DNA from: an uncultured Pelagibacteraceae bacterium | GTDB lineage: Bacteria; Pseudomonadota; Alphaproteobacteria; Pelagibacterales; AG-422-B15 | Assembly: GCA_902610585.1 (NCBI GenBank) | Contig: CACLWE010000009.1 | Location: 1 to 56,341, forward strand | DNA length: 56,341 nucleotides | Direction: 5' to 3' | Shown: positions 1-56,341 of the stretch, in pieces | How the letters are laid out: each line of letters begins with the position of its first letter | Numbering within the stretch: position 1 is the stretch's first letter | Program-made: the position numbers and the translations under genes | The notes under the pieces: generated by a model | What the model was told of the DNA's origin: nothing | The model's input: only the letters and a program-made list of their open reading frames with translations | Databases searched by the model: none

Positions 1-277
1 GAAGAAAAATGAGGTCCTTCAAATGGATTTGCTTAATCCAAGTTTAATTATTATGGACGAAACAGATTCAGGCCTAGATGTTGATGCACTAAAAACCACT
101 GCAGACGCAATTAATAAATTAAGAAATGATGAAAGATCATTTATTATTATAACTCATTACTTAAGATTATTAGAATATATTGAGCCTGATTACGTACATG
201 TATTTCAAAATGGCTCAGTTATAGAAACTGGTGACAAGACTTTAGCGTCAAGAATAGATCAAGATGGATACAATTAA
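1..277 (+). CDS. sufC: SufC, Fe-S assembly ATPase (5' truncated)
   Basis: C-terminal part of SufC, the ABC-type ATPase of the SufBCD scaffold that builds Fe-S clusters in the cytosol. Reading starts at base 2 without a start codon. The first residues, KKNEVLQM, are what follows the ABC signature in SufC. Walker B and the SufC-typical tail (LIIMDETDSGLDVDAL) follow, then the switch histidine (IITHY). The protein therefore begins upstream of the window, and the first ATG inside it is not the start. The stop codon overlaps the sufD ATG by one base. Confidence 0.93.
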   Translation, partial: KKNEVLQMDLLNPSLIIMDETDSGLDVDALKTTADAINKLRNDERSFIIITHYLRLLEYIEPDYVHVFQNGSVIETGDKTLASRIDQDGYN

Positions 278-1191
278 TGAAAACTTTAACACCTTCAATA
301 ATGGAATTAACGGATAATTTTTCGATTGAAACCAATTCTAAGGATCTATCTATATCACACGAGATAATAGATGATGAATTAAAATTAAAAATCACTTCGA
401 ATTATTCACAAATACCTTCACGAATAAAATTAATAAGCAGTAATAGAAGCTACTTTAAAATTATTGCTGATATATATTTAAAGGAGAATGCTACTTTAGA
501 GATTATTGACGAAAATGATTATATAATTGATACATCTTATATTTTTAAATCATTTTTAGGTTCCCGCTCAGTACTTGAATTATACAGATTTAATAAGTTT
601 CAATCCGATACTAACAACTCATTTGTTCATACTTGTAATATGTCAAATGGTTCAATGTTTAAAGATTTTAATTTTACAAACGGTTCAGATTTTACAAATA
701 ACGAAACTAAGATTAATTTAAATGAAGAAAATGCAAAGTATGTTGGAAGTGGCGTTGTTATGTCCAATTCATCAAAATGTGAAAATAATTTAGAAATAAG
801 ACACTTAAGTAAATCTGCGGTATCAGATTGTTCATTTAAAGCTGTAACTCGTGGATCATCCAATGTTTCGTTTAAAGGAAAAGTATTTGTTGATGAAAAT
901 TGCTCAAACTCACAATCTAACCAAATTAGCAAAGGTTTGTTAATTGACGAGGAATCTAAAATTAATCTTACACCAATACTTGAAATAAATAATGATGATG
1001 TAGTTTGCTCTCATGGTGCGGCTTCAGGAAAAGCTGATGAGGAAGTACTGTTTTATTTAGCTTCTAGAGGTATTTCAAAGAGTGAAGCTGAAAAAATATA
1101 TATACAGGGCTTTTTATCAGAGTTTATAGAAAAGATTGAAGATGCAGAAATGCAAGCTAAAGGCCAAAATTTTATCAACGAGAATTGTTAA
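277..1191 (+). CDS. sufD: SufD-like Fe-S scaffold subunit
   Basis: SufD pairs with SufB and SufC in the Fe-S scaffold complex. The diagnostic part is the C-terminus: DDVVCSHGAASGKADEEVLFYLASRGI, with the conserved CSHG and the long helix that contacts SufC. The middle is a repetitive beta-helix-like stretch rich in Asn and Ser. At 304 aa it is about 100 residues shorter than typical SufD, mainly in the N-terminal helical part, and the N-terminal half is poorly recognisable. It starts on the last base of sufC and ends 1 bp before the sufS ATG, so it is tightly coupled. Confidence 0.88.
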   Translation: MKTLTPSIMELTDNFSIETNSKDLSISHEIIDDELKLKITSNYSQIPSRIKLISSNRSYFKIIADIYLKENATLEIIDENDYIIDTSYIFKSFLGSRSVLELYRFNKFQSDTNNSFVHTCNMSNGSMFKDFNFTNGSDFTNNETKINLNEENAKYVGSGVVMSNSSKCENNLEIRHLSKSAVSDCSFKAVTRGSSNVSFKGKVFVDENCSNSQSNQISKGLLIDEESKINLTPILEINNDDVVCSHGAASGKADEEVLFYLASRGISKSEAEKIYIQGFLSEFIEKIEDAEMQAKGQNFINENC

Positions 1192-1192
1192 C

Positions 1193-2425
1193 ATGGATAA
1201 CTCTAAAACTTTAAATTTGAATGTTAGAAAAGATTTTCCAATTCTTTCAAAAAAGATATTGGAAAAAAAAGATCTTATTTATTTTGACACTGCAGCTTCT
1301 GCTCAAAAACCAAATACAGTTATTGATGAAACAAATGATTTCTATAAAAATCACTATTCTAATGTTAGCAGGGGAGTTCATACATTATCTGTTGAATCAA
1401 CATTTAGATATGAGGACGCTAGAAAAAAAGTTCAAAAATTCTTAAATGCAAGGTCTGAAAATGAAATTATTTTCACAAAAAGTGCCACAGAAGGAATAAA
1501 TTTAGTTGCTCAAAGTTTCTATGAAAAGTTTATGCAAAAGGGAGATGAGGTAATTTTATCTCTAATCGAGCACCACTCAAATTTAATACCTTGGTTTTTT
1601 TTAAGAGACAAGTATGGCGTTGTGCTAAAGTTTGCAAATATTCAATCATCAGGAGAAATTGATATTGATCATTTTAATAGCCTATTCACAAATAAAACAA
1701 AAATTGTATCTTTGACGCATCTTTCGAACGTTTTTGGTACTGAATTAAATGAAAAGGCTATAAGTATCTGTAAAGATAAAAATGTTCCCATTCTCCTTGA
1801 TGGTTGTCAATCAGCTGCTCACTTGAAAATTGATGTTCAAAAACTAGGTTGTGATTTTTTTGTTTTCTCTGGACACAAAACTTATGGTCCTGCTGGTATT
1901 GGAGTTTTATATGGAACTGAAAATCTTTTATCAGAAATGCCCCCCTATCAAGGTGGAGGAGGAATGATTGGAGATGTGAGTCTAGAAGGTGCAAGTTACG
2001 CAGAATTACCAGCGAAATATGAAGCAGGAACTCCTCCATTAGTCGAAGCGCACGGATTGGGTATAGCAATTGATTACATGAATAAAATTGGACTCGATAA
2101 TATTATCGAGCATGAAAATGAAATTACTAAATATGCGTTTAATAAATTAGACGAAATTGATTTTATCGAAATTCACGGTGGAGATAATAAAAGGAACTCT
2201 ATCATATCCTTTAATATTAAAAATGTTCACTCCCATGAAGTATCATCGTTTTTAGATGTTGAAGGGATAGCAATTAGAGCAGGTCATCACTGTTGCCAGC
2301 CTTTAATGAAACATCTCGGTGTCAATTCAACGGCCAGATTATCTTTTGGTGTGTATAATTCATTAGAAGAAGTTGATAAATTTGTTATTGCGCTACATAA
2401 GTGTAAGGAGTTTTTTAATAAATGA
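1193..2425 (+). CDS. sufS: SufS cysteine desulfurase
   Basis: PLP-dependent type II cysteine desulfurase (410 aa), which supplies persulfide sulfur for Fe-S assembly. The PLP lysine is K229 in FSGHKTYGP. The active-site cysteine is C367 in RAGHHCCQP, where the next residue is also Cys. I chose the ATG at 1193, two bases after the sufD stop, because the conserved N-terminus (KDFPILSK, YFDTAASAQKP) follows it. An in-frame ATG at 1136 would lie inside sufD. The end overlaps sufU by 4 bp (ATGA). Confidence 0.96.
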   Translation: MDNSKTLNLNVRKDFPILSKKILEKKDLIYFDTAASAQKPNTVIDETNDFYKNHYSNVSRGVHTLSVESTFRYEDARKKVQKFLNARSENEIIFTKSATEGINLVAQSFYEKFMQKGDEVILSLIEHHSNLIPWFFLRDKYGVVLKFANIQSSGEIDIDHFNSLFTNKTKIVSLTHLSNVFGTELNEKAISICKDKNVPILLDGCQSAAHLKIDVQKLGCDFFVFSGHKTYGPAGIGVLYGTENLLSEMPPYQGGGGMIGDVSLEGASYAELPAKYEAGTPPLVEAHGLGIAIDYMNKIGLDNIIEHENEITKYAFNKLDEIDFIEIHGGDNKRNSIISFNIKNVHSHEVSSFLDVEGIAIRAGHHCCQPLMKHLGVNSTARLSFGVYNSLEEVDKFVIALHKCKEFFNK

Positions 2426-2856
2426 ATGATTTAATAAATGATCTTTACCAAGAAATAATTTTAGATCACGGACGTGAACCAAGAAATTTTGGCGAATGTG
2501 AACCTCATAATAAAAGTGCCGATGGTCATAATCCATTGTGCGGTGACAGTTTAAAGCTTACTTTTCTTCTTAATGATCAAAATATAATAGAAGACATTAA
2601 ATTCACAGGTGAGGGGTGTGCCATATCACTTGCTTCTGCATCATTAATGACAGAAAAATTAAAAGGTAAAAAAATTGAAGTCGCTGAGGAAATATTTAAG
2701 GATTTTACAAATCTTGTTTCAGGTTCAGATGAAGACCTAAAAGTTTTAAATGAGGAAGATTCACTTTATGCCTTAAAGGGAGTAGGTGGATTTCCAATGA
2801 GGGTAAAGTGCGCAACAATGGCATGGCATGCTTTTAACCAGGCTTTAAAAGATTAA
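2422..2856 (+). CDS. sufU: SufU-type Fe-S scaffold / sulfur acceptor
   Basis: SufU/IscU-like protein of 144 aa that accepts sulfur from SufS. The three metal-binding cysteines are C40 (NPLCGD, with D42), C66 (GEGCAIS) and C130 (RVKCATMAW). The roughly 20-residue insertion before the last cysteine is typical of SufU rather than IscU. The ATGA overlap with sufS indicates translational coupling. A zinc-bound sulfurtransferase role and a true scaffold role cannot be told apart here. Confidence 0.94.
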
Positions 2857-2858
2857 TT

Positions 2859-3440
2859 ATGAGACTATATCCTGTATATCTTGCACTGCTTGTATTATTT
2901 ATTGTTTTGCAACTTATTTATGGAAACCGGTCTTTTGCCGATATAAACTTAAAGGAGTACGATATGTCAAAAGTAGAAGTAATGGATACACCTTTCTGGT
3001 GTTCTACCACGCCTGAAGAAAGACAGGAAGCTATTAATAACCTTACTGAAGAACAGAGAATTGTTGCTTTAGAGAATGGAACAGAGAGGCCATTTTTTAA
3101 TGAATATTGGAATAGTAAAGATGTTGGGATTTATGTTGATGTAATTACAGGAGAACCCTTATTCTCCTCTTTAGATAAATTTGATTCAGGAACAGGTTGG
3201 CCGAGTTTTGATAAGCCAATAAATGGGATAGAAATTGTAGAAGTTGTTGATAAATCCCATGGAATGGTTCGCACAGAGGTAAGAAGTCAATATGGCGACG
3301 TACACCTAGGCCATTTATTTGATGATGGACCCACTGAAACTGGATTAAGATATTGTATTAATTCGGCTTCCTTAAGATTTGTTCCTCTAGAAAAGTTAAG
3401 TGAAGAAGGCTATGAGGATTTTGTAGAATTATTTAACTAA
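2859..3440 (+). CDS. msrB: Peptide-methionine (R)-S-oxide reductase MsrB, possible secreted form
   Basis: MsrB reduces methionine-R-sulfoxide in oxidised proteins. The family core is intact: [19 protein letters not shown], and catalytic C166 in [12 protein letters not shown]. The two zinc-binding CxxC pairs of many MsrBs are absent; [11 protein letters not shown] stands where the first would be. C48 (FWCST) is a candidate resolving cysteine. The first 29 residues form a hydrophobic signal or anchor ([18 protein letters not shown]), pointing to export. A second start at 2964 (M36) has a much better ribosome site and would give a cytosolic form. The gene sits between sufU and sufT with 0-2 bp gaps. 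Confidence 0.93.
2951..2966 (+). promoter_or_regulatory. Internal Shine-Dalgarno and ATG inside msrB
   Basis: AAAGGAG at 2951-2957, then a 6-base spacer and an in-frame ATG at 2964. The site follows the codons of the putative signal peptide exactly. The upstream start at 2859 has only the end of sufU before it and no comparable site. Two products from one gene, one exported and one cytosolic, are possible; this is inference. Confidence 0.5.
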
Positions 3441-3749
3441 ATGGAAAAAGTAGAAGATCAAAAAGTTATAGATGCATTAAAGACTGTATTTGACCCTGAA
3501 ATTCCAGTTGATTTGTACGAATTAGGTCTAATTTACAAATGTGAGGTTACTCCTGATAATGATGTTATTATTCAAATGACATTAACTACACCAAATTGTC
3601 CTGTAGCAGATGAAATGCCAAAAAAAGTAAAAGAAGCTGTCGACGCTGTACCTGGGGTAAAAAATGTTGCAGTTGATCTTGTATGGGATCCACCATGGGA
3701 TATGTCTCGCATGTCGGATGTAGCAAGATTAGAACTAGACATGATGTAA
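3441..3749 (+). CDS. sufT: SufT / MIP18-family (DUF59) Fe-S maturation factor
   Basis: Small DUF59/MIP18 protein (102 aa), which helps deliver Fe-S clusters to apo-proteins. The family signatures are DPEIPVDLYELGLIY and LTTPNCPVADEMP, with conserved C53. The C-terminal VDLVWDPPWDMSRMSDVARLEL is typical of SufT. The start codon directly abuts the msrB stop, so it is probably the last suf operon gene. No sufA-type carrier gene is seen after it, and no clear terminator lies before the tRNA. Confidence 0.92.
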   Translation: MEKVEDQKVIDALKTVFDPEIPVDLYELGLIYKCEVTPDNDVIIQMTLTTPNCPVADEMPKKVKEAVDAVPGVKNVAVDLVWDPPWDMSRMSDVARLELDMM

Positions 3750-3816
3750 GATATCCACTTGAAATACAAAAATACCTATATATTTTAGATAATAATCATA
3801 TATAAACTCAATTTAA

Positions 3817-3892
3817 GAGCCCGTAGCTCAGTTGGTAGAGCACTCCCCTTTTAAGGGAGTTGTCCTCGGTTCGAACCCGAGTGGGCTCGCCA
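3817..3892 (+). tRNA. tRNA-Lys (anticodon UUU)
   Basis: Full cloverleaf. The acceptor stem GAGCCCG (3817-3823) pairs with TGGGCTC (3882-3888) with a G-T at the last pair. The D stem is GCTC/GAGC. The anticodon stem CTCCC/GGGAG encloses loop CTTTTAA with anticodon TTT at 3850-3852. The T arm is CTCGG-TTCGAAC-CCGAG. The discriminator base is G and CCA is encoded. A small gene begins 9 bases downstream, so the two are probably co-transcribed. Confidence 0.98.
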
Positions 3893-3901
3893 CTTTTTAG
3901 T

Positions 3902-4066
3902 ATGAAAAAGAAATTTTATCACAAGCTTGGCCCAGTGCCTACAGAGGAAGATCTCAAGAATCCAAGAAAATTAGACCCAAATAAAGCAAGAAATACTGTA
4001 ATTATCTGGTATTCATTTGTTGCAATTGCCGTTATTTTATATTTTGTAATAACTAAGTTGTTTTAA
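3902..4066 (+). CDS. Small single-pass membrane protein (54 aa)
   Basis: Unrecognised small protein. A charged N-terminal half (MKKKFYHKLGPVPTEEDLKNPRKLDPNKARN) is followed by one transmembrane helix (TVIIWYSFVAIAVILYFVI). I start it at 3902; an earlier in-frame ATG would lie inside the tRNA. The layout, a cytosolic tail then a C-terminal anchor, resembles small respiratory-complex or translocase accessory proteins, but no family is assigned. Confidence 0.6.
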   Translation: MKKKFYHKLGPVPTEEDLKNPRKLDPNKARNTVIIWYSFVAIAVILYFVITKLF

Positions 4067-4076
4067 ATTTAATAAA

Positions 4077-4098
4077 ATCCTGATGAACTTTTCAGGAT
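4077..4098 (+). other. Short hairpin before the CIA30 gene
   Basis: ATCCTGA (4077-4083) pairs with TCAGGAT (4092-4098) across an 8-base loop. No T run follows on the plus strand. On the minus strand it is followed by TTTTATTAAATTT and could terminate leftward transcripts. It lies 8 bases before the next start codon. Confidence 0.4.
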
Positions 4099-4106
4099 AA
4101 AATCTA

Positions 4107-4655
4107 ATGATTATAAGAGGTTTTTTAGTCTTCTTAATTACTATATTTTCGCACAACATTTTATTTAGTGAAAATAATTTGAAAGATAATTTCGATAACC
4201 CAAGCAGTTGGCGGTATATTGCTGACGATGTTATGGGCGGCATATCTAGTGGTAAAGTTGAATTCATTAATATTGACGGCAATAGCAATATCTTACTAAC
4301 GGGAAACGTTAGTACTGAGAATAATGGTGGTTTCATACAAATTCGAAAGGAATTAAAAGACATTAACTTAAGTAATGCTGAGAGTATAAGAATAGTGGCC
4401 CGGGGAAATAATGAAAAATATTATATTTTTTTACGTACATCAGGAACAATCTTGCCCTGGCAGTATTATTCATATGAATTTGATGTAAGAAATGAATATG
4501 ATGAGTTCATTATGCCGATTAAAGATTTTAAAAAATCTGGTATGATGCTGGCAAATCAAATTAATCCAAAAAAAATAACGTCTATTGGAATTGTAGCTTA
4601 TGGTAGGGACCACTATGCTGAACTTTACGTCAAAGAATTAGAATTCCTGGATTAA
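4107..4655 (+). CDS. CIA30-family periplasmic protein
   Basis: CIA30 family (complex I intermediate-associated protein 30), a galactose-binding-like beta-sandwich of 182 aa. A signal peptide (about residues 1-21, FLVFLITIFSHNILFSE) precedes the family opening WRYIADDVMGGISSGKVEF. Later motifs typical of the family include IRIVARGNNEKYYIFLRT and the closing strand SIGIVAYGRDHYAELYVKELEF. In mitochondria the family assists complex I assembly; the role of exported bacterial versions is unknown. It is followed at 4 bp by a membrane protein gene. Confidence 0.85.
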   Translation: MIIRGFLVFLITIFSHNILFSENNLKDNFDNPSSWRYIADDVMGGISSGKVEFINIDGNSNILLTGNVSTENNGGFIQIRKELKDINLSNAESIRIVARGNNEKYYIFLRTSGTILPWQYYSYEFDVRNEYDEFIMPIKDFKKSGMMLANQINPKKITSIGIVAYGRDHYAELYVKELEFLD

Positions 4656-4659
4656 ATAT

Positions 4660-5289
4660 ATGTGGCTGTTTGAATGTGGATTGGACACAGTTGAGTGGAG
4701 AAGAACTGTAATTGTTTATTTATCGGCAATGGCTCCAATAATTTTATCTTTATATCTAATATATAAAAAAAAGATGAAAAGATGGATTTCTCTAACATTA
4801 GTAAGTTCATTTTTAATAGCAGCACTTGGTTGGGAGATATGGGTTAATTTTGGACTTGTCGATGGTGATCCTGTTAATTTAAGACGATCTGATGCAATGA
4901 CATGTGCAATTCCAATGGAAATTAATTGGTTAGTAAACTCACTAGCCGATACAGGGATTATTTGGTTCGCAATTATTCTTGTATATTGGATTTTGCCGGA
5001 GAGGGCAGTTACTTATGAAAAATTTCAATTAATGTCCTTATTTGTATTCTTTACTTGGTTCATGGGTCAGAATTTTTTAGTTGAGGCAGTTATTTACCAC
5101 AATCAAGTAGGGGGCGATGCCGTGATCTCTTGGGCACCATTAATGCCATTTGGCCCATATTTTAATCCAACACTAATAAATTTTGGAGAGAGAAATATAA
5201 CACTTCAATCTCAATCTGCGTGGATTATTGGAACTATAGTTTTCTATTTGATATCAATATATTTTTATAAAAAAACAAACGGAAAATAA
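4660..5289 (+). CDS. Polytopic membrane protein, unknown (209 aa)
   Basis: Not recognised. About five or six hydrophobic helices are visible: VYLSAMAPIILSLYLIY, LTLVSSFLIAALGWEI, NSLADTGIIWFAIILVYWI, LMSLFVFFTWFMGQNFL and AWIIGTIVFYLISIYFY. Conserved-looking polar segments (LRRSDAMTCAIPMEINW, EAVIYHNQVGGD) sit in the loops. It starts 4 bp after the CIA30 gene and ends just before a strong terminator, so the two probably form a unit. Confidence 0.75.
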   Translation: MWLFECGLDTVEWRRTVIVYLSAMAPIILSLYLIYKKKMKRWISLTLVSSFLIAALGWEIWVNFGLVDGDPVNLRRSDAMTCAIPMEINWLVNSLADTGIIWFAIILVYWILPERAVTYEKFQLMSLFVFFTWFMGQNFLVEAVIYHNQVGGDAVISWAPLMPFGPYFNPTLINFGERNITLQSQSAWIIGTIVFYLISIYFYKKTNGK

Positions 5290-5290
5290 A

Positions 5291-5318
5291 AAACCCCACC
5301 TGGGTGGGGTTTATTTTG
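5291..5318 (+). terminator. Rho-independent terminator
   Basis: AAACCCCACC (5291-5300) pairs perfectly with GGTGGGGTTT (5303-5312), followed by ATTTTGTTTTGTTTTG. It directly follows the stop codon at 5289. The upstream A run also makes it usable as a leftward terminator. Confidence 0.9.
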
Positions 5319-5603
5319 TTTTGTTTTGTTTCACACATCTACGTTTAGTAGATTTAAAAAATAATATTGAAATGGTTGTGGTCACCACCCCTTACACTGT
5401 TGGTGGCGTCAACTTTTTAACCTCCACATTATCATCAGCTAAACAATATCAAGCGCCCTCAAAATGTGAATTAAAAATGAAAAAAGCTAAAACACATAAA
5501 GTATCTAAGCTTTTCATAACGATAAAGTGGAATGATGATCCTTTTAGATAATTCTTTCTAAGAATCAATTAATAAATTTAATAAATAAAGTTTGTATTAA
5601 AAA
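5319..5603. other. Intergenic stretch without a convincing gene
   Basis: About 285 bases between a terminator and a microprotein gene. A 76-codon open frame runs 5321-5551, but it begins in the terminator tail and has no family resemblance or ribosome site. Locally GC-richer sequence at 5375-5420 contains small inverted repeats: GTGGT-C-ACCAC, and GTTG with CAAC flanking GTGGCGT. On the minus strand a short frame beginning MKSLDTLCVLAFFIF stops after 22 codons. I see no assignable function. Confidence 0.4.
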
Positions 5604-5777
5604 ATGACACAGCAAAACTGCCAATGGTGTAATACTTCAATAATTCCAATTGATGTACATGGTCACTATCAATGCCCAAATTGTAAGATTAATATTGATC
5701 CATGCTGCTCTGGCGAACATAATGATAATTATGATACAACTTTGCAGTCTTGTAACACCAAACGCTTCGACGAATAA
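5604..5777 (+). CDS. Zinc-ribbon-like microprotein (57 aa)
   Basis: Very small protein with two CxxC knuckles: C6-x2-C9 (NCQWCN) and C24-x2-C27 (QCPNCK), plus C34-C35 and C50. His19 and His21 (VHGHYQC) could also bind metal. This is the layout of a zinc ribbon. The ATG at 5604 is followed by a clean in-frame run to TAA at 5775. Base composition is normal for the window. The partner and function are unknown; nucleic-acid binding or metal handling are possible. Confidence 0.7.
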   Translation: MTQQNCQWCNTSIIPIDVHGHYQCPNCKINIDPCCSGEHNDNYDTTLQSCNTKRFDE

Positions 5778-5904
5778 TCAAATCAAAAAAAATACAAAAA
5801 CAACATCAAAACCAAAAAGACAACAAGTGCCATTAATGGAAAAGTGAGTATTCTATAAATAATTTGTAAGAACTGTTTAAAACTAAACTGCTCCATAAGA
5901 TTAT

Positions 5905-6768
5905 TTAACTCAAAATAATGTCTTCACCATCATCTTTGTTTACAAAGAAATCTGGAAATGGTTCAGCGTCAGGGGTTGCGAGATATTCAGATAAATCCGT
6001 CTTACCAGCTTTCATCATCGTACTGTCATCAACACACATGTTCCCAGTAAATTTTTTGGAATCCTGAGTAAGTATTACATATGCAGCATCACCCATGATA
6101 GCAGGTGTCCTGCATTTACTTTTGCCCTGATCATCCATTGAAGCCGCTAAAATATTGTTAACAGCCGCCGTATCGATCATAGTTCTTGGCCATAATGAAT
6201 TTACAGCAATACCAGATGATTTTAATTCTTCCGACATTCCAAGAGTACACATACTCATTCCATATTTTGCCATAGTATATGCTACATGCGGACTAAACCA
6301 CTGGCTTTCCATATTCAACGGTGGCCCTAGGTTTAGTATGTGAGGATTGTTGCCTTTTTTTAAATGAGGAATGCATGACTTTGAAACAAGAAACGTTCCT
6401 CTTGTATTAATGTTGTGCATTAGATCGTATCTTTTCATTTCAGTATTTACAGTTGGAGTTAAGCTAATAGCACTTGCATTGTTTACACAAATATCAATAC
6501 CACCGAATGTTTCTACAGTTTTTTCAACAGCAGCAAGCACCTGATCCTCAAATCTTATATCTGTTTTAATACCAATTGCATTACCACCAGCTTTAATCAA
6601 ATCCTCAGCAGCAGTAAAAATAGTCCCGGGCAATGTTGGTTGCGGTTCAGTCGTCTTGGCAATGATTGCAATATTAGCACCGTCTTTTGCAGCACGTTCA
6701 GCAATTGCGTATCCGATACCCCTCGTGGCACCAGTTATAAATAATGTTTTTCCTTTGAGATCAGTCAT
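5905..6768 (-). CDS. HSDL2-like short-chain dehydrogenase
   Basis: SDR oxidoreductase of 287 aa. The NAD(P) motif TGATRGIG is at residues 12-19, NNAS at 96-99, and the YxxxK pair is Y164/K168 (YTMAKYG). The segment NLGPPLN...WFSPHVAYTMAKYGMSM matches HSDL2, the hydroxysteroid dehydrogenase-like 2 group. In HSDL2 the equivalent of G148 is serine (ISPP), so the usual catalytic Ser appears to be replaced. Start is supported by AAGGAG 7 bases upstream. It is divergent from the GYD cluster across an 85-bp gap. Substrate unknown, possibly a lipid or acyl-CoA intermediate. Confidence 0.88.
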   Translation of the reverse strand: MTDLKGKTLFITGATRGIGYAIAERAAKDGANIAIIAKTTEPQPTLPGTIFTAAEDLIKAGGNAIGIKTDIRFEDQVLAAVEKTVETFGGIDICVNNASAISLTPTVNTEMKRYDLMHNINTRGTFLVSKSCIPHLKKGNNPHILNLGPPLNMESQWFSPHVAYTMAKYGMSMCTLGMSEELKSSGIAVNSLWPRTMIDTAAVNNILAASMDDQGKSKCRTPAIMGDAAYVILTQDSKKFTGNMCVDDSTMMKAGKTDLSEYLATPDAEPFPDFFVNKDDGEDIILS

Positions 6769-6797
6769 ATCAACTCCTTAAAAAAAGGTATAAAAAT

Positions 6798-6831
6798 TTG
6801 TCATAAAAGTTTCACTAAGATAGTTCATAAT
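6798..6831 (+). promoter_or_regulatory. PhoB-box-like promoter of the GYD cluster
   Basis: TTGTCAT (6798-6804), AAAA, GTTTCAC (6809-6815), then 10 bases and CATAAT (6826-6831) as -10. The 18-base core is close to the classical Pho box, CTGTCAT-AWAW-CTGTCAC. The 7+4 spacing and the 10-base gap to the -10 match the array upstream of pstS in this window. A normal -35/-10 spacing is not available here. AAAGGAG and the ATG of the next gene follow within 25 bases. Confidence 0.5.
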
Positions 6832-6853
6832 AATTTTATTTAAAGGAGTAAAT

Positions 6854-7180
6854 ATGGCTAAATTTTATATGATGGCAAAATATACACCAGAAGCACTGAA
6901 AGGATTTTTAAGCAGTCCTTCTGATGATAGAAAACAAGCAGTTAACAAGCTTGTCGACTCTATTGGTGGAAATGTATTATCATTTGATATTGTGAGAGGA
7001 CCTTACGATATTATAATTTCTGTAGAAGTTTCCGATTTTGCTGCAGTGGCTGGTGCTAAAATAGCCGTTCAATCTACTGGAATGGTGTCTGATGCAGTAA
7101 TACTTGAGGCGGTTGATATGACAAAAATTGTAACTCAAGCAAGTACTGCGCTTGGCAATTATACAAAACCAGGAGCATAA
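6854..7180 (+). CDS. GYD-domain protein
   Basis: GYD-family protein of 108 aa with a ferredoxin-like fold. The family opening is MAKFYMMAKYTPEALKGF and the hallmark segment is IVRGPYDIIISVEVSDFAAVAGAKIAVQSTG (the GxYD turn). The start has a good ribosome site, AAAGGAG. It is the first of five small genes in a row. GYD proteins are usually thought to be small dimeric binding proteins or enzymes; none of the sequence features gives a substrate. Confidence 0.88.
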   Translation: MAKFYMMAKYTPEALKGFLSSPSDDRKQAVNKLVDSIGGNVLSFDIVRGPYDIIISVEVSDFAAVAGAKIAVQSTGMVSDAVILEAVDMTKIVTQASTALGNYTKPGA

Positions 7181-7182
7181 AA

Positions 7183-7470
7183 ATGAGCACAGTAGTTACT
7201 GCTAAATTTTTTCCTAAACCGGAAATGGTTCAAGAAATGAATAATTGGTTTAGAGATAATTTGCCAAATACGCAATCATATGAAGGTTGTCAGCTAATTA
7301 AAGGCGGGTATAACAAGGACACCCAAGAGGTTATTCTTTATGAAGTTTGGGACAGTGTTGACGCTCATCAAAAATATGTTAATTGGAGAATTGAGATTGG
7401 AGATATTCCAAAACTTGTTGAAATGTCAACTAAGGAGCCTGATATCGTCTATCATGAAGAAGTTTATTAA
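7183..7470 (+). CDS. ABM-family (antibiotic biosynthesis monooxygenase-like) protein
   Basis: Dimeric alpha/beta-barrel protein of 95 aa in the ABM superfamily. Typical features are an opening beta strand (TVVTAKFFPKPEMVQEMNNWF), YEGCQLIKGG and the closing pattern EVILYEVWDSVDAHQKYVNWR. Members include cofactor-free oxygenases of quinol-like compounds and heme-degrading enzymes, but many have no known reaction. It starts 2 bp after the GYD gene, so co-translation is likely. Confidence 0.82.
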   Translation: MSTVVTAKFFPKPEMVQEMNNWFRDNLPNTQSYEGCQLIKGGYNKDTQEVILYEVWDSVDAHQKYVNWRIEIGDIPKLVEMSTKEPDIVYHEEVY

Positions 7471-7495
7471 ACAAAAAATTTAAAAAGGAGAAAAA

Positions 7496-7876
7496 ATGGA
7501 AGCAAAAGAAGTAGTACAAAGAGGTTATGATTTATTTGGATCTGGAGATATGGAGACATTCTTTGGTGAAATAATTCATGACGACATAACATGGACTTTT
7601 CCAGGAGAAGAAGGAAAACATCCATTAGCAGGTGTGCATAAAGGTAAGGAAAATTTTATTGCAAATATGTCAAAAATCCCTGAGTACTGGGATAATTTTA
7701 TGGTCACACCCCAAGCAATGATTAGTGAAGGCAACAAAGTGTTCGCATTAGTAAAAGGAACTGCTGATGGTATGGATACTATGTTTGGTCATTACTTTGA
7801 AGTTGAGAACAATCAAATGAAAGTTATGATGACTTTTGATGATACACTTACAGCATTTAATGCAATGAAAAAATAG
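7496..7876 (+). CDS. SnoaL/NTF2-like protein
   Basis: 126-aa cone-shaped SnoaL/NTF2-like fold. Recognisable pattern: VVQRGYDLFGSGDMETFFGEIIHDDITWTFPG at the start, then HPLAGVHKGKENFIANM and later beta strands. In this superfamily small hydrophobic ligands bind in the cone, and some members are isomerases or cyclases. A ribosome site (AAAAAGGAG) precedes the ATG at 7496. Third gene of the cluster. Confidence 0.85.
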   Translation: MEAKEVVQRGYDLFGSGDMETFFGEIIHDDITWTFPGEEGKHPLAGVHKGKENFIANMSKIPEYWDNFMVTPQAMISEGNKVFALVKGTADGMDTMFGHYFEVENNQMKVMMTFDDTLTAFNAMKK

Positions 7877-7885
7877 GGAGTAATT

Positions 7886-8170
7886 ATGAATAATTATATT
7901 GTTACACATACTTTTAAGTCTAAAGAGGCAAAAGAAGCCTTTGCCAAGGCTGGTGAAGGAATTTCTGAGGAAGAACAAATTCAAAGCATGACAGGAGAGA
8001 ATGCTGCGTGCCAAATGAGTTGGGAAACTCCTGGAGATTCACTAACAATGTTCTGTTATTGGAAAGCAAAAAGTCCAGACGATGTTAATAAAATGCTTGC
8101 TGACTACAATGAGTTCTTTGAGCCACATCAATTTGAATTAACAAATGAACCTATAAAGTTCACAGCATAA
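7886..8170 (+). CDS. Small unknown protein, ferredoxin-like fold probable (94 aa)
   Basis: No confident family. It reads as beta-alpha-beta-beta-alpha: NYIVTHTF, SKEAKEAFAKAGEGI, AACQMSWETPGDSLTMFCYWKAKSPDDVNKML, then FEPHQFELTNEPIKF. This resembles stand-alone dimeric barrel proteins such as its ABM-like neighbour. No signal peptide or membrane segment. It starts 9 bp after the SnoaL-like gene with GGGAG as ribosome site. Confidence 0.75.
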   Translation: MNNYIVTHTFKSKEAKEAFAKAGEGISEEEQIQSMTGENAACQMSWETPGDSLTMFCYWKAKSPDDVNKMLADYNEFFEPHQFELTNEPIKFTA

Positions 8171-8186
8171 AATTTGGAGAATTATT

Positions 8187-8480
8187 ATGTATGTAATGTT
8201 GACGCAAAAACTTTCTAAAGGCTTTAAGTCATGGAAAGATATGGTTCATGAAAATGAACACAAACTAAAGGGCTTTAAAGGCAGAATTATATTTGCTGGA
8301 TCTCATGCTGAAGATGATAACTCTATGGTAGTTATTATGCATTATGACGATAAAGAAGGACTTATGGCTTTTAAAAATGATGAAGAATTAACTAAAGCCA
8401 GGCAAGAGGCAGGAGCTTTAACTGAGACAACGGTGATGACAGTTATGACTGAAGATGCTCTCTTAAATTTTCCAAGCTAA
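8187..8480 (+). CDS. Small alpha/beta-barrel-like protein, DUF3764-like (97 aa)
   Basis: Pattern MYVMLTQKLSKGFKSWKDMVHENEHKLKGFKGRIIFAGSHAEDDNSMVVIMHYDDKEGLMAF resembles the DUF3764 type of small dimeric barrel, in which one strand-helix-strand unit is followed by an 'I/V-x-H' strand. The family name is from memory and uncertain. Last of the five small co-directional genes; it has GGAG before the ATG. It is followed by a convergent gene 3 bp away. Confidence 0.72.
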   Translation: MYVMLTQKLSKGFKSWKDMVHENEHKLKGFKGRIIFAGSHAEDDNSMVVIMHYDDKEGLMAFKNDEELTKARQEAGALTETTVMTVMTEDALLNFPS

Positions 8481-8483
8481 ATT

Positions 8484-8711
8484 TTAATTGGCTGCAAGTT
8501 GAAAGGAATTATCTTCTCTGCAGCCAGTGCCAATAGATAAACCAAGTTCTTTTATTTCGCTTTCTGAATATTTAGCCTCATCTAAATTATTTAAAACAGC
8601 CAAATTACGATCAATACAACTTTTGTGCGGTGAAGGGACAAGAGATGTAAAAAAAATTACAAAAACGAAAAGCGCGAATGCTAATGGAACTAAGCCGTAT
8701 CTATTTATCAT
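8484..8711 (-). CDS. Small exported or anchored protein (75 aa)
   Basis: Unrecognised. The N-terminus (residues 3-25, NRYGLVPLAFALFVFVIFFTSLV) is one hydrophobic segment, a signal or anchor. The rest is a short polar domain with two cysteines (KSCIDRNLAVL and GTGCREDN) that could form a disulfide. The start overlaps the DUF1192 gene stop by 4 bp (ATGA on the minus strand), indicating co-translation. Confidence 0.6.
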   Translation of the reverse strand: MINRYGLVPLAFALFVFVIFFTSLVPSPHKSCIDRNLAVLNNLDEAKYSESEIKELGLSIGTGCREDNSFQLAAN

Positions 8712-8905
8712 TTTTTAAATAAACTCTCGGCATTTAGACGATCTTTTTCTTTAGATGAAATATAGTTTTCAGCCCTTTCAATCTCAGCCTTGAGTTCAAT
8801 AATATATTCTTTGAGTTCTTCTATACTCAATGTATCAAAATCAATTTCTTTTGGCTTAATAATTGGCTCTAAATCATCTGTATCCATTAAAGATGAGTGT
8901 TTCAT
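8708..8905 (-). CDS. DUF1192-family small coiled-coil protein
   Basis: 65 aa. Family pattern: EPIIKPKEIDFDTLSIEELKEYIIELKAEIERAENYISSKEKDRLNAESLFKK, an acidic start then a short coiled coil, ending in a conserved SLFK. DUF1192 is common in Alphaproteobacteria and its function is unknown. Start could be M1 (8905) or M7 (8887); the latter gives MDTDDLEPIIK, close to typical family starts. It is divergent from the methyltransferase-like gene by under 50 bp. Confidence 0.8.
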   Translation of the reverse strand: MKHSSLMDTDDLEPIIKPKEIDFDTLSIEELKEYIIELKAEIERAENYISSKEKDRLNAESLFKK

Positions 8906-8932
8906 TTTTTTGGCAACTTGTTAAGATTAAAT

Positions 8933-10036
8933 ATGGCAGAAGAGGTCCGTTTTTTTGACAATCGACAGAGATATTTATTATTTGTAACAACTACAAATGA
9001 AAAGGCAGTAATAGCTGAAAAGCTATCTCATATCATTAATGAATTGAAACCAATAAAACCAGCTCTAAAAATATTTGATGCTGGTGTAGGTGATGGAGCA
9101 GTGTTAATGAATGTACTTCGAATTGCCCATCAAAAATTTCCAACTGTTCCTTTTTATGTTTCTTGCAAAGATGTAAGCATGGAAGATGTAAGAATTACAA
9201 TTGAAAAACTTGCTGATAGATTTGTTGAACATCCAAATATGGTTTTTACAATATCTAATTTACACTACTCTGAGGCTGGGTATCTCAAATCAAATAACCA
9301 GTCTAAGCAACAAAATATGAACTGGAGTAGCATTGCATTAGATGGTGACTCTTCATTTGGTTTCTATGAGCAATTAAGACAGTTGGGCCCACTTTTAAAA
9401 GAAAATTGGAGAGTTGAAGAAAATAAGCAGGGAAATACAACTTATGAAAATCCATCTGTAATTTGCATATATAGAAAAGATCACGAATTCACGTTAGATC
9501 AAATAATTCCATCTAAAAACGAGTCTATTAATGAATTTGATTTAGTTATTGTCTCACAAGCATATCGCTCACGAGCAAGTGTAGAAAAAAAAGTTAATAA
9601 TGTAATTAAACCTATGATTAGTTTGCTAGCGCCAAATGGAAAAATGGTTGCTTTTCACTCTTACGGAAATGACCCTGGTCTAAATGCAATTAATCAACTT
9701 TGGCCTGATGAAAATCCATTTCCAAATAAAGGTCATGACATCATTCAGTATATGAAAAATAACTTAGGAAATGAACTTAATGGCAAAATTCATTTCAGAG
9801 AACCAGAGATATTTGAATACAAACTGAGGTCGCAGCCAAATGAGATAAACAGTGGTATTGCCACATCATTAGTATTTTCTGCATGGAATGCTTGCACATA
9901 TGTTGCTCAAATAAGTGATCAAATGGTTAAGGAAAAGGAAGCAGATCAAAGTTATATTAAGTGTATTGAGGACATAATTCGTGATCATGACGGATTATGG
10001 TTTTATGACGAAATGCTTGTGGCTGACCGAAAATAA
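8933..10036 (+). CDS. SAM-dependent methyltransferase-like protein
   Basis: 367 aa from ATG 8933. An earlier ATG at 8897 would overlap the divergent DUF1192 start and adds a non-conserved stretch. IFDAGVGDGAVLMNVLRIA near residues 50-70 matches motif I of class I SAM methyltransferases. Later strands (FDLVIVSQAYRS; LLAPNGKMVAFHSYGNDPG) fit motifs IV and V-VI. No membrane segments. The substrate is unknown; the size and the long middle insert differ from small-molecule O-methyltransferases. Confidence 0.7.
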   Translation: MAEEVRFFDNRQRYLLFVTTTNEKAVIAEKLSHIINELKPIKPALKIFDAGVGDGAVLMNVLRIAHQKFPTVPFYVSCKDVSMEDVRITIEKLADRFVEHPNMVFTISNLHYSEAGYLKSNNQSKQQNMNWSSIALDGDSSFGFYEQLRQLGPLLKENWRVEENKQGNTTYENPSVICIYRKDHEFTLDQIIPSKNESINEFDLVIVSQAYRSRASVEKKVNNVIKPMISLLAPNGKMVAFHSYGNDPGLNAINQLWPDENPFPNKGHDIIQYMKNNLGNELNGKIHFREPEIFEYKLRSQPNEINSGIATSLVFSAWNACTYVAQISDQMVKEKEADQSYIKCIEDIIRDHDGLWFYDEMLVADRK

Positions 10037-10073
10037 ATATTGAATTTCTCAAGAGCAATTTATATCAACTAGT

Positions 10074-10592
10074 ATGTTATCATCTTTAATAGTGGGAGCT
10101 GGATGCTTTTGGGGTGTTGAAGTCTTATATGAACAAATGCCTGGTGTTATCAATGCAACCTCAGGCTATTCTGGTGGTCATTTAGATAATCCTAGATATG
10201 AGGATGTTTTAACTGGCGAGACAGGTCACGTTGAAGTGGTCAAGATTGATTATGATAGCAGTGAAGTTACTTTTAATGAATTGATTGATACATTTTTTAT
10301 CATTCATGATCCAACAACCTTAAATCGTCAAGGGCCTGATATTGGGGAGCAATATAAATCGATACTCTTTTTCAACAGCGAAGATGAAAAAGAAATTATT
10401 GAGAGTAAAATTGAAAAAATAGATTTATCAGGCAAGTTTGAAAACCCAATAGTTACAGAAATTAGAGAAACAGAAGAGTTTTATCCTGCAGAAGAGTACC
10501 ATCAAGATTATGCAGCGAAAACAGGCAAGCTATGCTACCAGCAACTTTATGTTATGTATAATTATTCGCCAATACCAGCTGCAACACCATAA
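10074..10592 (+). CDS. msrA: Peptide-methionine (S)-S-oxide reductase MsrA
   Basis: MsrA of 172 aa reduces methionine-S-sulfoxide. The catalytic motif GCFWG has C11, and family segments SGYSGGH, YEDVLTGETGHVEVV, HDPTTLNRQGPDIGEQYKS and EEYHQDY are all present. The cysteine in KLCYQQ is a likely resolving residue. No signal peptide, so cytosolic. It pairs functionally with the msrB in the suf operon. It converges with the metalloprotease gene with 1 bp between stops. Confidence 0.95.
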   Translation: MLSSLIVGAGCFWGVEVLYEQMPGVINATSGYSGGHLDNPRYEDVLTGETGHVEVVKIDYDSSEVTFNELIDTFFIIHDPTTLNRQGPDIGEQYKSILFFNSEDEKEIIESKIEKIDLSGKFENPIVTEIRETEEFYPAEEYHQDYAAKTGKLCYQQLYVMYNYSPIPAATP

Positions 10593-10593
10593 C

Positions 10594-11478
10594 TTATTTT
10601 GTTGAAAAAGTAGGCAGTTGAGGATTACTCACTGTTGGAAGCACATATCTACTTTTTGCAATATCTAAACAATTTTCATTATTGTGATTATAATAATTTG
10701 AACTTTTGAAATCTAAATGTTTCGCTTTATCGTAAGTTTTATTAGATTGTACGCTGTACATTATATCACCAGGTATTGATAAGTGCCCTCCGATGCCATC
10801 ATTAATTGTACCTTCATCTTTAAAAACGAGATGATCTTCTGCACACTGTGGTACGGCCCCTAAAACATGCAGGATCTCATGAAGAGCAGCTTTAGCAGTT
10901 TCATTAAATTCAGGTTTAAAACCACCATTGTTTTCAATACATGATCCACTTCTTTTTCCTGGGTAATAAAGGGCTGCCGTGTTAGCTGTTACACCCTCTG
11001 TTGCATAACTTGGAAGTTGAGAAGACGCACAAACATCTCTGTTAGAGCCGCCATAGATGATGAAATAAACTTTTTTTGGGTCGTTAAAACCAAATCGACT
11101 TATTGCAGGCTGTAATACATTAACTGCCTGAATTCCGTGTTTGGATATTTCATCATCATTAATATCCAATCTTAAAAAGGTTATATCAATTTTACTATCA
11201 TCTTTACGATCAAATTTAAGATTTTGACCATCTGCAAATAATCTATCTCTAGTTTTTGAGTTAAACCATTTATCGATTTGATACATTAACATGCTTATTT
11301 TGCTATCAAGATCATATTCTTTATCAACACCATCTTTTGGTAAAACGTACATAACATGAATATTATAACCATCATCAATATCAGGAAGATCAGTGAAGTT
11401 TCTTCCTGATTTTTCATCAGAAAACACAGCTGAAGCTAAAAAAAAACTTATTATAGTATAGCTAATAAATATACGCAT
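10594..11478 (-). CDS. Secreted metzincin-like zinc metalloprotease
   Basis: 294 aa with a signal peptide (residues 1-20, IISFFLASAVFS). The zinc site is HEILHVLG at residues 200-207 (H200, E201, H204), followed by GAVPQCAEDH. A GGH at 230-232 precedes DIMYS at 238-242, a metzincin-type Met-turn (M240). The third zinc ligand may be H232 or H216. The order HExxHxxGAVP...GH...D-I/V-M resembles secreted zinc proteases known in actinobacteria. Four cysteines outside this region suggest disulfides. Substrate unknown. Confidence 0.75.
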   Translation of the reverse strand: MRIFISYTIISFFLASAVFSDEKSGRNFTDLPDIDDGYNIHVMYVLPKDGVDKEYDLDSKISMLMYQIDKWFNSKTRDRLFADGQNLKFDRKDDSKIDITFLRLDINDDEISKHGIQAVNVLQPAISRFGFNDPKKVYFIIYGGSNRDVCASSQLPSYATEGVTANTAALYYPGKRSGSCIENNGGFKPEFNETAKAALHEILHVLGAVPQCAEDHLVFKDEGTINDGIGGHLSIPGDIMYSVQSNKTYDKAKHLDFKSSNYYNHNNENCLDIAKSRYVLPTVSNPQLPTFSTK

Positions 11479-11507
11479 ATTTTTAAATCTGATAAGGTTT
11501 TTATTTA

Positions 11508-12578
11508 ATGAAAAAGTTTATTACAAATCCATATTTTAAAAAAGGACTTCCAGGAGATAATGGCATTGATCCTGTTAGTACAGATGTTGAGGCTGTAAAA
11601 AAGCTTTTGAGTTTGTGTCCCAAAGCCGCTGAAACACCGTTAGCTGAGTCAGCCAAATTAAGTCATGAATTAGGCATAAATAAATTATGGTTTAAGGATG
11701 AAAGAGACCGAATGGGCCTTGGAAGTTTTAAAGCGCTTGGTGCAGCGTTTGTAATTGCAAGTGATGCTGCAGAAAATTTAAAATCTTTCAGTAAGGATGC
11801 AAAATGGAGTTCGGCTCTAAATGGAAAAACTTATATATCAGCAAGTGCAGGTAATCATGGGATTTCTCTAGCGGCTGGCGCAAGAATATTTGGAGCAAAG
11901 GCAGTAATTTATTTATCTAAAAATGTCCCTTCAAGCTTTGCAGATAAAATTAGAAGTTTTGGTGCAGAGGTTGTTGTATACGGCAATGACTATGAAGAGA
12001 GTTTAGAGGGTGCAAAGCAAGAAGCTGAGAAAAACAATTGGATGCTTTTGTCAGATGTAACCTGGGAAGGATACGATCACGGCTTGAGAGTTATGCAGGG
12101 ATATTTAGTTCTTGCAGATGAAGCGTGTACAAAATGCGATGAAACTCCAACACATATATTTTTACAAGCCGGAGTGGGAGGTTTTCCTGCATCCATTGCA
12201 ACCTATATGAGAAAATATTTTGGTAATGATCCAAAAATAATAATTGTTGAACCCACAAAGGCTCCAGTATTGCTCGAGTCTATAATCGAAGGAAAAGCAG
12301 TAACTGTCACAGGTGGTGTTTCTAATATGGGACGATTAGATTGTAAAAGCCCTTCGATAAGAGCTCTATCATCACTTGCAATAACGTGTACAAATTTTAT
12401 GACTATTGAAGATGAAGATGCAGATATTGCGGTTGAAGATTTAAAACAAAACAAATTTGATACTTCTCCATCAGGTGGGGCTGGATACGCTGCTATCAAA
12501 GAAGCAAAAAAATATCCAGAAAGTGGAATTGATGAAAATAGTAAGATTTTAATTATTTTAACAGAAAAGCCAGCTTAA
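11508..12578 (+). CDS. Diaminopropionate ammonia-lyase-like PLP enzyme
   Basis: Fold-type II PLP enzyme of 356 aa. The PLP lysine is K75 in GLGSFKALGAA. SASAGNHGISLA, the glycine loop LQAGVGGFPASIA, and SNMGRLDCKSPS match diaminopropionate ammonia-lyase (DpaL), which turns 2,3-diaminopropionate into pyruvate and ammonia. It is about 40 residues shorter than the E. coli enzyme. A threonine dehydratase-like activity on another amino acid is the main alternative. It is divergent from the protease with 29 bp between starts. Confidence 0.82.
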   Translation: MKKFITNPYFKKGLPGDNGIDPVSTDVEAVKKLLSLCPKAAETPLAESAKLSHELGINKLWFKDERDRMGLGSFKALGAAFVIASDAAENLKSFSKDAKWSSALNGKTYISASAGNHGISLAAGARIFGAKAVIYLSKNVPSSFADKIRSFGAEVVVYGNDYEESLEGAKQEAEKNNWMLLSDVTWEGYDHGLRVMQGYLVLADEACTKCDETPTHIFLQAGVGGFPASIATYMRKYFGNDPKIIIVEPTKAPVLLESIIEGKAVTVTGGVSNMGRLDCKSPSIRALSSLAITCTNFMTIEDEDADIAVEDLKQNKFDTSPSGGAGYAAIKEAKKYPESGIDENSKILIILTEKPA

Positions 12579-12623
12579 TTTTTATTATTGAAAATTCTCT
12601 CAAGATTATATTAAATTTAGCAC

Positions 12624-13808
12624 ATGATAACAAAAAGCCTTCTCTCTAAAATCATAAAAACAGGAAACCTCACATGGGTAATGCCGAATGGCGAAATTAA
12701 TACATACGGCGATGGAACAGGAGATCCCATAAAGATAAGAACTACAAATAACTTTTCAGAGATAAAATTATTGATGAACCCATCAATACATTTTGGTGAA
12801 AGTTATATGAATGGATCACTTGTGGTAGAGGAGGGACGTATTCATGATTTCTTAAAACTAATTTTTGCTAATACGGAAGTAGATATTGATCATTGGGTGA
12901 TGAAGCTCTCAAAAGTAGTTAGAGCAATATCAAATAAACTTACTACAAGTAACTACATATCAAAATCAAAACGAAACGTTGCCCATCATTATGATCTATC
13001 TGATAAACTCTACGAACTATTTTTAGATCCGGATAGACAATATTCTTGTGCCTACTTTAACTCTCCAAATGATACGTTAGAACAGGCTCAAATTAATAAA
13101 AAAGAATTAATTTCAAAAAAACTTCTTCTTGAAGAAAATCAATCAGTCTTAGATATTGGCTGTGGTTGGGGTGGAATGGCAGCACATATTTATAAAAAAT
13201 CAAATGCAAATGTTGTTGGGGTAACGCTATCCGAAGAGCAAATTGCTTATGCACAGCAAAGAAAAATCAGAGAAAAGTTAGAAAAGGTTGAATATAGATT
13301 GCAGGATTACAGAAATGTTAATGAAAAATATGATCGAATAGTATCTGTTGGTATGTTTGAGCACGTTGGAACAGCTCATTATCAGGAATTTTTTAATAAG
13401 GTCTATGATCTTTTAAATGATAGTGGAGTGGCCCTTATTCATACTATTGGAAGATTAAACGAGCCAGGTAATACTGACCCTTGGATTGATAAATATATAT
13501 TTCCAGGTGGATATATTCCTGCACTTAGTGAAACAGTATCTAGAGTAGAAAAATCAGGCCTTTCATTAACAGATGTTCAGGTTTTAAGATTTCATTATGC
13601 AGAAACTTTAAAAAGATGGAGATACAACTTTTATGACAACATAGACAAGGTCAAAGAAATTTATGATGAAAAATTTTGTAGAATGTGGGACTTCTACCTT
13701 TCATCCTCTCAAGCTTCCTTTGAGGAGTCGACTTTAGTTGTCTTTCAAATGCAATTATCAAAAAACAAGAAAACTGTCCCTGACTCAAGGAATTATATGC
13801 TTGCTTAG
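12624..13808 (+). CDS. cfa: Cyclopropane-fatty-acyl-phospholipid synthase
   Basis: 394 aa; adds a methylene group from SAM across the double bond of membrane phospholipid acyl chains. Motifs: HHYDLSDKLYELFLDPDRQYSCAYF, the SAM site LDIGCGWGGMAAHI, VGVTLSEEQ, MFEHVG, and IHTIGR. The N-terminal roughly 100 residues are the lipid-binding domain. A fatty-acid desaturase gene lies about 900 bp downstream, so both membrane-modifying enzymes are neighbours. Related SAM-dependent methyltransferases for other acyl modifications cannot be excluded. Confidence 0.92.
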   Translation: MITKSLLSKIIKTGNLTWVMPNGEINTYGDGTGDPIKIRTTNNFSEIKLLMNPSIHFGESYMNGSLVVEEGRIHDFLKLIFANTEVDIDHWVMKLSKVVRAISNKLTTSNYISKSKRNVAHHYDLSDKLYELFLDPDRQYSCAYFNSPNDTLEQAQINKKELISKKLLLEENQSVLDIGCGWGGMAAHIYKKSNANVVGVTLSEEQIAYAQQRKIREKLEKVEYRLQDYRNVNEKYDRIVSVGMFEHVGTAHYQEFFNKVYDLLNDSGVALIHTIGRLNEPGNTDPWIDKYIFPGGYIPALSETVSRVEKSGLSLTDVQVLRFHYAETLKRWRYNFYDNIDKVKEIYDEKFCRMWDFYLSSSQASFEESTLVVFQMQLSKNKKTVPDSRNYMLA

Positions 13809-13834
13809 TTGCCCCAATAAACTTTGGGACAACT
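13807..13834. terminator. Bidirectional hairpin between convergent genes
   Basis: AGTTGCCCCAA (13807-13817) pairs with TTGGGACAACT (13824-13834) with one C-A mismatch and a 6-base loop. It sits between the convergent cfa gene and the exported protein gene. There is no long T run in either direction, so termination strength is uncertain. Confidence 0.6.
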
Positions 13835-13845
13835 AAATAATTGGA

Positions 13846-14550
13846 TTAATTATTAAAAGCTAAGACTCCAGCGTCAGTTATATTTATATGAGGTGCAATA
13901 TTTGCAAAAACCCATCTTTGTATATCACTGGATGCAAATATATCCATTGCTTCACCCATATCTTTCATATTTGCTGCTGCGAAATAAATCATTGCATTTG
14001 CAGGAAGTACTGACTCTCCGCATGTAGCACAATTCAAACTATCCACCTGAACTTTTGCTCCTGCACTTTGCATCACTTCTTGAAACTTTGGCATATTTAA
14101 TAAAAAGTTTATACCACTAGTTATTTCAACAAATGCGTAGGCAACAGTTTGACCAGCAGCTCCCCCTTCAGGCATTGGCTTATCATTTGCCATGATTGCA
14201 TTGTTACTTGAAGCATCTTGGTTTATTTTGCCGTAAGTACTAGCAAACCAATCAGGATTTGCAGCTGCTAACATTTGATCACTCATCATATCACTAAAAT
14301 TATTGTAGTAAACTTGAACAAATGTAGTATCACCTGGTTTATCACCTCTAAGTTTTGAGGACGATCTAATGTTTACCATTTTAGCACCACCTGCCATTGC
14401 TTTTTCTTTGTAGGCAGCTGTTGCATCTGATAATTCTTGAGCGTCCATTCCTTCAATTGTCCAAACATCCATTACCCAGGCTTTTGAATAAGTGATAGTA
14501 AGTACAAATAATGACAATGACACCAACAAGGTTTTTAGAAAGTTATTCAT
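13846..14550 (-). CDS. Exported protein, unknown (234 aa)
   Basis: Start placed at 14550, after TAAGGAG, giving a clear signal peptide MNNFLKTLLVSLSLFVLTITYSKA. The mature part seems to contain two similar alpha/beta halves: AWVMDVWTIEGMDAQELSDATAAYKEKAMAGGAKMVNI and AYAFVEITSGINFLLNMPKFQEVMQSAGAKVQVDSL. This would be a duplicated ferredoxin-like unit. A CATC motif (NCATCGES) could form a disulfide. No family recognised. Confidence 0.7.
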   Translation of the reverse strand: MNNFLKTLLVSLSLFVLTITYSKAWVMDVWTIEGMDAQELSDATAAYKEKAMAGGAKMVNIRSSSKLRGDKPGDTTFVQVYYNNFSDMMSDQMLAAANPDWFASTYGKINQDASSNNAIMANDKPMPEGGAAGQTVAYAFVEITSGINFLLNMPKFQEVMQSAGAKVQVDSLNCATCGESVLPANAMIYFAAANMKDMGEAMDIFASSDIQRWVFANIAPHINITDAGVLAFNN

Positions 14551-14722
14551 ATTTATCTCCTTAATGTTTCTAAAAATTGTATGGGATCTGTATTTCAAAA
14601 ATATGATATTTATTACATTTAATAGATAGTGTTATTAATTAATAGCTTTACTAACTATATGTAATAATTAGATTATTCCATGGGGTGTGAAATCTCTAAA
14701 ATTTTATATATATATAGTAATA

Positions 14723-15667
14723 ATGACAAAAAAATTAACGCCATTTTTGAAACCAAATGAAGTTTTATCAGAAACTGAAGTTGATTATTTAAAAGAGAAA
14801 AGCAATTTTAAAGGCATCGCTCTATTATTTCATGCCTGGTTTATAATTGGTTTATCAGTTTTAGTTTACTCTTTATTTCCTAATATATTTACTTTTTTAG
14901 CAGCAGTTCTTGTAATTGCTGGAAGACAACTTGGCCTAGCAATATTAATGCATGAAGGGGCGCATGGTTTAATAACTAACAATACAAAGTTAAATAATTC
15001 ACTTTCACAATGGATTTGTGCTTTTCCGGTGTGGTCGGATACCTACGGATACAGACATTACCACTTAGCCCATCATAGGAATACTCAACTTGAAGATGAC
15101 CCAGACCTAAGTTTATCCAAACCATTTCCTGTAGAAAAAAAGAGCATGTTAAGAAAAGTGCTTAGAGATATTTTTGGCGTATCAGGCCTTGTGCAAAGAT
15201 ATGAATTGATTTTTAAAACATTACTTAAAAGTGATACAAAAAAAAATGACGGAAAAAAAATTAGTGGCTTTGAGTCTAGAAATACACTGTATGGAATATT
15301 AATTTCAAATATAATAATTTTTTTCACTTTTTGGATTTTGGGACAATGGTGGTATTTTTTAGCATTTTGGCTGCTACCACTTTTTACTTTTTTTCAGCTT
15401 TTTTTAAGAATTCGAAATATAGCAGAACATGCTGGTGTAAAATCTAAAAATGACTTTAATAATGCACGTACTACGTATGCAAATATTATAGAAAGAGCCT
15501 TTGTTGCTCCATATTACGTAAATTACCATCTTGAGCATCACTTATTCATGTTTGTTCCATGTTACAAACTCAAGAAAGCTCACGAGATGATACTTAAGAA
15601 ACATTCTAATGAAGATCTAGAGATTAAAAGTGGGTATGTTTCTATGCTTCGTTCTGTATTAATTTAA
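14723..15667 (+). CDS. Membrane fatty-acid desaturase
   Basis: 314-aa di-iron desaturase. Its three histidine boxes are HEGAH, HYHLAHHRNTQ and YHLEHHLF, in the spacing typical of acyl-lipid and related desaturases. Hydrophobic pairs surround them. I start at ATG 14723 (MTKKLTPF); the earlier ATG at 14687 adds a non-conserved stretch. It introduces a double bond in acyl chains, or it may belong to the related MocD-like hydroxylase branch. A flavin reductase gene follows at 13 bp and could supply electrons, which is inference. Confidence 0.88.
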   Translation: MTKKLTPFLKPNEVLSETEVDYLKEKSNFKGIALLFHAWFIIGLSVLVYSLFPNIFTFLAAVLVIAGRQLGLAILMHEGAHGLITNNTKLNNSLSQWICAFPVWSDTYGYRHYHLAHHRNTQLEDDPDLSLSKPFPVEKKSMLRKVLRDIFGVSGLVQRYELIFKTLLKSDTKKNDGKKISGFESRNTLYGILISNIIIFFTFWILGQWWYFLAFWLLPLFTFFQLFLRIRNIAEHAGVKSKNDFNNARTTYANIIERAFVAPYYVNYHLEHHLFMFVPCYKLKKAHEMILKKHSNEDLEIKSGYVSMLRSVLI

Positions 15668-15680
15668 TTTAATTACTTAA

Positions 15681-16157
15681 ATGACAGTTGATTTTGAGGA
15701 AAATATTCTAAAAAAAGCATTTGGCTCTTTTGCAACAGGAGTTGCAGTAGCCACCTCACATAAAAGTGGATTTACAATTAATTCATTCGCCTCTCTAAGC
15801 TTAAAGCCACCTTTGATTATCTTTAATATTTATAAGTCTGAAACCGACCATGTAGACTTTTTAAAAAATAATTCATTTGTAATTAACTTTCTTTCAAACG
15901 AACAAGAAGAAATATCACGTTTGTTTGCTACAAAAGATCCTGAAAAAGTGAGTAAAACAAGTCATACTATATCATCAAGCAATAATATCATTTTGGATAA
16001 TACTTTAGGCCACATTGAGTTATCGGTTTATCAACAAATTGATATTGCTGATCATGTTTTAGTAATAGGCAAGGTTGAAGATTTAAAAATTGACGACAAT
16101 AGAAATCCACTTATTTATTATAGAAGTAATTACCAAACCTTGAAAAATGACAATTAA
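15681..16157 (+). CDS. Flavin reductase-like FMN-binding split-barrel protein
   Basis: 158 aa. Opening LKKAFGSFATGVAVATS, then TINSFASLSLKPPLIIFNIYKSE and SFVINFLSNEQEEISRLFA, match the flavin reductase domain that reduces FMN/FAD for partner oxygenases. The closing strand VLVIGKVEDLKIDDNRNPLIYYRSNY is typical. It is 13 bp after the desaturase and overlaps the next microprotein by 11 bp. It could also serve the flavin monooxygenase or a more distant oxygenase. Confidence 0.88.
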   Translation: MTVDFEENILKKAFGSFATGVAVATSHKSGFTINSFASLSLKPPLIIFNIYKSETDHVDFLKNNSFVINFLSNEQEEISRLFATKDPEKVSKTSHTISSSNNIILDNTLGHIELSVYQQIDIADHVLVIGKVEDLKIDDNRNPLIYYRSNYQTLKNDN

Positions 16158-16323
16158 AAAAAATTTATTAATTCTCATTTTAATGTTCTTCCTATTAGGA
16201 ATTGCGACGTTTAGTTTATTAGAAAAAGACATTGAGAGTGAAGTTTTAAATGAAGTCTCAGGGTGCAGCAGCTGCAGCGGCCCGAAAGCATTTAAAGCAA
16301 AAAATAAGTCAAACGAAAATTAA
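16147..16323 (+). CDS. 58-aa membrane microprotein with CSSCSG motif
   Basis: ATG at 16147 inside the end of the flavin reductase gene; TAA at 16321. One N-terminal hydrophobic helix (NLLILILMFFLLGIATFSLL), then an acidic stretch and GCSSCSGPKAFKAKN. The CxxC would lie outside the membrane if the helix is a signal anchor. It overlaps the upstream gene by 11 bp and the convergent DUF805 gene by 4 bp. Codon use is coding-like. A tiny redox or metal-binding peptide is possible; function unknown. Confidence 0.6.
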   Translation: MTIKKNLLILILMFFLLGIATFSLLEKDIESEVLNEVSGCSSCSGPKAFKAKNKSNEN

Positions 16324-16715
16324 GAAGAGACCTCTCCGAAATCATTACTACCTTCTGTTCCTTTTAAGCACATAAAAAAAATAATAGTAATTATTCCAAT
16401 AAAAGGAACCAGTACAATTAAGAGCCACCAACCTGAACGATTTACATCATGCAGTCTTCTTACGTATAGTGCGAAACTTGGAACAATAAAAAGAAAATAT
16501 AAAAAAATATACATAGGCCCTAGCATTATTGAGTCTGTTGAATTAGCTAATTCAATACCGACTAGTTGTAATTGAAAAAACATATCAAGCTGCAATCCAA
16601 CAAAACCAACAGCTGTTGTGAACAAGTAAAAGTACCAAAACTCAGCCCTGTTGGCTCTGGTCTTAAAATCAAAACATTTCACGAAAGCATTGTTTATTGA
16701 TTTGAAAAAACTCAT
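16320..16715 (-). CDS. DUF805-family membrane protein
   Basis: 131 aa. Family markers: FDFKTRANRAEFWYFYLF at the N-terminus, VRRLHDVNRSGWWLLIVLVPFIG in the last loop and helix, and a C-terminal KGTEGSNDFGE. Four hydrophobic helices. DUF805 proteins are small inner-membrane proteins without an established role. It is convergent with the CSSC microprotein, sharing 4 bases. Confidence 0.92.
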   Translation of the reverse strand: MSFFKSINNAFVKCFDFKTRANRAEFWYFYLFTTAVGFVGLQLDMFFQLQLVGIELANSTDSIMLGPMYIFLYFLFIVPSFALYVRRLHDVNRSGWWLLIVLVPFIGIITIIFFMCLKGTEGSNDFGEVSS

Positions 16716-16775
16716 AATGTATTAGACAATTTAATTATTTAACCAATTATAACAAAAATAGATATAATCATTCAA

Positions 16776-18563
16776 ATGTCAAAAAAACTTAGAATAGGTG
16801 GGGCAAGTGGATTTTGGGGCGATTCCGTTATTGCAACACCTCAATTATTGAATGGAAACGATCTAGACTTTATTGTTTATGATTATTTGGCAGAAATCAC
16901 AATGTCAATTATGGCAAGGGCTCGAGCAAAAGATGCCACAAAAGGCTATGCAGTAGATTTTGTATCAAGTGTATTAAAGTTAAATTTGCGACAAATAGCA
17001 GATCAAAAAGTAAAAATTCTCAGCAATGCTGGAGGCGTAAACCCAGAGGCATGCGCTGAGGCCATCAGAGAATTAATCAAAGAACTTAAATTGGATTTAA
17101 AAGTGTCAGTTGTATTAGGCGATGATTTAATGACGGAAAAGAGTAAATTTTCAGAGCTGAATACAAAGGAAATGTATTCAAATGAAGATTTTCCTGCTGA
17201 GGACAAAATAGCAAGCATTAATGCATATCTTGGTGCATTTCCTATAGCTGAAGCTCTTAAAAGTGGCGCTGATATAGTTATTACCGGAAGAAGTGTTGAT
17301 AGCGCAGTTACATTAGGCGCATGTATTTATTCGTTCGGATGGAATGAAAAAGAATACGATAAACTGGCTGCAGGTAGTTTAGCTGGTCACATTATTGAAT
17401 GTGGAACACAAAGTACTGGAGGCAATTTCACTGATTGGGAATTAGTATCAAAAGATCTGCATCAAATAGGCTATCCCATTGTGGAAGTTTCTGAAGATGG
17501 CAGTTTCGATTGTACTAAGTCAAAAAATTCAACCGGCATGGTAAGTTTTGGAACTGTCGCTGAACAGATGCTGTATGAGATAGGTGATCCTCAAGCATAT
17601 ATATTACCTGATGTTATTTGTGATTTTTCAAATGTAAAAATTGAAGAAACCGGAAAAGATAAAGTTAAAATCTCTGGAGCAAAAGGTTATCCAGCTCCTA
17701 ATCAATATAAAGTTTGCGCAACATACGCTGATGGTTTCAGGGCAGGACATGTTTGTTCATTTGTTGGTATAGATGCTGCTAAAAAAGCTCGTACATACGG
17801 AGAAGCAATATTTGAGCGATCAAAGATGATAATGCGCATGATGAATATTGCTGACTTTGATGAAACAAGTATTGAAATTATTGGGGATAACAGTCAATAC
17901 AGCAAGCAATCATCAAATGAAATCAATCGCGAAGTGGTTCTAAAATTTGCAGCTAAACATCAAGATATCAGAGCGGTAGGTATTATGCTCAAAGAGTCTG
18001 TTGGATTAGGCCTTGCAACTCCTCCAGGATTATCTGGTTTTGTTGGAGGTCGCCCAAAACCATCGCCAATTGTAAGGCTGTTCTCATTTTTAATTGATAA
18101 GGATCAAGTGAACGTAACAATAGATAATGGTTCTTCAAAGAATGAAATAAAGATACCACCATCTGAAGAATTTGACTTGAACAGTATTCAACAAACAACA
18201 GCTCCTGATTTTGAAGATGCTACTGAAAAGTTTGTTGACGTGCCACTTATTAAAGTTGCGTACGGGCGAAGTGGCGATAAAGGCAATAAAGCGAACATTG
18301 GTATAATTTCACGTGATCCTAAGTTTTATCCAGCAATATGCAATTTTCTTGACGAAAAAGTTGTCAAAGATTGCTTTGTCGACTTTCTTGAAGGTTCTGT
18401 TGAGAGATACTTTTTACCAGGATCAAATTCTATTAACTTTATTTTAAATGATGTTCTAGGCGGTGGCGGGCCAGCAAGTCTTAGAAACGACCCTCAAGGC
18501 AAAGCTTATGCGCAAATACTTCTTGATCAGATGATACCAATACCTGAAAAGTTATTGAGTTAA
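16776..18563 (+). CDS. AtuA-family protein (DUF1446 with C-terminal ferredoxin-fold domain)
   Basis: 595 aa. The N-terminal roughly 450 residues are the AtuA domain: RIGGASGFWGDS, SNAGGVNPEACAEAI, TGRSVDSAVTLGACI, GHIIECGTQSTGGNF. The last 110 residues are the AtuA-like C-terminal domain (VPLIKVAYGRSGDKGNKANIGII). In Pseudomonas AtuA belongs to acyclic terpene (citronellol/geraniol) catabolism, where the other Atu proteins act on CoA esters. A TATAAT lies 8 bases before the ATG, so the transcript may be almost leaderless. The neighbours, LivF, acyl-CoA ligase and substrate-binding proteins, support an uptake-and-activation pathway. Confidence 0.9.
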   Translation: MSKKLRIGGASGFWGDSVIATPQLLNGNDLDFIVYDYLAEITMSIMARARAKDATKGYAVDFVSSVLKLNLRQIADQKVKILSNAGGVNPEACAEAIRELIKELKLDLKVSVVLGDDLMTEKSKFSELNTKEMYSNEDFPAEDKIASINAYLGAFPIAEALKSGADIVITGRSVDSAVTLGACIYSFGWNEKEYDKLAAGSLAGHIIECGTQSTGGNFTDWELVSKDLHQIGYPIVEVSEDGSFDCTKSKNSTGMVSFGTVAEQMLYEIGDPQAYILPDVICDFSNVKIEETGKDKVKISGAKGYPAPNQYKVCATYADGFRAGHVCSFVGIDAAKKARTYGEAIFERSKMIMRMMNIADFDETSIEIIGDNSQYSKQSSNEINREVVLKFAAKHQDIRAVGIMLKESVGLGLATPPGLSGFVGGRPKPSPIVRLFSFLIDKDQVNVTIDNGSSKNEIKIPPSEEFDLNSIQQTTAPDFEDATEKFVDVPLIKVAYGRSGDKGNKANIGIISRDPKFYPAICNFLDEKVVKDCFVDFLEGSVERYFLPGSNSINFILNDVLGGGGPASLRNDPQGKAYAQILLDQMIPIPEKLLS

Positions 18564-18615
18564 AATATTGAATAATTTAATTAACATAATTGTCGGTAAG
18601 ATATAAAAGTAAATT

Positions 18616-19389
18616 ATGTCAAATCCTTTATTAAGTGTTGAAAATATTGAAACTTATTATGGGCCAATCATGGCTATAAGAGGTATCAGCTTTAAAGTTA
18701 ACCAAGGTTCAATTGTAACAATCCTTGGATCTAATGGAGCAGGGAAAACGACAATTCTCAAAACTATATCAGGAGCAATTGATCCTAGAAAAGGAAAGGT
18801 TTATTTAAATGGAAGTGAAATTCAAAAAAAAGATCCTGATAAAATATTAAGACTTGGAATGAGCCATGCTCCTGAAGGTAGAGAAGTATTTCCTTATTGT
18901 TCCGTAATTGAGAATCTTCAAATGGGTGCTTATACACGATCAGATAAGAAAGAAATAAATAAAGATATTGAACAAGTTTTTGAATATTTTCCAATACTAA
19001 AAGAAAGGATGAACCAACCAGCTGGTTTATTGTCTGGTGGAGAGCAGCAAATGTTATGCATCAGTCGAGCTCTTATGAGCAAGCCAGAAATTATGCTTTT
19101 AGATGAGCCGTCATTAGGGTTGTCACCTAAACTAGTTAAGGAAATATTTGAAATTATAATTCGAATAAATAAAGAATTAAAAACTACAATACTTTTAGTT
19201 GAGCAAAACGCTAATATTGCACTTAGTAACTCCGACTTTGGCTATGTGTTAGAACTTGGTCGAATTGTAATGGAAGGAAACAGTAAAGAGCTTTTAGAAA
19301 AAGAAGATATAAAAGAATTTTATCTTGGACAGCAAGATGAAGGTATAAGAGGAGAGAGACGTTGGAAAAAGAAAAAAATGTGGAGATAA
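18616..19389 (+). CDS. livF: LivF-type ABC transporter ATPase
   Basis: 257-aa ATPase of a branched-chain amino-acid-type (HAAT) importer. Walker A GSNGAGKTT with K44, LSGGEQQM signature, Walker B IMLLDEPSLGLSP, and the switch LVEQNA. The Arg/Lys-rich tail GIRGERRWKKKKMWR is typical of LivF copies linked to acyl-CoA ligases. It overlaps the ligase gene by 28 bp. Its permeases and LivG partner are not adjacent; they lie at 34.2-37 kb on the other strand. Confidence 0.93.
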   Translation: MSNPLLSVENIETYYGPIMAIRGISFKVNQGSIVTILGSNGAGKTTILKTISGAIDPRKGKVYLNGSEIQKKDPDKILRLGMSHAPEGREVFPYCSVIENLQMGAYTRSDKKEINKDIEQVFEYFPILKERMNQPAGLLSGGEQQMLCISRALMSKPEIMLLDEPSLGLSPKLVKEIFEIIIRINKELKTTILLVEQNANIALSNSDFGYVLELGRIVMEGNSKELLEKEDIKEFYLGQQDEGIRGERRWKKKKMWR

Positions 19390-21185
19390 ATACAATTCCA
19401 AGACTTTTTTGGGACTCGGTTAAATCTCGTGGAGAAAAAGTTGCCATGAGAGAAAAAGATCTTGGTATTTGGCAAGAAATCTCATGGTCTCACTATGGAG
19501 AAAAGGCAAAACTAACTGGTCTTGCTCTTCACGCTCTAGGACTAGAAAAAGGTAATGTGGTTTCAATTGCAAGTGAAGGAAATCCTGAGTGGCTTTATAC
19601 TGATATGGGGACAATCGGTGCGGGAGGAATTTCTAGTGGGGTGTATACAACAGACTCGGCTGCACAGGTTAAGTATCTAGTAAATGATAGTGCTACAAAA
19701 TTTTATTTTGCTGAAAATGAAGAACAGCTTGATAAAATTTTAGAAGTAAGAAGTGAGTGTCCTACATTAAAGAAAATTATTGTTTATGATATGGAAGGTT
19801 TAAATGACTTTCATGATGATCAAGTTATTAGTTATGAAGGGTTTCTAAAAATTGGTGAAAAAACTAATCAAGAAAACCCTGATCTTTGGGAGAGTTTAGT
19901 AAATAATGTAAGCCCAGATGACATTGCAATTTTAGTTTACACATCAGGTACAACAGGACCTTCAAAAGGTGCGATGATTAATCACACAAACCTGCTTTAT
20001 TCTATTAATACTGGATATGATATCTTTGATGTAATGGAACATGAGGAACAATTATCGTTTCTCCCGTTATGTCATATATTAGAGCGGTCAGTTTCAGTTA
20101 TGATCCCTTTAAAAACAGGCGCAGTAGTTAATTTTGCAGAAAGTATTGATACTGTTCCTGAAAATATTCGAGAAGTTTCTCCAACGGTATTTATTGCAGT
20201 TCCAAGGATTTGGGAAAAGTTTTATTCATCGATTACAATTCTAATGAAGGATGCAACTTTCATTGGCAAGTCTTTCTATCAATTATCAATAAATGTAGGA
20301 TCCAAATATAAAGAGTACTTTATAGATGGAAAAGAACCTCCTTTATCATTGAAACTATCTTATTGGATATGTAATCAACTGGTTTTAAAAAATATAAAAA
20401 AACTTCTCGGTTTGAATAACTGTCGTTATGCACTAAGTGGCGCTGCGCCTATATCACCTGATCTCATAAATTGGTATCTCTCACTTGGTATAGATATGAG
20501 AGAAGGATGGGGAATGACAGAAACTGCTGGACTTGGTACTGCATTTTACTCAAGAGAAATAAAACTAGGACATGTTGGCCGAGCCGTTAATGACTCTGAA
20601 GTCAGGATTGCACAGGATGGAGAAATTTTATTTAAAGGTCCAGGTGTGTTCTGTGGTTATTTAAATAAACCTGAACAAACAAAAGAAACGCTTATTGATG
20701 GATGGCTACATACAGGAGATGTTGGTGAAATTGATAACTATGGAAATTTAAAAATTACAGACAGAAAAAAAGACATAATCATTACTGCTGGTGGAAAAAA
20801 TATCTCTCCCTCGGAAATAGAAAATGAGTTAAAATTTAGTCCATTCATATCAGATGCTGTAGTAATTGGTGATAAAAGAAAGTTTTTGTCATGTCTAATA
20901 ATGATAGATGAAGAGAATGTGATGAAACACGCTCAAGACAATGACATACCATTTTCTAATTTTGAAAGTCTCTGTAAATCAGAGGAAATAGTTGACTTGA
21001 TTGATAATGAAGTCAATAAAGTAAATAAAAAATTCGCTTCAGTAGAACAAGTAAAAAAATTCTCATTAATTGATATACAATTAACAGCCGAAGACGATGA
21101 GCTCACTCCGACCATGAAGCTGAAACGCAAATTCATAAATCAAAAATACGGCGATATCATTGAAAGCATGTATCAATCTGCTTGA
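19362..21185 (+). CDS. Long-chain acyl-CoA synthetase (AMP-forming)
   Basis: 607 aa. ATP/AMP motif YTSGTTGPSKGAM, adenylation core GWGMTETAG, hinge region TDRKKDIIITAGGKNISPSEIE. It activates a fatty or similar carboxylic acid to the CoA thioester. The start is TTG at 19362, with AGGAGAG just upstream and inside the livF end; no suitable ATG lies nearby. The overlap with livF suggests uptake coupled to activation (vectorial acylation), which is inference from context. Confidence 0.92.
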   Translation: MEKEKNVEINTIPRLFWDSVKSRGEKVAMREKDLGIWQEISWSHYGEKAKLTGLALHALGLEKGNVVSIASEGNPEWLYTDMGTIGAGGISSGVYTTDSAAQVKYLVNDSATKFYFAENEEQLDKILEVRSECPTLKKIIVYDMEGLNDFHDDQVISYEGFLKIGEKTNQENPDLWESLVNNVSPDDIAILVYTSGTTGPSKGAMINHTNLLYSINTGYDIFDVMEHEEQLSFLPLCHILERSVSVMIPLKTGAVVNFAESIDTVPENIREVSPTVFIAVPRIWEKFYSSITILMKDATFIGKSFYQLSINVGSKYKEYFIDGKEPPLSLKLSYWICNQLVLKNIKKLLGLNNCRYALSGAAPISPDLINWYLSLGIDMREGWGMTETAGLGTAFYSREIKLGHVGRAVNDSEVRIAQDGEILFKGPGVFCGYLNKPEQTKETLIDGWLHTGDVGEIDNYGNLKITDRKKDIIITAGGKNISPSEIENELKFSPFISDAVVIGDKRKFLSCLIMIDEENVMKHAQDNDIPFSNFESLCKSEEIVDLIDNEVNKVNKKFASVEQVKKFSLIDIQLTAEDDELTPTMKLKRKFINQKYGDIIESMYQSA

Positions 21186-21236
21186 TTTTCCTCTCTGAAA
21201 TAATAAGATTTCCTTTTAAATTCAAGAGGACAAACG

Positions 21237-22409
21237 ATGATTAGTAAGCAATTTTCAATTTTTACAATTTTTTTGGCACTATTTTTAACGATTGGTCACA
21301 ATTCTTATTCTCAAGGTGTTTCAGACGATGAAATCATTCTTGGCATGCATACAGATATAAGTGGTCCAGTTTCTTCATTTGGAAAATATTCAGTTGAAGG
21401 TGTTCAAATGAGAATTGATGAGATTAATAAAGCTGGAGGCATTCATGGAAGAATGCTGAAAATCATTGCAGAAGATCATCAATACCAAGTTCCTCGTGCA
21501 GTCCAGGCAGCAAATAAGCTTCTAAATAAAGATAAGATATTTCTGATGGTTGCAAGTTTAGGTACACCAATGAATAACGCAGTGTTTGAAGCTCAAGAAA
21601 AAAAAGATATACCAAATTTGTTTCCTCTATCATCTGCAAGATCAATGACTGATCCTTTACATCGTTTAAAATTTGGAGCTCTTTCAAGTTATTATGATCA
21701 AATCAGAGCTGGTGTTAAGTGGGCAATCAATGAGAGAGGCAAAAATAAAATTTGTGTTCTTTATCAGGATAATGATTTTGGACAAGAAACATATGAAGCG
21801 ACTGTAGACCAACTAAGCGAAATGGGTTTAAAGTTACATGAAAAAGCAACCAATAAGCCCACTGATACAGACTTAACTTCTCAGATTACAAAATTAAAAA
21901 ATGCAGGCTGTGAAGCTGTTGCAATGGGAACAATTGTAAAGGACACAATTCTTGGTTATACAAAAGCTAGGCAGATGAAATGGGATGCATTATTTTTTGG
22001 TCAGGTTGCAAGTTTTCACCCTGTTATAGCATCGCAACCAGATGGAGTTACAGATGGATTTTATACATTTGCTCAATTTGATACTCCAAGTAAAACAAAT
22101 TGTTCACCGGAGATTTGTGATTGGATTGACACCTATGAGTCGATTTTTGGAAATTCTCCAAATATAGGTTCAGCCTATGGTTATATGTATATGGATATAA
22201 CTGCTAGGGCATTGGAAATTGCTGGTCGTGACCTAACGACAGACAGCTTCCTAAATGCATTAGAAAGCATAAATGACTATAAAATACCTTTTGGTGATAC
22301 AACACTTTCTTGGTCCCCAGAAAAACATTTAGGTGCGAATGTTGCTTATTTATTTGAAGTTCAAAATGGAACTTTTATTCAAACGGATAACAAAGAATAT
22401 ACATACTAA
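21237..22409 (+). CDS. Liv-type substrate-binding protein 1
   Basis: 390-aa periplasmic binding protein of the Leu/Ile/Val (type 1 fold) class. Signal peptide residues 1-25. ILGMHTDISGPVSSFGKYSVEGVQMRIDEINKAGG and GTPMNNAV are the recognisable lobe-1 segments; two cysteines near residue 285 may form a disulfide. AGAGGA precedes the ATG. The next gene starts directly at its stop codon and is a clear paralogue. Ligand unknown; with the acyl-CoA ligase context, an organic acid is as plausible as an amino acid. Confidence 0.9.
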   Translation: MISKQFSIFTIFLALFLTIGHNSYSQGVSDDEIILGMHTDISGPVSSFGKYSVEGVQMRIDEINKAGGIHGRMLKIIAEDHQYQVPRAVQAANKLLNKDKIFLMVASLGTPMNNAVFEAQEKKDIPNLFPLSSARSMTDPLHRLKFGALSSYYDQIRAGVKWAINERGKNKICVLYQDNDFGQETYEATVDQLSEMGLKLHEKATNKPTDTDLTSQITKLKNAGCEAVAMGTIVKDTILGYTKARQMKWDALFFGQVASFHPVIASQPDGVTDGFYTFAQFDTPSKTNCSPEICDWIDTYESIFGNSPNIGSAYGYMYMDITARALEIAGRDLTTDSFLNALESINDYKIPFGDTTLSWSPEKHLGANVAYLFEVQNGTFIQTDNKEYTY

Positions 22410-23567
22410 ATGAAAATTTTTGTTTATTTATTTCTTTCATTATTCCTTTCTGGCTTTTCGTTTGCTGACCAAGGCATTACAGAAGATCAGATCTTAATCG
22501 GAATGCATACTGATCTAAGTGGACCTGCCTCTATGATTGGAAAACAAAGTGTTGACGGTGTAAACATGCGAATTGATGAATTTAATCAAGCGGGCGGAGC
22601 TCATGGCAGAACAATAAAATTTATTGTTGAAGACCATCAATACACCGTCCCAAGAGCGGTGCAAGCGGCCAATAAACTGCTAAGAAAAGATAAAATTGGC
22701 TTTATGTTGGGCTCTCTTGGTACACCAATGAATAATGCAGTGATGTCTGATCAACTATCAATGAATATTCCAAGTTTATTTCCTCTTACAGCTGCACGAT
22801 CAATGTTTGAACCTTATGATCGTTTGAAGTTTACATCAGGATCAACATATTATGATCAGATCAGAACAGGATTGAAATATCTTATTGAAAATAACAATCG
22901 AAAGTCAGTATGTGTTTTGTATGAAGATACTGATTTTGGACAGGAAATTGTTGACGCTGTAGATGATCAACTTGCAGCAATGAATATGACATTAGTTGAG
23001 AGTGCGTCAGCAAAGCCTACAGATACTGACTTCACTGCTCAAATAAAAAAACTTAATAATGCAGGATGTGATTTAGTAGCCATGGGAACAATTGTTCGAA
23101 CAACAATATTACCATTTATGAAAGCAAAGGAAATAAATTGGACAGATGTTGATTTTGTGACAACTTCAGCAAGCTATTACACAGTTGTGGCAGAACAACC
23201 AAATGGAGTAATGAATGGGCTGTACTGTTTAAATTCTGTCGTATTTCCTTATTACGATACGGCTAATGAAATTGAAAAAAAATGGTGGGATAAATTTAAA
23301 TCTATTTATGCAACAGATCCTAATACGGGAGCCATCTATGGATATATTTTTGCAGATATAGTTGTTGAAGCCATCAAAAGAGCCGGAAAAGATTTAACTG
23401 TTGATAGCTTTGTTGAGGCTATGGAAACTCTCAAAGATTATGAAGATCCATTAAAACTTGGCTCGGTAACTTTTAATTCTGATCAAAGACAAGGAAGCAA
23501 TATTTCTTATTTCTTTCAAGTTCAAAATGAGAGATTTGAAGTAATTTCTGGACCAATTAATTACTAA
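22410..23567 (+). CDS. Liv-type substrate-binding protein 2 (tandem paralogue)
   Basis: 385 aa, with a signal peptide (about residues 1-19). It shares long stretches with the gene before it: EDHQYxVPRAVQAANKLL, SLGTPMNNAV, KPTDTDxTxQIxKLxNAGC and FLNALE/FVEAME. The duplication is evident without alignment. The start codon abuts the previous stop. Differences cluster in the ligand-facing loops (SARSMTDPLHRLKFGALSSYYDQ versus AARSMFEPYDRLKFTSGSTYYDQ), so ligand range may have split. Confidence 0.9.
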   Translation: MKIFVYLFLSLFLSGFSFADQGITEDQILIGMHTDLSGPASMIGKQSVDGVNMRIDEFNQAGGAHGRTIKFIVEDHQYTVPRAVQAANKLLRKDKIGFMLGSLGTPMNNAVMSDQLSMNIPSLFPLTAARSMFEPYDRLKFTSGSTYYDQIRTGLKYLIENNNRKSVCVLYEDTDFGQEIVDAVDDQLAAMNMTLVESASAKPTDTDFTAQIKKLNNAGCDLVAMGTIVRTTILPFMKAKEINWTDVDFVTTSASYYTVVAEQPNGVMNGLYCLNSVVFPYYDTANEIEKKWWDKFKSIYATDPNTGAIYGYIFADIVVEAIKRAGKDLTVDSFVEAMETLKDYEDPLKLGSVTFNSDQRQGSNISYFFQVQNERFEVISGPINY

Positions 23568-23580
23568 TTACGGTACAAAC

Positions 23581-24192
23581 TTGATAAAGAGCGCTGTCTT
23601 AATTGCAAACGGAAAAGTCTCAAAAACTGATTACGTTAAAAAGATAATAGATAGTAGCGATTACTTTATTAGTATTGACGCTAAATCAGAAAATTTAAAA
23701 GAATTAGGAGTTCAGCCTAATCTAATTTTAGGTGATCTTGACTCTGCTGCAATTGATGATCTTGATAGTAAAATAGAAGTTGTTGAATTATCCGATCAGA
23801 ACAAAACTGATTTAGAAAAATCGTTAGATTATTGCAAGGAGAATAGTATTAAAAAAGTCGTGATATTAGGAAGTAGCGGTTTGAGGGAAGATCATTCAAT
23901 GGCAAATGTTCTAATAGCCAGCACTTACTCAGATATTTTGCAAATTGAACTAATAACAAATTATTATCGAATAATCTTTGTGAGAGAAAATACAAAAATA
24001 AGTGCTCATAATGTGCCGGTATCTATTATTTCATTGTCGTCAGATAACAAAATTACAACAAGAGGATTAAAATATGATTTGAATAACGAAAAATTGAAAT
24101 CTTTTTCTCATGGCATAAGTAACGAAGTAAATGGAGATAGCTTTACAGTGAAAGCTGAAAGTGTAATTGTTGTTTTTATAGGAATTAAGTAG
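23581..24192 (+). CDS. Thiamine pyrophosphokinase
   Basis: 203-aa TPK, transferring pyrophosphate from ATP to thiamine to make TPP. Catalytic patterns: LILGDLDSA, LSDQNKTDLEKSLDYC, and GSSGLREDHSMANV. The C-terminal beta-sandwich domain (TTRGLKYDLNNEKLKSFSHGISNEV) is the thiamine-binding part. The start codon is TTG at 23581. The stop overlaps the next GTG start by one base. No thiamine biosynthesis genes adjoin, so salvage is likely. Confidence 0.88.
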   Translation: MIKSAVLIANGKVSKTDYVKKIIDSSDYFISIDAKSENLKELGVQPNLILGDLDSAAIDDLDSKIEVVELSDQNKTDLEKSLDYCKENSIKKVVILGSSGLREDHSMANVLIASTYSDILQIELITNYYRIIFVRENTKISAHNVPVSIISLSSDNKITTRGLKYDLNNEKLKSFSHGISNEVNGDSFTVKAESVIVVFIGIK

Positions 24193-25322
24193 TGAAAAAA
24201 ATTGGTATAATTGGCGGAGGTATATCTGGTCTTACTTTAGGCTGTGTTTTAAAGGGATCTGGAAAAGAATGTGTAATTTTTGAAAGATCAAGCGCACTAA
24301 GTGAACATGGCGCAGGCATATCATTAACTCCCAATGCTTGTAAAATACTAGAGGAAATAGATATTCTAGATGCTGTTAGAGCAGAGTCTTGTTCTCCATT
24401 AGATATTGCTTGGAGAGATGATCAGGGAAATGTCATAAAAAAACTCAATATCAATGAATTTGGAGAAGTAATTACATCAAATAGAAAAGTCTTAATAAAT
24501 AAACTGTATGAGAAATTTATTAATCTAGGTGGAGAAATAAAATTTAATCATGAGTTGTTAGATATAATAAAAGAAAAAGAATTAGTTTTCAAAAATCAGA
24601 AAAATATAAGTGTAGACTACATTGCAGGCTGCGATGGGATAAAATCACTAATTAGAACAAATAAAATCAAAAAGGATAAAATTACTTTTTCAGGCTATAC
24701 CGCGTGGAGAGGTATTGGTTCGTCCGATAGCAAAAGGATAAATATATGCCTAGGTAAAAATAGCCATATCGTCTGTTACCCTGTTAATGAAAAACTCGAA
24801 ACAAGCTTTATTGCAATAAAAAAAAGCAAAATAAAAAATAATGAAAGTTGGAGAGAAGAGGGAAGTCATGAGGATTTATTAGAGGATTTCTCATCCTATG
24901 GAAGTTTCATTAAATCATTATTTCAATCTTCAAAAAAAGTTTATAAATGGGGTTTATTTGATCGAAAATCACTTAATTCGTTTTCCAGTGGTAACATAAC
25001 TCTATTGGGAGACTCGGCACATCCGATGATGCCGTTTTTGGGCCAAGGCGGCGCTATGGCACTGGAGGATGCATACATATTCGGAAATTTAGTAAACAAA
25101 TCTGACGATTTTAATTTTATAAGAAATAATTATGAGAAATTGAGGGTGGGTAGGACTAATGCAATTAAAAGATCTTCAAGATATCAGGGATATATAAATC
25201 ATTTAGGAAACCCAATTTTGAAATCACTGAGAAATTTTATGCTAAAAAATACAGATATTGCTATGAGAAGAACAAAGAACATTTATAATTATGAACCAAT
25301 GAAAATTATTAACAATTTATAA
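24192..25322 (+). CDS. FAD-dependent class A monooxygenase
   Basis: 376-aa group A flavoprotein hydroxylase. FAD-binding GIIGGGISGLTLGCVLKGSGKECVIFERS at the N-terminus; GDSAHPMMPFLGQGGAMALEDA is the second FAD motif; CDGIKS corresponds to the DG motif. Start is GTG at 24192, overlapping the TPK stop. Members hydroxylate aromatics (salicylate type) or ubiquinone precursors. A catabolic role fits the following enoyl-CoA hydratase gene, but the substrate is unknown. Confidence 0.88.
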   Translation: MKKIGIIGGGISGLTLGCVLKGSGKECVIFERSSALSEHGAGISLTPNACKILEEIDILDAVRAESCSPLDIAWRDDQGNVIKKLNINEFGEVITSNRKVLINKLYEKFINLGGEIKFNHELLDIIKEKELVFKNQKNISVDYIAGCDGIKSLIRTNKIKKDKITFSGYTAWRGIGSSDSKRINICLGKNSHIVCYPVNEKLETSFIAIKKSKIKNNESWREEGSHEDLLEDFSSYGSFIKSLFQSSKKVYKWGLFDRKSLNSFSSGNITLLGDSAHPMMPFLGQGGAMALEDAYIFGNLVNKSDDFNFIRNNYEKLRVGRTNAIKRSSRYQGYINHLGNPILKSLRNFMLKNTDIAMRRTKNIYNYEPMKIINNL

Positions 25323-25324
25323 GT

Positions 25325-26131
25325 ATGACTACATTGCCAGAAACAAAAGCCTGTAAAGTAAATATAGAAAATGAATGGTTAACTATTTCATTCAATCAAC
25401 CAGAAAAAAGAAATGCATTAACCAGCGAGTTGACTGATGATATTAAAAATATTTTTGATGCAGCACGTGATGACTTAGGTGTGAGAGGCGTTACCATGAG
25501 AGGTGAAGGGGGAATATTCTGTGCAGGCGGAGATTTAAAAATGTTTAAAACTGGTTTTCAAGGTGGAGAGCAGGGAATGAAAGATGTTGAAGAAGCAAGT
25601 GCTTTAACTGGTGCATTTTTTGATATGATAAACTCTTATCCAAAGCCAGTTGTAATGTTAGCTGAAGGCGCAGCGATGGCTGGTGGTCTTGGAATGCTTT
25701 GTGCTGGGGATATCGTGGTAGTGACTGAAGATTGTAAATTTGCTTTAACAGAAACTACTCTAGGAATACCTCCTGCTCAAATTGCTCCCTTTGTTGCGCA
25801 AAGAATAGGTTTAGCTAAAGCTAGACGTATCATGCTTACTGCAGCACGGTTCAGAGGTAAAGAAGCATTTGAAATGGGATTAGCAGATTTTATAGCAAAA
25901 GATGCTAATGATTTAAAAAATATTGAGTCTGATATAATAAAAGGAGTTATGAATTGTGCCCCTGGAGCAAACGCTATTACAAAAGAAATTGTCCTAGCAA
26001 CAAGACATTTAGAGAGAAGTGAAATGATCGATTTTGCTGCAAAAGGTTTTGCTGAACGCATGTTAAGCGATGAAGGTAGAGAAGGCATTGCATCTTTTAT
26101 TGAGAAACGTAAACCGAAATGGTCAAAATGA
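25325..26131 (+). CDS. Enoyl-CoA hydratase/isomerase family protein
   Basis: 268-aa crotonase-fold protein. Oxyanion-hole segments are EGGIFCAGGDLKMF and AEGAAMAGGLGMLCAGDIVV; ALTETTLGIPPAQIAPFVAQRIG follows. The catalytic acid positions are not certain, so a hydratase, isomerase or hydrolase activity is open. Starts 2 bp after the monooxygenase and overlaps the next gene by 4 bp. Probably a beta-oxidation-like step of the pathway in this region. Confidence 0.9.
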   Translation: MTTLPETKACKVNIENEWLTISFNQPEKRNALTSELTDDIKNIFDAARDDLGVRGVTMRGEGGIFCAGGDLKMFKTGFQGGEQGMKDVEEASALTGAFFDMINSYPKPVVMLAEGAAMAGGLGMLCAGDIVVVTEDCKFALTETTLGIPPAQIAPFVAQRIGLAKARRIMLTAARFRGKEAFEMGLADFIAKDANDLKNIESDIIKGVMNCAPGANAITKEIVLATRHLERSEMIDFAAKGFAERMLSDEGREGIASFIEKRKPKWSK

Positions 26132-26955
26132 CAGATCAAAATTTAGAATTACAACAAGCTTATGATTTTTGTGATGAAAGCAATGCAGTTTACAAATTAT
26201 TATCATCTTTAAGTGATAGTGATTATGAGGAAAAAACTCAGTTTAAAGGTTGGAACTTTAACAACGTTATCGGCCACCTTCATGTATGGAATTATGCTGC
26301 AGATTTATCTCTTCAAGATGGAGATGATTGGAAAAACTTTGCCAACAGCGCTCTTGAAATGCTTGGGAAAGGTTCAACGATGAATCAATTTGAGGAAACT
26401 ATAACTAAGGGAGTCAAAGGAAGAGAATTATTAGATACTTGGAAATCATATTATGAGAAAATGACTGAACGATTTGCAGCTGCTGATCCAAAAAAGAGAG
26501 TTAAATGGATGGGGCCGGACATGAGTGCAAGATCTTCGATAAGCGCAAGACACATGGAGACATGGGCGCATGCTCAAGAGTTATATGATACACTTGGTGT
26601 TGATAGAATTAATGAAGATCGTATTAAAAACATAGTTATTATTGGAAATAACACCTTTAAATATTGTTTTACAATAAATAAGAGAGAACTTCCTGAAGAA
26701 ACTCCAAGATTAGAATTAACAGCACCGTCTGGCGAGGTTTGGGAGTTTAATAATCCGACAAATGAAAACAAAATAACAGGAAAGGCAGAAGATTTCTGTC
26801 AAGTTGTTACGCAGGTAAGAAATATTGAAGACGTTAATCTTAATGTATCTGGCGATATAGCAATTGATTGGATGTCAATTGCTCAATGTTTTGCAGGTGG
26901 TGCAGAAACTCCACCCAGACCCGGTACAAGAAAAAAAGTTAATCGAAAATATTAA
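26128..26955 (+). CDS. TIGR03084/DinB-like metal-binding protein
   Basis: 275 aa. The N-terminal four-helix bundle is of the DinB/maleylpyruvate-isomerase type: QFKGWNFNNVIGHLHVWNYAADLSL with a conserved His, then MSARSSISARHMETWAHAQELYDTLG with two more possible metal-binding His. The C-terminal part (AITAPSGEVWEF, DFCQVVTQVRNIEDVNL) matches the TIGR03084 type. I use ATG 26128 (ATGA overlap with the hydratase gene) over an ATG 9 bases earlier. Possibly a thiol-dependent enzyme in the catabolic operon. Confidence 0.82.
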   Translation: MTDQNLELQQAYDFCDESNAVYKLLSSLSDSDYEEKTQFKGWNFNNVIGHLHVWNYAADLSLQDGDDWKNFANSALEMLGKGSTMNQFEETITKGVKGRELLDTWKSYYEKMTERFAAADPKKRVKWMGPDMSARSSISARHMETWAHAQELYDTLGVDRINEDRIKNIVIIGNNTFKYCFTINKRELPEETPRLELTAPSGEVWEFNNPTNENKITGKAEDFCQVVTQVRNIEDVNLNVSGDIAIDWMSIAQCFAGGAETPPRPGTRKKVNRKY

Positions 26956-27268
26956 TTAATCTAAGCATAAAAATAACTGACCCTAAAAGCATTTCAATAT
27001 TTATTCCATTAATTAAAGAAGTTGCTCCGTAGGCAACATTTGCATAAATTATAATTCCAATAATAATTAAGCAAAAAATTATTCCTAAAGTTTTCTGATA
27101 AATATTTGGATTAAATACCGACTCTCTTAATCCGTATCCAGAAAAATATGCAAGTATGCAAGATGCGGCAAATACTAGCGCATTAAGAAAATTGCTTAAA
27201 TGAGAAATGTAAATTGATAAAAATATGATTAAGACGAATAAAAAAATTTTACTATAGTTAATAACCAT
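26939..27268 (-). CDS. Small membrane protein (109 aa)
   Basis: Three to four hydrophobic helices (IFLFVLIIFLSIYI, FLNALVFAASCILAYFSGYGL, TLGIIFCLIIIGIIIYANVAYG, IEMLLGSVIFMLRLI). No family recognised. It starts directly at the stop of the MarR-like gene, so both share a transcript. Its 3' end overlaps the TIGR03084 gene by 17 bp, tail to tail. Confidence 0.65.
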   Translation of the reverse strand: MVINYSKIFLFVLIIFLSIYISHLSNFLNALVFAASCILAYFSGYGLRESVFNPNIYQKTLGIIFCLIIIGIIIYANVAYGATSLINGINIEMLLGSVIFMLRLINIFD

Positions 27269-27676
27269 TTATTTTGGTGTTTTCATAGCAACTCCATTTA
27301 AAGGTCCAAACGTCGTTGCATCTGCTCTCACCCAGTTTTCATAATCTTTGGTAGCGGTATTTGTTAATTTCAAACTTTTAATGCGCTTATCATTAACGAG
27401 GGGAGATTTTTCGATAAATCCTTTCTGTATTCCGGACTCAATAATAGATTGTATTGAAGATTTAGAGCCTGTTTTAGGTGAAATAGACTCACATAAATGC
27501 TGAAAAGATGTTGTTTGTTCAGGATCAAATGTTGCTAATGCAATTATTGTCATCACATTCCAATGAAGAGGAGATTGAAAAATAAAGTTTGTAAGTGGTA
27601 AGTCAAGTTCGTATTTGTAGAACTCTAGTGCAGATTTAATTGTTTCTGCGATTTCATTATTGTTATTCTCTGGCAT
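27269..27676 (-). CDS. MarR-like winged-helix regulator
   Basis: 135 aa. Helix-turn-helix region (TSFQHLCESISPKTGSKSSIQSIIESGIQKGFIEKSP) followed by the wing VNDKRIKSLKLTNTATKDYENWV, the usual MarR pattern of DxRxxxLxLT. The N-terminal helix region (TIKSALEFYKYELDLPLTNFIFQ) would be the dimer interface. It may control the neighbouring catabolic genes; no operator is evident. Confidence 0.72.
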   Translation of the reverse strand: MPENNNNEIAETIKSALEFYKYELDLPLTNFIFQSPLHWNVMTIIALATFDPEQTTSFQHLCESISPKTGSKSSIQSIIESGIQKGFIEKSPLVNDKRIKSLKLTNTATKDYENWVRADATTFGPLNGVAMKTPK

Positions 27677-27752
27677 TGAAACTGAATACTATTAGAATCC
27701 CATAATAAAAAATTACCTATGTTTGGTAATAGTTTTTAATTATTATTTTTAT

Positions 27753-28730
27753 TTAGACAGCAATTTTTGATAGTCTAGAGGCAATTATTTCTTCAGCTTC
27801 AGAAACAACTCTTTCAATCAGTTCCTTACAAGTTGGTATATCATGAATTAATCCAGCCACCATTCCACAACTCCAAGCACCCGCATCCATTGCTCCTTCT
27901 TGCATAATTTTTGGATAAACGCCTGCTACCTCTCCAAAAATGTCTTGTATTTGAATGTCATCTCCTAAGGACTTTTCTTTTTCGAGTATTTTTGTAACAG
28001 CATCATTTTTTAATACTCTTTCAGTATTTCTTAATGGACGCATAATTAGTTCAGTATCAAGTTCACTTGCATTAACCAATGCTTCTTTCACATTTTGGTG
28101 TACAGGAGCTTCTTTTGTTGCAATAAAGCGTGTTCCCATGTTTACACCCTCAGCACCCATAGCTATGGCAGCTACGAGTTGTTGGCCATTACCCATACCA
28201 CCAGAAGCAATAAATGGAATTTTTAATTCTTCAAAAGCACGAGGTAAAAGTATCATATTAGGAATATCATCTTCACCTGGGTGGCCGCCACATTCAAAAC
28301 CGTCAACACTTGCAGCATCACACCCAATTTTTTCTGCCTTCAGAGCATGTCTGACAGATGTGCATTTATGTATTACTTTTATTCCAGCATCTTTAAGAAG
28401 AGGCATAAATTTTTCAGGACTTCTTCCAGCCGTTTCAACAATTTTTACACCACCTTTTACAATTGACTCTATATAGCCAGGATAATCTGGGTTTGCAAAA
28501 CCTGGAAGGAAAGTCAAATTAACACCAATTGGCTTGTCAGTCATATCTTTGCAACGAGCTATTTCGTTTGCAAGATCTTTTGGGCTAGCTTGAGTAAGAC
28601 CGGTGATTATTCCTAAGCCTCCTGCATTAGAAACAGCAGCAGCCATTTCTGCGAAGCCAACATAATGCATACCACCCTGTACAATTGGATGATCTATTTC
28701 GAACATTTCTGTAATTTTTGTTTTAATCAT
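27753..28730 (-). CDS. Nitronate monooxygenase (2-nitropropane dioxygenase-like)
   Basis: 325-aa FMN TIM-barrel. Starts IKTKITEMFEIDHPIVQGGMHYVGFAEMAAAVSNAGGLGIITG; SGGMGNGQQLVAAIAMGAEGVNMGTRFIATKEAPVH is the FMN-phosphate loop. GFECGGHPGE is the family's GFEAGGH-like segment; the usual His is present. The family oxidises alkyl nitronates such as propionate-3-nitronate, but several members are enoyl reductases. It is monocistronic and lies downstream of the MarR-like gene's promoter side. Confidence 0.88.
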   Translation of the reverse strand: MIKTKITEMFEIDHPIVQGGMHYVGFAEMAAAVSNAGGLGIITGLTQASPKDLANEIARCKDMTDKPIGVNLTFLPGFANPDYPGYIESIVKGGVKIVETAGRSPEKFMPLLKDAGIKVIHKCTSVRHALKAEKIGCDAASVDGFECGGHPGEDDIPNMILLPRAFEELKIPFIASGGMGNGQQLVAAIAMGAEGVNMGTRFIATKEAPVHQNVKEALVNASELDTELIMRPLRNTERVLKNDAVTKILEKEKSLGDDIQIQDIFGEVAGVYPKIMQEGAMDAGAWSCGMVAGLIHDIPTCKELIERVVSEAEEIIASRLSKIAV

Positions 28731-28825
28731 TGTTTTTCCCAGATTTATAAATAATTTGAGTATTAGACTTTATCGAGCTTTTTAAATCAAGCAGATTTTT
28801 CAGCTATTTATTTGAAAGGAATATT

Positions 28826-29041
28826 ATGATTAATCGACTTAAGTGGGCTAGTACTTTCTTTATCTTGGTTGGTATTTTACTGACTAATTTAAATATTTAT
28901 CCCTTAAATATATTTGTTCATGGAACAGGTGCGATTGGATGGACAATGGTAGGATATATGATGGCAGATCGGGCAATATTAACAAATTTTGGACTTCAAA
29001 TTCCCTTGTTTATAATTGGTAATATATATCTTTTGGTATAA
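28826..29041 (+). CDS. Small membrane protein, DUF6552-like (71 aa)
   Basis: Three hydrophobic stretches (WASTFFILVGILLTNLNIY, FVHGTGAIGWTMVGYMM, FGLQIPLFIIGNIYLLV). The spacing and MADRAI segment resemble the DUF6552 family, named from memory. A good ribosome site (GAAAGGAATATT) precedes the ATG. It is 9 bp upstream of the DUF2237 gene and probably co-transcribed. Confidence 0.65.
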   Translation: MINRLKWASTFFILVGILLTNLNIYPLNIFVHGTGAIGWTMVGYMMADRAILTNFGLQIPLFIIGNIYLLV

Positions 29042-29050
29042 TTAATTTGT

Positions 29051-29434
29051 ATGTCTGAAAAAGAGATGGTGATTAACATATTCGGTGATGAGATTGAAGC
29101 TTGTTGCTATGACCCAATGACAGGATATTTTAGAGATGGTTTTTGCAACACTGACGAACACGATTATGGAAGCCATGTAGTTTGTGCAGTAATGACTGAT
29201 GATTTTTTGGAATTCAGTAAATCTAAGGGAAATGATCTATCAACACCAAGACCTGAATTTAATTTTCCTGGATTAAAAGAAGGTGATCGCTGGTGCCTTT
29301 GCGCTTTGAGATGGAAAGAGGCATATGATGCAGGCGTAGCGCCAAAAGTACACCTTGAAAGTTGTCATTTAAATTCATTAAACTTTGTTACAAAAGAGCA
29401 ATTAGAAGAGCACGCGGTAAATAGATTAAATTAA
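29051..29434 (+). CDS. DUF2237-family protein
   Basis: 127 aa. Near-complete family pattern: CCYDPMTGYFRDGFCNTDEHDYGSHVVCAVMTDDFLEFSKSKGNDLSTPRPEFNFPGLKEGDRWCLCALRWKEAYDAGVAPKVHLESCH. Cysteines at C18-C19, C32 and the WCLC pair are conserved and could bind metal. Function unknown although widely conserved. It starts 9 bp after the small membrane protein. Confidence 0.93.
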   Translation: MSEKEMVINIFGDEIEACCYDPMTGYFRDGFCNTDEHDYGSHVVCAVMTDDFLEFSKSKGNDLSTPRPEFNFPGLKEGDRWCLCALRWKEAYDAGVAPKVHLESCHLNSLNFVTKEQLEEHAVNRLN

Positions 29435-29439
29435 TAATA

Positions 29440-30510
29440 ATGAAATTTTTTATCTCAATAATCTTTTTTTTACTCACCTTAAATTTAAATGCATCAGAAT
29501 ACAAATTAGAAAAAGTTATTTCTGGTTTAAACAAGCCATGGGGTATGAGTTTTATTAATGATAATGAATTATTTCTTACTCAAAAATCAGGTGAAATTTT
29601 AAAAATTAATTTAACAACAAAAGAAGTAAAAAATTATCCTCATAATTTAAAAGTTGTTCAACCACATTGGCAAGCTGGAATGCTCGATATTATTTATGAA
29701 GATGGTGAGATCTTTGTAAGTTATACAGAAGACAGGGGAGATGATAAAACCAGCACGTCAATAGCTCGAGGTATTATTAAAGATGAGAGTTTTAGTGAAA
29801 TAGAAAATATTTTTCAATCAGACTCTTCATGGAATAATATTCATTGGGGATCAAGACTAATGTTTAAAGATGACCTGCTCTACGCAAGCATTGGTGAACG
29901 TGGGCATGGAAGTGTTGCACAAGATCCCACAAGTTATTTTGGCAAGATGATCAGAATAAATAAAGATGGGTCAGCACCAACAGATAATCCCTATGTAGAA
30001 AATGAAGGCTGGCTGCCTGAGATATATCAAATAGGCCTAAGAAACCCTCAGGGAATAATTTTAAACCCTCAAGATGATGAGATATATATAACTAATCACG
30101 GTCCAAGAGGTGGAGATTTTTTTGGAAAAGTAGAGGCAGGAACTAACTACGGTTGGGCGGATGTTGCTTGGGGAGGAATTGATTATGATGGCTCAATTAT
30201 TGGTGACGGAAGTGCATGGAAAGAAGGTCTTTTAAAACCAATTTACACATGGGTCCCATCAATTGCGGTCAGCGATATGACATTTTATGGGGGAGACCTA
30301 TTTCCCGAATTAAAAAACAAAATTTTAGTGACCAGCTTAAAGGCACAAAGATTAATTTCACTCGAATTTGACGGTAAAAAAGCAAGAAATGAAACTACGT
30401 TATTTGAAAAAGTTGGTCGAGTTCGCGATGTAGAAACAAATAGTGCTGGTGAGATTTATGTTATTATTGATAACGAAGATAGCGGTATTTGGAAGCTAGT
30501 AAATAAGTAA
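29440..30510 (+). CDS. PQQ-dependent sugar dehydrogenase-like periplasmic protein
   Basis: 356-aa six-bladed propeller of the Ylii/soluble aldose dehydrogenase family. Signal peptide residues 1-19. Motifs: GLNKPWGMSF, HWGSRLMFKDDLLYASIGERG, IGLRNPQGIILNP and TNHGPRGGDFFGKVEAGTNYGW. Such proteins oxidise sugars with PQQ; no PQQ biosynthesis gene is in the window, so cofactor supply is uncertain. Ends overlapping the next ATG by one base. Confidence 0.9.
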   Translation: MKFFISIIFFLLTLNLNASEYKLEKVISGLNKPWGMSFINDNELFLTQKSGEILKINLTTKEVKNYPHNLKVVQPHWQAGMLDIIYEDGEIFVSYTEDRGDDKTSTSIARGIIKDESFSEIENIFQSDSSWNNIHWGSRLMFKDDLLYASIGERGHGSVAQDPTSYFGKMIRINKDGSAPTDNPYVENEGWLPEIYQIGLRNPQGIILNPQDDEIYITNHGPRGGDFFGKVEAGTNYGWADVAWGGIDYDGSIIGDGSAWKEGLLKPIYTWVPSIAVSDMTFYGGDLFPELKNKILVTSLKAQRLISLEFDGKKARNETTLFEKVGRVRDVETNSAGEIYVIIDNEDSGIWKLVNK

Positions 30511-31046
30511 TGTTTTATTTTTACTTAACGATAAAAATAATAGCCTATTACTCACTTCCATATTATTTATTTCGTCAGAGAATATCTCATAATAAACTAT
30601 TAAGCCTCCAATCATTTTTTCTTTTATTATGGCTTCTTTATCTAGCATATTTGTCTTATTTGCCTTTCATAGACTACTACTACACAAACGAACTTAATGT
30701 TCAGTTTATTGTACCAAGTTATGTGGTTTACATTTTAATGGCCATGTTTGCTCCAGTGCCTGCGTTATTTTATTTTTATTTTATACCATTAGTCTCAAAA
30801 TTTAGAATTTTAAGCATCGGTACTAGTTTTTTATATTTATTAATTAGCTCGATTATAATTTTTGGAATTGAAGCATTTAACTATCAAAAAAGGGTCCCAT
30901 TAGAGAAGATATGCTATGATTTTCACAGCGACTCAGAAGAAAAACTTTCGTGCTGTCTTAAGGCAGGCTATATTTGGCAGGAGGGGTTTAGTTATTTTGA
31001 AGATGTACCTCAGGGCTGTAAAAAATATATGAATTGGAATGAATAA
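30510..31046 (+). CDS. Membrane protein with C-terminal cysteine cluster (178 aa)
   Basis: About four helices (YLTIKIIAYYSLPYYLF, LQSFFLLLWLLYLAYLSYL, VPSYVVYILMAMFAPVPALFYFYFI, LSIGTSFLYLLISSIIIFGI). The last 50 residues are soluble and Cys-rich: EKICYDFHSDSEEKLSCCLKAGYIWQEGF...VPQGCKKYM. Four cysteines in that tail could form disulfides if it is periplasmic. No family recognised. It overlaps the neighbours by 1 and 8 bp. Confidence 0.68.
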   Translation: MFYFYLTIKIIAYYSLPYYLFRQRISHNKLLSLQSFFLLLWLLYLAYLSYLPFIDYYYTNELNVQFIVPSYVVYILMAMFAPVPALFYFYFIPLVSKFRILSIGTSFLYLLISSIIIFGIEAFNYQKRVPLEKICYDFHSDSEEKLSCCLKAGYIWQEGFSYFEDVPQGCKKYMNWNE

Positions 31047-31440
31047 TATGAGTAATGTTAATTTACTTTTAGGAAGAATTATAATTGGAATTTATTTTTT
31101 AGTTTTTGGAGCAATATTTAAATTATTTAATTATGAATTTACTCTAAATTATATGTTTGATCATCAAGTGCCGTATACAGAAATATCATTAATAATCACA
31201 ATTGTATTACAAAGCATATGTTCAGTTTCAATCTTAGCTGGCTATTATTCAAAATTATCTGCCTTTGTATTAGCGCTACTGACAATACTAATAAATTATT
31301 ATATGCATGATTTTTGGAATATGAGTGAAGGTTTGGAGCAAAGGCATGAACTTCAAAATTTTGTTAAAAATACAGGAATAATTGCGGGCTTATTAATTTT
31401 ATCAGCTGTTCATCCAGGAAAATACAAATTAGGACATTAG
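31039..31440 (+). CDS. DoxX-family membrane protein
   Basis: 133 aa, four helices. LLLGRIIIGIYFLVFGAIFKLFNYE is the DoxX opening (LxxGRxxxGxxFxxxGxxK), and SILAGYYSKLSAFVLALLTI plus the loop HDFWNM and closing LILSAVHPGKYKLG fit the family. Either ATG 31039 or 31048 could start it. DoxX proteins support redox or detoxification complexes in the inner membrane; the partner here is unclear. Confidence 0.85.
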   Translation: MNNMSNVNLLLGRIIIGIYFLVFGAIFKLFNYEFTLNYMFDHQVPYTEISLIITIVLQSICSVSILAGYYSKLSAFVLALLTILINYYMHDFWNMSEGLEQRHELQNFVKNTGIIAGLLILSAVHPGKYKLGH

Positions 31441-32217
31441 ATGTACAAATATTTCCTGCAAGGACTTAGAATAGGTGTCATTTCTAATTTATTTCTACTT
31501 TGGGCCTCTTTAACTATAGCAAACATTAGCAACGACCTATTCCTTGTTGTTCCTGCTATAATTTTAATTTCAGTTTCTGCATTTAGATGTTTGTTTCCTG
31601 TAAATTATGCTTCTAAATCAGTAATCATTGACTCAGTTCTTTCTTCAGTATTTGTGACACGATTTTTAGTAACCATCGTTGAGGTGACATATATCTATAT
31701 GTTTAGTTATGTGCTCAGGATTATAAATGCTGATCAATATATATTTATTGATTTAATTTCCTGGTTAATGGTTATCCAGGTAATTGTTTCACAGTTTTTT
31801 TGTTGGGGCGCAATACTTTTAAAATATGAACATTTTTACTTTTATGAAGAGTTTGGATGGTTTGTAATATTTTTCATTAATACGATTTTAAGCATAGTCA
31901 TGCTTAGCTTAGATCTATCAAATGCTCATCATTCACTTATTATAATTAACATAGTTTTTGGAACTTTATATCTACCCTGGCAAGTACTGCATTTAAAATC
32001 TATTACAAAAAGAATAAATACCAATCCTGAAATCAAAGCTCAAGAATTCAAAGTTGATTTATCTAAAATTAAGTTGGAATTTAAAAGCTCAATCAATGAT
32101 AGAAAAGTATCTTTTGATAGTAACGATTGGGGCGGAGTAGTTGGGATGATGTGGATGTATGGGTATTGGATATTATTTATTCCAGTATGGATGTTCTATA
32201 TTATTTTAATTATTTAA
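31441..32217 (+). CDS. Polytopic membrane protein, unknown (258 aa)
   Basis: Seven or so hydrophobic segments, from LRIGVISNLFLLWASLTIANI to WILFIPVWMFYIILII. A short soluble stretch (about residues 190-225, rich in Lys/Asp) precedes the last helix. It starts directly at the DoxX stop codon, so it belongs to the same unit. Its own stop directly abuts the minus-strand livG-like remnant. No family recognised. Confidence 0.68.
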   Translation: MYKYFLQGLRIGVISNLFLLWASLTIANISNDLFLVVPAIILISVSAFRCLFPVNYASKSVIIDSVLSSVFVTRFLVTIVEVTYIYMFSYVLRIINADQYIFIDLISWLMVIQVIVSQFFCWGAILLKYEHFYFYEEFGWFVIFFINTILSIVMLSLDLSNAHHSLIIINIVFGTLYLPWQVLHLKSITKRINTNPEIKAQEFKVDLSKIKLEFKSSINDRKVSFDSNDWGGVVGMMWMYGYWILFIPVWMFYIILII

Positions 32218-32364
32218 TTATTCTCCCATATACGCCTGAGTCATACGTTGCTGTACAACGTTGAACAGAGGTGTAGCAACAAAATTAACTATACTTGCAT
32301 ACATACACGTACTGCCTTGTACAGGGTCGTGCAGTAGAGTACGTACACGAACTAGGCCCGAATA
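32218..32364 (-). pseudogene. Decayed livG 3'-end remnant
   Basis: On the minus strand a frame without start codon ends ...VATPLFNVVQQRMTQAYMGE and stop at 32218. The intact LivG 2 kb away ends NNADVKQAYMGE. The ATP tripeptide 15-17 residues before the end also fits the G/A-TP of LivG tails, and LLHDP further up fits the EHDM switch with about six residues missing. The frame is closed upstream by TAA at 32365. The shared QAYMGE residues use different codons, so this is an old copy rather than a recent duplication. Moderate certainty. Confidence 0.45.
32346..32363. repeat. 18-bp direct repeat, left copy
   Basis: CACGAACTAGGCCCGAAT. Matches the copy at 34134-34151 at 16 of 18 positions in the same orientation, with the last 11 bases (TAGGCCCGAAT) identical. 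It lies just outside the 3' end of the leftmost gene of the island. Confidence 0.6.
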
Positions 32365-32550
32365 TTATTTTTCAACAATAGTTATTTCGTAACAATTTTC
32401 TGTCATCAGCTCTTGCTCAGTTACAACATTAGCTTCAGCCATGAGGTTTTCCATAATCATTAACTCCAATTGTGTTGCCGTAACAATTTCTCCAGTCTCC
32501 ATTGAAATCAGTGGTAGACAAACAGTTGCCATCATAAATTTAATTAACAT
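32365..32550 (-). CDS. Possible small exported protein (61 aa)
   Basis: MLIKFMMATVCLPLISMETGEIVTATQLEL... has a short hydrophobic start that could be a signal peptide, then an acidic part ending NCYEITIVEK. The pair of Cys (C11, C53) is not diagnostic. Ribosome site is weak (AAAAAAGGGT directly before ATG). A hairpin ACCCT/AGGGT overlaps it at 32551-32568. Could be noise; kept because it fills an otherwise empty, tightly packed island. Confidence 0.35.
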   Translation of the reverse strand: MLIKFMMATVCLPLISMETGEIVTATQLELMIMENLMAEANVVTEQELMTENCYEITIVEK

Positions 32551-32613
32551 ACCCTTTTTTAATAGGGTGAGGTGTCTAACTTTTGTTTGAAATATGATTT
32601 AATTAAGGCTTAA

Positions 32614-32925
32614 TTAGCCCTGATTTGCGTTTAACCAATAAATATACATGCCAGCCCCAATCACAAGCGTTATCCAAAAGAGCCTCTTCAGTGTTCTTTT
32701 GCTTCTTTCTTTTTCTTTAAGTGCAATTTCATTTTTTAATTTTTCTTCTTCTATTTCCTTTAACTCCTCTGTTTTAGTTTTAATTTTTGGATAACTTTGA
32801 ACAAATGAGGTCAGTACTCCCACAATTATCAGAATCCATGCTCCAGCGTATGGGTCTGGAAATATAAGTAGCAAAATTCCAAAGCAAATACTTCCTATAG
32901 CAAGTGGATTAAATTTAAATTTCAT
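32614..32925 (-). CDS. Membrane protein with charged coiled-coil loop (103 aa)
   Basis: Two adjacent helices (PLAIGSICFGILLLIF; AGAWILIIVGVLTSFV), a highly charged helix (TKTEELKEIEEEKLKNEIALKEKERSKRTLKR) and a final helix (LFWITLVIGAGMYIYWL). The charged helix would be cytosolic. No family recognised. Third of the minus-strand island genes, 6 bp after the next one. Confidence 0.65.
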   Translation of the reverse strand: MKFKFNPLAIGSICFGILLLIFPDPYAGAWILIIVGVLTSFVQSYPKIKTKTEELKEIEEEKLKNEIALKEKERSKRTLKRLFWITLVIGAGMYIYWLNANQG

Positions 32926-32931
32926 TATTAT

Positions 32932-33711
32932 TTATATATTATAAAAATTTGGAGGGCTTATGTCGCCAGATGAAATCGATTCTGCCCAATGTTCTTTAAA
33001 TGCTAAGTCAGGATATTTTGCACCTGAGATTACACTATTCATGAAGGTTGAATACATTACTGCACCTAAGTCGCTCACCAATAAACTCTCCATCCCAATT
33101 AATTTTCTGTACTCTTCTTCATGCCAAACACACTGTGAATGAACAAGAGCTAAAAACCAATCTTTATCAGGTATAGGATTGCAATCACCAAGATGTATTC
33201 TGGCCTTATTTAACGATTGCATAATTAAATTTGATCTAAGATATTTAAAAGTTACAAAATTAAGTGCATTATCTTTTTCTTCCTTAGCATTTTCTGGATT
33301 AGGTAATCCATGCATAATTTCAACAAATTGAGGATCTTTTTTTATAATTTCAGCAACATTTGCTTTCAATTCGCCACTAATACCCTCTGTTTCCAATAAC
33401 TTTGCAGGATCTGTTTTTTGATCATTTTTATCAAAAATAAGCACCTGATATTTTGTAAATTCAATCACACTTTCTACAAGGTGATTTCGCATTACTTTTA
33501 TAGGATCGTTAGATGAATCAATTTCAGATATAATCATTACAATTTCATTTGCAATTATCTCTTTATTTTTTTGTTCAACTTGCAACATTACCCCTTCATT
33601 GAAAGCTTTGCTTGTATACTTAAGAATTTCAACATATAGGGGTTTTTTTGATATGCTTCTAAGAGCAAATTGTTTAGTTACGTAGTCATAAATAGAACTG
33701 AAAATACCCAT
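32932..33711 (-). CDS. Unknown soluble protein (259 aa)
   Basis: No family recognised and no signal peptide. Mostly helical by eye. Segments that may be conserved: ALVHSQCVWHEEEYRKLIGMESLLVSDLGAVMYSTFMNSVISGA, and KPLYVEILKYTSKAFNEGVMLQVEQKN. It starts 1 bp after the stop of the anchored protein gene, so the three island genes form one operon. Base composition matches the window, so no recent transfer signal. Confidence 0.65.
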   Translation of the reverse strand: MGIFSSIYDYVTKQFALRSISKKPLYVEILKYTSKAFNEGVMLQVEQKNKEIIANEIVMIISEIDSSNDPIKVMRNHLVESVIEFTKYQVLIFDKNDQKTDPAKLLETEGISGELKANVAEIIKKDPQFVEIMHGLPNPENAKEEKDNALNFVTFKYLRSNLIMQSLNKARIHLGDCNPIPDKDWFLALVHSQCVWHEEEYRKLIGMESLLVSDLGAVMYSTFMNSVISGAKYPDLAFKEHWAESISSGDISPPNFYNI

Positions 33712-33712
33712 C

Positions 33713-34084
33713 TTATTTATTTGTGAGTCTTCTTTTATTATAATTTGCTACACACTTACTATAATCTTCTTTTTGATTACGTAAAAAAAGTTCTTCAAGA
33801 CCATTTATCCTTGCTTCTAGTAATGAAATAAATTCATCTGTAACTTCAGATTCTGGATTTTCTTTTTTATCGATTTTTGATTTCTTCAATTCAGATTTTG
33901 CATTATTGATATTATTCATATCTGTTTCTTGTCGATCACTATAAGGCGCAACCTGAAAGATCACTTTGCAAAGATTTTCGATTGCCCTGATATCACTTGT
34001 ACCTGTCCAGTAATACGAAAACGAAGTAATTATTAATCCAATTAGAATGAGAAAAGCTGAAAAATTTTTTTTTATTAGATCCAT
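33713..34084 (-). CDS. Anchored protein with coiled coil (123 aa)
   Basis: One N-terminal membrane helix (FSAFLILIGLIITSFSYYW), then a polar domain with a Lys/Glu-rich stretch (KSELKKSKIDKKENPESEVTDEF) and helix ISLLEARINGLEELFLRNQKEDYSKCVANY. Two cysteines flank this (NLCKVIF and SKCVAN). First gene of the island operon; the anchored form and charged partner downstream suggest a small envelope complex, which is inference. Confidence 0.62.
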   Translation of the reverse strand: MDLIKKNFSAFLILIGLIITSFSYYWTGTSDIRAIENLCKVIFQVAPYSDRQETDMNNINNAKSELKKSKIDKKENPESEVTDEFISLLEARINGLEELFLRNQKEDYSKCVANYNKRRLTNK

Positions 34085-34133
34085 TTTAAAATCTTACAGT
34101 ACATAAGTTAAAAGGCAATTTTGACGTATAGGA

Positions 34134-34151
34134 CCCGAAGTAGGCCCGAAT
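34134..34151. repeat. 18-bp direct repeat, right copy
   Basis: CCCGAAGTAGGCCCGAAT, same orientation as the copy at 32346-32363 (16 of 18 identical). A degenerate extra half (TAGGACCCGAAG) lies immediately left, at 34129-34140. It sits 50 bp upstream of the island operon start and 92 bp from the livG stop. Confidence 0.6.
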
Positions 34152-34184
34152 TAAATCATAAGTAATTGATTTTATTTATAAAAT

Positions 34185-34223
34185 TAAAAAAGACTCAAAA
34201 AAGGGGGGTTAAAAGTTGAGTCT
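34185..34223 (-). terminator. Rho-independent terminator of the livHMG operon
   Basis: On the minus strand AGACTCAA (34223-34216) pairs with TTGAGTCT (34198-34191) around a 17-base loop and is followed by TTTTTAATTTT. It lies 21 bases after the livG stop. The loop contains a run of C, so extra pairing is possible. Confidence 0.7.
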
Positions 34224-34243
34224 AATCAATGGGTTAGAGGATT

Positions 34244-35002
34244 TTACTCCCCCATATAGGCTTGCTTAACATCTGCGTTATTTTTAATTTCCTCAGGTAA
34301 ACCAGATGCAAGTATTTTACCGTAATTAAGCGCAAGTATACGATCTGAAACTTTATTTACAAAACTCATGTCGTGTTCAATCATAATTATGGTAATTCCT
34401 AATAAAGATTGAATATCTTTTATCCAAAAGCCAAGATCAATTGTTTCCTCATTTGTTAATCCTGATGACGGTTCATCTAATAGAAGCAATTTTGGATCAG
34501 TGCAAAGAGCTCTTGCAAGTTCAACATTTTTGCGAACACCGTAGGGAAGGCCGTTTATAAGAGTATCTCGGTAATGTTGAAGGTCTAGAAAGTCAATTAC
34601 CTCTTCAACTTTAAGTCTGTATTCATGTTCTTGCCTACGGGCGCTGGGTGTAAAAAATACCTCAGATAAAATATTTGTTTTTTTATAAATATGTCGTCCA
34701 AGGAGTAAATTCTGAAGAACTGTTGCATTTTCAAATAATTCTAAATTTTGAAACGTTCTTGCTATTCCAAGCTTTGATATATTGTGAGGCTTAGTTTTTG
34801 AGATATTTTGATTTTCAAAATATATCTCACCTTTGCTTGGCTCATAAATTCTGCTTATCACATTGAAGAGTGTTGATTTACCCGCTCCGTTAGGTCCAAT
34901 TATTGTAAATATTTCTCCTTTATCAACCCCGAACGATACATCATTAAGTGCTTTTACTCCTCCAAATGCCACAGTGATATTTTTTACTTCAAACAAACTC
35001 AT
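34244..35002 (-). CDS. livG: LivG-type ABC transporter ATPase
   Basis: 252-aa ATPase of a HAAT importer. Walker A GPNGAGKST (K42), signature region LPYGVRKNVELARAL as usual in LivG, Walker B LLLLDEPSSGLT and switch IEHDM. The tail QAYMGE is the LivG hallmark. Overlaps livM by one base. The partner ATPase LivF and two binding proteins are on the plus strand 11-16 kb upstream. Confidence 0.94.
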   Translation of the reverse strand: MSLFEVKNITVAFGGVKALNDVSFGVDKGEIFTIIGPNGAGKSTLFNVISRIYEPSKGEIYFENQNISKTKPHNISKLGIARTFQNLELFENATVLQNLLLGRHIYKKTNILSEVFFTPSARRQEHEYRLKVEEVIDFLDLQHYRDTLINGLPYGVRKNVELARALCTDPKLLLLDEPSSGLTNEETIDLGFWIKDIQSLLGITIIMIEHDMSFVNKVSDRILALNYGKILASGLPEEIKNNADVKQAYMGE

Positions 35003-36075
35003 TATACTCGGTCCGATTTAGTAAATACTTTTTGTTTTTTAAATGTTTGTCTTTTGTAAGTAGGAAACAGTTCAAAGAATAATTTTATTTTCATCCATCT
35101 TCCATAAATCCCAAGTGGTTCATATAAAATGAAGAATACAAGTATTAGTCCAAACAACATTGGCTCAAGACCTGGCTGTGAGCCAATAGAGCTTGGTAAA
35201 TAGTCACGACAGATGGCAATTAATTGCGGTAAGAAGCCAACAAATATTGCTCCAAATACTGTTCCATGTAAACTTCCCATTCCACCAACAACGATGAGCA
35301 AAAGTAACGTTAAAGATAAAAAGATATTAAATATATCTGGAGCTAAGTAGCCAATGTAATGAGCAAGTAATGCGCCAGCTAATCCAGTAAAAGCCCCAGA
35401 AATAGCGAATGATAAAGCTTTATAGAGACCTAAGTTTACGCCTAAACTTTGTGCTGCAATTTCACTGTCTCGGATTGCTACAAAAGCTCTTCCAGTTGGT
35501 GATCTAAGTATATTGATCGCCGCAAACATCGCGGCAATAAGAAATACAAGGCAGACATAATAAAAGAACACACTGTCATAAAAACTCATACCTAAGAATT
35601 CAGGTTGAGGCACAGGCAATCCTCTGTTACCGCCTGTAAAGTGTTCCCATTTTATAAAAACATGTTCCGCAATAAAGCCCAAGGCTAATGTTGCAATAGC
35701 TAAATACATCCCTGTTAAGCGTAGGATTGGTATTCCAATTACTGCACCCACAAGAAATGAAACAATTATTACGATGGGAATTGATGCATAAAAAGGTATT
35801 CCATTAGTTAGTAAGAAAGCATGAGTATAAGCGCCAACTCCTAAGAACGCGGCATGACCTAAGGATGCAAGTCCGGTGTATCCAGACAAAATCATGAGAC
35901 CAATGCCAGCAATGGATAGAATACAAATATATGAAATTTCACCTAAATAAAAATCATCCAAGACAAGTGGTAACGCAACCATGACTAAAATAAGCAGTGA
36001 ATACCAAAAACGATCACCGTTATGCTTTGCAATATTTATATCTTGTGAATATTTTGTTTTAAAAATAAATCTCAT
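35002..36075 (-). CDS. livM: LivM-type permease
   Basis: 357-aa inner-membrane subunit with about ten helices. LLILVGMGSLHGTVFGAIFV and GYTGLASLGHAAFLGVGAYTHAFLLT are LivM signatures; YLAIATLALGFIAEHVFIKWEHFTGGNRGL is the coupling region. The C-terminal 25 residues are Lys/Gln-rich and cytosolic. Overlaps livH and livG by one base each, so the three are translationally linked. Confidence 0.94.
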   Translation of the reverse strand: MRFIFKTKYSQDINIAKHNGDRFWYSLLILVMVALPLVLDDFYLGEISYICILSIAGIGLMILSGYTGLASLGHAAFLGVGAYTHAFLLTNGIPFYASIPIVIIVSFLVGAVIGIPILRLTGMYLAIATLALGFIAEHVFIKWEHFTGGNRGLPVPQPEFLGMSFYDSVFFYYVCLVFLIAAMFAAINILRSPTGRAFVAIRDSEIAAQSLGVNLGLYKALSFAISGAFTGLAGALLAHYIGYLAPDIFNIFLSLTLLLLIVVGGMGSLHGTVFGAIFVGFLPQLIAICRDYLPSSIGSQPGLEPMLFGLILVFFILYEPLGIYGRWMKIKLFFELFPTYKRQTFKKQKVFTKSDRV

Positions 36076-36956
36076 TATACTTTTTTGACCTCAGCTTTAT
36101 CAGAGAACAATCCTCTTGGATAAATAATCAATGTTAAGATAAGAACGAGGTAAGCAGATATTTCTCTCACTCCTTCAAACAAATAATTTTCGTAAGTTCC
36201 ACATAATTGTTCAACAATTCCTATAATAATACCACCAACAATTGCTCCAGGTATTGATCCAAATCCTCCTAGAACAGCTGCAGCAAATGCTTTTAAACCA
36301 ATTAATGATATTGATGTATCTACCAATGTAATTGGAGCGAGTAGTATACCCGCGACAGCAGCAACTCCTGCAGAAATTGACCATATTAATGAAAAAATAA
36401 ATTTAACCGGTATTCCCATATAGTAAGCAGCTAATTGGTTTTCTGAAGACGCTCTCATTGCCACACCAATTTTTGAAAATGTAAAAAAGAAATAAAGTGC
36501 AGACATTAAAATTGCAGTTCCAACAATTATAGAGAGGTTCACATATGAGATTATAAGACCGTTAAATTCAGTAATTTTTCCAGAGAAAGGTGTACTAAAT
36601 GAAAATATGTCTGTGCCCCAGTAAATTGATGCAAATCCTCTAAAAATAAAACCTAAACCGATAGTTAGCATTACGGTAGCAAATGCAGGCTGCCCAATAA
36701 TCTGTCTCACTACAACGGCATCAACGAAAAACCCAAATACAGCAATAATTAAAACAGTAAGAGCGAATCCAGTGAGGTAGTCCATGCCTAAAATTCCAAT
36801 AAGTGAGTAGGCCACAAATGCTCCGAGCATAAGAATATCGCCTTGAGCAAAATTAATGGTTTCTGTAGCTTTGTAAATTAGTACAAAACCCAATGCGACA
36901 AGTCCGTATATGCAGCCAGAAGCTATTCCATCAATTACTAATTGAATCAATTGCAT
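36075..36956 (-). CDS. livH: LivH-type permease
   Basis: 293-aa inner-membrane subunit with about eight helices. Starts QLIQLVIDGIASGCIYGLVALGFVLIYKATETINFAQGDILMLGAF, the family signature. AAVLGGFGSIPGAIVGGIIIGIVEQL is the conserved C-terminal loop. First gene of the livHMG operon; its promoter must lie in the 167-bp AT-rich gap before the next gene on the plus strand. No binding protein adjoins. Confidence 0.94.
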   Translation of the reverse strand: MQLIQLVIDGIASGCIYGLVALGFVLIYKATETINFAQGDILMLGAFVAYSLIGILGMDYLTGFALTVLIIAVFGFFVDAVVVRQIIGQPAFATVMLTIGLGFIFRGFASIYWGTDIFSFSTPFSGKITEFNGLIISYVNLSIIVGTAILMSALYFFFTFSKIGVAMRASSENQLAAYYMGIPVKFIFSLIWSISAGVAAVAGILLAPITLVDTSISLIGLKAFAAAVLGGFGSIPGAIVGGIIIGIVEQLCGTYENYLFEGVREISAYLVLILTLIIYPRGLFSDKAEVKKV

Positions 36957-37123
36957 AAATTATAATTCTAATATTCTACTTTAAGTAATTATCAAATTTT
37001 ATTAAATATATATTTACCAAGATAACAAGTTATAAAAATTAGTCACTTTATATAAAAAATTCACTTTCTAACAAAGAAATAAATAATTAACCTTCCGTTC
37101 ATATAACAATTATAGGGGGTTAT

Positions 37124-37918
37124 ATGTTTAAAACAGACGATAACGTAATTAAAGCCTGTATGTTTATTTCAGGCCTTATATTCTTCGTTTATGGATGCAT
37201 TATGATGTTCAATTATGATTATATGATTGATCGATATCCAACATTCGAAGATAACTTAACTACAGAATTTTTCTTAAATTGGTTTGGAGCGGTTAATTTT
37301 GTAGCCTATGTAGGCATTCTATATATGGGTTTCAAAGGGTTAGAGAGAGCATTTTTTGCTTATGCACTACCTGTCGTTCTACTTCAATTAATATGGGTTG
37401 CGATGTCATTGCAGCTAAGCGGTGGAGAAAACTATACTGGTCTTTATGCATGGATAATTTTGTTTGTGCTATTAGCCATAGCAAGATTTAGAGCTGGTTA
37501 TCCACTTGCAATTGAGAAAGCTGGAACTCCGTTTGGAGTTACTGACAAAACAACTCAAATCATGGGATATATTGCAATTGCTGCAGTGCTGTTTAATGTT
37601 GTTTCTTACTTCATATATCCAGGTGGATTTATTGAGCAATCTCCGCTATTGGAGAGCAACCCTCAATCTGAACACAGTGTATTGGGAATAACTATGATCA
37701 ACATAGCTATACTAATTGCTCTTGTTTATCAGTTCAGAGCTGGACTAAGTGGAGTTTTAGTATCAATGAGTGCAGTTGCAGGAACGATGTTCTTTTGTGC
37801 AATGTTAGTTGGAAGTGTGACATTTCCCGATGGTGGTAACCCATTATTGGCATTTTTTATAATTCTAAATTTCATTGTATTTTTGACTATCTTTTTCAGA
37901 AACCAAAGTAATTTTTAG
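37124..37918 (+). CDS. Polytopic membrane protein, unknown (264 aa)
   Basis: Eight or so helices in two similar halves: residues 10-110 and 140-250 each contain about four helices. Polar loop YDYMIDRYPTFEDNLTTEFF lies early. A very strong ribosome site (AGGGGG, then TTATATG) stands out from the weak sites elsewhere in the window, suggesting high expression. The next gene also has a strong site and starts 10 bp later. No family recognised. Confidence 0.7.
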   Translation: MFKTDDNVIKACMFISGLIFFVYGCIMMFNYDYMIDRYPTFEDNLTTEFFLNWFGAVNFVAYVGILYMGFKGLERAFFAYALPVVLLQLIWVAMSLQLSGGENYTGLYAWIILFVLLAIARFRAGYPLAIEKAGTPFGVTDKTTQIMGYIAIAAVLFNVVSYFIYPGGFIEQSPLLESNPQSEHSVLGITMINIAILIALVYQFRAGLSGVLVSMSAVAGTMFFCAMLVGSVTFPDGGNPLLAFFIILNFIVFLTIFFRNQSNF

Positions 37919-37928
37919 GAGGAACAAA

Positions 37929-38348
37929 ATGATTAAAGTTGAAGACACAATAAGCAGAGTAATAATTTGTTTCTTAATAGTTTTATTTCTCTTTTATGGT
38001 TTTATGTTTATAGACAATGAGCCAGTATTAGCTTTTGCAGAGCGAATAGGAACAAATCCGAGCGATGTTGATGCAGCACATATTTTGCTGTTTGCAAATC
38101 TCGGGTGGGTTTATATAGTTTTTGCAGTAGGTTTTACTGCATGTTTACTTGCACCAATTGAACAATCTACAGTGTTTTTTAGAATGATGTTGGTTGGATC
38201 CTTTGTCACTTCTATAAGGCAAATTGTTTTATTTATGGGCGAAGATGGGGGCGCTAATCCAGTTCCTATGGTGGCTAGTATACTTGTCTTCATTCTGATG
38301 AATGTCTTGTACGACAGGGCAGGAATGAGAATTGGTAGAACATTTTAA
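37929..38348 (+). CDS. Small membrane protein, unknown (139 aa)
   Basis: Four helices (VIICFLIVLFLFYGFMFI, HILLFANLGWVYIVFAVGFTACLLA, FFRMMLVGSFVTSIRQIVLFM, VPMVASILVFILMNVLY). TAGGAGG, a near-perfect ribosome site, ends 7 bases before the ATG. Probably forms a unit with the 264-aa gene; a strong terminator follows. No family recognised. Confidence 0.7.
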   Translation: MIKVEDTISRVIICFLIVLFLFYGFMFIDNEPVLAFAERIGTNPSDVDAAHILLFANLGWVYIVFAVGFTACLLAPIEQSTVFFRMMLVGSFVTSIRQIVLFMGEDGGANPVPMVASILVFILMNVLYDRAGMRIGRTF

Positions 38349-38370
38349 ACATACTTAATCTATAAATTAA

Positions 38371-38409
38371 GGACCCGTTCAATTTATACTTGGACGGGTC
38401 TTTTTTTTT
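38371..38409 (+). terminator. Rho-independent terminator
   Basis: GACCCGTTCAA (38372-38382) pairs with TTGGACGGGTC (38390-38400), one T-G wobble, 7-base loop, followed by nine T. It ends the two-gene membrane protein unit. Confidence 0.93.
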
Positions 38410-38473
38410 ATAAAATCCTGATTTTTCCTCTTTTTTCTTATAATGATCCCAATATACAAATTACCTTAATGGA

Positions 38474-38556
38474 AATAAGAGAAGAACTTCCCCATTTATA
38501 TTTGGAAGGGTGGAGGATTAAATGAGGAAGTTCAGTCTTCTGTCTAGTTACTCAAT
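38474..38556 (-). ncRNA. Candidate Pho-regulated small RNA with anti-Shine-Dalgarno loop
   Basis: Leftward RNA predicted from a TATAAT at 38568-38563 to a T-rich stretch at about 38483-38473. It contains a 15-bp hairpin: arm GAACTTCCTCATTTA (38533-38519) with TAAATGGGGAAGTTC (38498-38484), one T-G wobble. The 20-base loop contains UCCUCCACCCUUCC, which can pair with ribosome-binding sites. C-rich CCUCC loops are known in alphaproteobacterial small RNAs (the cuckoo type), but I do not claim homology. No family match; no experimental support. Confidence 0.5.
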
Positions 38557-38562
38557 AATTAA

Positions 38563-38618
38563 ATTATAATTTTTAATTTTGTCATAAAAATTACAAGAAT
38601 ATTAAAATTTTATGACAG
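38563..38618 (-). promoter_or_regulatory. Leftward PhoB-type array and -10 box
   Basis: Read leftward: CTGTCAT, AAAA, TTTTAAT, ATTC, TTGTAAT, TTTT, ATGACAA, then 10 bases, then TATAAT. Four 7-base half-sites repeat at an exact 11-base period. The 10-base gap to the -10 is the same as upstream of pstS. The outer part also makes a 10-bp inverted repeat TGTCATAAAA/TTTTATGACA. Confidence 0.55.
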
Positions 38619-38634
38619 ATTTCTAGAAAGTATG

Positions 38635-38668
38635 GCTTAACAAATCTTTCATAAATTATTGGTAATGT
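38635..38668 (+). promoter_or_regulatory. Possible rightward Pho box of plcP
   Basis: GCTTAAC (38635-38641), AAAT, CTTTCAT (38646-38652), 10 bases, then TAATGT (38663-38668). Same 7+4 and 10-base spacing as the other arrays but with weaker half-sites and -10. It lies 30 bases before the plcP ATG. The leftward array at 38563-38618 could also serve this gene. Confidence 0.35.
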
Positions 38669-38698
38669 AATGAAGATTGATTCTTTTTTACCAAATTT

Positions 38699-39517
38699 AT
38701 GGTCAACGAAAAAAATAATGTTATTCCTCTCTTAAAATATCGTTCCATATTTATTTCAGATATTCATTTAGGGTCAAAAGGCTGTCAAGCTGAACAGTTG
38801 CTTGATTTTTTAAAAAATACCAGATCAGATTACCTATACTTAGTTGGAGATATTATAGATGGGTGGCGACTTAAAAATAGATGGTACTGGCCACAAAGTC
38901 ACAGTGATGTAATACAAAAAATTCTAAGAAAAGCACGACATGGAACTAAAGTGTTTTATGTATCAGGAAATCATGATGAGCTTGTTAGAAAATTTGTGCC
39001 AATAACACTAGGCGAAATTAGAGTAGTTAATGAAATCAAACATAAGACAGTAGATGGATCTGAATATCTTATACTGCATGGAGACAAATTTGACTCAATT
39101 ATCAATATCGCACCCTGGTTAGCCCATCTTGGCGCTAGCGCATACGATTTAGCTTTATGGCTAAATAGAAGATTTAATCAATTAAGATTATTATTGGGTT
39201 TGAAATATTGGTCGCTTTCAAAGTATCTAAAATTAAAAGTAAAAAATGCTGTTTCTTACATTAATAAGTACGAAGAAATAGTTGCAGGTTATGCAAAAAA
39301 GAAAAATCTAAAAGGAGTTATTTGCGGACATATTCACCATGCTTCACATCGAATAATAAATGGAGTTCATTACTATAATGATGGGGACTGGGTAGAAAGT
39401 TGCTCCTTTATGATAGAAAATTTTGATGGATCAATGGAAATTCTTTTCTGGAAAGATATCGCTGAAAAGTATGAAATTATCAACAAACATAAGGACTCCG
39501 TAAAGGTATTAAGTTAA
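38699..39517 (+). CDS. plcP: PlcP-like phospholipid phosphodiesterase
   Basis: 272-aa calcineurin-like metallophosphoesterase, related to LpxH. Metal motifs: DIH (21-23), GDIID (50-54), GNHDE (90-94), LHGDK and GHIHH near residue 207. WRLKNRWYWPQSHSDVIQKILRKARHGTKVFYVSGNHDE is the PlcP-type pattern. PlcP cuts the head group from phospholipids to give diacylglycerol during phosphate starvation (shown in Sinorhizobium and marine bacteria). The adjacent glycosyltransferase and the pst/pho block support this role over lipid A synthesis. Confidence 0.85.
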   Translation: MVNEKNNVIPLLKYRSIFISDIHLGSKGCQAEQLLDFLKNTRSDYLYLVGDIIDGWRLKNRWYWPQSHSDVIQKILRKARHGTKVFYVSGNHDELVRKFVPITLGEIRVVNEIKHKTVDGSEYLILHGDKFDSIINIAPWLAHLGASAYDLALWLNRRFNQLRLLLGLKYWSLSKYLKLKVKNAVSYINKYEEIVAGYAKKKNLKGVICGHIHHASHRIINGVHYYNDGDWVESCSFMIENFDGSMEILFWKDIAEKYEIINKHKDSVKVLS

Positions 39518-40525
39518 TTGAAAATACTCATCGCATCAGACGCATGGCTCCCTCAAATAAATGGTGTTGTTAGAACTTATCAAACACTTGGTGATGAACT
39601 TACAAGTCAAGGACATGAGGTTAGGTACATAACTCCAGATAAATTTATTACAATTCCACTGATTATTTATCCTGAAATAAAACTTGCGATTAATCATTGG
39701 TTCAAAATTGGCGTGATCATTGAGAAGTTTAAGCCTGATTTTATACACGTTGCTACAGAGGGACCTATTGGCTTAGCGGTTAGGAATTATTGTTCAAAGA
39801 ATAATTATGCGTTTACAACCTCGTATTGTACAAAATTTCCTGAATATATAAACACGATGGCTAAGATACCTGTATCTTTTACATATAAAATTTTGAAATG
39901 GTTTCACAAAAATTCTAGCGCAGTAATGGTATCCTCTAATTCAATTATAGATGAACTTAATTCACATGGAATTAAAAGGACAGTTAAATGGTCCAGGGGC
40001 GTTGATATAAAAGCTTTTAATCCGAAGAACAAGATTGATCTCAATTTAGAAAAACCAATTTATTTATATGTAGGAAGAATATCTAAGGAAAAATCATTAG
40101 AAGATTTTCTTAAATTAAATTTAAAAGGCACAAAACTACTTGTAGGTGATGGACCCTCTAAGAAAAAATTAGAAAAAAAATATACTGATGCAGTTTTTGT
40201 AGGAGCGAAGAAAGGAAATGAACTGGCCCAGTACTATGCATCTTCAGATATCTTTGTATTTCCAAGTAAAACAGATACGTTTGGAATGGTCATGATCGAG
40301 GCTCTCGCCAGTGGACTTCCTGTGGCCGCATATCCTGTTCCAGGTCCAATTGATGTTTTTGATAATTTTAAATATAATTGTCTTGATCATAATTTAATTA
40401 ATTCAATTGATAAGGCGAGAAAAGTGAGTCGTACAGATTGTATAAATTATAGTAAAAAGTTTGATTGGCAGGAGGTTTCTAAGCTGTTTTTGTCACATCA
40501 AACTGTATCACGCGTTGCAAAATAA
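39518..40525 (+). CDS. Agt-like GT4 glycosyltransferase (glycolipid synthesis)
   Basis: 335-aa GT4 enzyme. N-terminal SDAWLPQINGVVRTYQTLGDELTSQGHEV is typical of diacylglycerol glucosyltransferases. Donor motif: LLVGDGPSKKKLEKKY, then SSDIFVFPSKTDTFGMVMIEALASGLPVAAYPVPGP. Start is TTG at 39518, directly after the plcP stop. In related bacteria the PlcP-Agt pair replaces phospholipids by sugar lipids under phosphate limitation; here the substrate sugar is unknown. Confidence 0.85.
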   Translation: MKILIASDAWLPQINGVVRTYQTLGDELTSQGHEVRYITPDKFITIPLIIYPEIKLAINHWFKIGVIIEKFKPDFIHVATEGPIGLAVRNYCSKNNYAFTTSYCTKFPEYINTMAKIPVSFTYKILKWFHKNSSAVMVSSNSIIDELNSHGIKRTVKWSRGVDIKAFNPKNKIDLNLEKPIYLYVGRISKEKSLEDFLKLNLKGTKLLVGDGPSKKKLEKKYTDAVFVGAKKGNELAQYYASSDIFVFPSKTDTFGMVMIEALASGLPVAAYPVPGPIDVFDNFKYNCLDHNLINSIDKARKVSRTDCINYSKKFDWQEVSKLFLSHQTVSRVAK

Positions 40526-40657
40526 CAACACTTCGAAAAAAAATTTTTTTATACAGTATTCATCTTAATAAATTTTAAATAAAAAATTAATAATAAGAAA
40601 TTATATTTAAATAATTTTGAAATAAAAAAAACACGTTTAAACATATAAAGAAATAAA

Positions 40658-40691
40658 CTGTTATATAATCTTAACAAAATTGAAATAATAT
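40658..40691 (+). promoter_or_regulatory. Pho-like half-sites and -10 upstream of the porin
   Basis: CTGTTAT (40658-40664), ATAA, TCTTAAC (40669-40675), 10 bases, TAATAT (40686-40691). A second set, CTGTAAC, TTTTAAT, CTTAATA (40700, 40711, 40722) with the same 11-base period, lies just downstream. The 282-bp gap before the porin is extremely AT-rich, so chance matches are likely; moderate-low confidence. Confidence 0.3.
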
Positions 40692-40807
40692 TAATTTAGC
40701 TGTAACAAAATTTTAATAGACCTTAATAATTGTTAATATTTACTTAACTAAAATTTTATGAAATCTCATGTATGACTTCACTTATTAATTAATTAATGGA
40801 GTGATAT

Positions 40808-41740
40808 ATGAACAACAAAATCTTAAGTGCGACGACTGCACTTGCTAGTATAATGGCTCTTTCAAGTGCGCAAGCAGATGTAACTGTTGGCGGTACTTTT
40901 AATGGCTTGTGGGGATCTGGAGATTCTTACGCGTCTCAGGAAAGAATATCAATAACAGAATCAGCATACGTGACTTATACAGATACATTAGACAATGGTA
41001 TAGGTATAGAAGGTGTCATGGCTTACGAGTCTGGTGGAGGTGGTGATTTTGATATTTCATTGATTTCTGACATGGGCACAGTTTCTTTTGGTAATGGTCT
41101 CTCAGGCGGCCCCGTTGATAGTATGGATAGCCACCCTGTAAAATCATCATTTGCAAGCTCGAGAAAATTACCTCAAGGCCTAAGCGCTGATTATGAAGAT
41201 GGTGACGGCGTTACTGGTGCAGCAGGTTTTGATGATAGCAACCAAATTGTCTACACATCACCTAAGATAAATGGATTTACTGTTAAAGCGGGTATCGGAT
41301 TTGGAACAACGGCTGGTTATGACGACATAGTGGCTTATTCAATATCTGGAAAGATCGCCGGTTTTTCAGTCAAAGGAGGTATTGTCGATGAAGGCAATAC
41401 GGACTCTAGAACTGGGGATGAAAACTATATGATTGGTATTAAAGCACCTAAACTTGCAGGTTACACGATTGGTTATGGTCTATACGATTCAGATAGCGGT
41501 GACAGCTATACAGTAGTAGGTGTGAAAACACCAAAGATTCCTGGATTGGGTGCAACTTTTCAATACGAGTATTTTGATGTAGATAATCCTGGCGCAACGG
41601 CTGATGACGATGGCTCTATTGCTTCCTTGCAAAAGTCATTCGGTGGAGGCGTAAAAGCATCACTTGAATATCATGTTGCTTCTGTGGGTTCAAATGAGGA
41701 TGTTGAAAACTTCTTCATTGGCTACAAAATTGGCTTTTAA
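40808..41740 (+). CDS. Outer-membrane porin
   Basis: 310 aa. Signal peptide ends ALSSAQA; mature part starts DVTVGGTFNGLWGSG and runs as alternating beta strands to a C-terminal Phe (NFFIGYKIGF), the BAM recognition end. The strand SVSF/VSFGNGLSGG and a loop of acid residues fit a 16-strand general porin of the alphaproteobacterial type. Ribosome site GGAG precedes the ATG. Position in a phosphate-stress block suggests nutrient or anion uptake; channel selectivity cannot be read. Confidence 0.88.
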   Translation: MNNKILSATTALASIMALSSAQADVTVGGTFNGLWGSGDSYASQERISITESAYVTYTDTLDNGIGIEGVMAYESGGGGDFDISLISDMGTVSFGNGLSGGPVDSMDSHPVKSSFASSRKLPQGLSADYEDGDGVTGAAGFDDSNQIVYTSPKINGFTVKAGIGFGTTAGYDDIVAYSISGKIAGFSVKGGIVDEGNTDSRTGDENYMIGIKAPKLAGYTIGYGLYDSDSGDSYTVVGVKTPKIPGLGATFQYEYFDVDNPGATADDDGSIASLQKSFGGGVKASLEYHVASVGSNEDVENFFIGYKIGF

Positions 41741-41777
41741 TTAACTTTTTTTAATCCTTTCAAGTTAATTGATCATG

Positions 41778-41813
41778 ATAACCAGAGTGCAAATAATGCA
41801 CTCTGGTTATTTT
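41778..41813 (+). terminator. Strong hairpin terminator after the porin
   Basis: ATAACCAGAGTGC (41778-41790) pairs perfectly with GCACTCTGGTTAT (41798-41810) over a 7-base loop and is followed by TTT and AT-rich sequence. A 13-bp perfect stem, the most stable in the window. Confidence 0.9.
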
Positions 41814-41849
41814 AATAAACATGTAACAATCTTGTAATATTAATAAGTG

Positions 41850-42347
41850 ATGAAAGCATATTTTTTTTTCATTTTTATTTTAGTCACTCTCACTAACTGC
41901 GCTCAACTTCCATTAAGCATAGAAAGGGCAGACTCTGGCCATATAAGAGGAGAAGACGCAGCAGATCCTAACTCAAGGGGGATAAGCCTTAATAAATGGA
42001 TAAACGATGAAATAAGTAAATCACTCTCAATCAACAATGACAATTTAATTAATAATAAAGAAAAGCTATGGAAGGCTTCACTTGCAAAGTTGTCATTCAT
42101 GCCGGTGTTGGAAGCCAACAAAGAAGACTACTTTATATTGACTGATTGGTTTTCAATTGAAAAAGATATAAACAGCCGCATTAAAATTGATGTTTATATT
42201 GTTGGTGATGATTTAACAGCAGATTCCTTAGACATAAGAATATTCATTCAAGAATTAAAAAATAATAATTGGATAAAATCAACCTCCGATAACGATGTAT
42301 TAATAAAAATTCAAAATAGCATAATTGATTACGCTGCATCAATATAA
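41850..42347 (+). CDS. DUF3576-family lipoprotein
   Basis: 165 aa from ATG 41850 (a GTG lies one codon earlier). Signal with lipobox TLTNC (FILVTLTNCAQ), so an anchored lipoprotein. LWKASLAKLSFMPVLEANKEDYFILTDWFSIE...RIKIDVYIVGDDLTADSLDIRIFIQ is the DUF3576 pattern, in which a W and LSFMP are invariant. Function unknown. Half-sites TTTTAAT, ATGTAAC and TTGTAAT at 11-base period (41810-41838) lie directly upstream, so Pho control is possible. Confidence 0.85.
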   Translation: MKAYFFFIFILVTLTNCAQLPLSIERADSGHIRGEDAADPNSRGISLNKWINDEISKSLSINNDNLINNKEKLWKASLAKLSFMPVLEANKEDYFILTDWFSIEKDINSRIKIDVYIVGDDLTADSLDIRIFIQELKNNNWIKSTSDNDVLIKIQNSIIDYAASI

Positions 42348-42348
42348 T

Positions 42349-42864
42349 CTATAAGAATCTAGGTCGAACAAAATCTGTAACTTTAAATGAATTATATTTT
42401 AATTCACTCCAATCTTTTAAATCAGATTTGAGTATTGCAAGACTTCCTGTAGGAAATTTATTTTTAATATTTAAATATTTCTCATCTTGAGAGGGCGCAC
42501 TTAAATCAATTGTTAAATTTCGAATTGTTGGTTCATGATTAACAATTAAAAGATTTGAATAATTATTTTCAGTGTTTTTGATTAAGTCAAAAAGGTAGAT
42601 TTCGTCACATAAATATAATTTCTTGCTAAAAACAACCTTCGAGCTTGTCCTTAGTGTTTTTCCAAGAACTAAATTAAATGTGTCGACAGTTCTTCTTGCA
42701 GATGAAACATAGGAAATATCAGGTATTATTTTTTTTTGTGAAAGAAATGTTTCAATTTTATTACAATTGTTTTCTCCTCTTTTTGAAAGAGGTCTCTCAA
42801 AATCAGTTAAACTAGGATCATCCCAACTTGATTTAGCGTGTCTCAATAGATATAAATGCTTCAT
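42349..42864 (-). CDS. sixA: SixA-type phosphohistidine phosphatase
   Basis: 171 aa from ATG 42864. Histidine phosphatase superfamily: LYLLRHAKSSWDDPSLTDFERPLSKRGENN with the catalytic RH, SSARRTVDTFNLV, and LLIVNHEPTIRNLTIDL with the second His. SixA removes phosphate from histidine of phosphorelay proteins. It is divergent from ppk with only 10 bases between start codons, so the two promoters must lie in each other's gene. Confidence 0.85.
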   Translation of the reverse strand: MKHLYLLRHAKSSWDDPSLTDFERPLSKRGENNCNKIETFLSQKKIIPDISYVSSARRTVDTFNLVLGKTLRTSSKVVFSKKLYLCDEIYLFDLIKNTENNYSNLLIVNHEPTIRNLTIDLSAPSQDEKYLNIKNKFPTGSLAILKSDLKDWSELKYNSFKVTDFVRPRFL

Positions 42865-42874
42865 CACTTTAATA

Positions 42875-45004
42875 ATGATAAGAAAAAATACAAATTCAGA
42901 CAATAAGTTCTTAAACAGAGAATTATCATGGCTTCTTTTTAACCAAAGAGTTTTAGATGAGGCTAATGATGCTAAAGTGCCGTTAATCGAAAGAGTTAAT
43001 TTTCTCTCAATTTCTGCAAGTAATCTGGACGAATTTTATATGGTAAGAATACCAAGTCTTTTGGATGAAATAGAAAATAATCCAAACAAAATAAGCCATG
43101 ACGGCATGACTGGACATCAGCAATTAAAAGCAGCACAAAATGCATCTGCAAAAATATTTAAGAGTCAGGATGTTTCTTTTAAAAAGCTTGTTAGAGAATT
43201 AAATGCAGAAAAAATAATTCATATTACGCCTAATAAATTAAATATAAGATTGAGAAAAAATCTAAAGAAACTTTTTAATGAAGAAATACTGCCTATATTA
43301 ACGCCAATTTCAATTGACCCAGTGCATCCATTTCCATTTATTCCAAATGAAGGACTGTGTATTTCATTGAGTTTAGTGGCAGGAGGTTCAAATAAACCGT
43401 TTAATTCGGTAATCATTGTTCCGCGAGCATTAAACAGACTTGTGTTTATTCAAGAAGGTAAAAAAGAATACTATTTATTTGTTGAAGATATTATTAGATA
43501 TTTTTTTAAAGATCTATTCCCAAATTCTAAATTGTTGGATAGTGCAATATTCAGAGTTATAAGAGACAGTGATATCGATTACGAATATGAGGATGATGAA
43601 GATGTTATTAAATATTTTGAAAAAGCTTTAACAAAAAGAAAAAGAGGGGAAATAGTAAGGCTAGAAATTTTAAAAAACATATCATCTAAAAAGAAAAACT
43701 TTTTAAAAAAAAATTTGAATCTTAAAGATGCGCAAGTCATTGCTCTATCAAAGCATGTTGGTTTACAAGATTTATCACAGATTCATAATTTAAATAGACC
43801 AAAATTAAAATTTAAAAAATTCATATCAAGACCTGTTGAAAGGTTAAAGCAATTTGATAATAATTGTTTTGCTGCCATCAGATCAAAAGATTTTGTTGTC
43901 CATCATCCATATGAAACTTTTGATGTTGTAGTTGATTATTTAAATCAGGCTGCTATAGATCCAAAAGTAGTAGCTATAAAACAAACGATTTACAGAACCA
44001 CTGCTGATAGTCCTATTATAAAAGCCCTTACAAAAGCAGCAGATAACGGCAAGAGTGTTACAGCTGTTGTTGAAATCAAAGCAAGATTTGATGAGGAATC
44101 TAATTTAGCTCTTGCCAATCAAATGGAGAAATCAGGAGTTCAAATTGTATATGGTTTCGCTCAATTGAAGACGCATGCAAAGGCAAGTCTAATTATCAGA
44201 AGAGAAGCAGGCAAATTAAAAAGCTATGTACATGTAGGCACAGGAAACTATCATCCAAAAAATGCTAAAACTTATGAAGACCTGTCATTATTTACGGCAG
44301 ATGAAAAAATCTGCAAAGACATTGAGAGAATCTTTAATTACATGACTGGGTATGCTTCTCCAATGAAATTAAATGATATAGTGCTCTCTCCACCCGCAAT
44401 GCGAAATCAAATTAATGCAATGATTGATAATGAAATTAAAAATGCAAAGAAAAGTAAACCATCTGGTATCTGGCTTAAAATGAACTCTTTGGTTGACCCT
44501 CAAATGATCTCCAAGCTTTATGAGGCTTCTGCAGCGGGAGTAAAAATTGAATTATTCATTAGAGGAATTTGCTGCTTAAGACCAGGAGTTAAAAAACTTT
44601 CTGAAAATATTGTTGTTAAAAGTATCATTGGCCGGTATTTAGAGCATGCTAGAATCTTCTGTTTTGCAAACGAATCTAATATACCATCAAAAAATAACAC
44701 CGTTTTAATTGGATCAGCTGATCTTATGCCTAGAAATCTGGATAGAAGAGTTGAAATATTAACCCCCATAAAGAACTCCACTGTCCATGAACAAATACTG
44801 AATCAAATAATGGTTGCCAATTTTCTAGACAATGAGCAAACGTGGATGATGAACTATGATGGCACATACAAAAGAGTTAAACAAAAAGGTAAGACGTTTA
44901 ATGCACATAAATACTTCATGTCAAATCCAAGTTTATCAGGTAGAGGAAAATTAAAAGGAAATAGAAAGCCGAAGAAACTACTCTCTCTGATGCGTTATGA
45001 ATAA
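42875..45004 (+). CDS. ppk: Polyphosphate kinase 1
   Basis: 709 aa from ATG 42875 (MIRKNTNSDNKFLNRELSWLLFNQRVLDEA, the family start). An upstream in-frame ATG would overlap sixA and is rejected. Makes polyphosphate from ATP. Segments: SASNLDEFYMVRIPSL, HHPYETFDVVVDYLNQAAIDPKVVAIKQTIYRT, KTHAKASLIIRR (the phosphorylated His) and HVGTGNYHPKNAKTYEDLSLFT. The stop overlaps the ATG that begins the ppx frame. Confidence 0.95.
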   Translation: MIRKNTNSDNKFLNRELSWLLFNQRVLDEANDAKVPLIERVNFLSISASNLDEFYMVRIPSLLDEIENNPNKISHDGMTGHQQLKAAQNASAKIFKSQDVSFKKLVRELNAEKIIHITPNKLNIRLRKNLKKLFNEEILPILTPISIDPVHPFPFIPNEGLCISLSLVAGGSNKPFNSVIIVPRALNRLVFIQEGKKEYYLFVEDIIRYFFKDLFPNSKLLDSAIFRVIRDSDIDYEYEDDEDVIKYFEKALTKRKRGEIVRLEILKNISSKKKNFLKKNLNLKDAQVIALSKHVGLQDLSQIHNLNRPKLKFKKFISRPVERLKQFDNNCFAAIRSKDFVVHHPYETFDVVVDYLNQAAIDPKVVAIKQTIYRTTADSPIIKALTKAADNGKSVTAVVEIKARFDEESNLALANQMEKSGVQIVYGFAQLKTHAKASLIIRREAGKLKSYVHVGTGNYHPKNAKTYEDLSLFTADEKICKDIERIFNYMTGYASPMKLNDIVLSPPAMRNQINAMIDNEIKNAKKSKPSGIWLKMNSLVDPQMISKLYEASAAGVKIELFIRGICCLRPGVKKLSENIVVKSIIGRYLEHARIFCFANESNIPSKNNTVLIGSADLMPRNLDRRVEILTPIKNSTVHEQILNQIMVANFLDNEQTWMMNYDGTYKRVKQKGKTFNAHKYFMSNPSLSGRGKLKGNRKPKKLLSLMRYE

Positions 45005-46489
45005 TTTAATTCCCAAAAAAAATTATTTTTTAAAGACGAACGTATTGCAATAATCGATATTGGCTCTGATACAGTTCGTTTTCAAATTTTTGAAAACTTT
45101 AAGTATAATCAGATAGCTATTTTTAATAAAAAAATTTCATGTGGGTTAGGTAAAGATCTAATTAAAAACAATAAGCTTAATAAAGACTCTATAAAAAGAG
45201 CAATGAATGCGTTCTATTATATAAAGGAATTGATAGACTCATCAAATATTAAAAATTTTGAAATTTTTGCAACAGAAGCTGTCCGTGTTGCTAAAAATAG
45301 AGAATCATTTGTTGCTGATGTAGAAAATATTTTTAAAAAGAAAATACATGTATTAACTGGCGATGAAGAAGCAAAATTTTCTGCCATGGGGTGTATTGTT
45401 GGCCTAAAAAAATCAAGTGGTCTCGTTGCCGATCTCGGCGGTGGCAGCTTAGAACTCGCAGAAGTTAAAAAGAAAGAAATAATGAATACATTGTCTTTGC
45501 CTCTAGGTGTTCACAGAGCAAAAACTAAAAATAAAAAAATAATAGAAAAATTCAAAAACTCTCTACGGCATACTGAATGGCTTAATGAAAATAAGTTTAA
45601 AAGGGTAATCCTTACAGGCGGCACGTGGAGAGCTTTAGTTAAATTATATTTTGATAAGTACAGCTATCCTCTCAAAGTCATTCATCATTTCAAACCTGAT
45701 TTTGACAACTTTGTATCAATGCTTGAAGAAGTTTCAAATTTTAAAAAAAAGGATTTGCAACAATATTCATTAATTACAAAAGATAAAACACCATTTATAC
45801 GATACGCAGCCAAGGTCGCGATGGAAATAATAAATAAGGCCTCTGCTAAGCAAGTAGTTATTTCATACACAGCTATCAGAGAAGGTTATATTTCTAATAA
45901 ATTAAGCTTAAGCTCAAATAGCGATCCGCTTGAATATCAATCATTAAAAGTTGCTGCAATTTCTAACGAATTAAATCCTAGTGCCGTAAATTATGAGAAT
46001 ATAAAATTATTCACTAATAATTTTTTTAAAAGAAAATCCTATTTAAATAAAAGAATAAGAGTGTCCTCTATAAGCTATTTGTCAACGGGAGACAGTATAG
46101 CTCGTGACGAGAGGGGATTGTTTGTATTTCAACAAATATTAAAATCTGAAATATTAAAGTTTAGTCACTCTGACAGAGTTACACTCGCTACTGTTATTTA
46201 TGTTTTTCACAATGGAATAAATCTAAATGAGATAAAAGATTATAGAAAAGTTATAAATAAAAATAAATTATTAAGCAGTATTGAGCTTGGATTATTCTTA
46301 AGAATTGTATATGAGATCGGAAAATTATCTAATTTTAATTACAGTAATATCAGTATTTATGTAAAAGATTCAAATTTGATATTCTCTATCCCAAAAAACT
46401 ACTCAGAACTTTTAAACAGTAGATTTAATAAATTTATTTTAATGCTTTCAAAGCACAAAAAATTATCACAAAAGATTATATTTGTTTAA
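44997..46489 (+). CDS. ppx: Ppx/GppA exopolyphosphatase, split by a frameshift
   Basis: Breaks down polyphosphate or pppGpp. ATG 44997 opens a frame of 18 codons (MNNLIPKKNYFLKTNVLQ, stop 45051). The family N-terminus, ERIAIIDIGSDTVRFQIFE, is in the -1 frame and has no start codon of its own (it follows a stop at 45002-45004; the first ATG is at 45203, which would lose the phosphate-binding DIGS). A run of 8 A (45015-45022) and T-TTT-TTA (45026-45032) lies at the joint. One added A or a -1 slip gives about 497 aa. Later motifs: FATEAVRVAKN, TGDEEAKF, DLGGGSLELAEV. Confidence 0.75.
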
Positions 46490-46492
46490 TCA

Positions 46493-47590
46493 ATGGAAAA
46501 TATCAGTTTTATTCTTAACAAGCTAGAAGATGCAATAATCGTTCTTGATTCCGATCAAAAAATTGTTTTTCAAAATTCCCATTCAATTGATTTATTTGAA
46601 AATAATTATACTGGTCAAAATATAACAAACTTAATTAGAAGCCCAATAGTCTTAGAGGCATTAGAAAATGTATATAAAAATAAAAAAACAGCAATAATTG
46701 AATATAATAGTGAGTACGGACAAAATTTATCACCTAGATCAACAAATTTTTACAATGTGGAGATTAGTTATGAGAAAAATTATCTCCAATTAACTAACAC
46801 AAGAGACAATTACGTTATTCTCATGAAAAATATAACTCCTTTAAAAAATATTGAAAGAGTACGCTCTTCTTTCATTGCAAACGTAAGCCATGAGTTGAAA
46901 ACACCACTTGCTACAATCATGGGTTTTTTGGAGACTATAAGAGGTCCAGCAAAAGATGATCAAAAATCTATGTCTAAGTTTCTTGGTATTATGGATAAAG
47001 AAACAATTCGCATGAAAAGACTGATAGATGATTTAATTGTCGTATCTAAAATAGAATCAGATGAGCATATTCATCCAACTAAAAAAGTTAATTTATTGAA
47101 AATAATAGATAATGTGGCGGATAGTCTAAAAGAATACGCATTGAAAAAGAATATTAAAATAAGAGTCAATCATCAGCTTAGTGAGGGTTTATTTGTATTG
47201 GGCAATGAAGATGAGTTGGTACAGGTCTTTACAAATATTATAGATAATTCGATTAAATATGGAAAACTAAACAGCTCAATAGACATATTGGCAGAAAAAA
47301 TCAAAAAGCAAACTGATCATATTGATAATAATAAACTGTTTCCACAACTTGTATCAAAAATCAGCGTTAAAGATGAAAGCGAAGGCATTCACCCAAAACA
47401 TCTAACAAGATTAACTGAACGTTTTTACCGTGTAGATGCAGCAAGATCAAAAGAAATCGGTGGAACGGGTTTAGGGTTAACCATAGTTAAACATATTTTA
47501 AATAAGCACAGAGGTCATTTAGATATAAAAAGTGAAATAAATCAAGGCAGTACATTTTCAGTAGAATTGCCTATTGCACCCATTTCATAA
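46493..47590 (+). CDS. phoR: PhoR-like sensor histidine kinase without membrane anchor
   Basis: 365 aa. Residues 1-115 form a PAS domain (LEDAIIVLDSDQKIVFQNSHSI). H-box SHELKTPL with H133, then N box NIIDNSIKYG and G boxes GIHPKHLTRLTERFYRVDAAR...GGTGLGLTIVKHI. It phosphorylates PhoB, encoded 6 kb downstream. No transmembrane helix is visible at the N-terminus, unlike classical PhoR, so it is expected to be cytosolic and to sense phosphate state via other Pst/PhoU parts. It starts 3 bp after ppx. Confidence 0.88.
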   Translation: MENISFILNKLEDAIIVLDSDQKIVFQNSHSIDLFENNYTGQNITNLIRSPIVLEALENVYKNKKTAIIEYNSEYGQNLSPRSTNFYNVEISYEKNYLQLTNTRDNYVILMKNITPLKNIERVRSSFIANVSHELKTPLATIMGFLETIRGPAKDDQKSMSKFLGIMDKETIRMKRLIDDLIVVSKIESDEHIHPTKKVNLLKIIDNVADSLKEYALKKNIKIRVNHQLSEGLFVLGNEDELVQVFTNIIDNSIKYGKLNSSIDILAEKIKKQTDHIDNNKLFPQLVSKISVKDESEGIHPKHLTRLTERFYRVDAARSKEIGGTGLGLTIVKHILNKHRGHLDIKSEINQGSTFSVELPIAPIS

Positions 47591-47630
47591 GGTGCAATAA
47601 TAGTTTAACAAATCTTGGTTAAAATAAGAT

Positions 47631-48353
47631 ATGGCGACTCAATTTGTTTTGTTTGGTTATCATCATTTGGCAACAATTTTCACAATTGTGACTATATCAA
47701 TTTTATTTCCTTTTTTTGTTCGATTTATAAATAATAAAAATGTAACCAGATCAATTTTTTTGTTAATTGGTTTTCTATTAATTTCTCATGAGATGATAAA
47801 GCCATTTTATCGAGTGATATTTTATGATCATTCTATTTACGACGTATTGCCATTGCACATTTGCCATATAGCTGCAATATCAATGGGATTATATGTGTAT
47901 ACAAAAATTAAATTCTTTTTCGAAGTAGGTTATTTTTTTGGATTAAGTGGAAATTTCCTTGCAATCATTACACCAGATTTGGATTTCTCATTTCCTGATG
48001 CAGAGTATATTACTTATTATTTCGGTCATGGTTTATTACTGCTTTGTGTAATATATGCCTGTGTATGTACGAAGGTTCAATTAACCTGGTGGTCAGTTTT
48101 ACGAGTTCTTTTGTTTGCCATTTGCTTATTACCTATAATTTATGGATTAAATATTTATATTTCTCAATTCTTTAAAGATGTAAATTATTGGTATTTAATG
48201 ATTACGCCTGCCGCGAACACACTTTTGGATATATTTCCATCTCCTCCAATGCATATTCCTTATTTGGCTGTGTTAACAGTTATTATATTCTCACTAATTT
48301 ACCTTCCCTTTAAATATTTTAATAAAATCAGTTATTTAAACTATCAACAATAA
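47631..48353 (+). CDS. YwaF/TIGR02206-family membrane protein
   Basis: 240 aa with six to seven helices. YGHH-like start (FGYHHLATIFTIV), LPLHICHIAAISMGLYV with two His, YYFGHGLLLL, and closing NYWYLMITPAANTLLDIFPSPP are the TIGR02206 pattern. Function unknown. It lies between phoR and pstS, starts 41 bp after phoR and is followed directly by the pstS Pho box. Confidence 0.83.
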   Translation: MATQFVLFGYHHLATIFTIVTISILFPFFVRFINNKNVTRSIFLLIGFLLISHEMIKPFYRVIFYDHSIYDVLPLHICHIAAISMGLYVYTKIKFFFEVGYFFGLSGNFLAIITPDLDFSFPDAEYITYYFGHGLLLLCVIYACVCTKVQLTWWSVLRVLLFAICLLPIIYGLNIYISQFFKDVNYWYLMITPAANTLLDIFPSPPMHIPYLAVLTVIIFSLIYLPFKYFNKISYLNYQQ

Positions 48354-48358
48354 AGTGA

Positions 48359-48414
48359 CATTCATAAAACTGTAATAAAAATGTTATAAATGTGTAACCA
48401 AGTCAAAATATTTT
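48359..48414 (+). promoter_or_regulatory. Four-site Pho box and -10 of pstS
   Basis: Half-sites CATTCAT (48359), CTGTAAT (48370), ATGTTAT (48381) and GTGTAAC (48392), each 7 bases with 4-base spacers AAAA, AAAA and AAAT. Then exactly 10 bases and TATTTT (48409-48414). The 11-base period is that of PhoB dimers bound in tandem. The pstS start at 48447 follows with an mRNA leader of about 25 bases. Confidence 0.75.
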
Positions 48415-48446
48415 ATTTATGATTCTAAACCTTAATGGAGAAAATA

Positions 48447-49508
48447 ATGAGATTAATCAAAATAATGATTATTGCAGTTTTCGCTTCATCAATTTTTACA
48501 TTCAGTTCTCAAGCTAGAGATACTATAAAAATCGTTGGTTCGTCGACTGTATACCCTTATGCAACCGTAGTTGCTGAGAGATTTGGTAAGACTGGATTTA
48601 ATACACCAGTGATTGAGAGTACTGGTACGGGCGGTGGAATGAAATTATTCTGTGCTGGAGTTGGTACCGATCACCCCGATATTACCAATGCGTCTCGTAA
48701 AATTAAAAGTAAAGAAAAGGCATTATGCGCTAAAAATGGCGTTACTGATATAATTGAAATTACAATTGGTAATGACGGCTTGACGCTTGCTCATAGCTTA
48801 GATGCTGCCGATGCAGACTTTACGCAAGAGCATTTATTTTTAGCAATTGCAGAAAAAGTACCCGCTAATGTTGCAAAAGATGGCGAGGGTAATGTCATTG
48901 CTGGAAATTTAATTGATAACCCATATGAAAAATGGTCTGACATTGATGCTTCATTACCTGATCATAAAATTGAAATCCTAGTTGCACCGCCGACATCTGG
49001 TACAAGAGATGCTTGGAATTCACTTATTATGAAAAAAGGTTGCAAAGCAGCAGGCGCATACACACTTTGGGAAAATGCCGGTGAAAAGGCAAAGAAAAAA
49101 TGTGCAGTAGTGCGAGAAGATGGAAGAGTTATTGAAGCTGGTGAAAACGACACTTTAATAGTTCAAAAATTATCAGAGGATCCAGAAAGATTTGGTTACT
49201 TTGGTTACAGCTACCTTCTAGCTAACGAAGATAAAATTAAATCTGCTTCGATCACTGGAATTCAGCCAACGCTTGCTGGTATCCAGGATTATTCTTACCC
49301 AATTGCACGACCATTACAGTTCTATGTGAAAAAAGCTCACGTAGGTGTTGTGCCAGGAATTGAAGAGTTTCTTGAAGCTTTCACAAGTCCTGATGCAATG
49401 GGTGAAGATGGATATCTAACTGATATCGGTTTAGTTGCATTATCTGATGGTGATGCATCTGATATAAGATCAAGAGTTGCTAACTTAGAAACACTCGATC
49501 TGGACTAA
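48447..49508 (+). CDS. pstS: PstS phosphate-binding protein
   Basis: 353-aa periplasmic binding protein for phosphate. Start is ATG 48447 with GGAG 7 bases upstream; an ATG 12 bases earlier is rejected. Signal peptide to SSQA. Phosphate-binding segments: VGSSTVYPYATVVAERFG, STGTGGGMKLFCAG, ASRKIKSKEK and APPTSGTRDAWN. It is a class of PstS common in marine Alphaproteobacteria with a long C-terminal half. A hairpin separates it from pstC. Confidence 0.94.
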   Translation: MRLIKIMIIAVFASSIFTFSSQARDTIKIVGSSTVYPYATVVAERFGKTGFNTPVIESTGTGGGMKLFCAGVGTDHPDITNASRKIKSKEKALCAKNGVTDIIEITIGNDGLTLAHSLDAADADFTQEHLFLAIAEKVPANVAKDGEGNVIAGNLIDNPYEKWSDIDASLPDHKIEILVAPPTSGTRDAWNSLIMKKGCKAAGAYTLWENAGEKAKKKCAVVREDGRVIEAGENDTLIVQKLSEDPERFGYFGYSYLLANEDKIKSASITGIQPTLAGIQDYSYPIARPLQFYVKKAHVGVVPGIEEFLEAFTSPDAMGEDGYLTDIGLVALSDGDASDIRSRVANLETLDLD

Positions 49509-49524
49509 AAGACTTGATTAATCC

Positions 49525-49557
49525 ACAACTGAGGCAAGTTATGCTTGTCTCAGTTGT
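49525..49557 (+). other. Intra-operon hairpin between pstS and pstC
   Basis: ACAACTGAGGCAAG (49525-49538) pairs with CTTGTCTCAGTTGT (49544-49557), one G-T wobble, 5-base loop. It lacks a T run, so it is probably an RNA-stabilising or partial attenuator element that raises pstS mRNA relative to pstC, as is usual for binding-protein genes. Confidence 0.75.
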
Positions 49558-49579
49558 TGAATAAGCATTATGGTGAAGC

Positions 49580-50971
49580 ATGGGATTTATATTAATTTCT
49601 TTAATTATTCTAATTGGTATCGCCAGCTATTTTCTAGGAAATTTAAGAGCAAAAAATCTTAGGACTTCAAATCAAAAAAATCTTAAATCACTTAGTCATT
49701 ATTATGGGTACTACGTAGCTCTATGGGCTGTTGTGCCAGCGTTATTGATACTGTTGATGATTACTTCGTTTAAATCATTATTTATTGAGCAATATGTATT
49801 AAGTGATTTCATAGCACTTGGCAGTTATACAGAAACAGAACTAAGTTTATTATTTACCCAAATCGAAAACACTGCATTGGGCATAAAACTTTTTGATGAA
49901 AATACTATTCTTATAAATGGTGCCGTAAATAAATTAAATTATATTAATAAGACGAGTGAAAACTTAACTTATGTTACAGTTCTTGGGTTGTCAGGTTTAC
50001 TTGTACTTTACTCATTATTCAATATTAATAACAAACTTAATTCTAGAAAGATTGTCGAGAAATTTTTACTAGTCTTGTATTTTACATGCTCACTTGTCGC
50101 TATAATGACCACTGTTGGAATAATTTTTTCTTTATTATATGAAACGTTGCGTTTTTTTTCTCAAGTTCCAATAACCGATTTTTTATTTGGATTAAATTGG
50201 AGTCCTCAAAGAGTTTTTGTAAGAGAAGCTGGAGATCTTGATACAAGAGACTTGGCAAATGCATTTGGCGCTGTTCCATTATTTGCTGGAACATTTCTTA
50301 TTGCATTAATTGCAATGTGTGTCTCAGTCCCAGTTGGTTTACTCACAGCCATTTATATGTCTGAATACGCTTCTCCAAAAGTCAGAGATTGGGCTAAGCC
50401 AATTATTGAAATTCTTGCTGGTATCCCAACGGTTGTATACGGATTTTTTGCAGCGTTAACTGTTGCTCCTTTAGTGAGAGATATCGGTCAGGGTGCTGGA
50501 CTAACTGTCTCTTCTGAAAGCGCTCTAGCTGCGGGATTTGTTATGGGAATAATGATAATACCATTTATTTCATCACTTTCTGATGATGTAATAAAATCTG
50601 TACCTCAGAGTTTAAGGGAAGGCTCTTATGCCATGGGAGCAACCAAAAGGGAAACAATTGTAAAAGTATTATTGCCAGCTGCTTTGCCGGGTATTGTCGG
50701 TTCATTTCTATTAGCTGTCTCAAGAGCAATTGGGGAGACAATGATTGTTGTTATGGCTGCAGGATTAAATGCAAAATTAACAGCTAATCCACTTGATGCG
50801 GCAACTACAATTACTACTCAGATTGTTGTTATTTTAATCGGTGATCAAGAATTTGATAGCCCAAAAACACAGTCAGCTTTTGCTCTGGGTTTAACTTTGT
50901 TCGTTGTTACTTTGGCTCTAAATTTTATAGCTTTACAGGTCGTAAAAAAATATACGGAGAGATATGACTGA
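49580..50971 (+). CDS. pstC: PstC phosphate permease
   Basis: 463 aa, longer than E. coli PstC (about 320) because of an N-terminal extension with two extra helices and a periplasmic stretch. The permease core is clear: PLFAGTFLIALIAMCVSVPVGLLTAIYMSEYAS, ILAGIPTVVYGFFAALTVAP, and the coupling loop REGSYAMGATKRETIVKVLLPAALPGIVGSFLLAVSRAIGETM. Long PstC forms are common in this class. Overlaps pstA by 8 bp. Confidence 0.94.
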   Translation: MGFILISLIILIGIASYFLGNLRAKNLRTSNQKNLKSLSHYYGYYVALWAVVPALLILLMITSFKSLFIEQYVLSDFIALGSYTETELSLLFTQIENTALGIKLFDENTILINGAVNKLNYINKTSENLTYVTVLGLSGLLVLYSLFNINNKLNSRKIVEKFLLVLYFTCSLVAIMTTVGIIFSLLYETLRFFSQVPITDFLFGLNWSPQRVFVREAGDLDTRDLANAFGAVPLFAGTFLIALIAMCVSVPVGLLTAIYMSEYASPKVRDWAKPIIEILAGIPTVVYGFFAALTVAPLVRDIGQGAGLTVSSESALAAGFVMGIMIIPFISSLSDDVIKSVPQSLREGSYAMGATKRETIVKVLLPAALPGIVGSFLLAVSRAIGETMIVVMAAGLNAKLTANPLDAATTITTQIVVILIGDQEFDSPKTQSAFALGLTLFVVTLALNFIALQVVKKYTERYD

Positions 50972-52247
50972 TAGAATAGAACAAAGAATAAATAGTTTAA
51001 ATAAAAGGCTCAATTCAGAGAAAAGATTTAGGATTTATTGTATTGGTGCAATGAGCTTTGCGCTTGCATGGGTGCTTATTTTATTTCTAAATATATTTTC
51101 ATCTGGCTATTCAGCATTTTATAGAACTGTTATCCAGGTAGATGTACCTTTTTTAAATCTTATTGAAGACACGACACAATTTTCTGAGATGAGTTCAGAG
51201 GATATTAACAACCTGTCAATGTATTCTTTTTCTAAAAAGGCTATTTATAGACTTTTTCCAGATATTGAAGAGAAAAAAGATAAGAAAATGTTGATACGAT
51301 TATTCAGTATTGAATTTGAGCAAGAAATAAGAGAATTTTTAAAATCGAATAAGTCAAATATAAATGAAACAGAAACAATATATTTAACTGCCTCCGACGA
51401 TGTAGATCAGGTTAATAAAGGAAACTACCCAAGGGACTTAGATGAAGACAAAAGAAGAATTAAAGATATTCAACTTTTATTTTTTGATGACCTTGTAGAT
51501 AGGGGACTTGTCAGCTATGAATTCAATCTACCATTTTTAATGAGGGGTGACAGCCGAGAACCTGAACTGGCAGGAGTAGGAGGTTCAATAGTAGGTTCTT
51601 TATTCACAATTTTGGTAGTTTTGATTTTGTCTTTTCCTATTGGAATTTTTGCAGCTATTTATCTTGAGGAATTTGCACCAAAAAATAAAGTTACCGATTT
51701 TATTGAAATTAATATTAATAATTTAGCAGCGGTACCTTCTATTGTATTTGGCTTATTGGGGCTTGGTATTATTTTAAATACATTTGGATTGCCAAGGTCA
51801 ACACCTCTGGTTGGAGGCATAGTCTTATCTTTAATGACCCTACCAACAATAATTATTGCAACTAGAGCCTCATTAAGGGCAGTGCCGCCATCAATAAGAG
51901 AAGGAGCATTAGCAGTCGGAGCAACCAAAATGCAAGCAGTAATGCATCATGTAGTTCCTGTAGCAATGCCTGGTGCATTAACAGGTACAATTATAGGACT
52001 TGCTCAAGCACTTGGAGAAACTGCGCCATTATTATTAATTGGTATGGTGGCATTTGTTGTAGATGTTCCACAAACACCGCTGGACGCTTCTGCCTCTTTG
52101 CCAGTTCAGGTTTATTTATGGTCAGAAAGCGCAGAAAGAGGTTATGTTGAAAAAACTTCAGCTACAATTATGATGTTGCTTGGATTTTTAATTTTAATGA
52201 ATTTAGCTGCAGTATTAATTAGAAGAAAATTTGAAACAAAATGGTAA
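50964..52247 (+). CDS. pstA: PstA phosphate permease
   Basis: 427 aa, with an N-terminal extension (DUF3333-type, about residues 1-150) holding one helix and a large soluble domain. The core is PLVGGIVLSLMTLPTIIIATRASLRAVPPSIREGALAVGATKMQAVMHHVVPVAMPGALTGTIIGLAQALGETAPLLLIG. The start overlaps pstC, the next gene begins 8 bp after the stop. It forms the membrane channel with PstC. Confidence 0.94.
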   Translation: MTDRIEQRINSLNKRLNSEKRFRIYCIGAMSFALAWVLILFLNIFSSGYSAFYRTVIQVDVPFLNLIEDTTQFSEMSSEDINNLSMYSFSKKAIYRLFPDIEEKKDKKMLIRLFSIEFEQEIREFLKSNKSNINETETIYLTASDDVDQVNKGNYPRDLDEDKRRIKDIQLLFFDDLVDRGLVSYEFNLPFLMRGDSREPELAGVGGSIVGSLFTILVVLILSFPIGIFAAIYLEEFAPKNKVTDFIEININNLAAVPSIVFGLLGLGIILNTFGLPRSTPLVGGIVLSLMTLPTIIIATRASLRAVPPSIREGALAVGATKMQAVMHHVVPVAMPGALTGTIIGLAQALGETAPLLLIGMVAFVVDVPQTPLDASASLPVQVYLWSESAERGYVEKTSATIMMLLGFLILMNLAAVLIRRKFETKW

Positions 52248-52255
52248 AATAGAAT

Positions 52256-53017
52256 ATGAAAAGTATAAAAATAAAAGCAGACAACTTGAATGTTTATTAT
52301 GGAGAGAAACAGGCACTCTTCGATGTTTCCATGTACATGGAAGAAAAACAAGTCACTGCTTTAATAGGTCCATCAGGTTGTGGTAAATCAACCTTTATTA
52401 GATGCTTAAATAGAATGAATGATGTTATCGATATATGCAAAGTACAAGGAAAAATAGAAATCGATGGCAACAATATTTATGCACCAAGCATGCAAGTTGA
52501 ACAACTAAGAGAACGCGTGGGCATGGTTTTTCAAAAGCCGAACCCCTTTCCAAAATCTATTTTTGAAAATGTAGCTTATGGTCCAAGAATACATGGAATA
52601 GCTGAAAATAAATCTGATTTAGAAGAAATTGTTGTTAACAGTCTAAAAAAAGCAGCTCTCTTTGATGAGGTTAAAGATAGATTAAACGATGCGGGAACAG
52701 GCCTCTCGGGGGGACAGCAACAAAGATTGTGTATTGCAAGAGCTATATCCGTAAATCCAGATATTATTCTAATGGATGAACCTTGCTCAGCCTTAGACCC
52801 AATAGCTACGGCTAGAATTGAGGAATTAATGGGAGAACTTAAAACAGAATATACAATAATTATTGTCACGCACTCGATGCAGCAAGCCGCTAGAGTTTCA
52901 TCAAGGACAGGTTTTTTTCATTTAGGTAAATTAGTTGAAGTTGATAAGACTGAAACAATCTTTTCAAATCCATCAGATCAGAGAACGCAAGATTATATAA
53001 CAGGGAGGTTTGGTTAA
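52256..53017 (+). CDS. pstB: PstB phosphate transport ATPase
   Basis: 253-aa ATPase. Walker [10 protein letters not shown] (K44), signature [14 protein letters not shown], Walker [14 protein letters not shown], switch [31 protein letters not shown] is the Pst-specific Q-loop region. Ends with GRFG typical of PstB. Its last base is shared with the phoU ATG (TAATG). Confidence 0.97.
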
Positions 53018-53709
53018 TGAGTGAACACATAGTTTCATCTTATGATGAGCAATTAGATTTAATAAATAGTACATTAATTAAAATGGGAGGTTTGGTTGAA
53101 ACACAGCTTCACAATTCTCTTGTTGCTTTGGGTGATAAAGATACTGCTTTTGCAGAAGAAATTTTAAGAGATGATAATAAAATAGATGCCTTAGAAAAGG
53201 AAATTGATGCTTTAACATACAAAGTAATTGCAATGAGGCAACCGCTTGCTAATGATTTAAGAACCGTACTTTCGGCACTAAGCATTGCAAACGATCTCGA
53301 GAGAATGGGTGATCACGCTACCAATATTGCTAAAAGAGTTGCAAATGTAAAAATAAATATGCCCGACACGCCGGTTTCAGAAATTGTCAATATGGGTGAG
53401 AACGTTCAAAGAATGATAAAAAATGTTTTAGATGCCTTCGTTCAAAAATCAGATACGCTAGCAATTAATGCTTGGGATTTAGACGGCGATATTGATGAAT
53501 TGTATTTATCAATTTACAGGGATCTTCTTAAGACGATGGCAGAAGACCCAGATACAATTACAGGCTGTTCACACTTATTGTCGATTGCTAAAAACATAGA
53601 GAGAATAGGAGATTATGTTCAAAATATTGCTGAAGACATTCACTTCATTACAACTGGTCAAGCCTTAGAACGTAAGTCGGAAAAAAGAATTAAGTGGGAA
53701 AAGGTGTAA
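53017..53709 (+). CDS. phoU: PhoU phosphate regulator
   Basis: 230-aa helical protein that links PstSCAB to PhoR and keeps the Pho regulon off at high phosphate. Two three-helix bundles with the E/DxxxD metal motifs: DDNKIDALEKEIDALTYKVIAMRQPLANDLRTVLSALSIANDLERMGDHATNIAKR, then a repeat DLDGDIDELYLSIYRDLLKTM...ADIERIGDYVQNIAE-like (NIERIGDYVQNIAEDIHFIT). Coupled to pstB and phoB through one-base overlaps. Confidence 0.96.
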   Translation: MSEHIVSSYDEQLDLINSTLIKMGGLVETQLHNSLVALGDKDTAFAEEILRDDNKIDALEKEIDALTYKVIAMRQPLANDLRTVLSALSIANDLERMGDHATNIAKRVANVKINMPDTPVSEIVNMGENVQRMIKNVLDAFVQKSDTLAINAWDLDGDIDELYLSIYRDLLKTMAEDPDTITGCSHLLSIAKNIERIGDYVQNIAEDIHFITTGQALERKSEKRIKWEKV

Positions 53710-54395
53710 TGAAACCTAGAATCCTAGTAATTGAGGATGAAGTCTCAATAGTTGAATTATTAAAATACAATCTCACAGCTAGTGGATTTGATGTAGACGT
53801 ATGCTTTGATGGCGATAGCGCATTGGATAGTATATTTGGTGATATTAAATACGATCTCATAATCGTTGACTGGATGCTCCCAAATATTTCTGGGTTAGAA
53901 TTGTGTAGACGAGTACGTAAAGATAAAACTACAAAGAACATTCCTTTAATTATGCTCACAGCTAAAGGAGAAGAAGAAGATAAATTAAGAGCATTTGAAA
54001 CTGAAATTGATGACTACATAACAAAACCATTTTCAGTCAATGAGTTAGTAGCAAGAATTAAAGCAGTACTTAAACGCTTAAGACCTATTTTTTATAATGA
54101 AGTTCTTACTTATAAGGGAATTCAATTAGATGTTTCAACGCATCGTGTCACCAGGGATAAAACAGAAATAAGTCTTGGACCTACGGAATTTAATTTATTG
54201 CGTTTTTTAATGGAAAATCAAGGTAAAGTATTTTCAAGACAACAATTATTAGATTATGTATGGACGACAAGTCCATATGTCGAGCCTAGAACAGTTGATG
54301 TTCATATCAGAAGATTAAGAAAAGCATTAAACGAAGGATTTGAATACGACCCAATTAGGACAATTAGATCTGCTGGATATTCTCTTGGTATATGA
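53709..54395 (+). CDS. phoB: PhoB response regulator
   Basis: 228 aa from ATG 53709, which overlaps the phoU stop; an earlier in-frame ATG would lie in phoU. Receiver domain with phospho-acceptor D54 (LIIVDWMLPNISG), LTAKGEEEDKL and YITKPFSVNEL. C-terminal winged helix (LGPTEFNLLRFLMENQGKVFSRQQLLDYVW; VEPRTVDVHIRRLRKAL) binds the Pho boxes. It is the expected activator of pstS, plcP and probably of the sites listed in this window. Confidence 0.96.
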   Translation: MKPRILVIEDEVSIVELLKYNLTASGFDVDVCFDGDSALDSIFGDIKYDLIIVDWMLPNISGLELCRRVRKDKTTKNIPLIMLTAKGEEEDKLRAFETEIDDYITKPFSVNELVARIKAVLKRLRPIFYNEVLTYKGIQLDVSTHRVTRDKTEISLGPTEFNLLRFLMENQGKVFSRQQLLDYVWTTSPYVEPRTVDVHIRRLRKALNEGFEYDPIRTIRSAGYSLGI

Positions 54396-54820
54396 GCATT
54401 AAAAATGTTTTATATTTATGTACGCAAAATTCAGCCAGAAGCATTATAGCTGAGGCAATTACCAATTATAAATATAGTGAAAGTCTGAAAGGCTATAGCG
54501 CTGGTAGCACACCTTCAGGAATAATAAATCCTAAAACACTCGATTTATTAGATGATATGAAAATACCGACTGAGAAACTCTATAGTAAAAGTTGGGATGT
54601 ATTTGGTGAGCCCAACTCTCCCTCTATGGATTATGTCGTTACTGTGTGTGGAAATGCCGCTAAAGAAACATGTCCGATCTGGCCGGGTGCTCCAAAAACA
54701 TTTCATTTCAATATTGAAGACCCCGTTAAACAGAACTTAAACGAAGTCGATCACAAAAAGTTTTTTAGATCTACATTTGATTATATTGATCAATTAATAA
54801 AAGAAAATTTGCTTAAATAA
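54392..54820 (+). CDS. arsC: ArsC arsenate reductase (LMW-phosphatase type)
   Basis: 142 aa. The phosphatase P-loop is C10-TQNSA-R16-S (CX5RS). A second cysteine pair sits in TVCGNAAKETCPIWPGAPKTFHFNIEDP, the glutaredoxin/thioredoxin-linked ArsC layout. It reduces arsenate, which enters through the phosphate transporter, to arsenite. Start overlaps phoB by 4 bp, so it is translated as part of the Pho operon. Confidence 0.93.
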   Translation: MSIKNVLYLCTQNSARSIIAEAITNYKYSESLKGYSAGSTPSGIINPKTLDLLDDMKIPTEKLYSKSWDVFGEPNSPSMDYVVTVCGNAAKETCPIWPGAPKTFHFNIEDPVKQNLNEVDHKKFFRSTFDYIDQLIKENLLK

Positions 54821-55459
54821 ATGCCTAAAAAAATACTTTCTGAATATCTGGGTACACTCTTACTTGTTTTCTCGGTAGTAGGATCAGGGATAATGGCCGA
54901 AAATCTATCTCCTACAAATGAAGGTGTTGTATTGCTTGCTAATGCAATAGCAACAGGAGCAATGCTTTACGTGATAATATCAATATTTGGTCCTATATCT
55001 GGAGCTCATTTTAATCCAGTTGTTACACTTTATTTTAGATTTAAATCAGATATTAATAACGTAACGATGATATTATTTATCATTTTTCAACTAGTGGGTG
55101 GCACTTCTGGAGTCATTTTAGCAAATTATATTTTTGATGATTTATTTATTGAATTTTCAACTAAAGAAAGAACAGGAATTAATATTCATGTCTCTGAAGT
55201 GGTTGCAACAATAGGCTTATTAATTACAATTGTGCTCACACTAAAGGCAAAAAGAGATCCAGCAATAGCGGTGGCTTTATATATAACTGGGGCTTATTGG
55301 TTCACATCTTCAACGTCATTTGCCAATCCAGCTGTCACGATCAGTAGATCATTCACCAACACATTTACCGGTATAGATCCACAGCACGTGTTGATGTTTA
55401 TTTTTATGCAATTAATTGGACTCTTAATTGCATATTTTATTCTTCGATTTTACGATTAA
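54821..55459 (+). CDS. Aquaporin-family channel (AqpS-like)
   Basis: 212-aa MIP channel with six helices. First NPA-type box is NPV (GAHFNPVVTLYF); the second is NPA (SFANPAVTISRSF) with the following Arg of the selectivity filter. It starts directly at the arsC stop. In Sinorhizobium AqpS lies beside ArsC and lets arsenite flow out; the same pairing here suggests arsenite export rather than water or glycerol transport, which is inference. Confidence 0.85.
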   Translation: MPKKILSEYLGTLLLVFSVVGSGIMAENLSPTNEGVVLLANAIATGAMLYVIISIFGPISGAHFNPVVTLYFRFKSDINNVTMILFIIFQLVGGTSGVILANYIFDDLFIEFSTKERTGINIHVSEVVATIGLLITIVLTLKAKRDPAIAVALYITGAYWFTSSTSFANPAVTISRSFTNTFTGIDPQHVLMFIFMQLIGLLIAYFILRFYD

Positions 55460-56341
55460 TTATATCGCTTGTCCAGATACCCATACTTTTTTTACTATTG
55501 GTAAATTGTTATAAATACTGAAACTAACTAGGTCCGCCTTCATGCCGCACTGTATACTACCTCGGTCTAGAAGCTGTGTAGCTATTGCTGGGTTTCTTGA
55601 AATAGAGGCAATTGCTTTTGGCATATTACCGGACTCTAAACCCCATTTGACAGCTGAAGAAAGTAGGGATGACGGGATATAGTCAGAGCTAAAAATATCA
55701 AGACAATTTTCGTCTATGAGTTCTTGAGCTGAAATATTTCCAGAATGTGACCCACCTCTCATTAAATTTGGCGAACCCATGATAATTTTCATGTCTTCTT
55801 TTTGCGACTCTTTTGCTGCTTCGATTGTGGTTGGAAATTCTGCTATTGAAACTCCTAGATTTTTTGAACTTAATACATCTTCTATAGTAGTGTCATCATG
55901 ACTCGCAAGAACACATTGAAATCTCATTTGTGCTTCAGATATTTTCTTTATATGTATTTCACTATTTTTTGACTGCAGTGCTTTTAATTTAGAGAAGTGA
56001 TTTTCCATTTCTTCATCAGATAGTTGATATTTACCCGCTAAATATTCCTTATATTTATCTGTATTTCTAAATTGTCTTTGTCCCGGTGTATGGTCCATAA
56101 TGCTTATCATTTTAACGTTGCTTGATTCATCAAACTCATCAAGTTCACTTGCTAACGTTTCAGATGCGGTTTCTGCACGCAAGTGAATATAATGGTCAAT
56201 TTTAAAAAGTTTATTTTTTTTTAAAGTTGAAATTTGGTCAGCTGTTGCTTTAGCATATTTTTTATATTCACCTTGAAGGTTCCCTTTTGGTATCGATCCA
56301 ACTCTAAGTGCATCAAATACCGTGGTTATACCGACGGAAGA
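55460..56341 (-). CDS. phnM: PhnM-like phosphonate triphosphohydrolase (5' truncated)
   Basis: C-terminal 293 codons of an amidohydrolase. The frame runs off the window end, where ...TTVFDALRVGS... is read. Motifs: YIHLRAETAS, MDHTPGQRQF, LASHDDTT, IIMGSPNLMRGGSHSGNISA and FSSDYIPSSLLSSA. PhnM removes diphosphate from ribose-1-methylphosphonate triphosphate in the C-P lyase pathway. It is convergent with the aquaporin gene with no spacer. It adds phosphonate use to the phosphate-stress block. Confidence 0.9.
   Translation of the reverse strand, partial: SSVGITTVFDALRVGSIPKGNLQGEYKKYAKATADQISTLKKNKLFKIDHYIHLRAETASETLASELDEFDESSNVKMISIMDHTPGQRQFRNTDKYKEYLAGKYQLSDEEMENHFSKLKALQSKNSEIHIKKISEAQMRFQCVLASHDDTTIEDVLSSKNLGVSIAEFPTTIEAAKESQKEDMKIIMGSPNLMRGGSHSGNISAQELIDENCLDIFSSDYIPSSLLSSAVKWGLESGNMPKAIASISRNPAIATQLLDRGSIQCGMKADLVSFSIYNNLPIVKKVWVSGQAI

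Follow-up and report, generated by a model that had tools for sequence, protein, structure and literature searches.

The CcsR/cuckoo RNAs of Rhodobacter are short hairpins with C-rich loops, and they occur in arrays made with CcaF1, an RNA-binding protein of the DUF1127 family. Staphylococcal RNAIII and RsaE likewise have C-rich loops, which pair with Shine-Dalgarno (SD) sites without a need for Hfq. RNAIII is named in the part of PMC3927594 available to us, and that text and the available part of PMC10746234 describe anti-Shine-Dalgarno loops in the rhizobial alpha-r14/NfeR1 and SmelA075-SmelA099 small RNAs and place NfeR1 under a nutrient-stress regulator. EsrL of E. coli is reported as a phosphate-induced, PhoB-linked small RNA in the accessible portion of PMC10294691, where no binding of PhoB upstream of esrL was detected in K-12.

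We analysed a 56,341-base stretch of SAR11 DNA (contig C9, hereafter the window) from a genome of 1.21 Mb in 25 contigs that is 77% complete, and we read one of its loci, with a probability of roughly 0.62, as the gene of a PhoB-driven small RNA that folds into a hairpin whose loop blocks SD sites. The putative RNA resembles the Rhodobacter CcsR/cuckoo RNAs in being a short hairpin with a C-rich loop; unlike those arrays it is present in a single copy, and DUF1127 (PF06568) was found in none of the 43 genomes of its genus by a search that as a control detected it in only 1 of 14 named genomes. The C-rich, SD-pairing loops of staphylococcal RNAIII and RsaE are comparable, and we claim no homology to them. 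Like the alpha-r14/NfeR1 and SmelA075-SmelA099 RNAs, as far as the consulted parts of their descriptions go, it is alphaproteobacterial and carries a C-rich anti-Shine-Dalgarno motif in a hairpin loop, and unlike those RNAs, whose three or four hairpins (three in alpha-r14/NfeR1) all carry CCUCCUCCC, it has one hairpin with CCUCCACCC. It is comparable to EsrL, as partially consulted, in being a PhoB-linked candidate; the host differs and homology is again not claimed. For this RNA Rfam 15 gave no family at the gathering score, a tRNA being its only match in the window; the best match in the RNA region, rli60, reached 18.2 bits, where its gathering score is 60. The literature searched yielded no report of it, and the portions of PMC2704228, PMC3840354 and PMC4796936 at hand do not mention it. 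We class it as an undescribed PhoB-driven anti-Shine-Dalgarno sRNA candidate, probably Hfq-independent: a candidate of a known kind, so far found in one SAR11 genus only, whose promoter evidence is unusually coherent.

Genomic setting and the PhoB-type promoter

The features of the locus, with conservation counted over 20 copies, are as follows.

38579-38618, minus strand: PhoB-type box, four 7-base half-sites at an 11-base period reading leftward, 33 of 40 columns invariant
38618-38612, minus strand: half-site 1, CTGTCAT, 7 of 7 positions matching
38607-38601, minus strand: half-site 2, TTTTAAT, 5 of 7
38596-38590, minus strand: half-site 3, TTGTAAT, 6 of 7
38585-38579, minus strand: half-site 4, ATGACAA, 4 of 7 (weak)
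38568-38563, minus strand: predicted -10 hexamer TATAAT, 10 bases after the fourth half-site
38546-38553, minus strand: GAGUAACU, putative start of the RNA (5' end), invariant in 20 of 20
38484-38533, minus strand: hairpin, a stem of 15 pairs (one of them U-G) closing a 20-base loop, from folding, stem survey and pair counts
38533-38519 and 38498-38484, minus strand: hairpin arms, 15 pairs
38499-38518, minus strand: loop AUCCUCCACCCUUCCAAAUA, with the anti-Shine-Dalgarno core CCUCCAC in 20 of 20
38469-38483, minus strand: tail, U-rich but not continuously so, which may act as a weak terminator or be a site of processing; invariant in 9 of 19 columns
38522-38569, plus strand: opposite-strand mini-ORF MRKFSLLSSYSIIKL, 15 codons, with SD GGTGGAGG at 38509-38516
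38699-39517, plus strand: PlcP-like metallophosphoesterase (Pfam PF00149), divergent neighbour of the RNA
39518-40525, plus strand: Agt-like GT4 glycosyltransferase (Pfam PF00534, PF13439)
53694-54395, plus strand: phoB, presumed activator (TIGR02154, 301 bits, above the cut-off of 296)

The candidate RNA stands head-to-head with the PlcP/Agt-like pair in a region that also has ppk, phoR, pst, phoU and phoB. Rightward come the PlcP-like, GT4, porin and polyphosphate kinase genes and an exopolyphosphatase-like ORF (the last assigned by eye), followed by a PhoR-like kinase, a PstS-like protein, three ORFs of pst type assigned by eye (two permeases and an ATPase), and finally phoU and phoB. PhoR had its best match to TIGR02966 (290 bits, below the cut-off of 334) and the PstS-like protein matches TIGR02136, also below cut-off; both phoB and phoR, which a Pho regulon promoter requires of its genome, are present. 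The names PlcP and Agt rest here on domain and context, their NCBIfam matches being below cut-off. The top such match of the 39518 gene was monoglucosyldiacylglycerol synthase, and the 38699 gene is called PlcP from its context and from PMC4796936, in whose available part PlcP beside an Agt glycosyltransferase is SAR11's known lipid-renovation pair. The genes beside the candidate RNA probably serve the replacement of membrane phosphorus. On the other side, a tandem pair of membrane-protein genes without a Pfam or NCBIfam match occupies 37124-38348 (plus strand), and a clear intrinsic terminator of these genes, with a 14-bp stem and a T run, lies at 38369-38403 (plus strand).

The earlier note had described four minus-strand 7-base half-sites at an exact 11-base period ending 10 bases before TATAAT, and both the sequence and scoring against the pattern C, T, G, T, C/A, A, T/C bore this out. 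Half-sites 1-3 score 18 of 21, the maximum over all positions and both strands of the window, equalled only by the pstS box, and 1 of 2,000 dinucleotide shuffles of the 350-bp intergenic region (38349-38698) reached this value. The same DNA scored rightward gives 12, with a top rightward register of 14 in 38440-38720. When that note likened the box to the one upstream of pstS, it was right about the repeats and only roughly right about the spacing, as the 18-scoring register of the pstS box has by our own count 8 bases between the fourth half-site and TATGAT, versus 10 here. Because the boxes of pstS and the porin carry CTGTAAT and CTGTAAC, respectively, when read toward their own genes, the box at 38579-38618 most likely drives leftward transcription. 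Its anatomy, 11-base direct repeats and then a -10 some 10 bases further in the direction of transcription, is that of a Pho promoter. A generic sigma-70 scan found zero leftward promoters here, which we counted against the small-RNA reading; such a scan would overlook a Pho promoter lacking a -35. plcP may have weaker rightward half-sites of its own, putatively from 38635 (GCTTAAC, 4 of 7, and CTTTCAT, 6 of 7).

A conserved hairpin with a C-rich loop

Folding and a stem survey agreed with the earlier claim of a 15-bp hairpin with one wobble and a 20-base loop, here UCCUCCACCC, about 22 bases after the predicted start; the stem begins 20 bases past the onset of the conserved GAGTAACT at 38553 and some 22 past the start predicted then. 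The 64-base hairpin stretch has a folding energy of -18.4 kcal/mol (z -5.55), which 0 of 200 shuffles equalled, and the 80-base RNA gave z -2.78 (0 of 200 shuffles); a 101-base fold reached a z of only -1.78, with 12 of 200 shuffles as good, and was counted against the reading. Among all uninterrupted stems of at least 14 pairs with loops of 3-30 bases in the window, this hairpin alone has a loop longer than 7 bases, the others having 3-7. The folding predicts that CCUCC is accessible in the loop, as in an anti-Shine-Dalgarno sRNA. An intrinsic terminator is not clearly present just past the stem, a point against the reading, and a simple scan limited to loops of 3-8 bases found no minus-strand terminator here; an RNA ending just past the hairpin would be roughly 70-90 nt long, and one reaching the hairpin at 38403-38369, which likely also bounds the leftward RNA on its outer side, would be up to about 185 nt.

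For the comparison of copies, collapsing 40 loci left 20 distinct upstream regions from as many genomes, 17 of them close and 3 diverged. This comparison backed the leftward PhoB-type promoter and conserved hairpin proposed in the earlier note. The -10 hexamer is TATAAT in 13 copies, TATAGT in 2, and TACAAT, TAGAAT, TATTAT, TATCAT and TATGAT in one each, so that all 7 departures fall at positions 3-5 and T1, A2 and T6 are invariant in 20 of 20 (TANNNT). Such a distribution would have a chance of 1/128 if positions were equally free and changes independent, and it is to be read with the caution that these variable bases double as the final codon of the plus-strand mini-ORF. Invariant columns numbered 2 of 9 in the discriminator, 8 of 8 in GAGTAACT, 11 of 15 and 13 of 15 in the stem arms and 8 of 13 in the 5' part of the loop, and the loop core CCTCCAC was present in all 20 copies; a variable discriminator followed by the fully invariant GAGTAACT is the pattern expected at an RNA start. 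Between the 17 close and 3 diverged copies, identity was 100% in GAGTAACT, 87-88% in the stem and 83% in the 5' loop, and fell to 42% in the remaining leader, 48% in the 3' loop, 58% in the tail and 24% in the DNA beyond it. The Pho box and the 5' region of plcP stood at 90%, and the hairpin is not conserved above either, which was again counted against.

Covariation, the check proposed earlier, was run on nine distinct sequences and came out weak without failing. The bases were paired in 99.2% of cells; the outer GC pair is AU in two sequences and GU in a third, one A-U became G-U, and the U-G pair became C-G in three sequences and was broken in one copy (A opposite G). Of 14 pairs, 11 never vary and 1 shows a two-sided change; covariation did not clearly exceed that of shuffles, 50 of 500 of which matched its score and 299 of 500 its count of pairs changed on both sides, and this was counted against the reading. 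Those one-sided changes that preserve pairing yield G-U on the minus strand, or turn U-G into C-G; read on the plus strand, such a G-U becomes an A-C mismatch. One copy has a stem deletion together with CACTATT in the loop. The pair counts agree with the structure and do not prove it.

Distribution and linkage to plcP

Strong matches to model R1 (86.7-109.3 bits) occurred in 20 of the 43 genus genomes, and plcP was found in the identical 20; among the more complete genomes both were present in 5 of 10. In an order-wide sample of 297 genomes (two draws treated as one sample from their equal size and common handles), plcP was found in 146, of which 126 lie outside the genus, and under stricter filters no genome outside the genus, with or without plcP, had a strong match, two of the 126 (G215 and G216) having weak ones. 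Ten genomes of the family's other genera, under the same kind of stricter filters, likewise gave no strong match and one weak one (G089). We also obtained weak matches of 20.6-26 bits in G015, a genus genome without plcP, and in G089, G215 and G216; these were taken as chance because those of G015, G215 and G216 lie inside long ORFs and that of G089 just past an ORF end, and their upstream Pho scores do not exceed 14. Among viral pattern matches, 80 of 86 were scanned with the model, and contigs L093 and L130 had weak matches of 24.6 bits.

The genes at 37.1-38.3 kb, named earlier as example targets, were not borne out as conserved ones, as 5 of the 15 loci read have another left gene. By eye, 10 of these loci carry a tandem membrane-protein pair, a divergent version of the 37.1-38.3 kb genes, 3 a ZnuA-like gene and 2 something else. 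The other five loci comprise our own and L022, L025 and L037, which have the 37929 gene by BLAST, and L039, whose left side is unread. Since the left neighbours differ and co-occurrence with plcP is constant, the RNA travels with plcP and not with the left genes. In three genus genomes without a plcP match (G002, G009 and G027), the left flank runs on without the hairpin, the join having been read in L018 and L019 and taken from a BLAST match alone in L020. Of 18 upstream regions from other SAR11 genera, 15 (L195-L209) have plcP divergent from what by eye is a diacylglycerol-kinase-like gene, with one short common intergenic region, and inspection by eye of 330 bases in each showed no such hairpin. 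Searches of whole genomes with the model likewise yielded no strong match in these relatives.

Proposed mode of action and alternative readings

If the locus does encode a small RNA, PhoB phosphorylated in phosphate starvation would bind the leftward box and bring RNA polymerase to the TANNNT -10, and the RNA would be made along with the lipid-renovation and phosphate-uptake genes, as promoter anatomy suggests, starting near GAGUAACU. Folding and conservation support a single long hairpin with CCUCCACC exposed in its 20-base loop, and a loop that presents CCUCCACC is able to base-pair with SD sites in the manner of alpha-r14/NfeR1, as the consulted parts of the sources describe it. The loop would pair with GGAGG-type SD sites on target mRNAs and block their translation, a plausible mode of action. 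Hfq (PF17209), the mark of an Hfq-dependent trans-acting sRNA, was found in 0 of the 43 genus genomes (53-100% complete), and the same search detected it in only 5 of 14 named control genomes, E. coli and Caulobacter included. The result counted against the small-RNA reading; because Hfq was not found in the genus, pairing would depend on the exposed C-rich loop and the stable stem.

The search for targets gave leads and no convincing target, which counted against the reading. The second left gene has AGGAGGA, a 6-bp match to UCCUCC. In the RNA's own genome (77% complete), GTGGAGG-N(3-10)-ATG occurred at 12 places, none a convincing target: nine lie in same-strand stop-to-stop frames of at least 200 codons, one is the hairpin itself, and two precede ORFs of 16 and 18 codons. 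Across the 43 genomes, the listed matches to GGGTGGAGG and GGTGGAGG-N-ATG came from genomes with and without the RNA, and several of those listed are by eye Gly-Gly codons. A duplex ranking of 60 window ORFs put the 28670 ORF first and phoU (53017) second, ahead of the left gene (37929), then phoB, then the porin; pstA came tenth. Starts were picked by a crude rule, and strong SDs score well by construction, so the ranking is a lead only. A fuller picture, in which a PhoB-induced, Hfq-independent anti-Shine-Dalgarno RNA in the lipid-renovation cassette of one SAR11 lineage damps strong-SD mRNAs and saves ribosome capacity, is tentative and on balance doubtful. If true, ribosome capacity, a major phosphorus sink, would be spared while the membrane is rebuilt under phosphate lack, a post-transcriptional arm tied to membrane lipid renovation would be added to the phosphate response of these abundant ocean bacteria, and the RNA would exemplify anti-Shine-Dalgarno action without Hfq.

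The earlier statement that no coding sequence explains the hairpin was partly right, and it missed GGAGG-5 nt-ATG and the 15-codon ORF on the plus strand, whose overlap with the hairpin counts against the small-RNA reading. There the hairpin reads GGTGGAGGATTAAATG, and a rightward RNA would display GGTGGAGG in the loop and the ATG in the stem, forming a mini-ORF or a leader in which the hairpin governs the start of translation. GGAGG-(4 or 5 nt)-ATG is indeed found in 20 of 20 copies, and the plus-strand stem forms in 19 of 20, slightly better than the minus-strand stem in the diverged copies. We consider this reading quite unlikely, because no DNA is conserved for a rightward promoter, the left flank where it would lie being unrelated between lineages, and because the ORF is not conserved as protein: it is 15 codons long in 13 copies, 14 in a single copy, 17 in another three and 7 in the last three, its end frame is altered in 3 copies besides those with 7 codons, and codons 5-10 are wholly unchanged in 17 copies, synonymous sites included, with the following codons varying freely. 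The Pho box is oriented oppositely, the G-U pairs of the minus strand turn into A-C mismatches, and the plus-strand fold of 106 bases, a longer stretch than the minus-strand ones compared, gives a z of -0.59.

A Pho box that serves plcP only, or both directions, with the leftward promoter unused and the hairpin ending stray leftward transcription and so insulating the left genes, is unlikely. The plcP clusters of other marine bacteria have Pho boxes, as the available part of PMC4796936 reports, and the sigma-70 scan gave a rightward match overlapping the box (TTGTCA-18-TAAAAT, 10 of 12); this was a single match, under the shuffle mean of 2.2, and the box scores 12 rightward versus 18 leftward. 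A terminator, moreover, needs neither a conserved C-rich loop core nor a conserved GAGTAACT, and the 3-7 base loops of the window's other long stems differ from this one. That the hairpin is a DNA element, a recombination or insertion site edging a mobile plcP cassette, seems very unlikely: homology of the window to two plcP-less loci does end 5-6 bases past the stem, and left neighbours do vary among lineages, but the genus genomes have no second strong copy, apart from the RNA itself the model scores only weakly in the window (23.5 bits at the same place on the opposite strand, 12.8 bits at 38361-38420), no transposase or integrase was seen by eye in the ORFs listed across 34.0-56.3 kb, and the promoter pattern and loop core would be left unexplained. 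The small-RNA gene remains our preferred reading.

Two further 11-base-phased sites were seen to the right. On the plus strand at 40700-40728, roughly 100 bases ahead of the porin gene (40808), lies a PhoB-type box CTGTAAC-4-TTTTAAT-4-CTTAATA (7, 5 and 3 of 7) whose first 22 bases closely resemble the sRNA box, and from this sequence the porin may be Pho-regulated. The other, at 41810-41838 (plus strand; TTTTAAT, ATGTAAC, TTGTAAT with 5, 6 and 6 of 7), closely follows a hairpin of 14-15 bp (41777-41811) and lies just ahead of the ORF at 41847.
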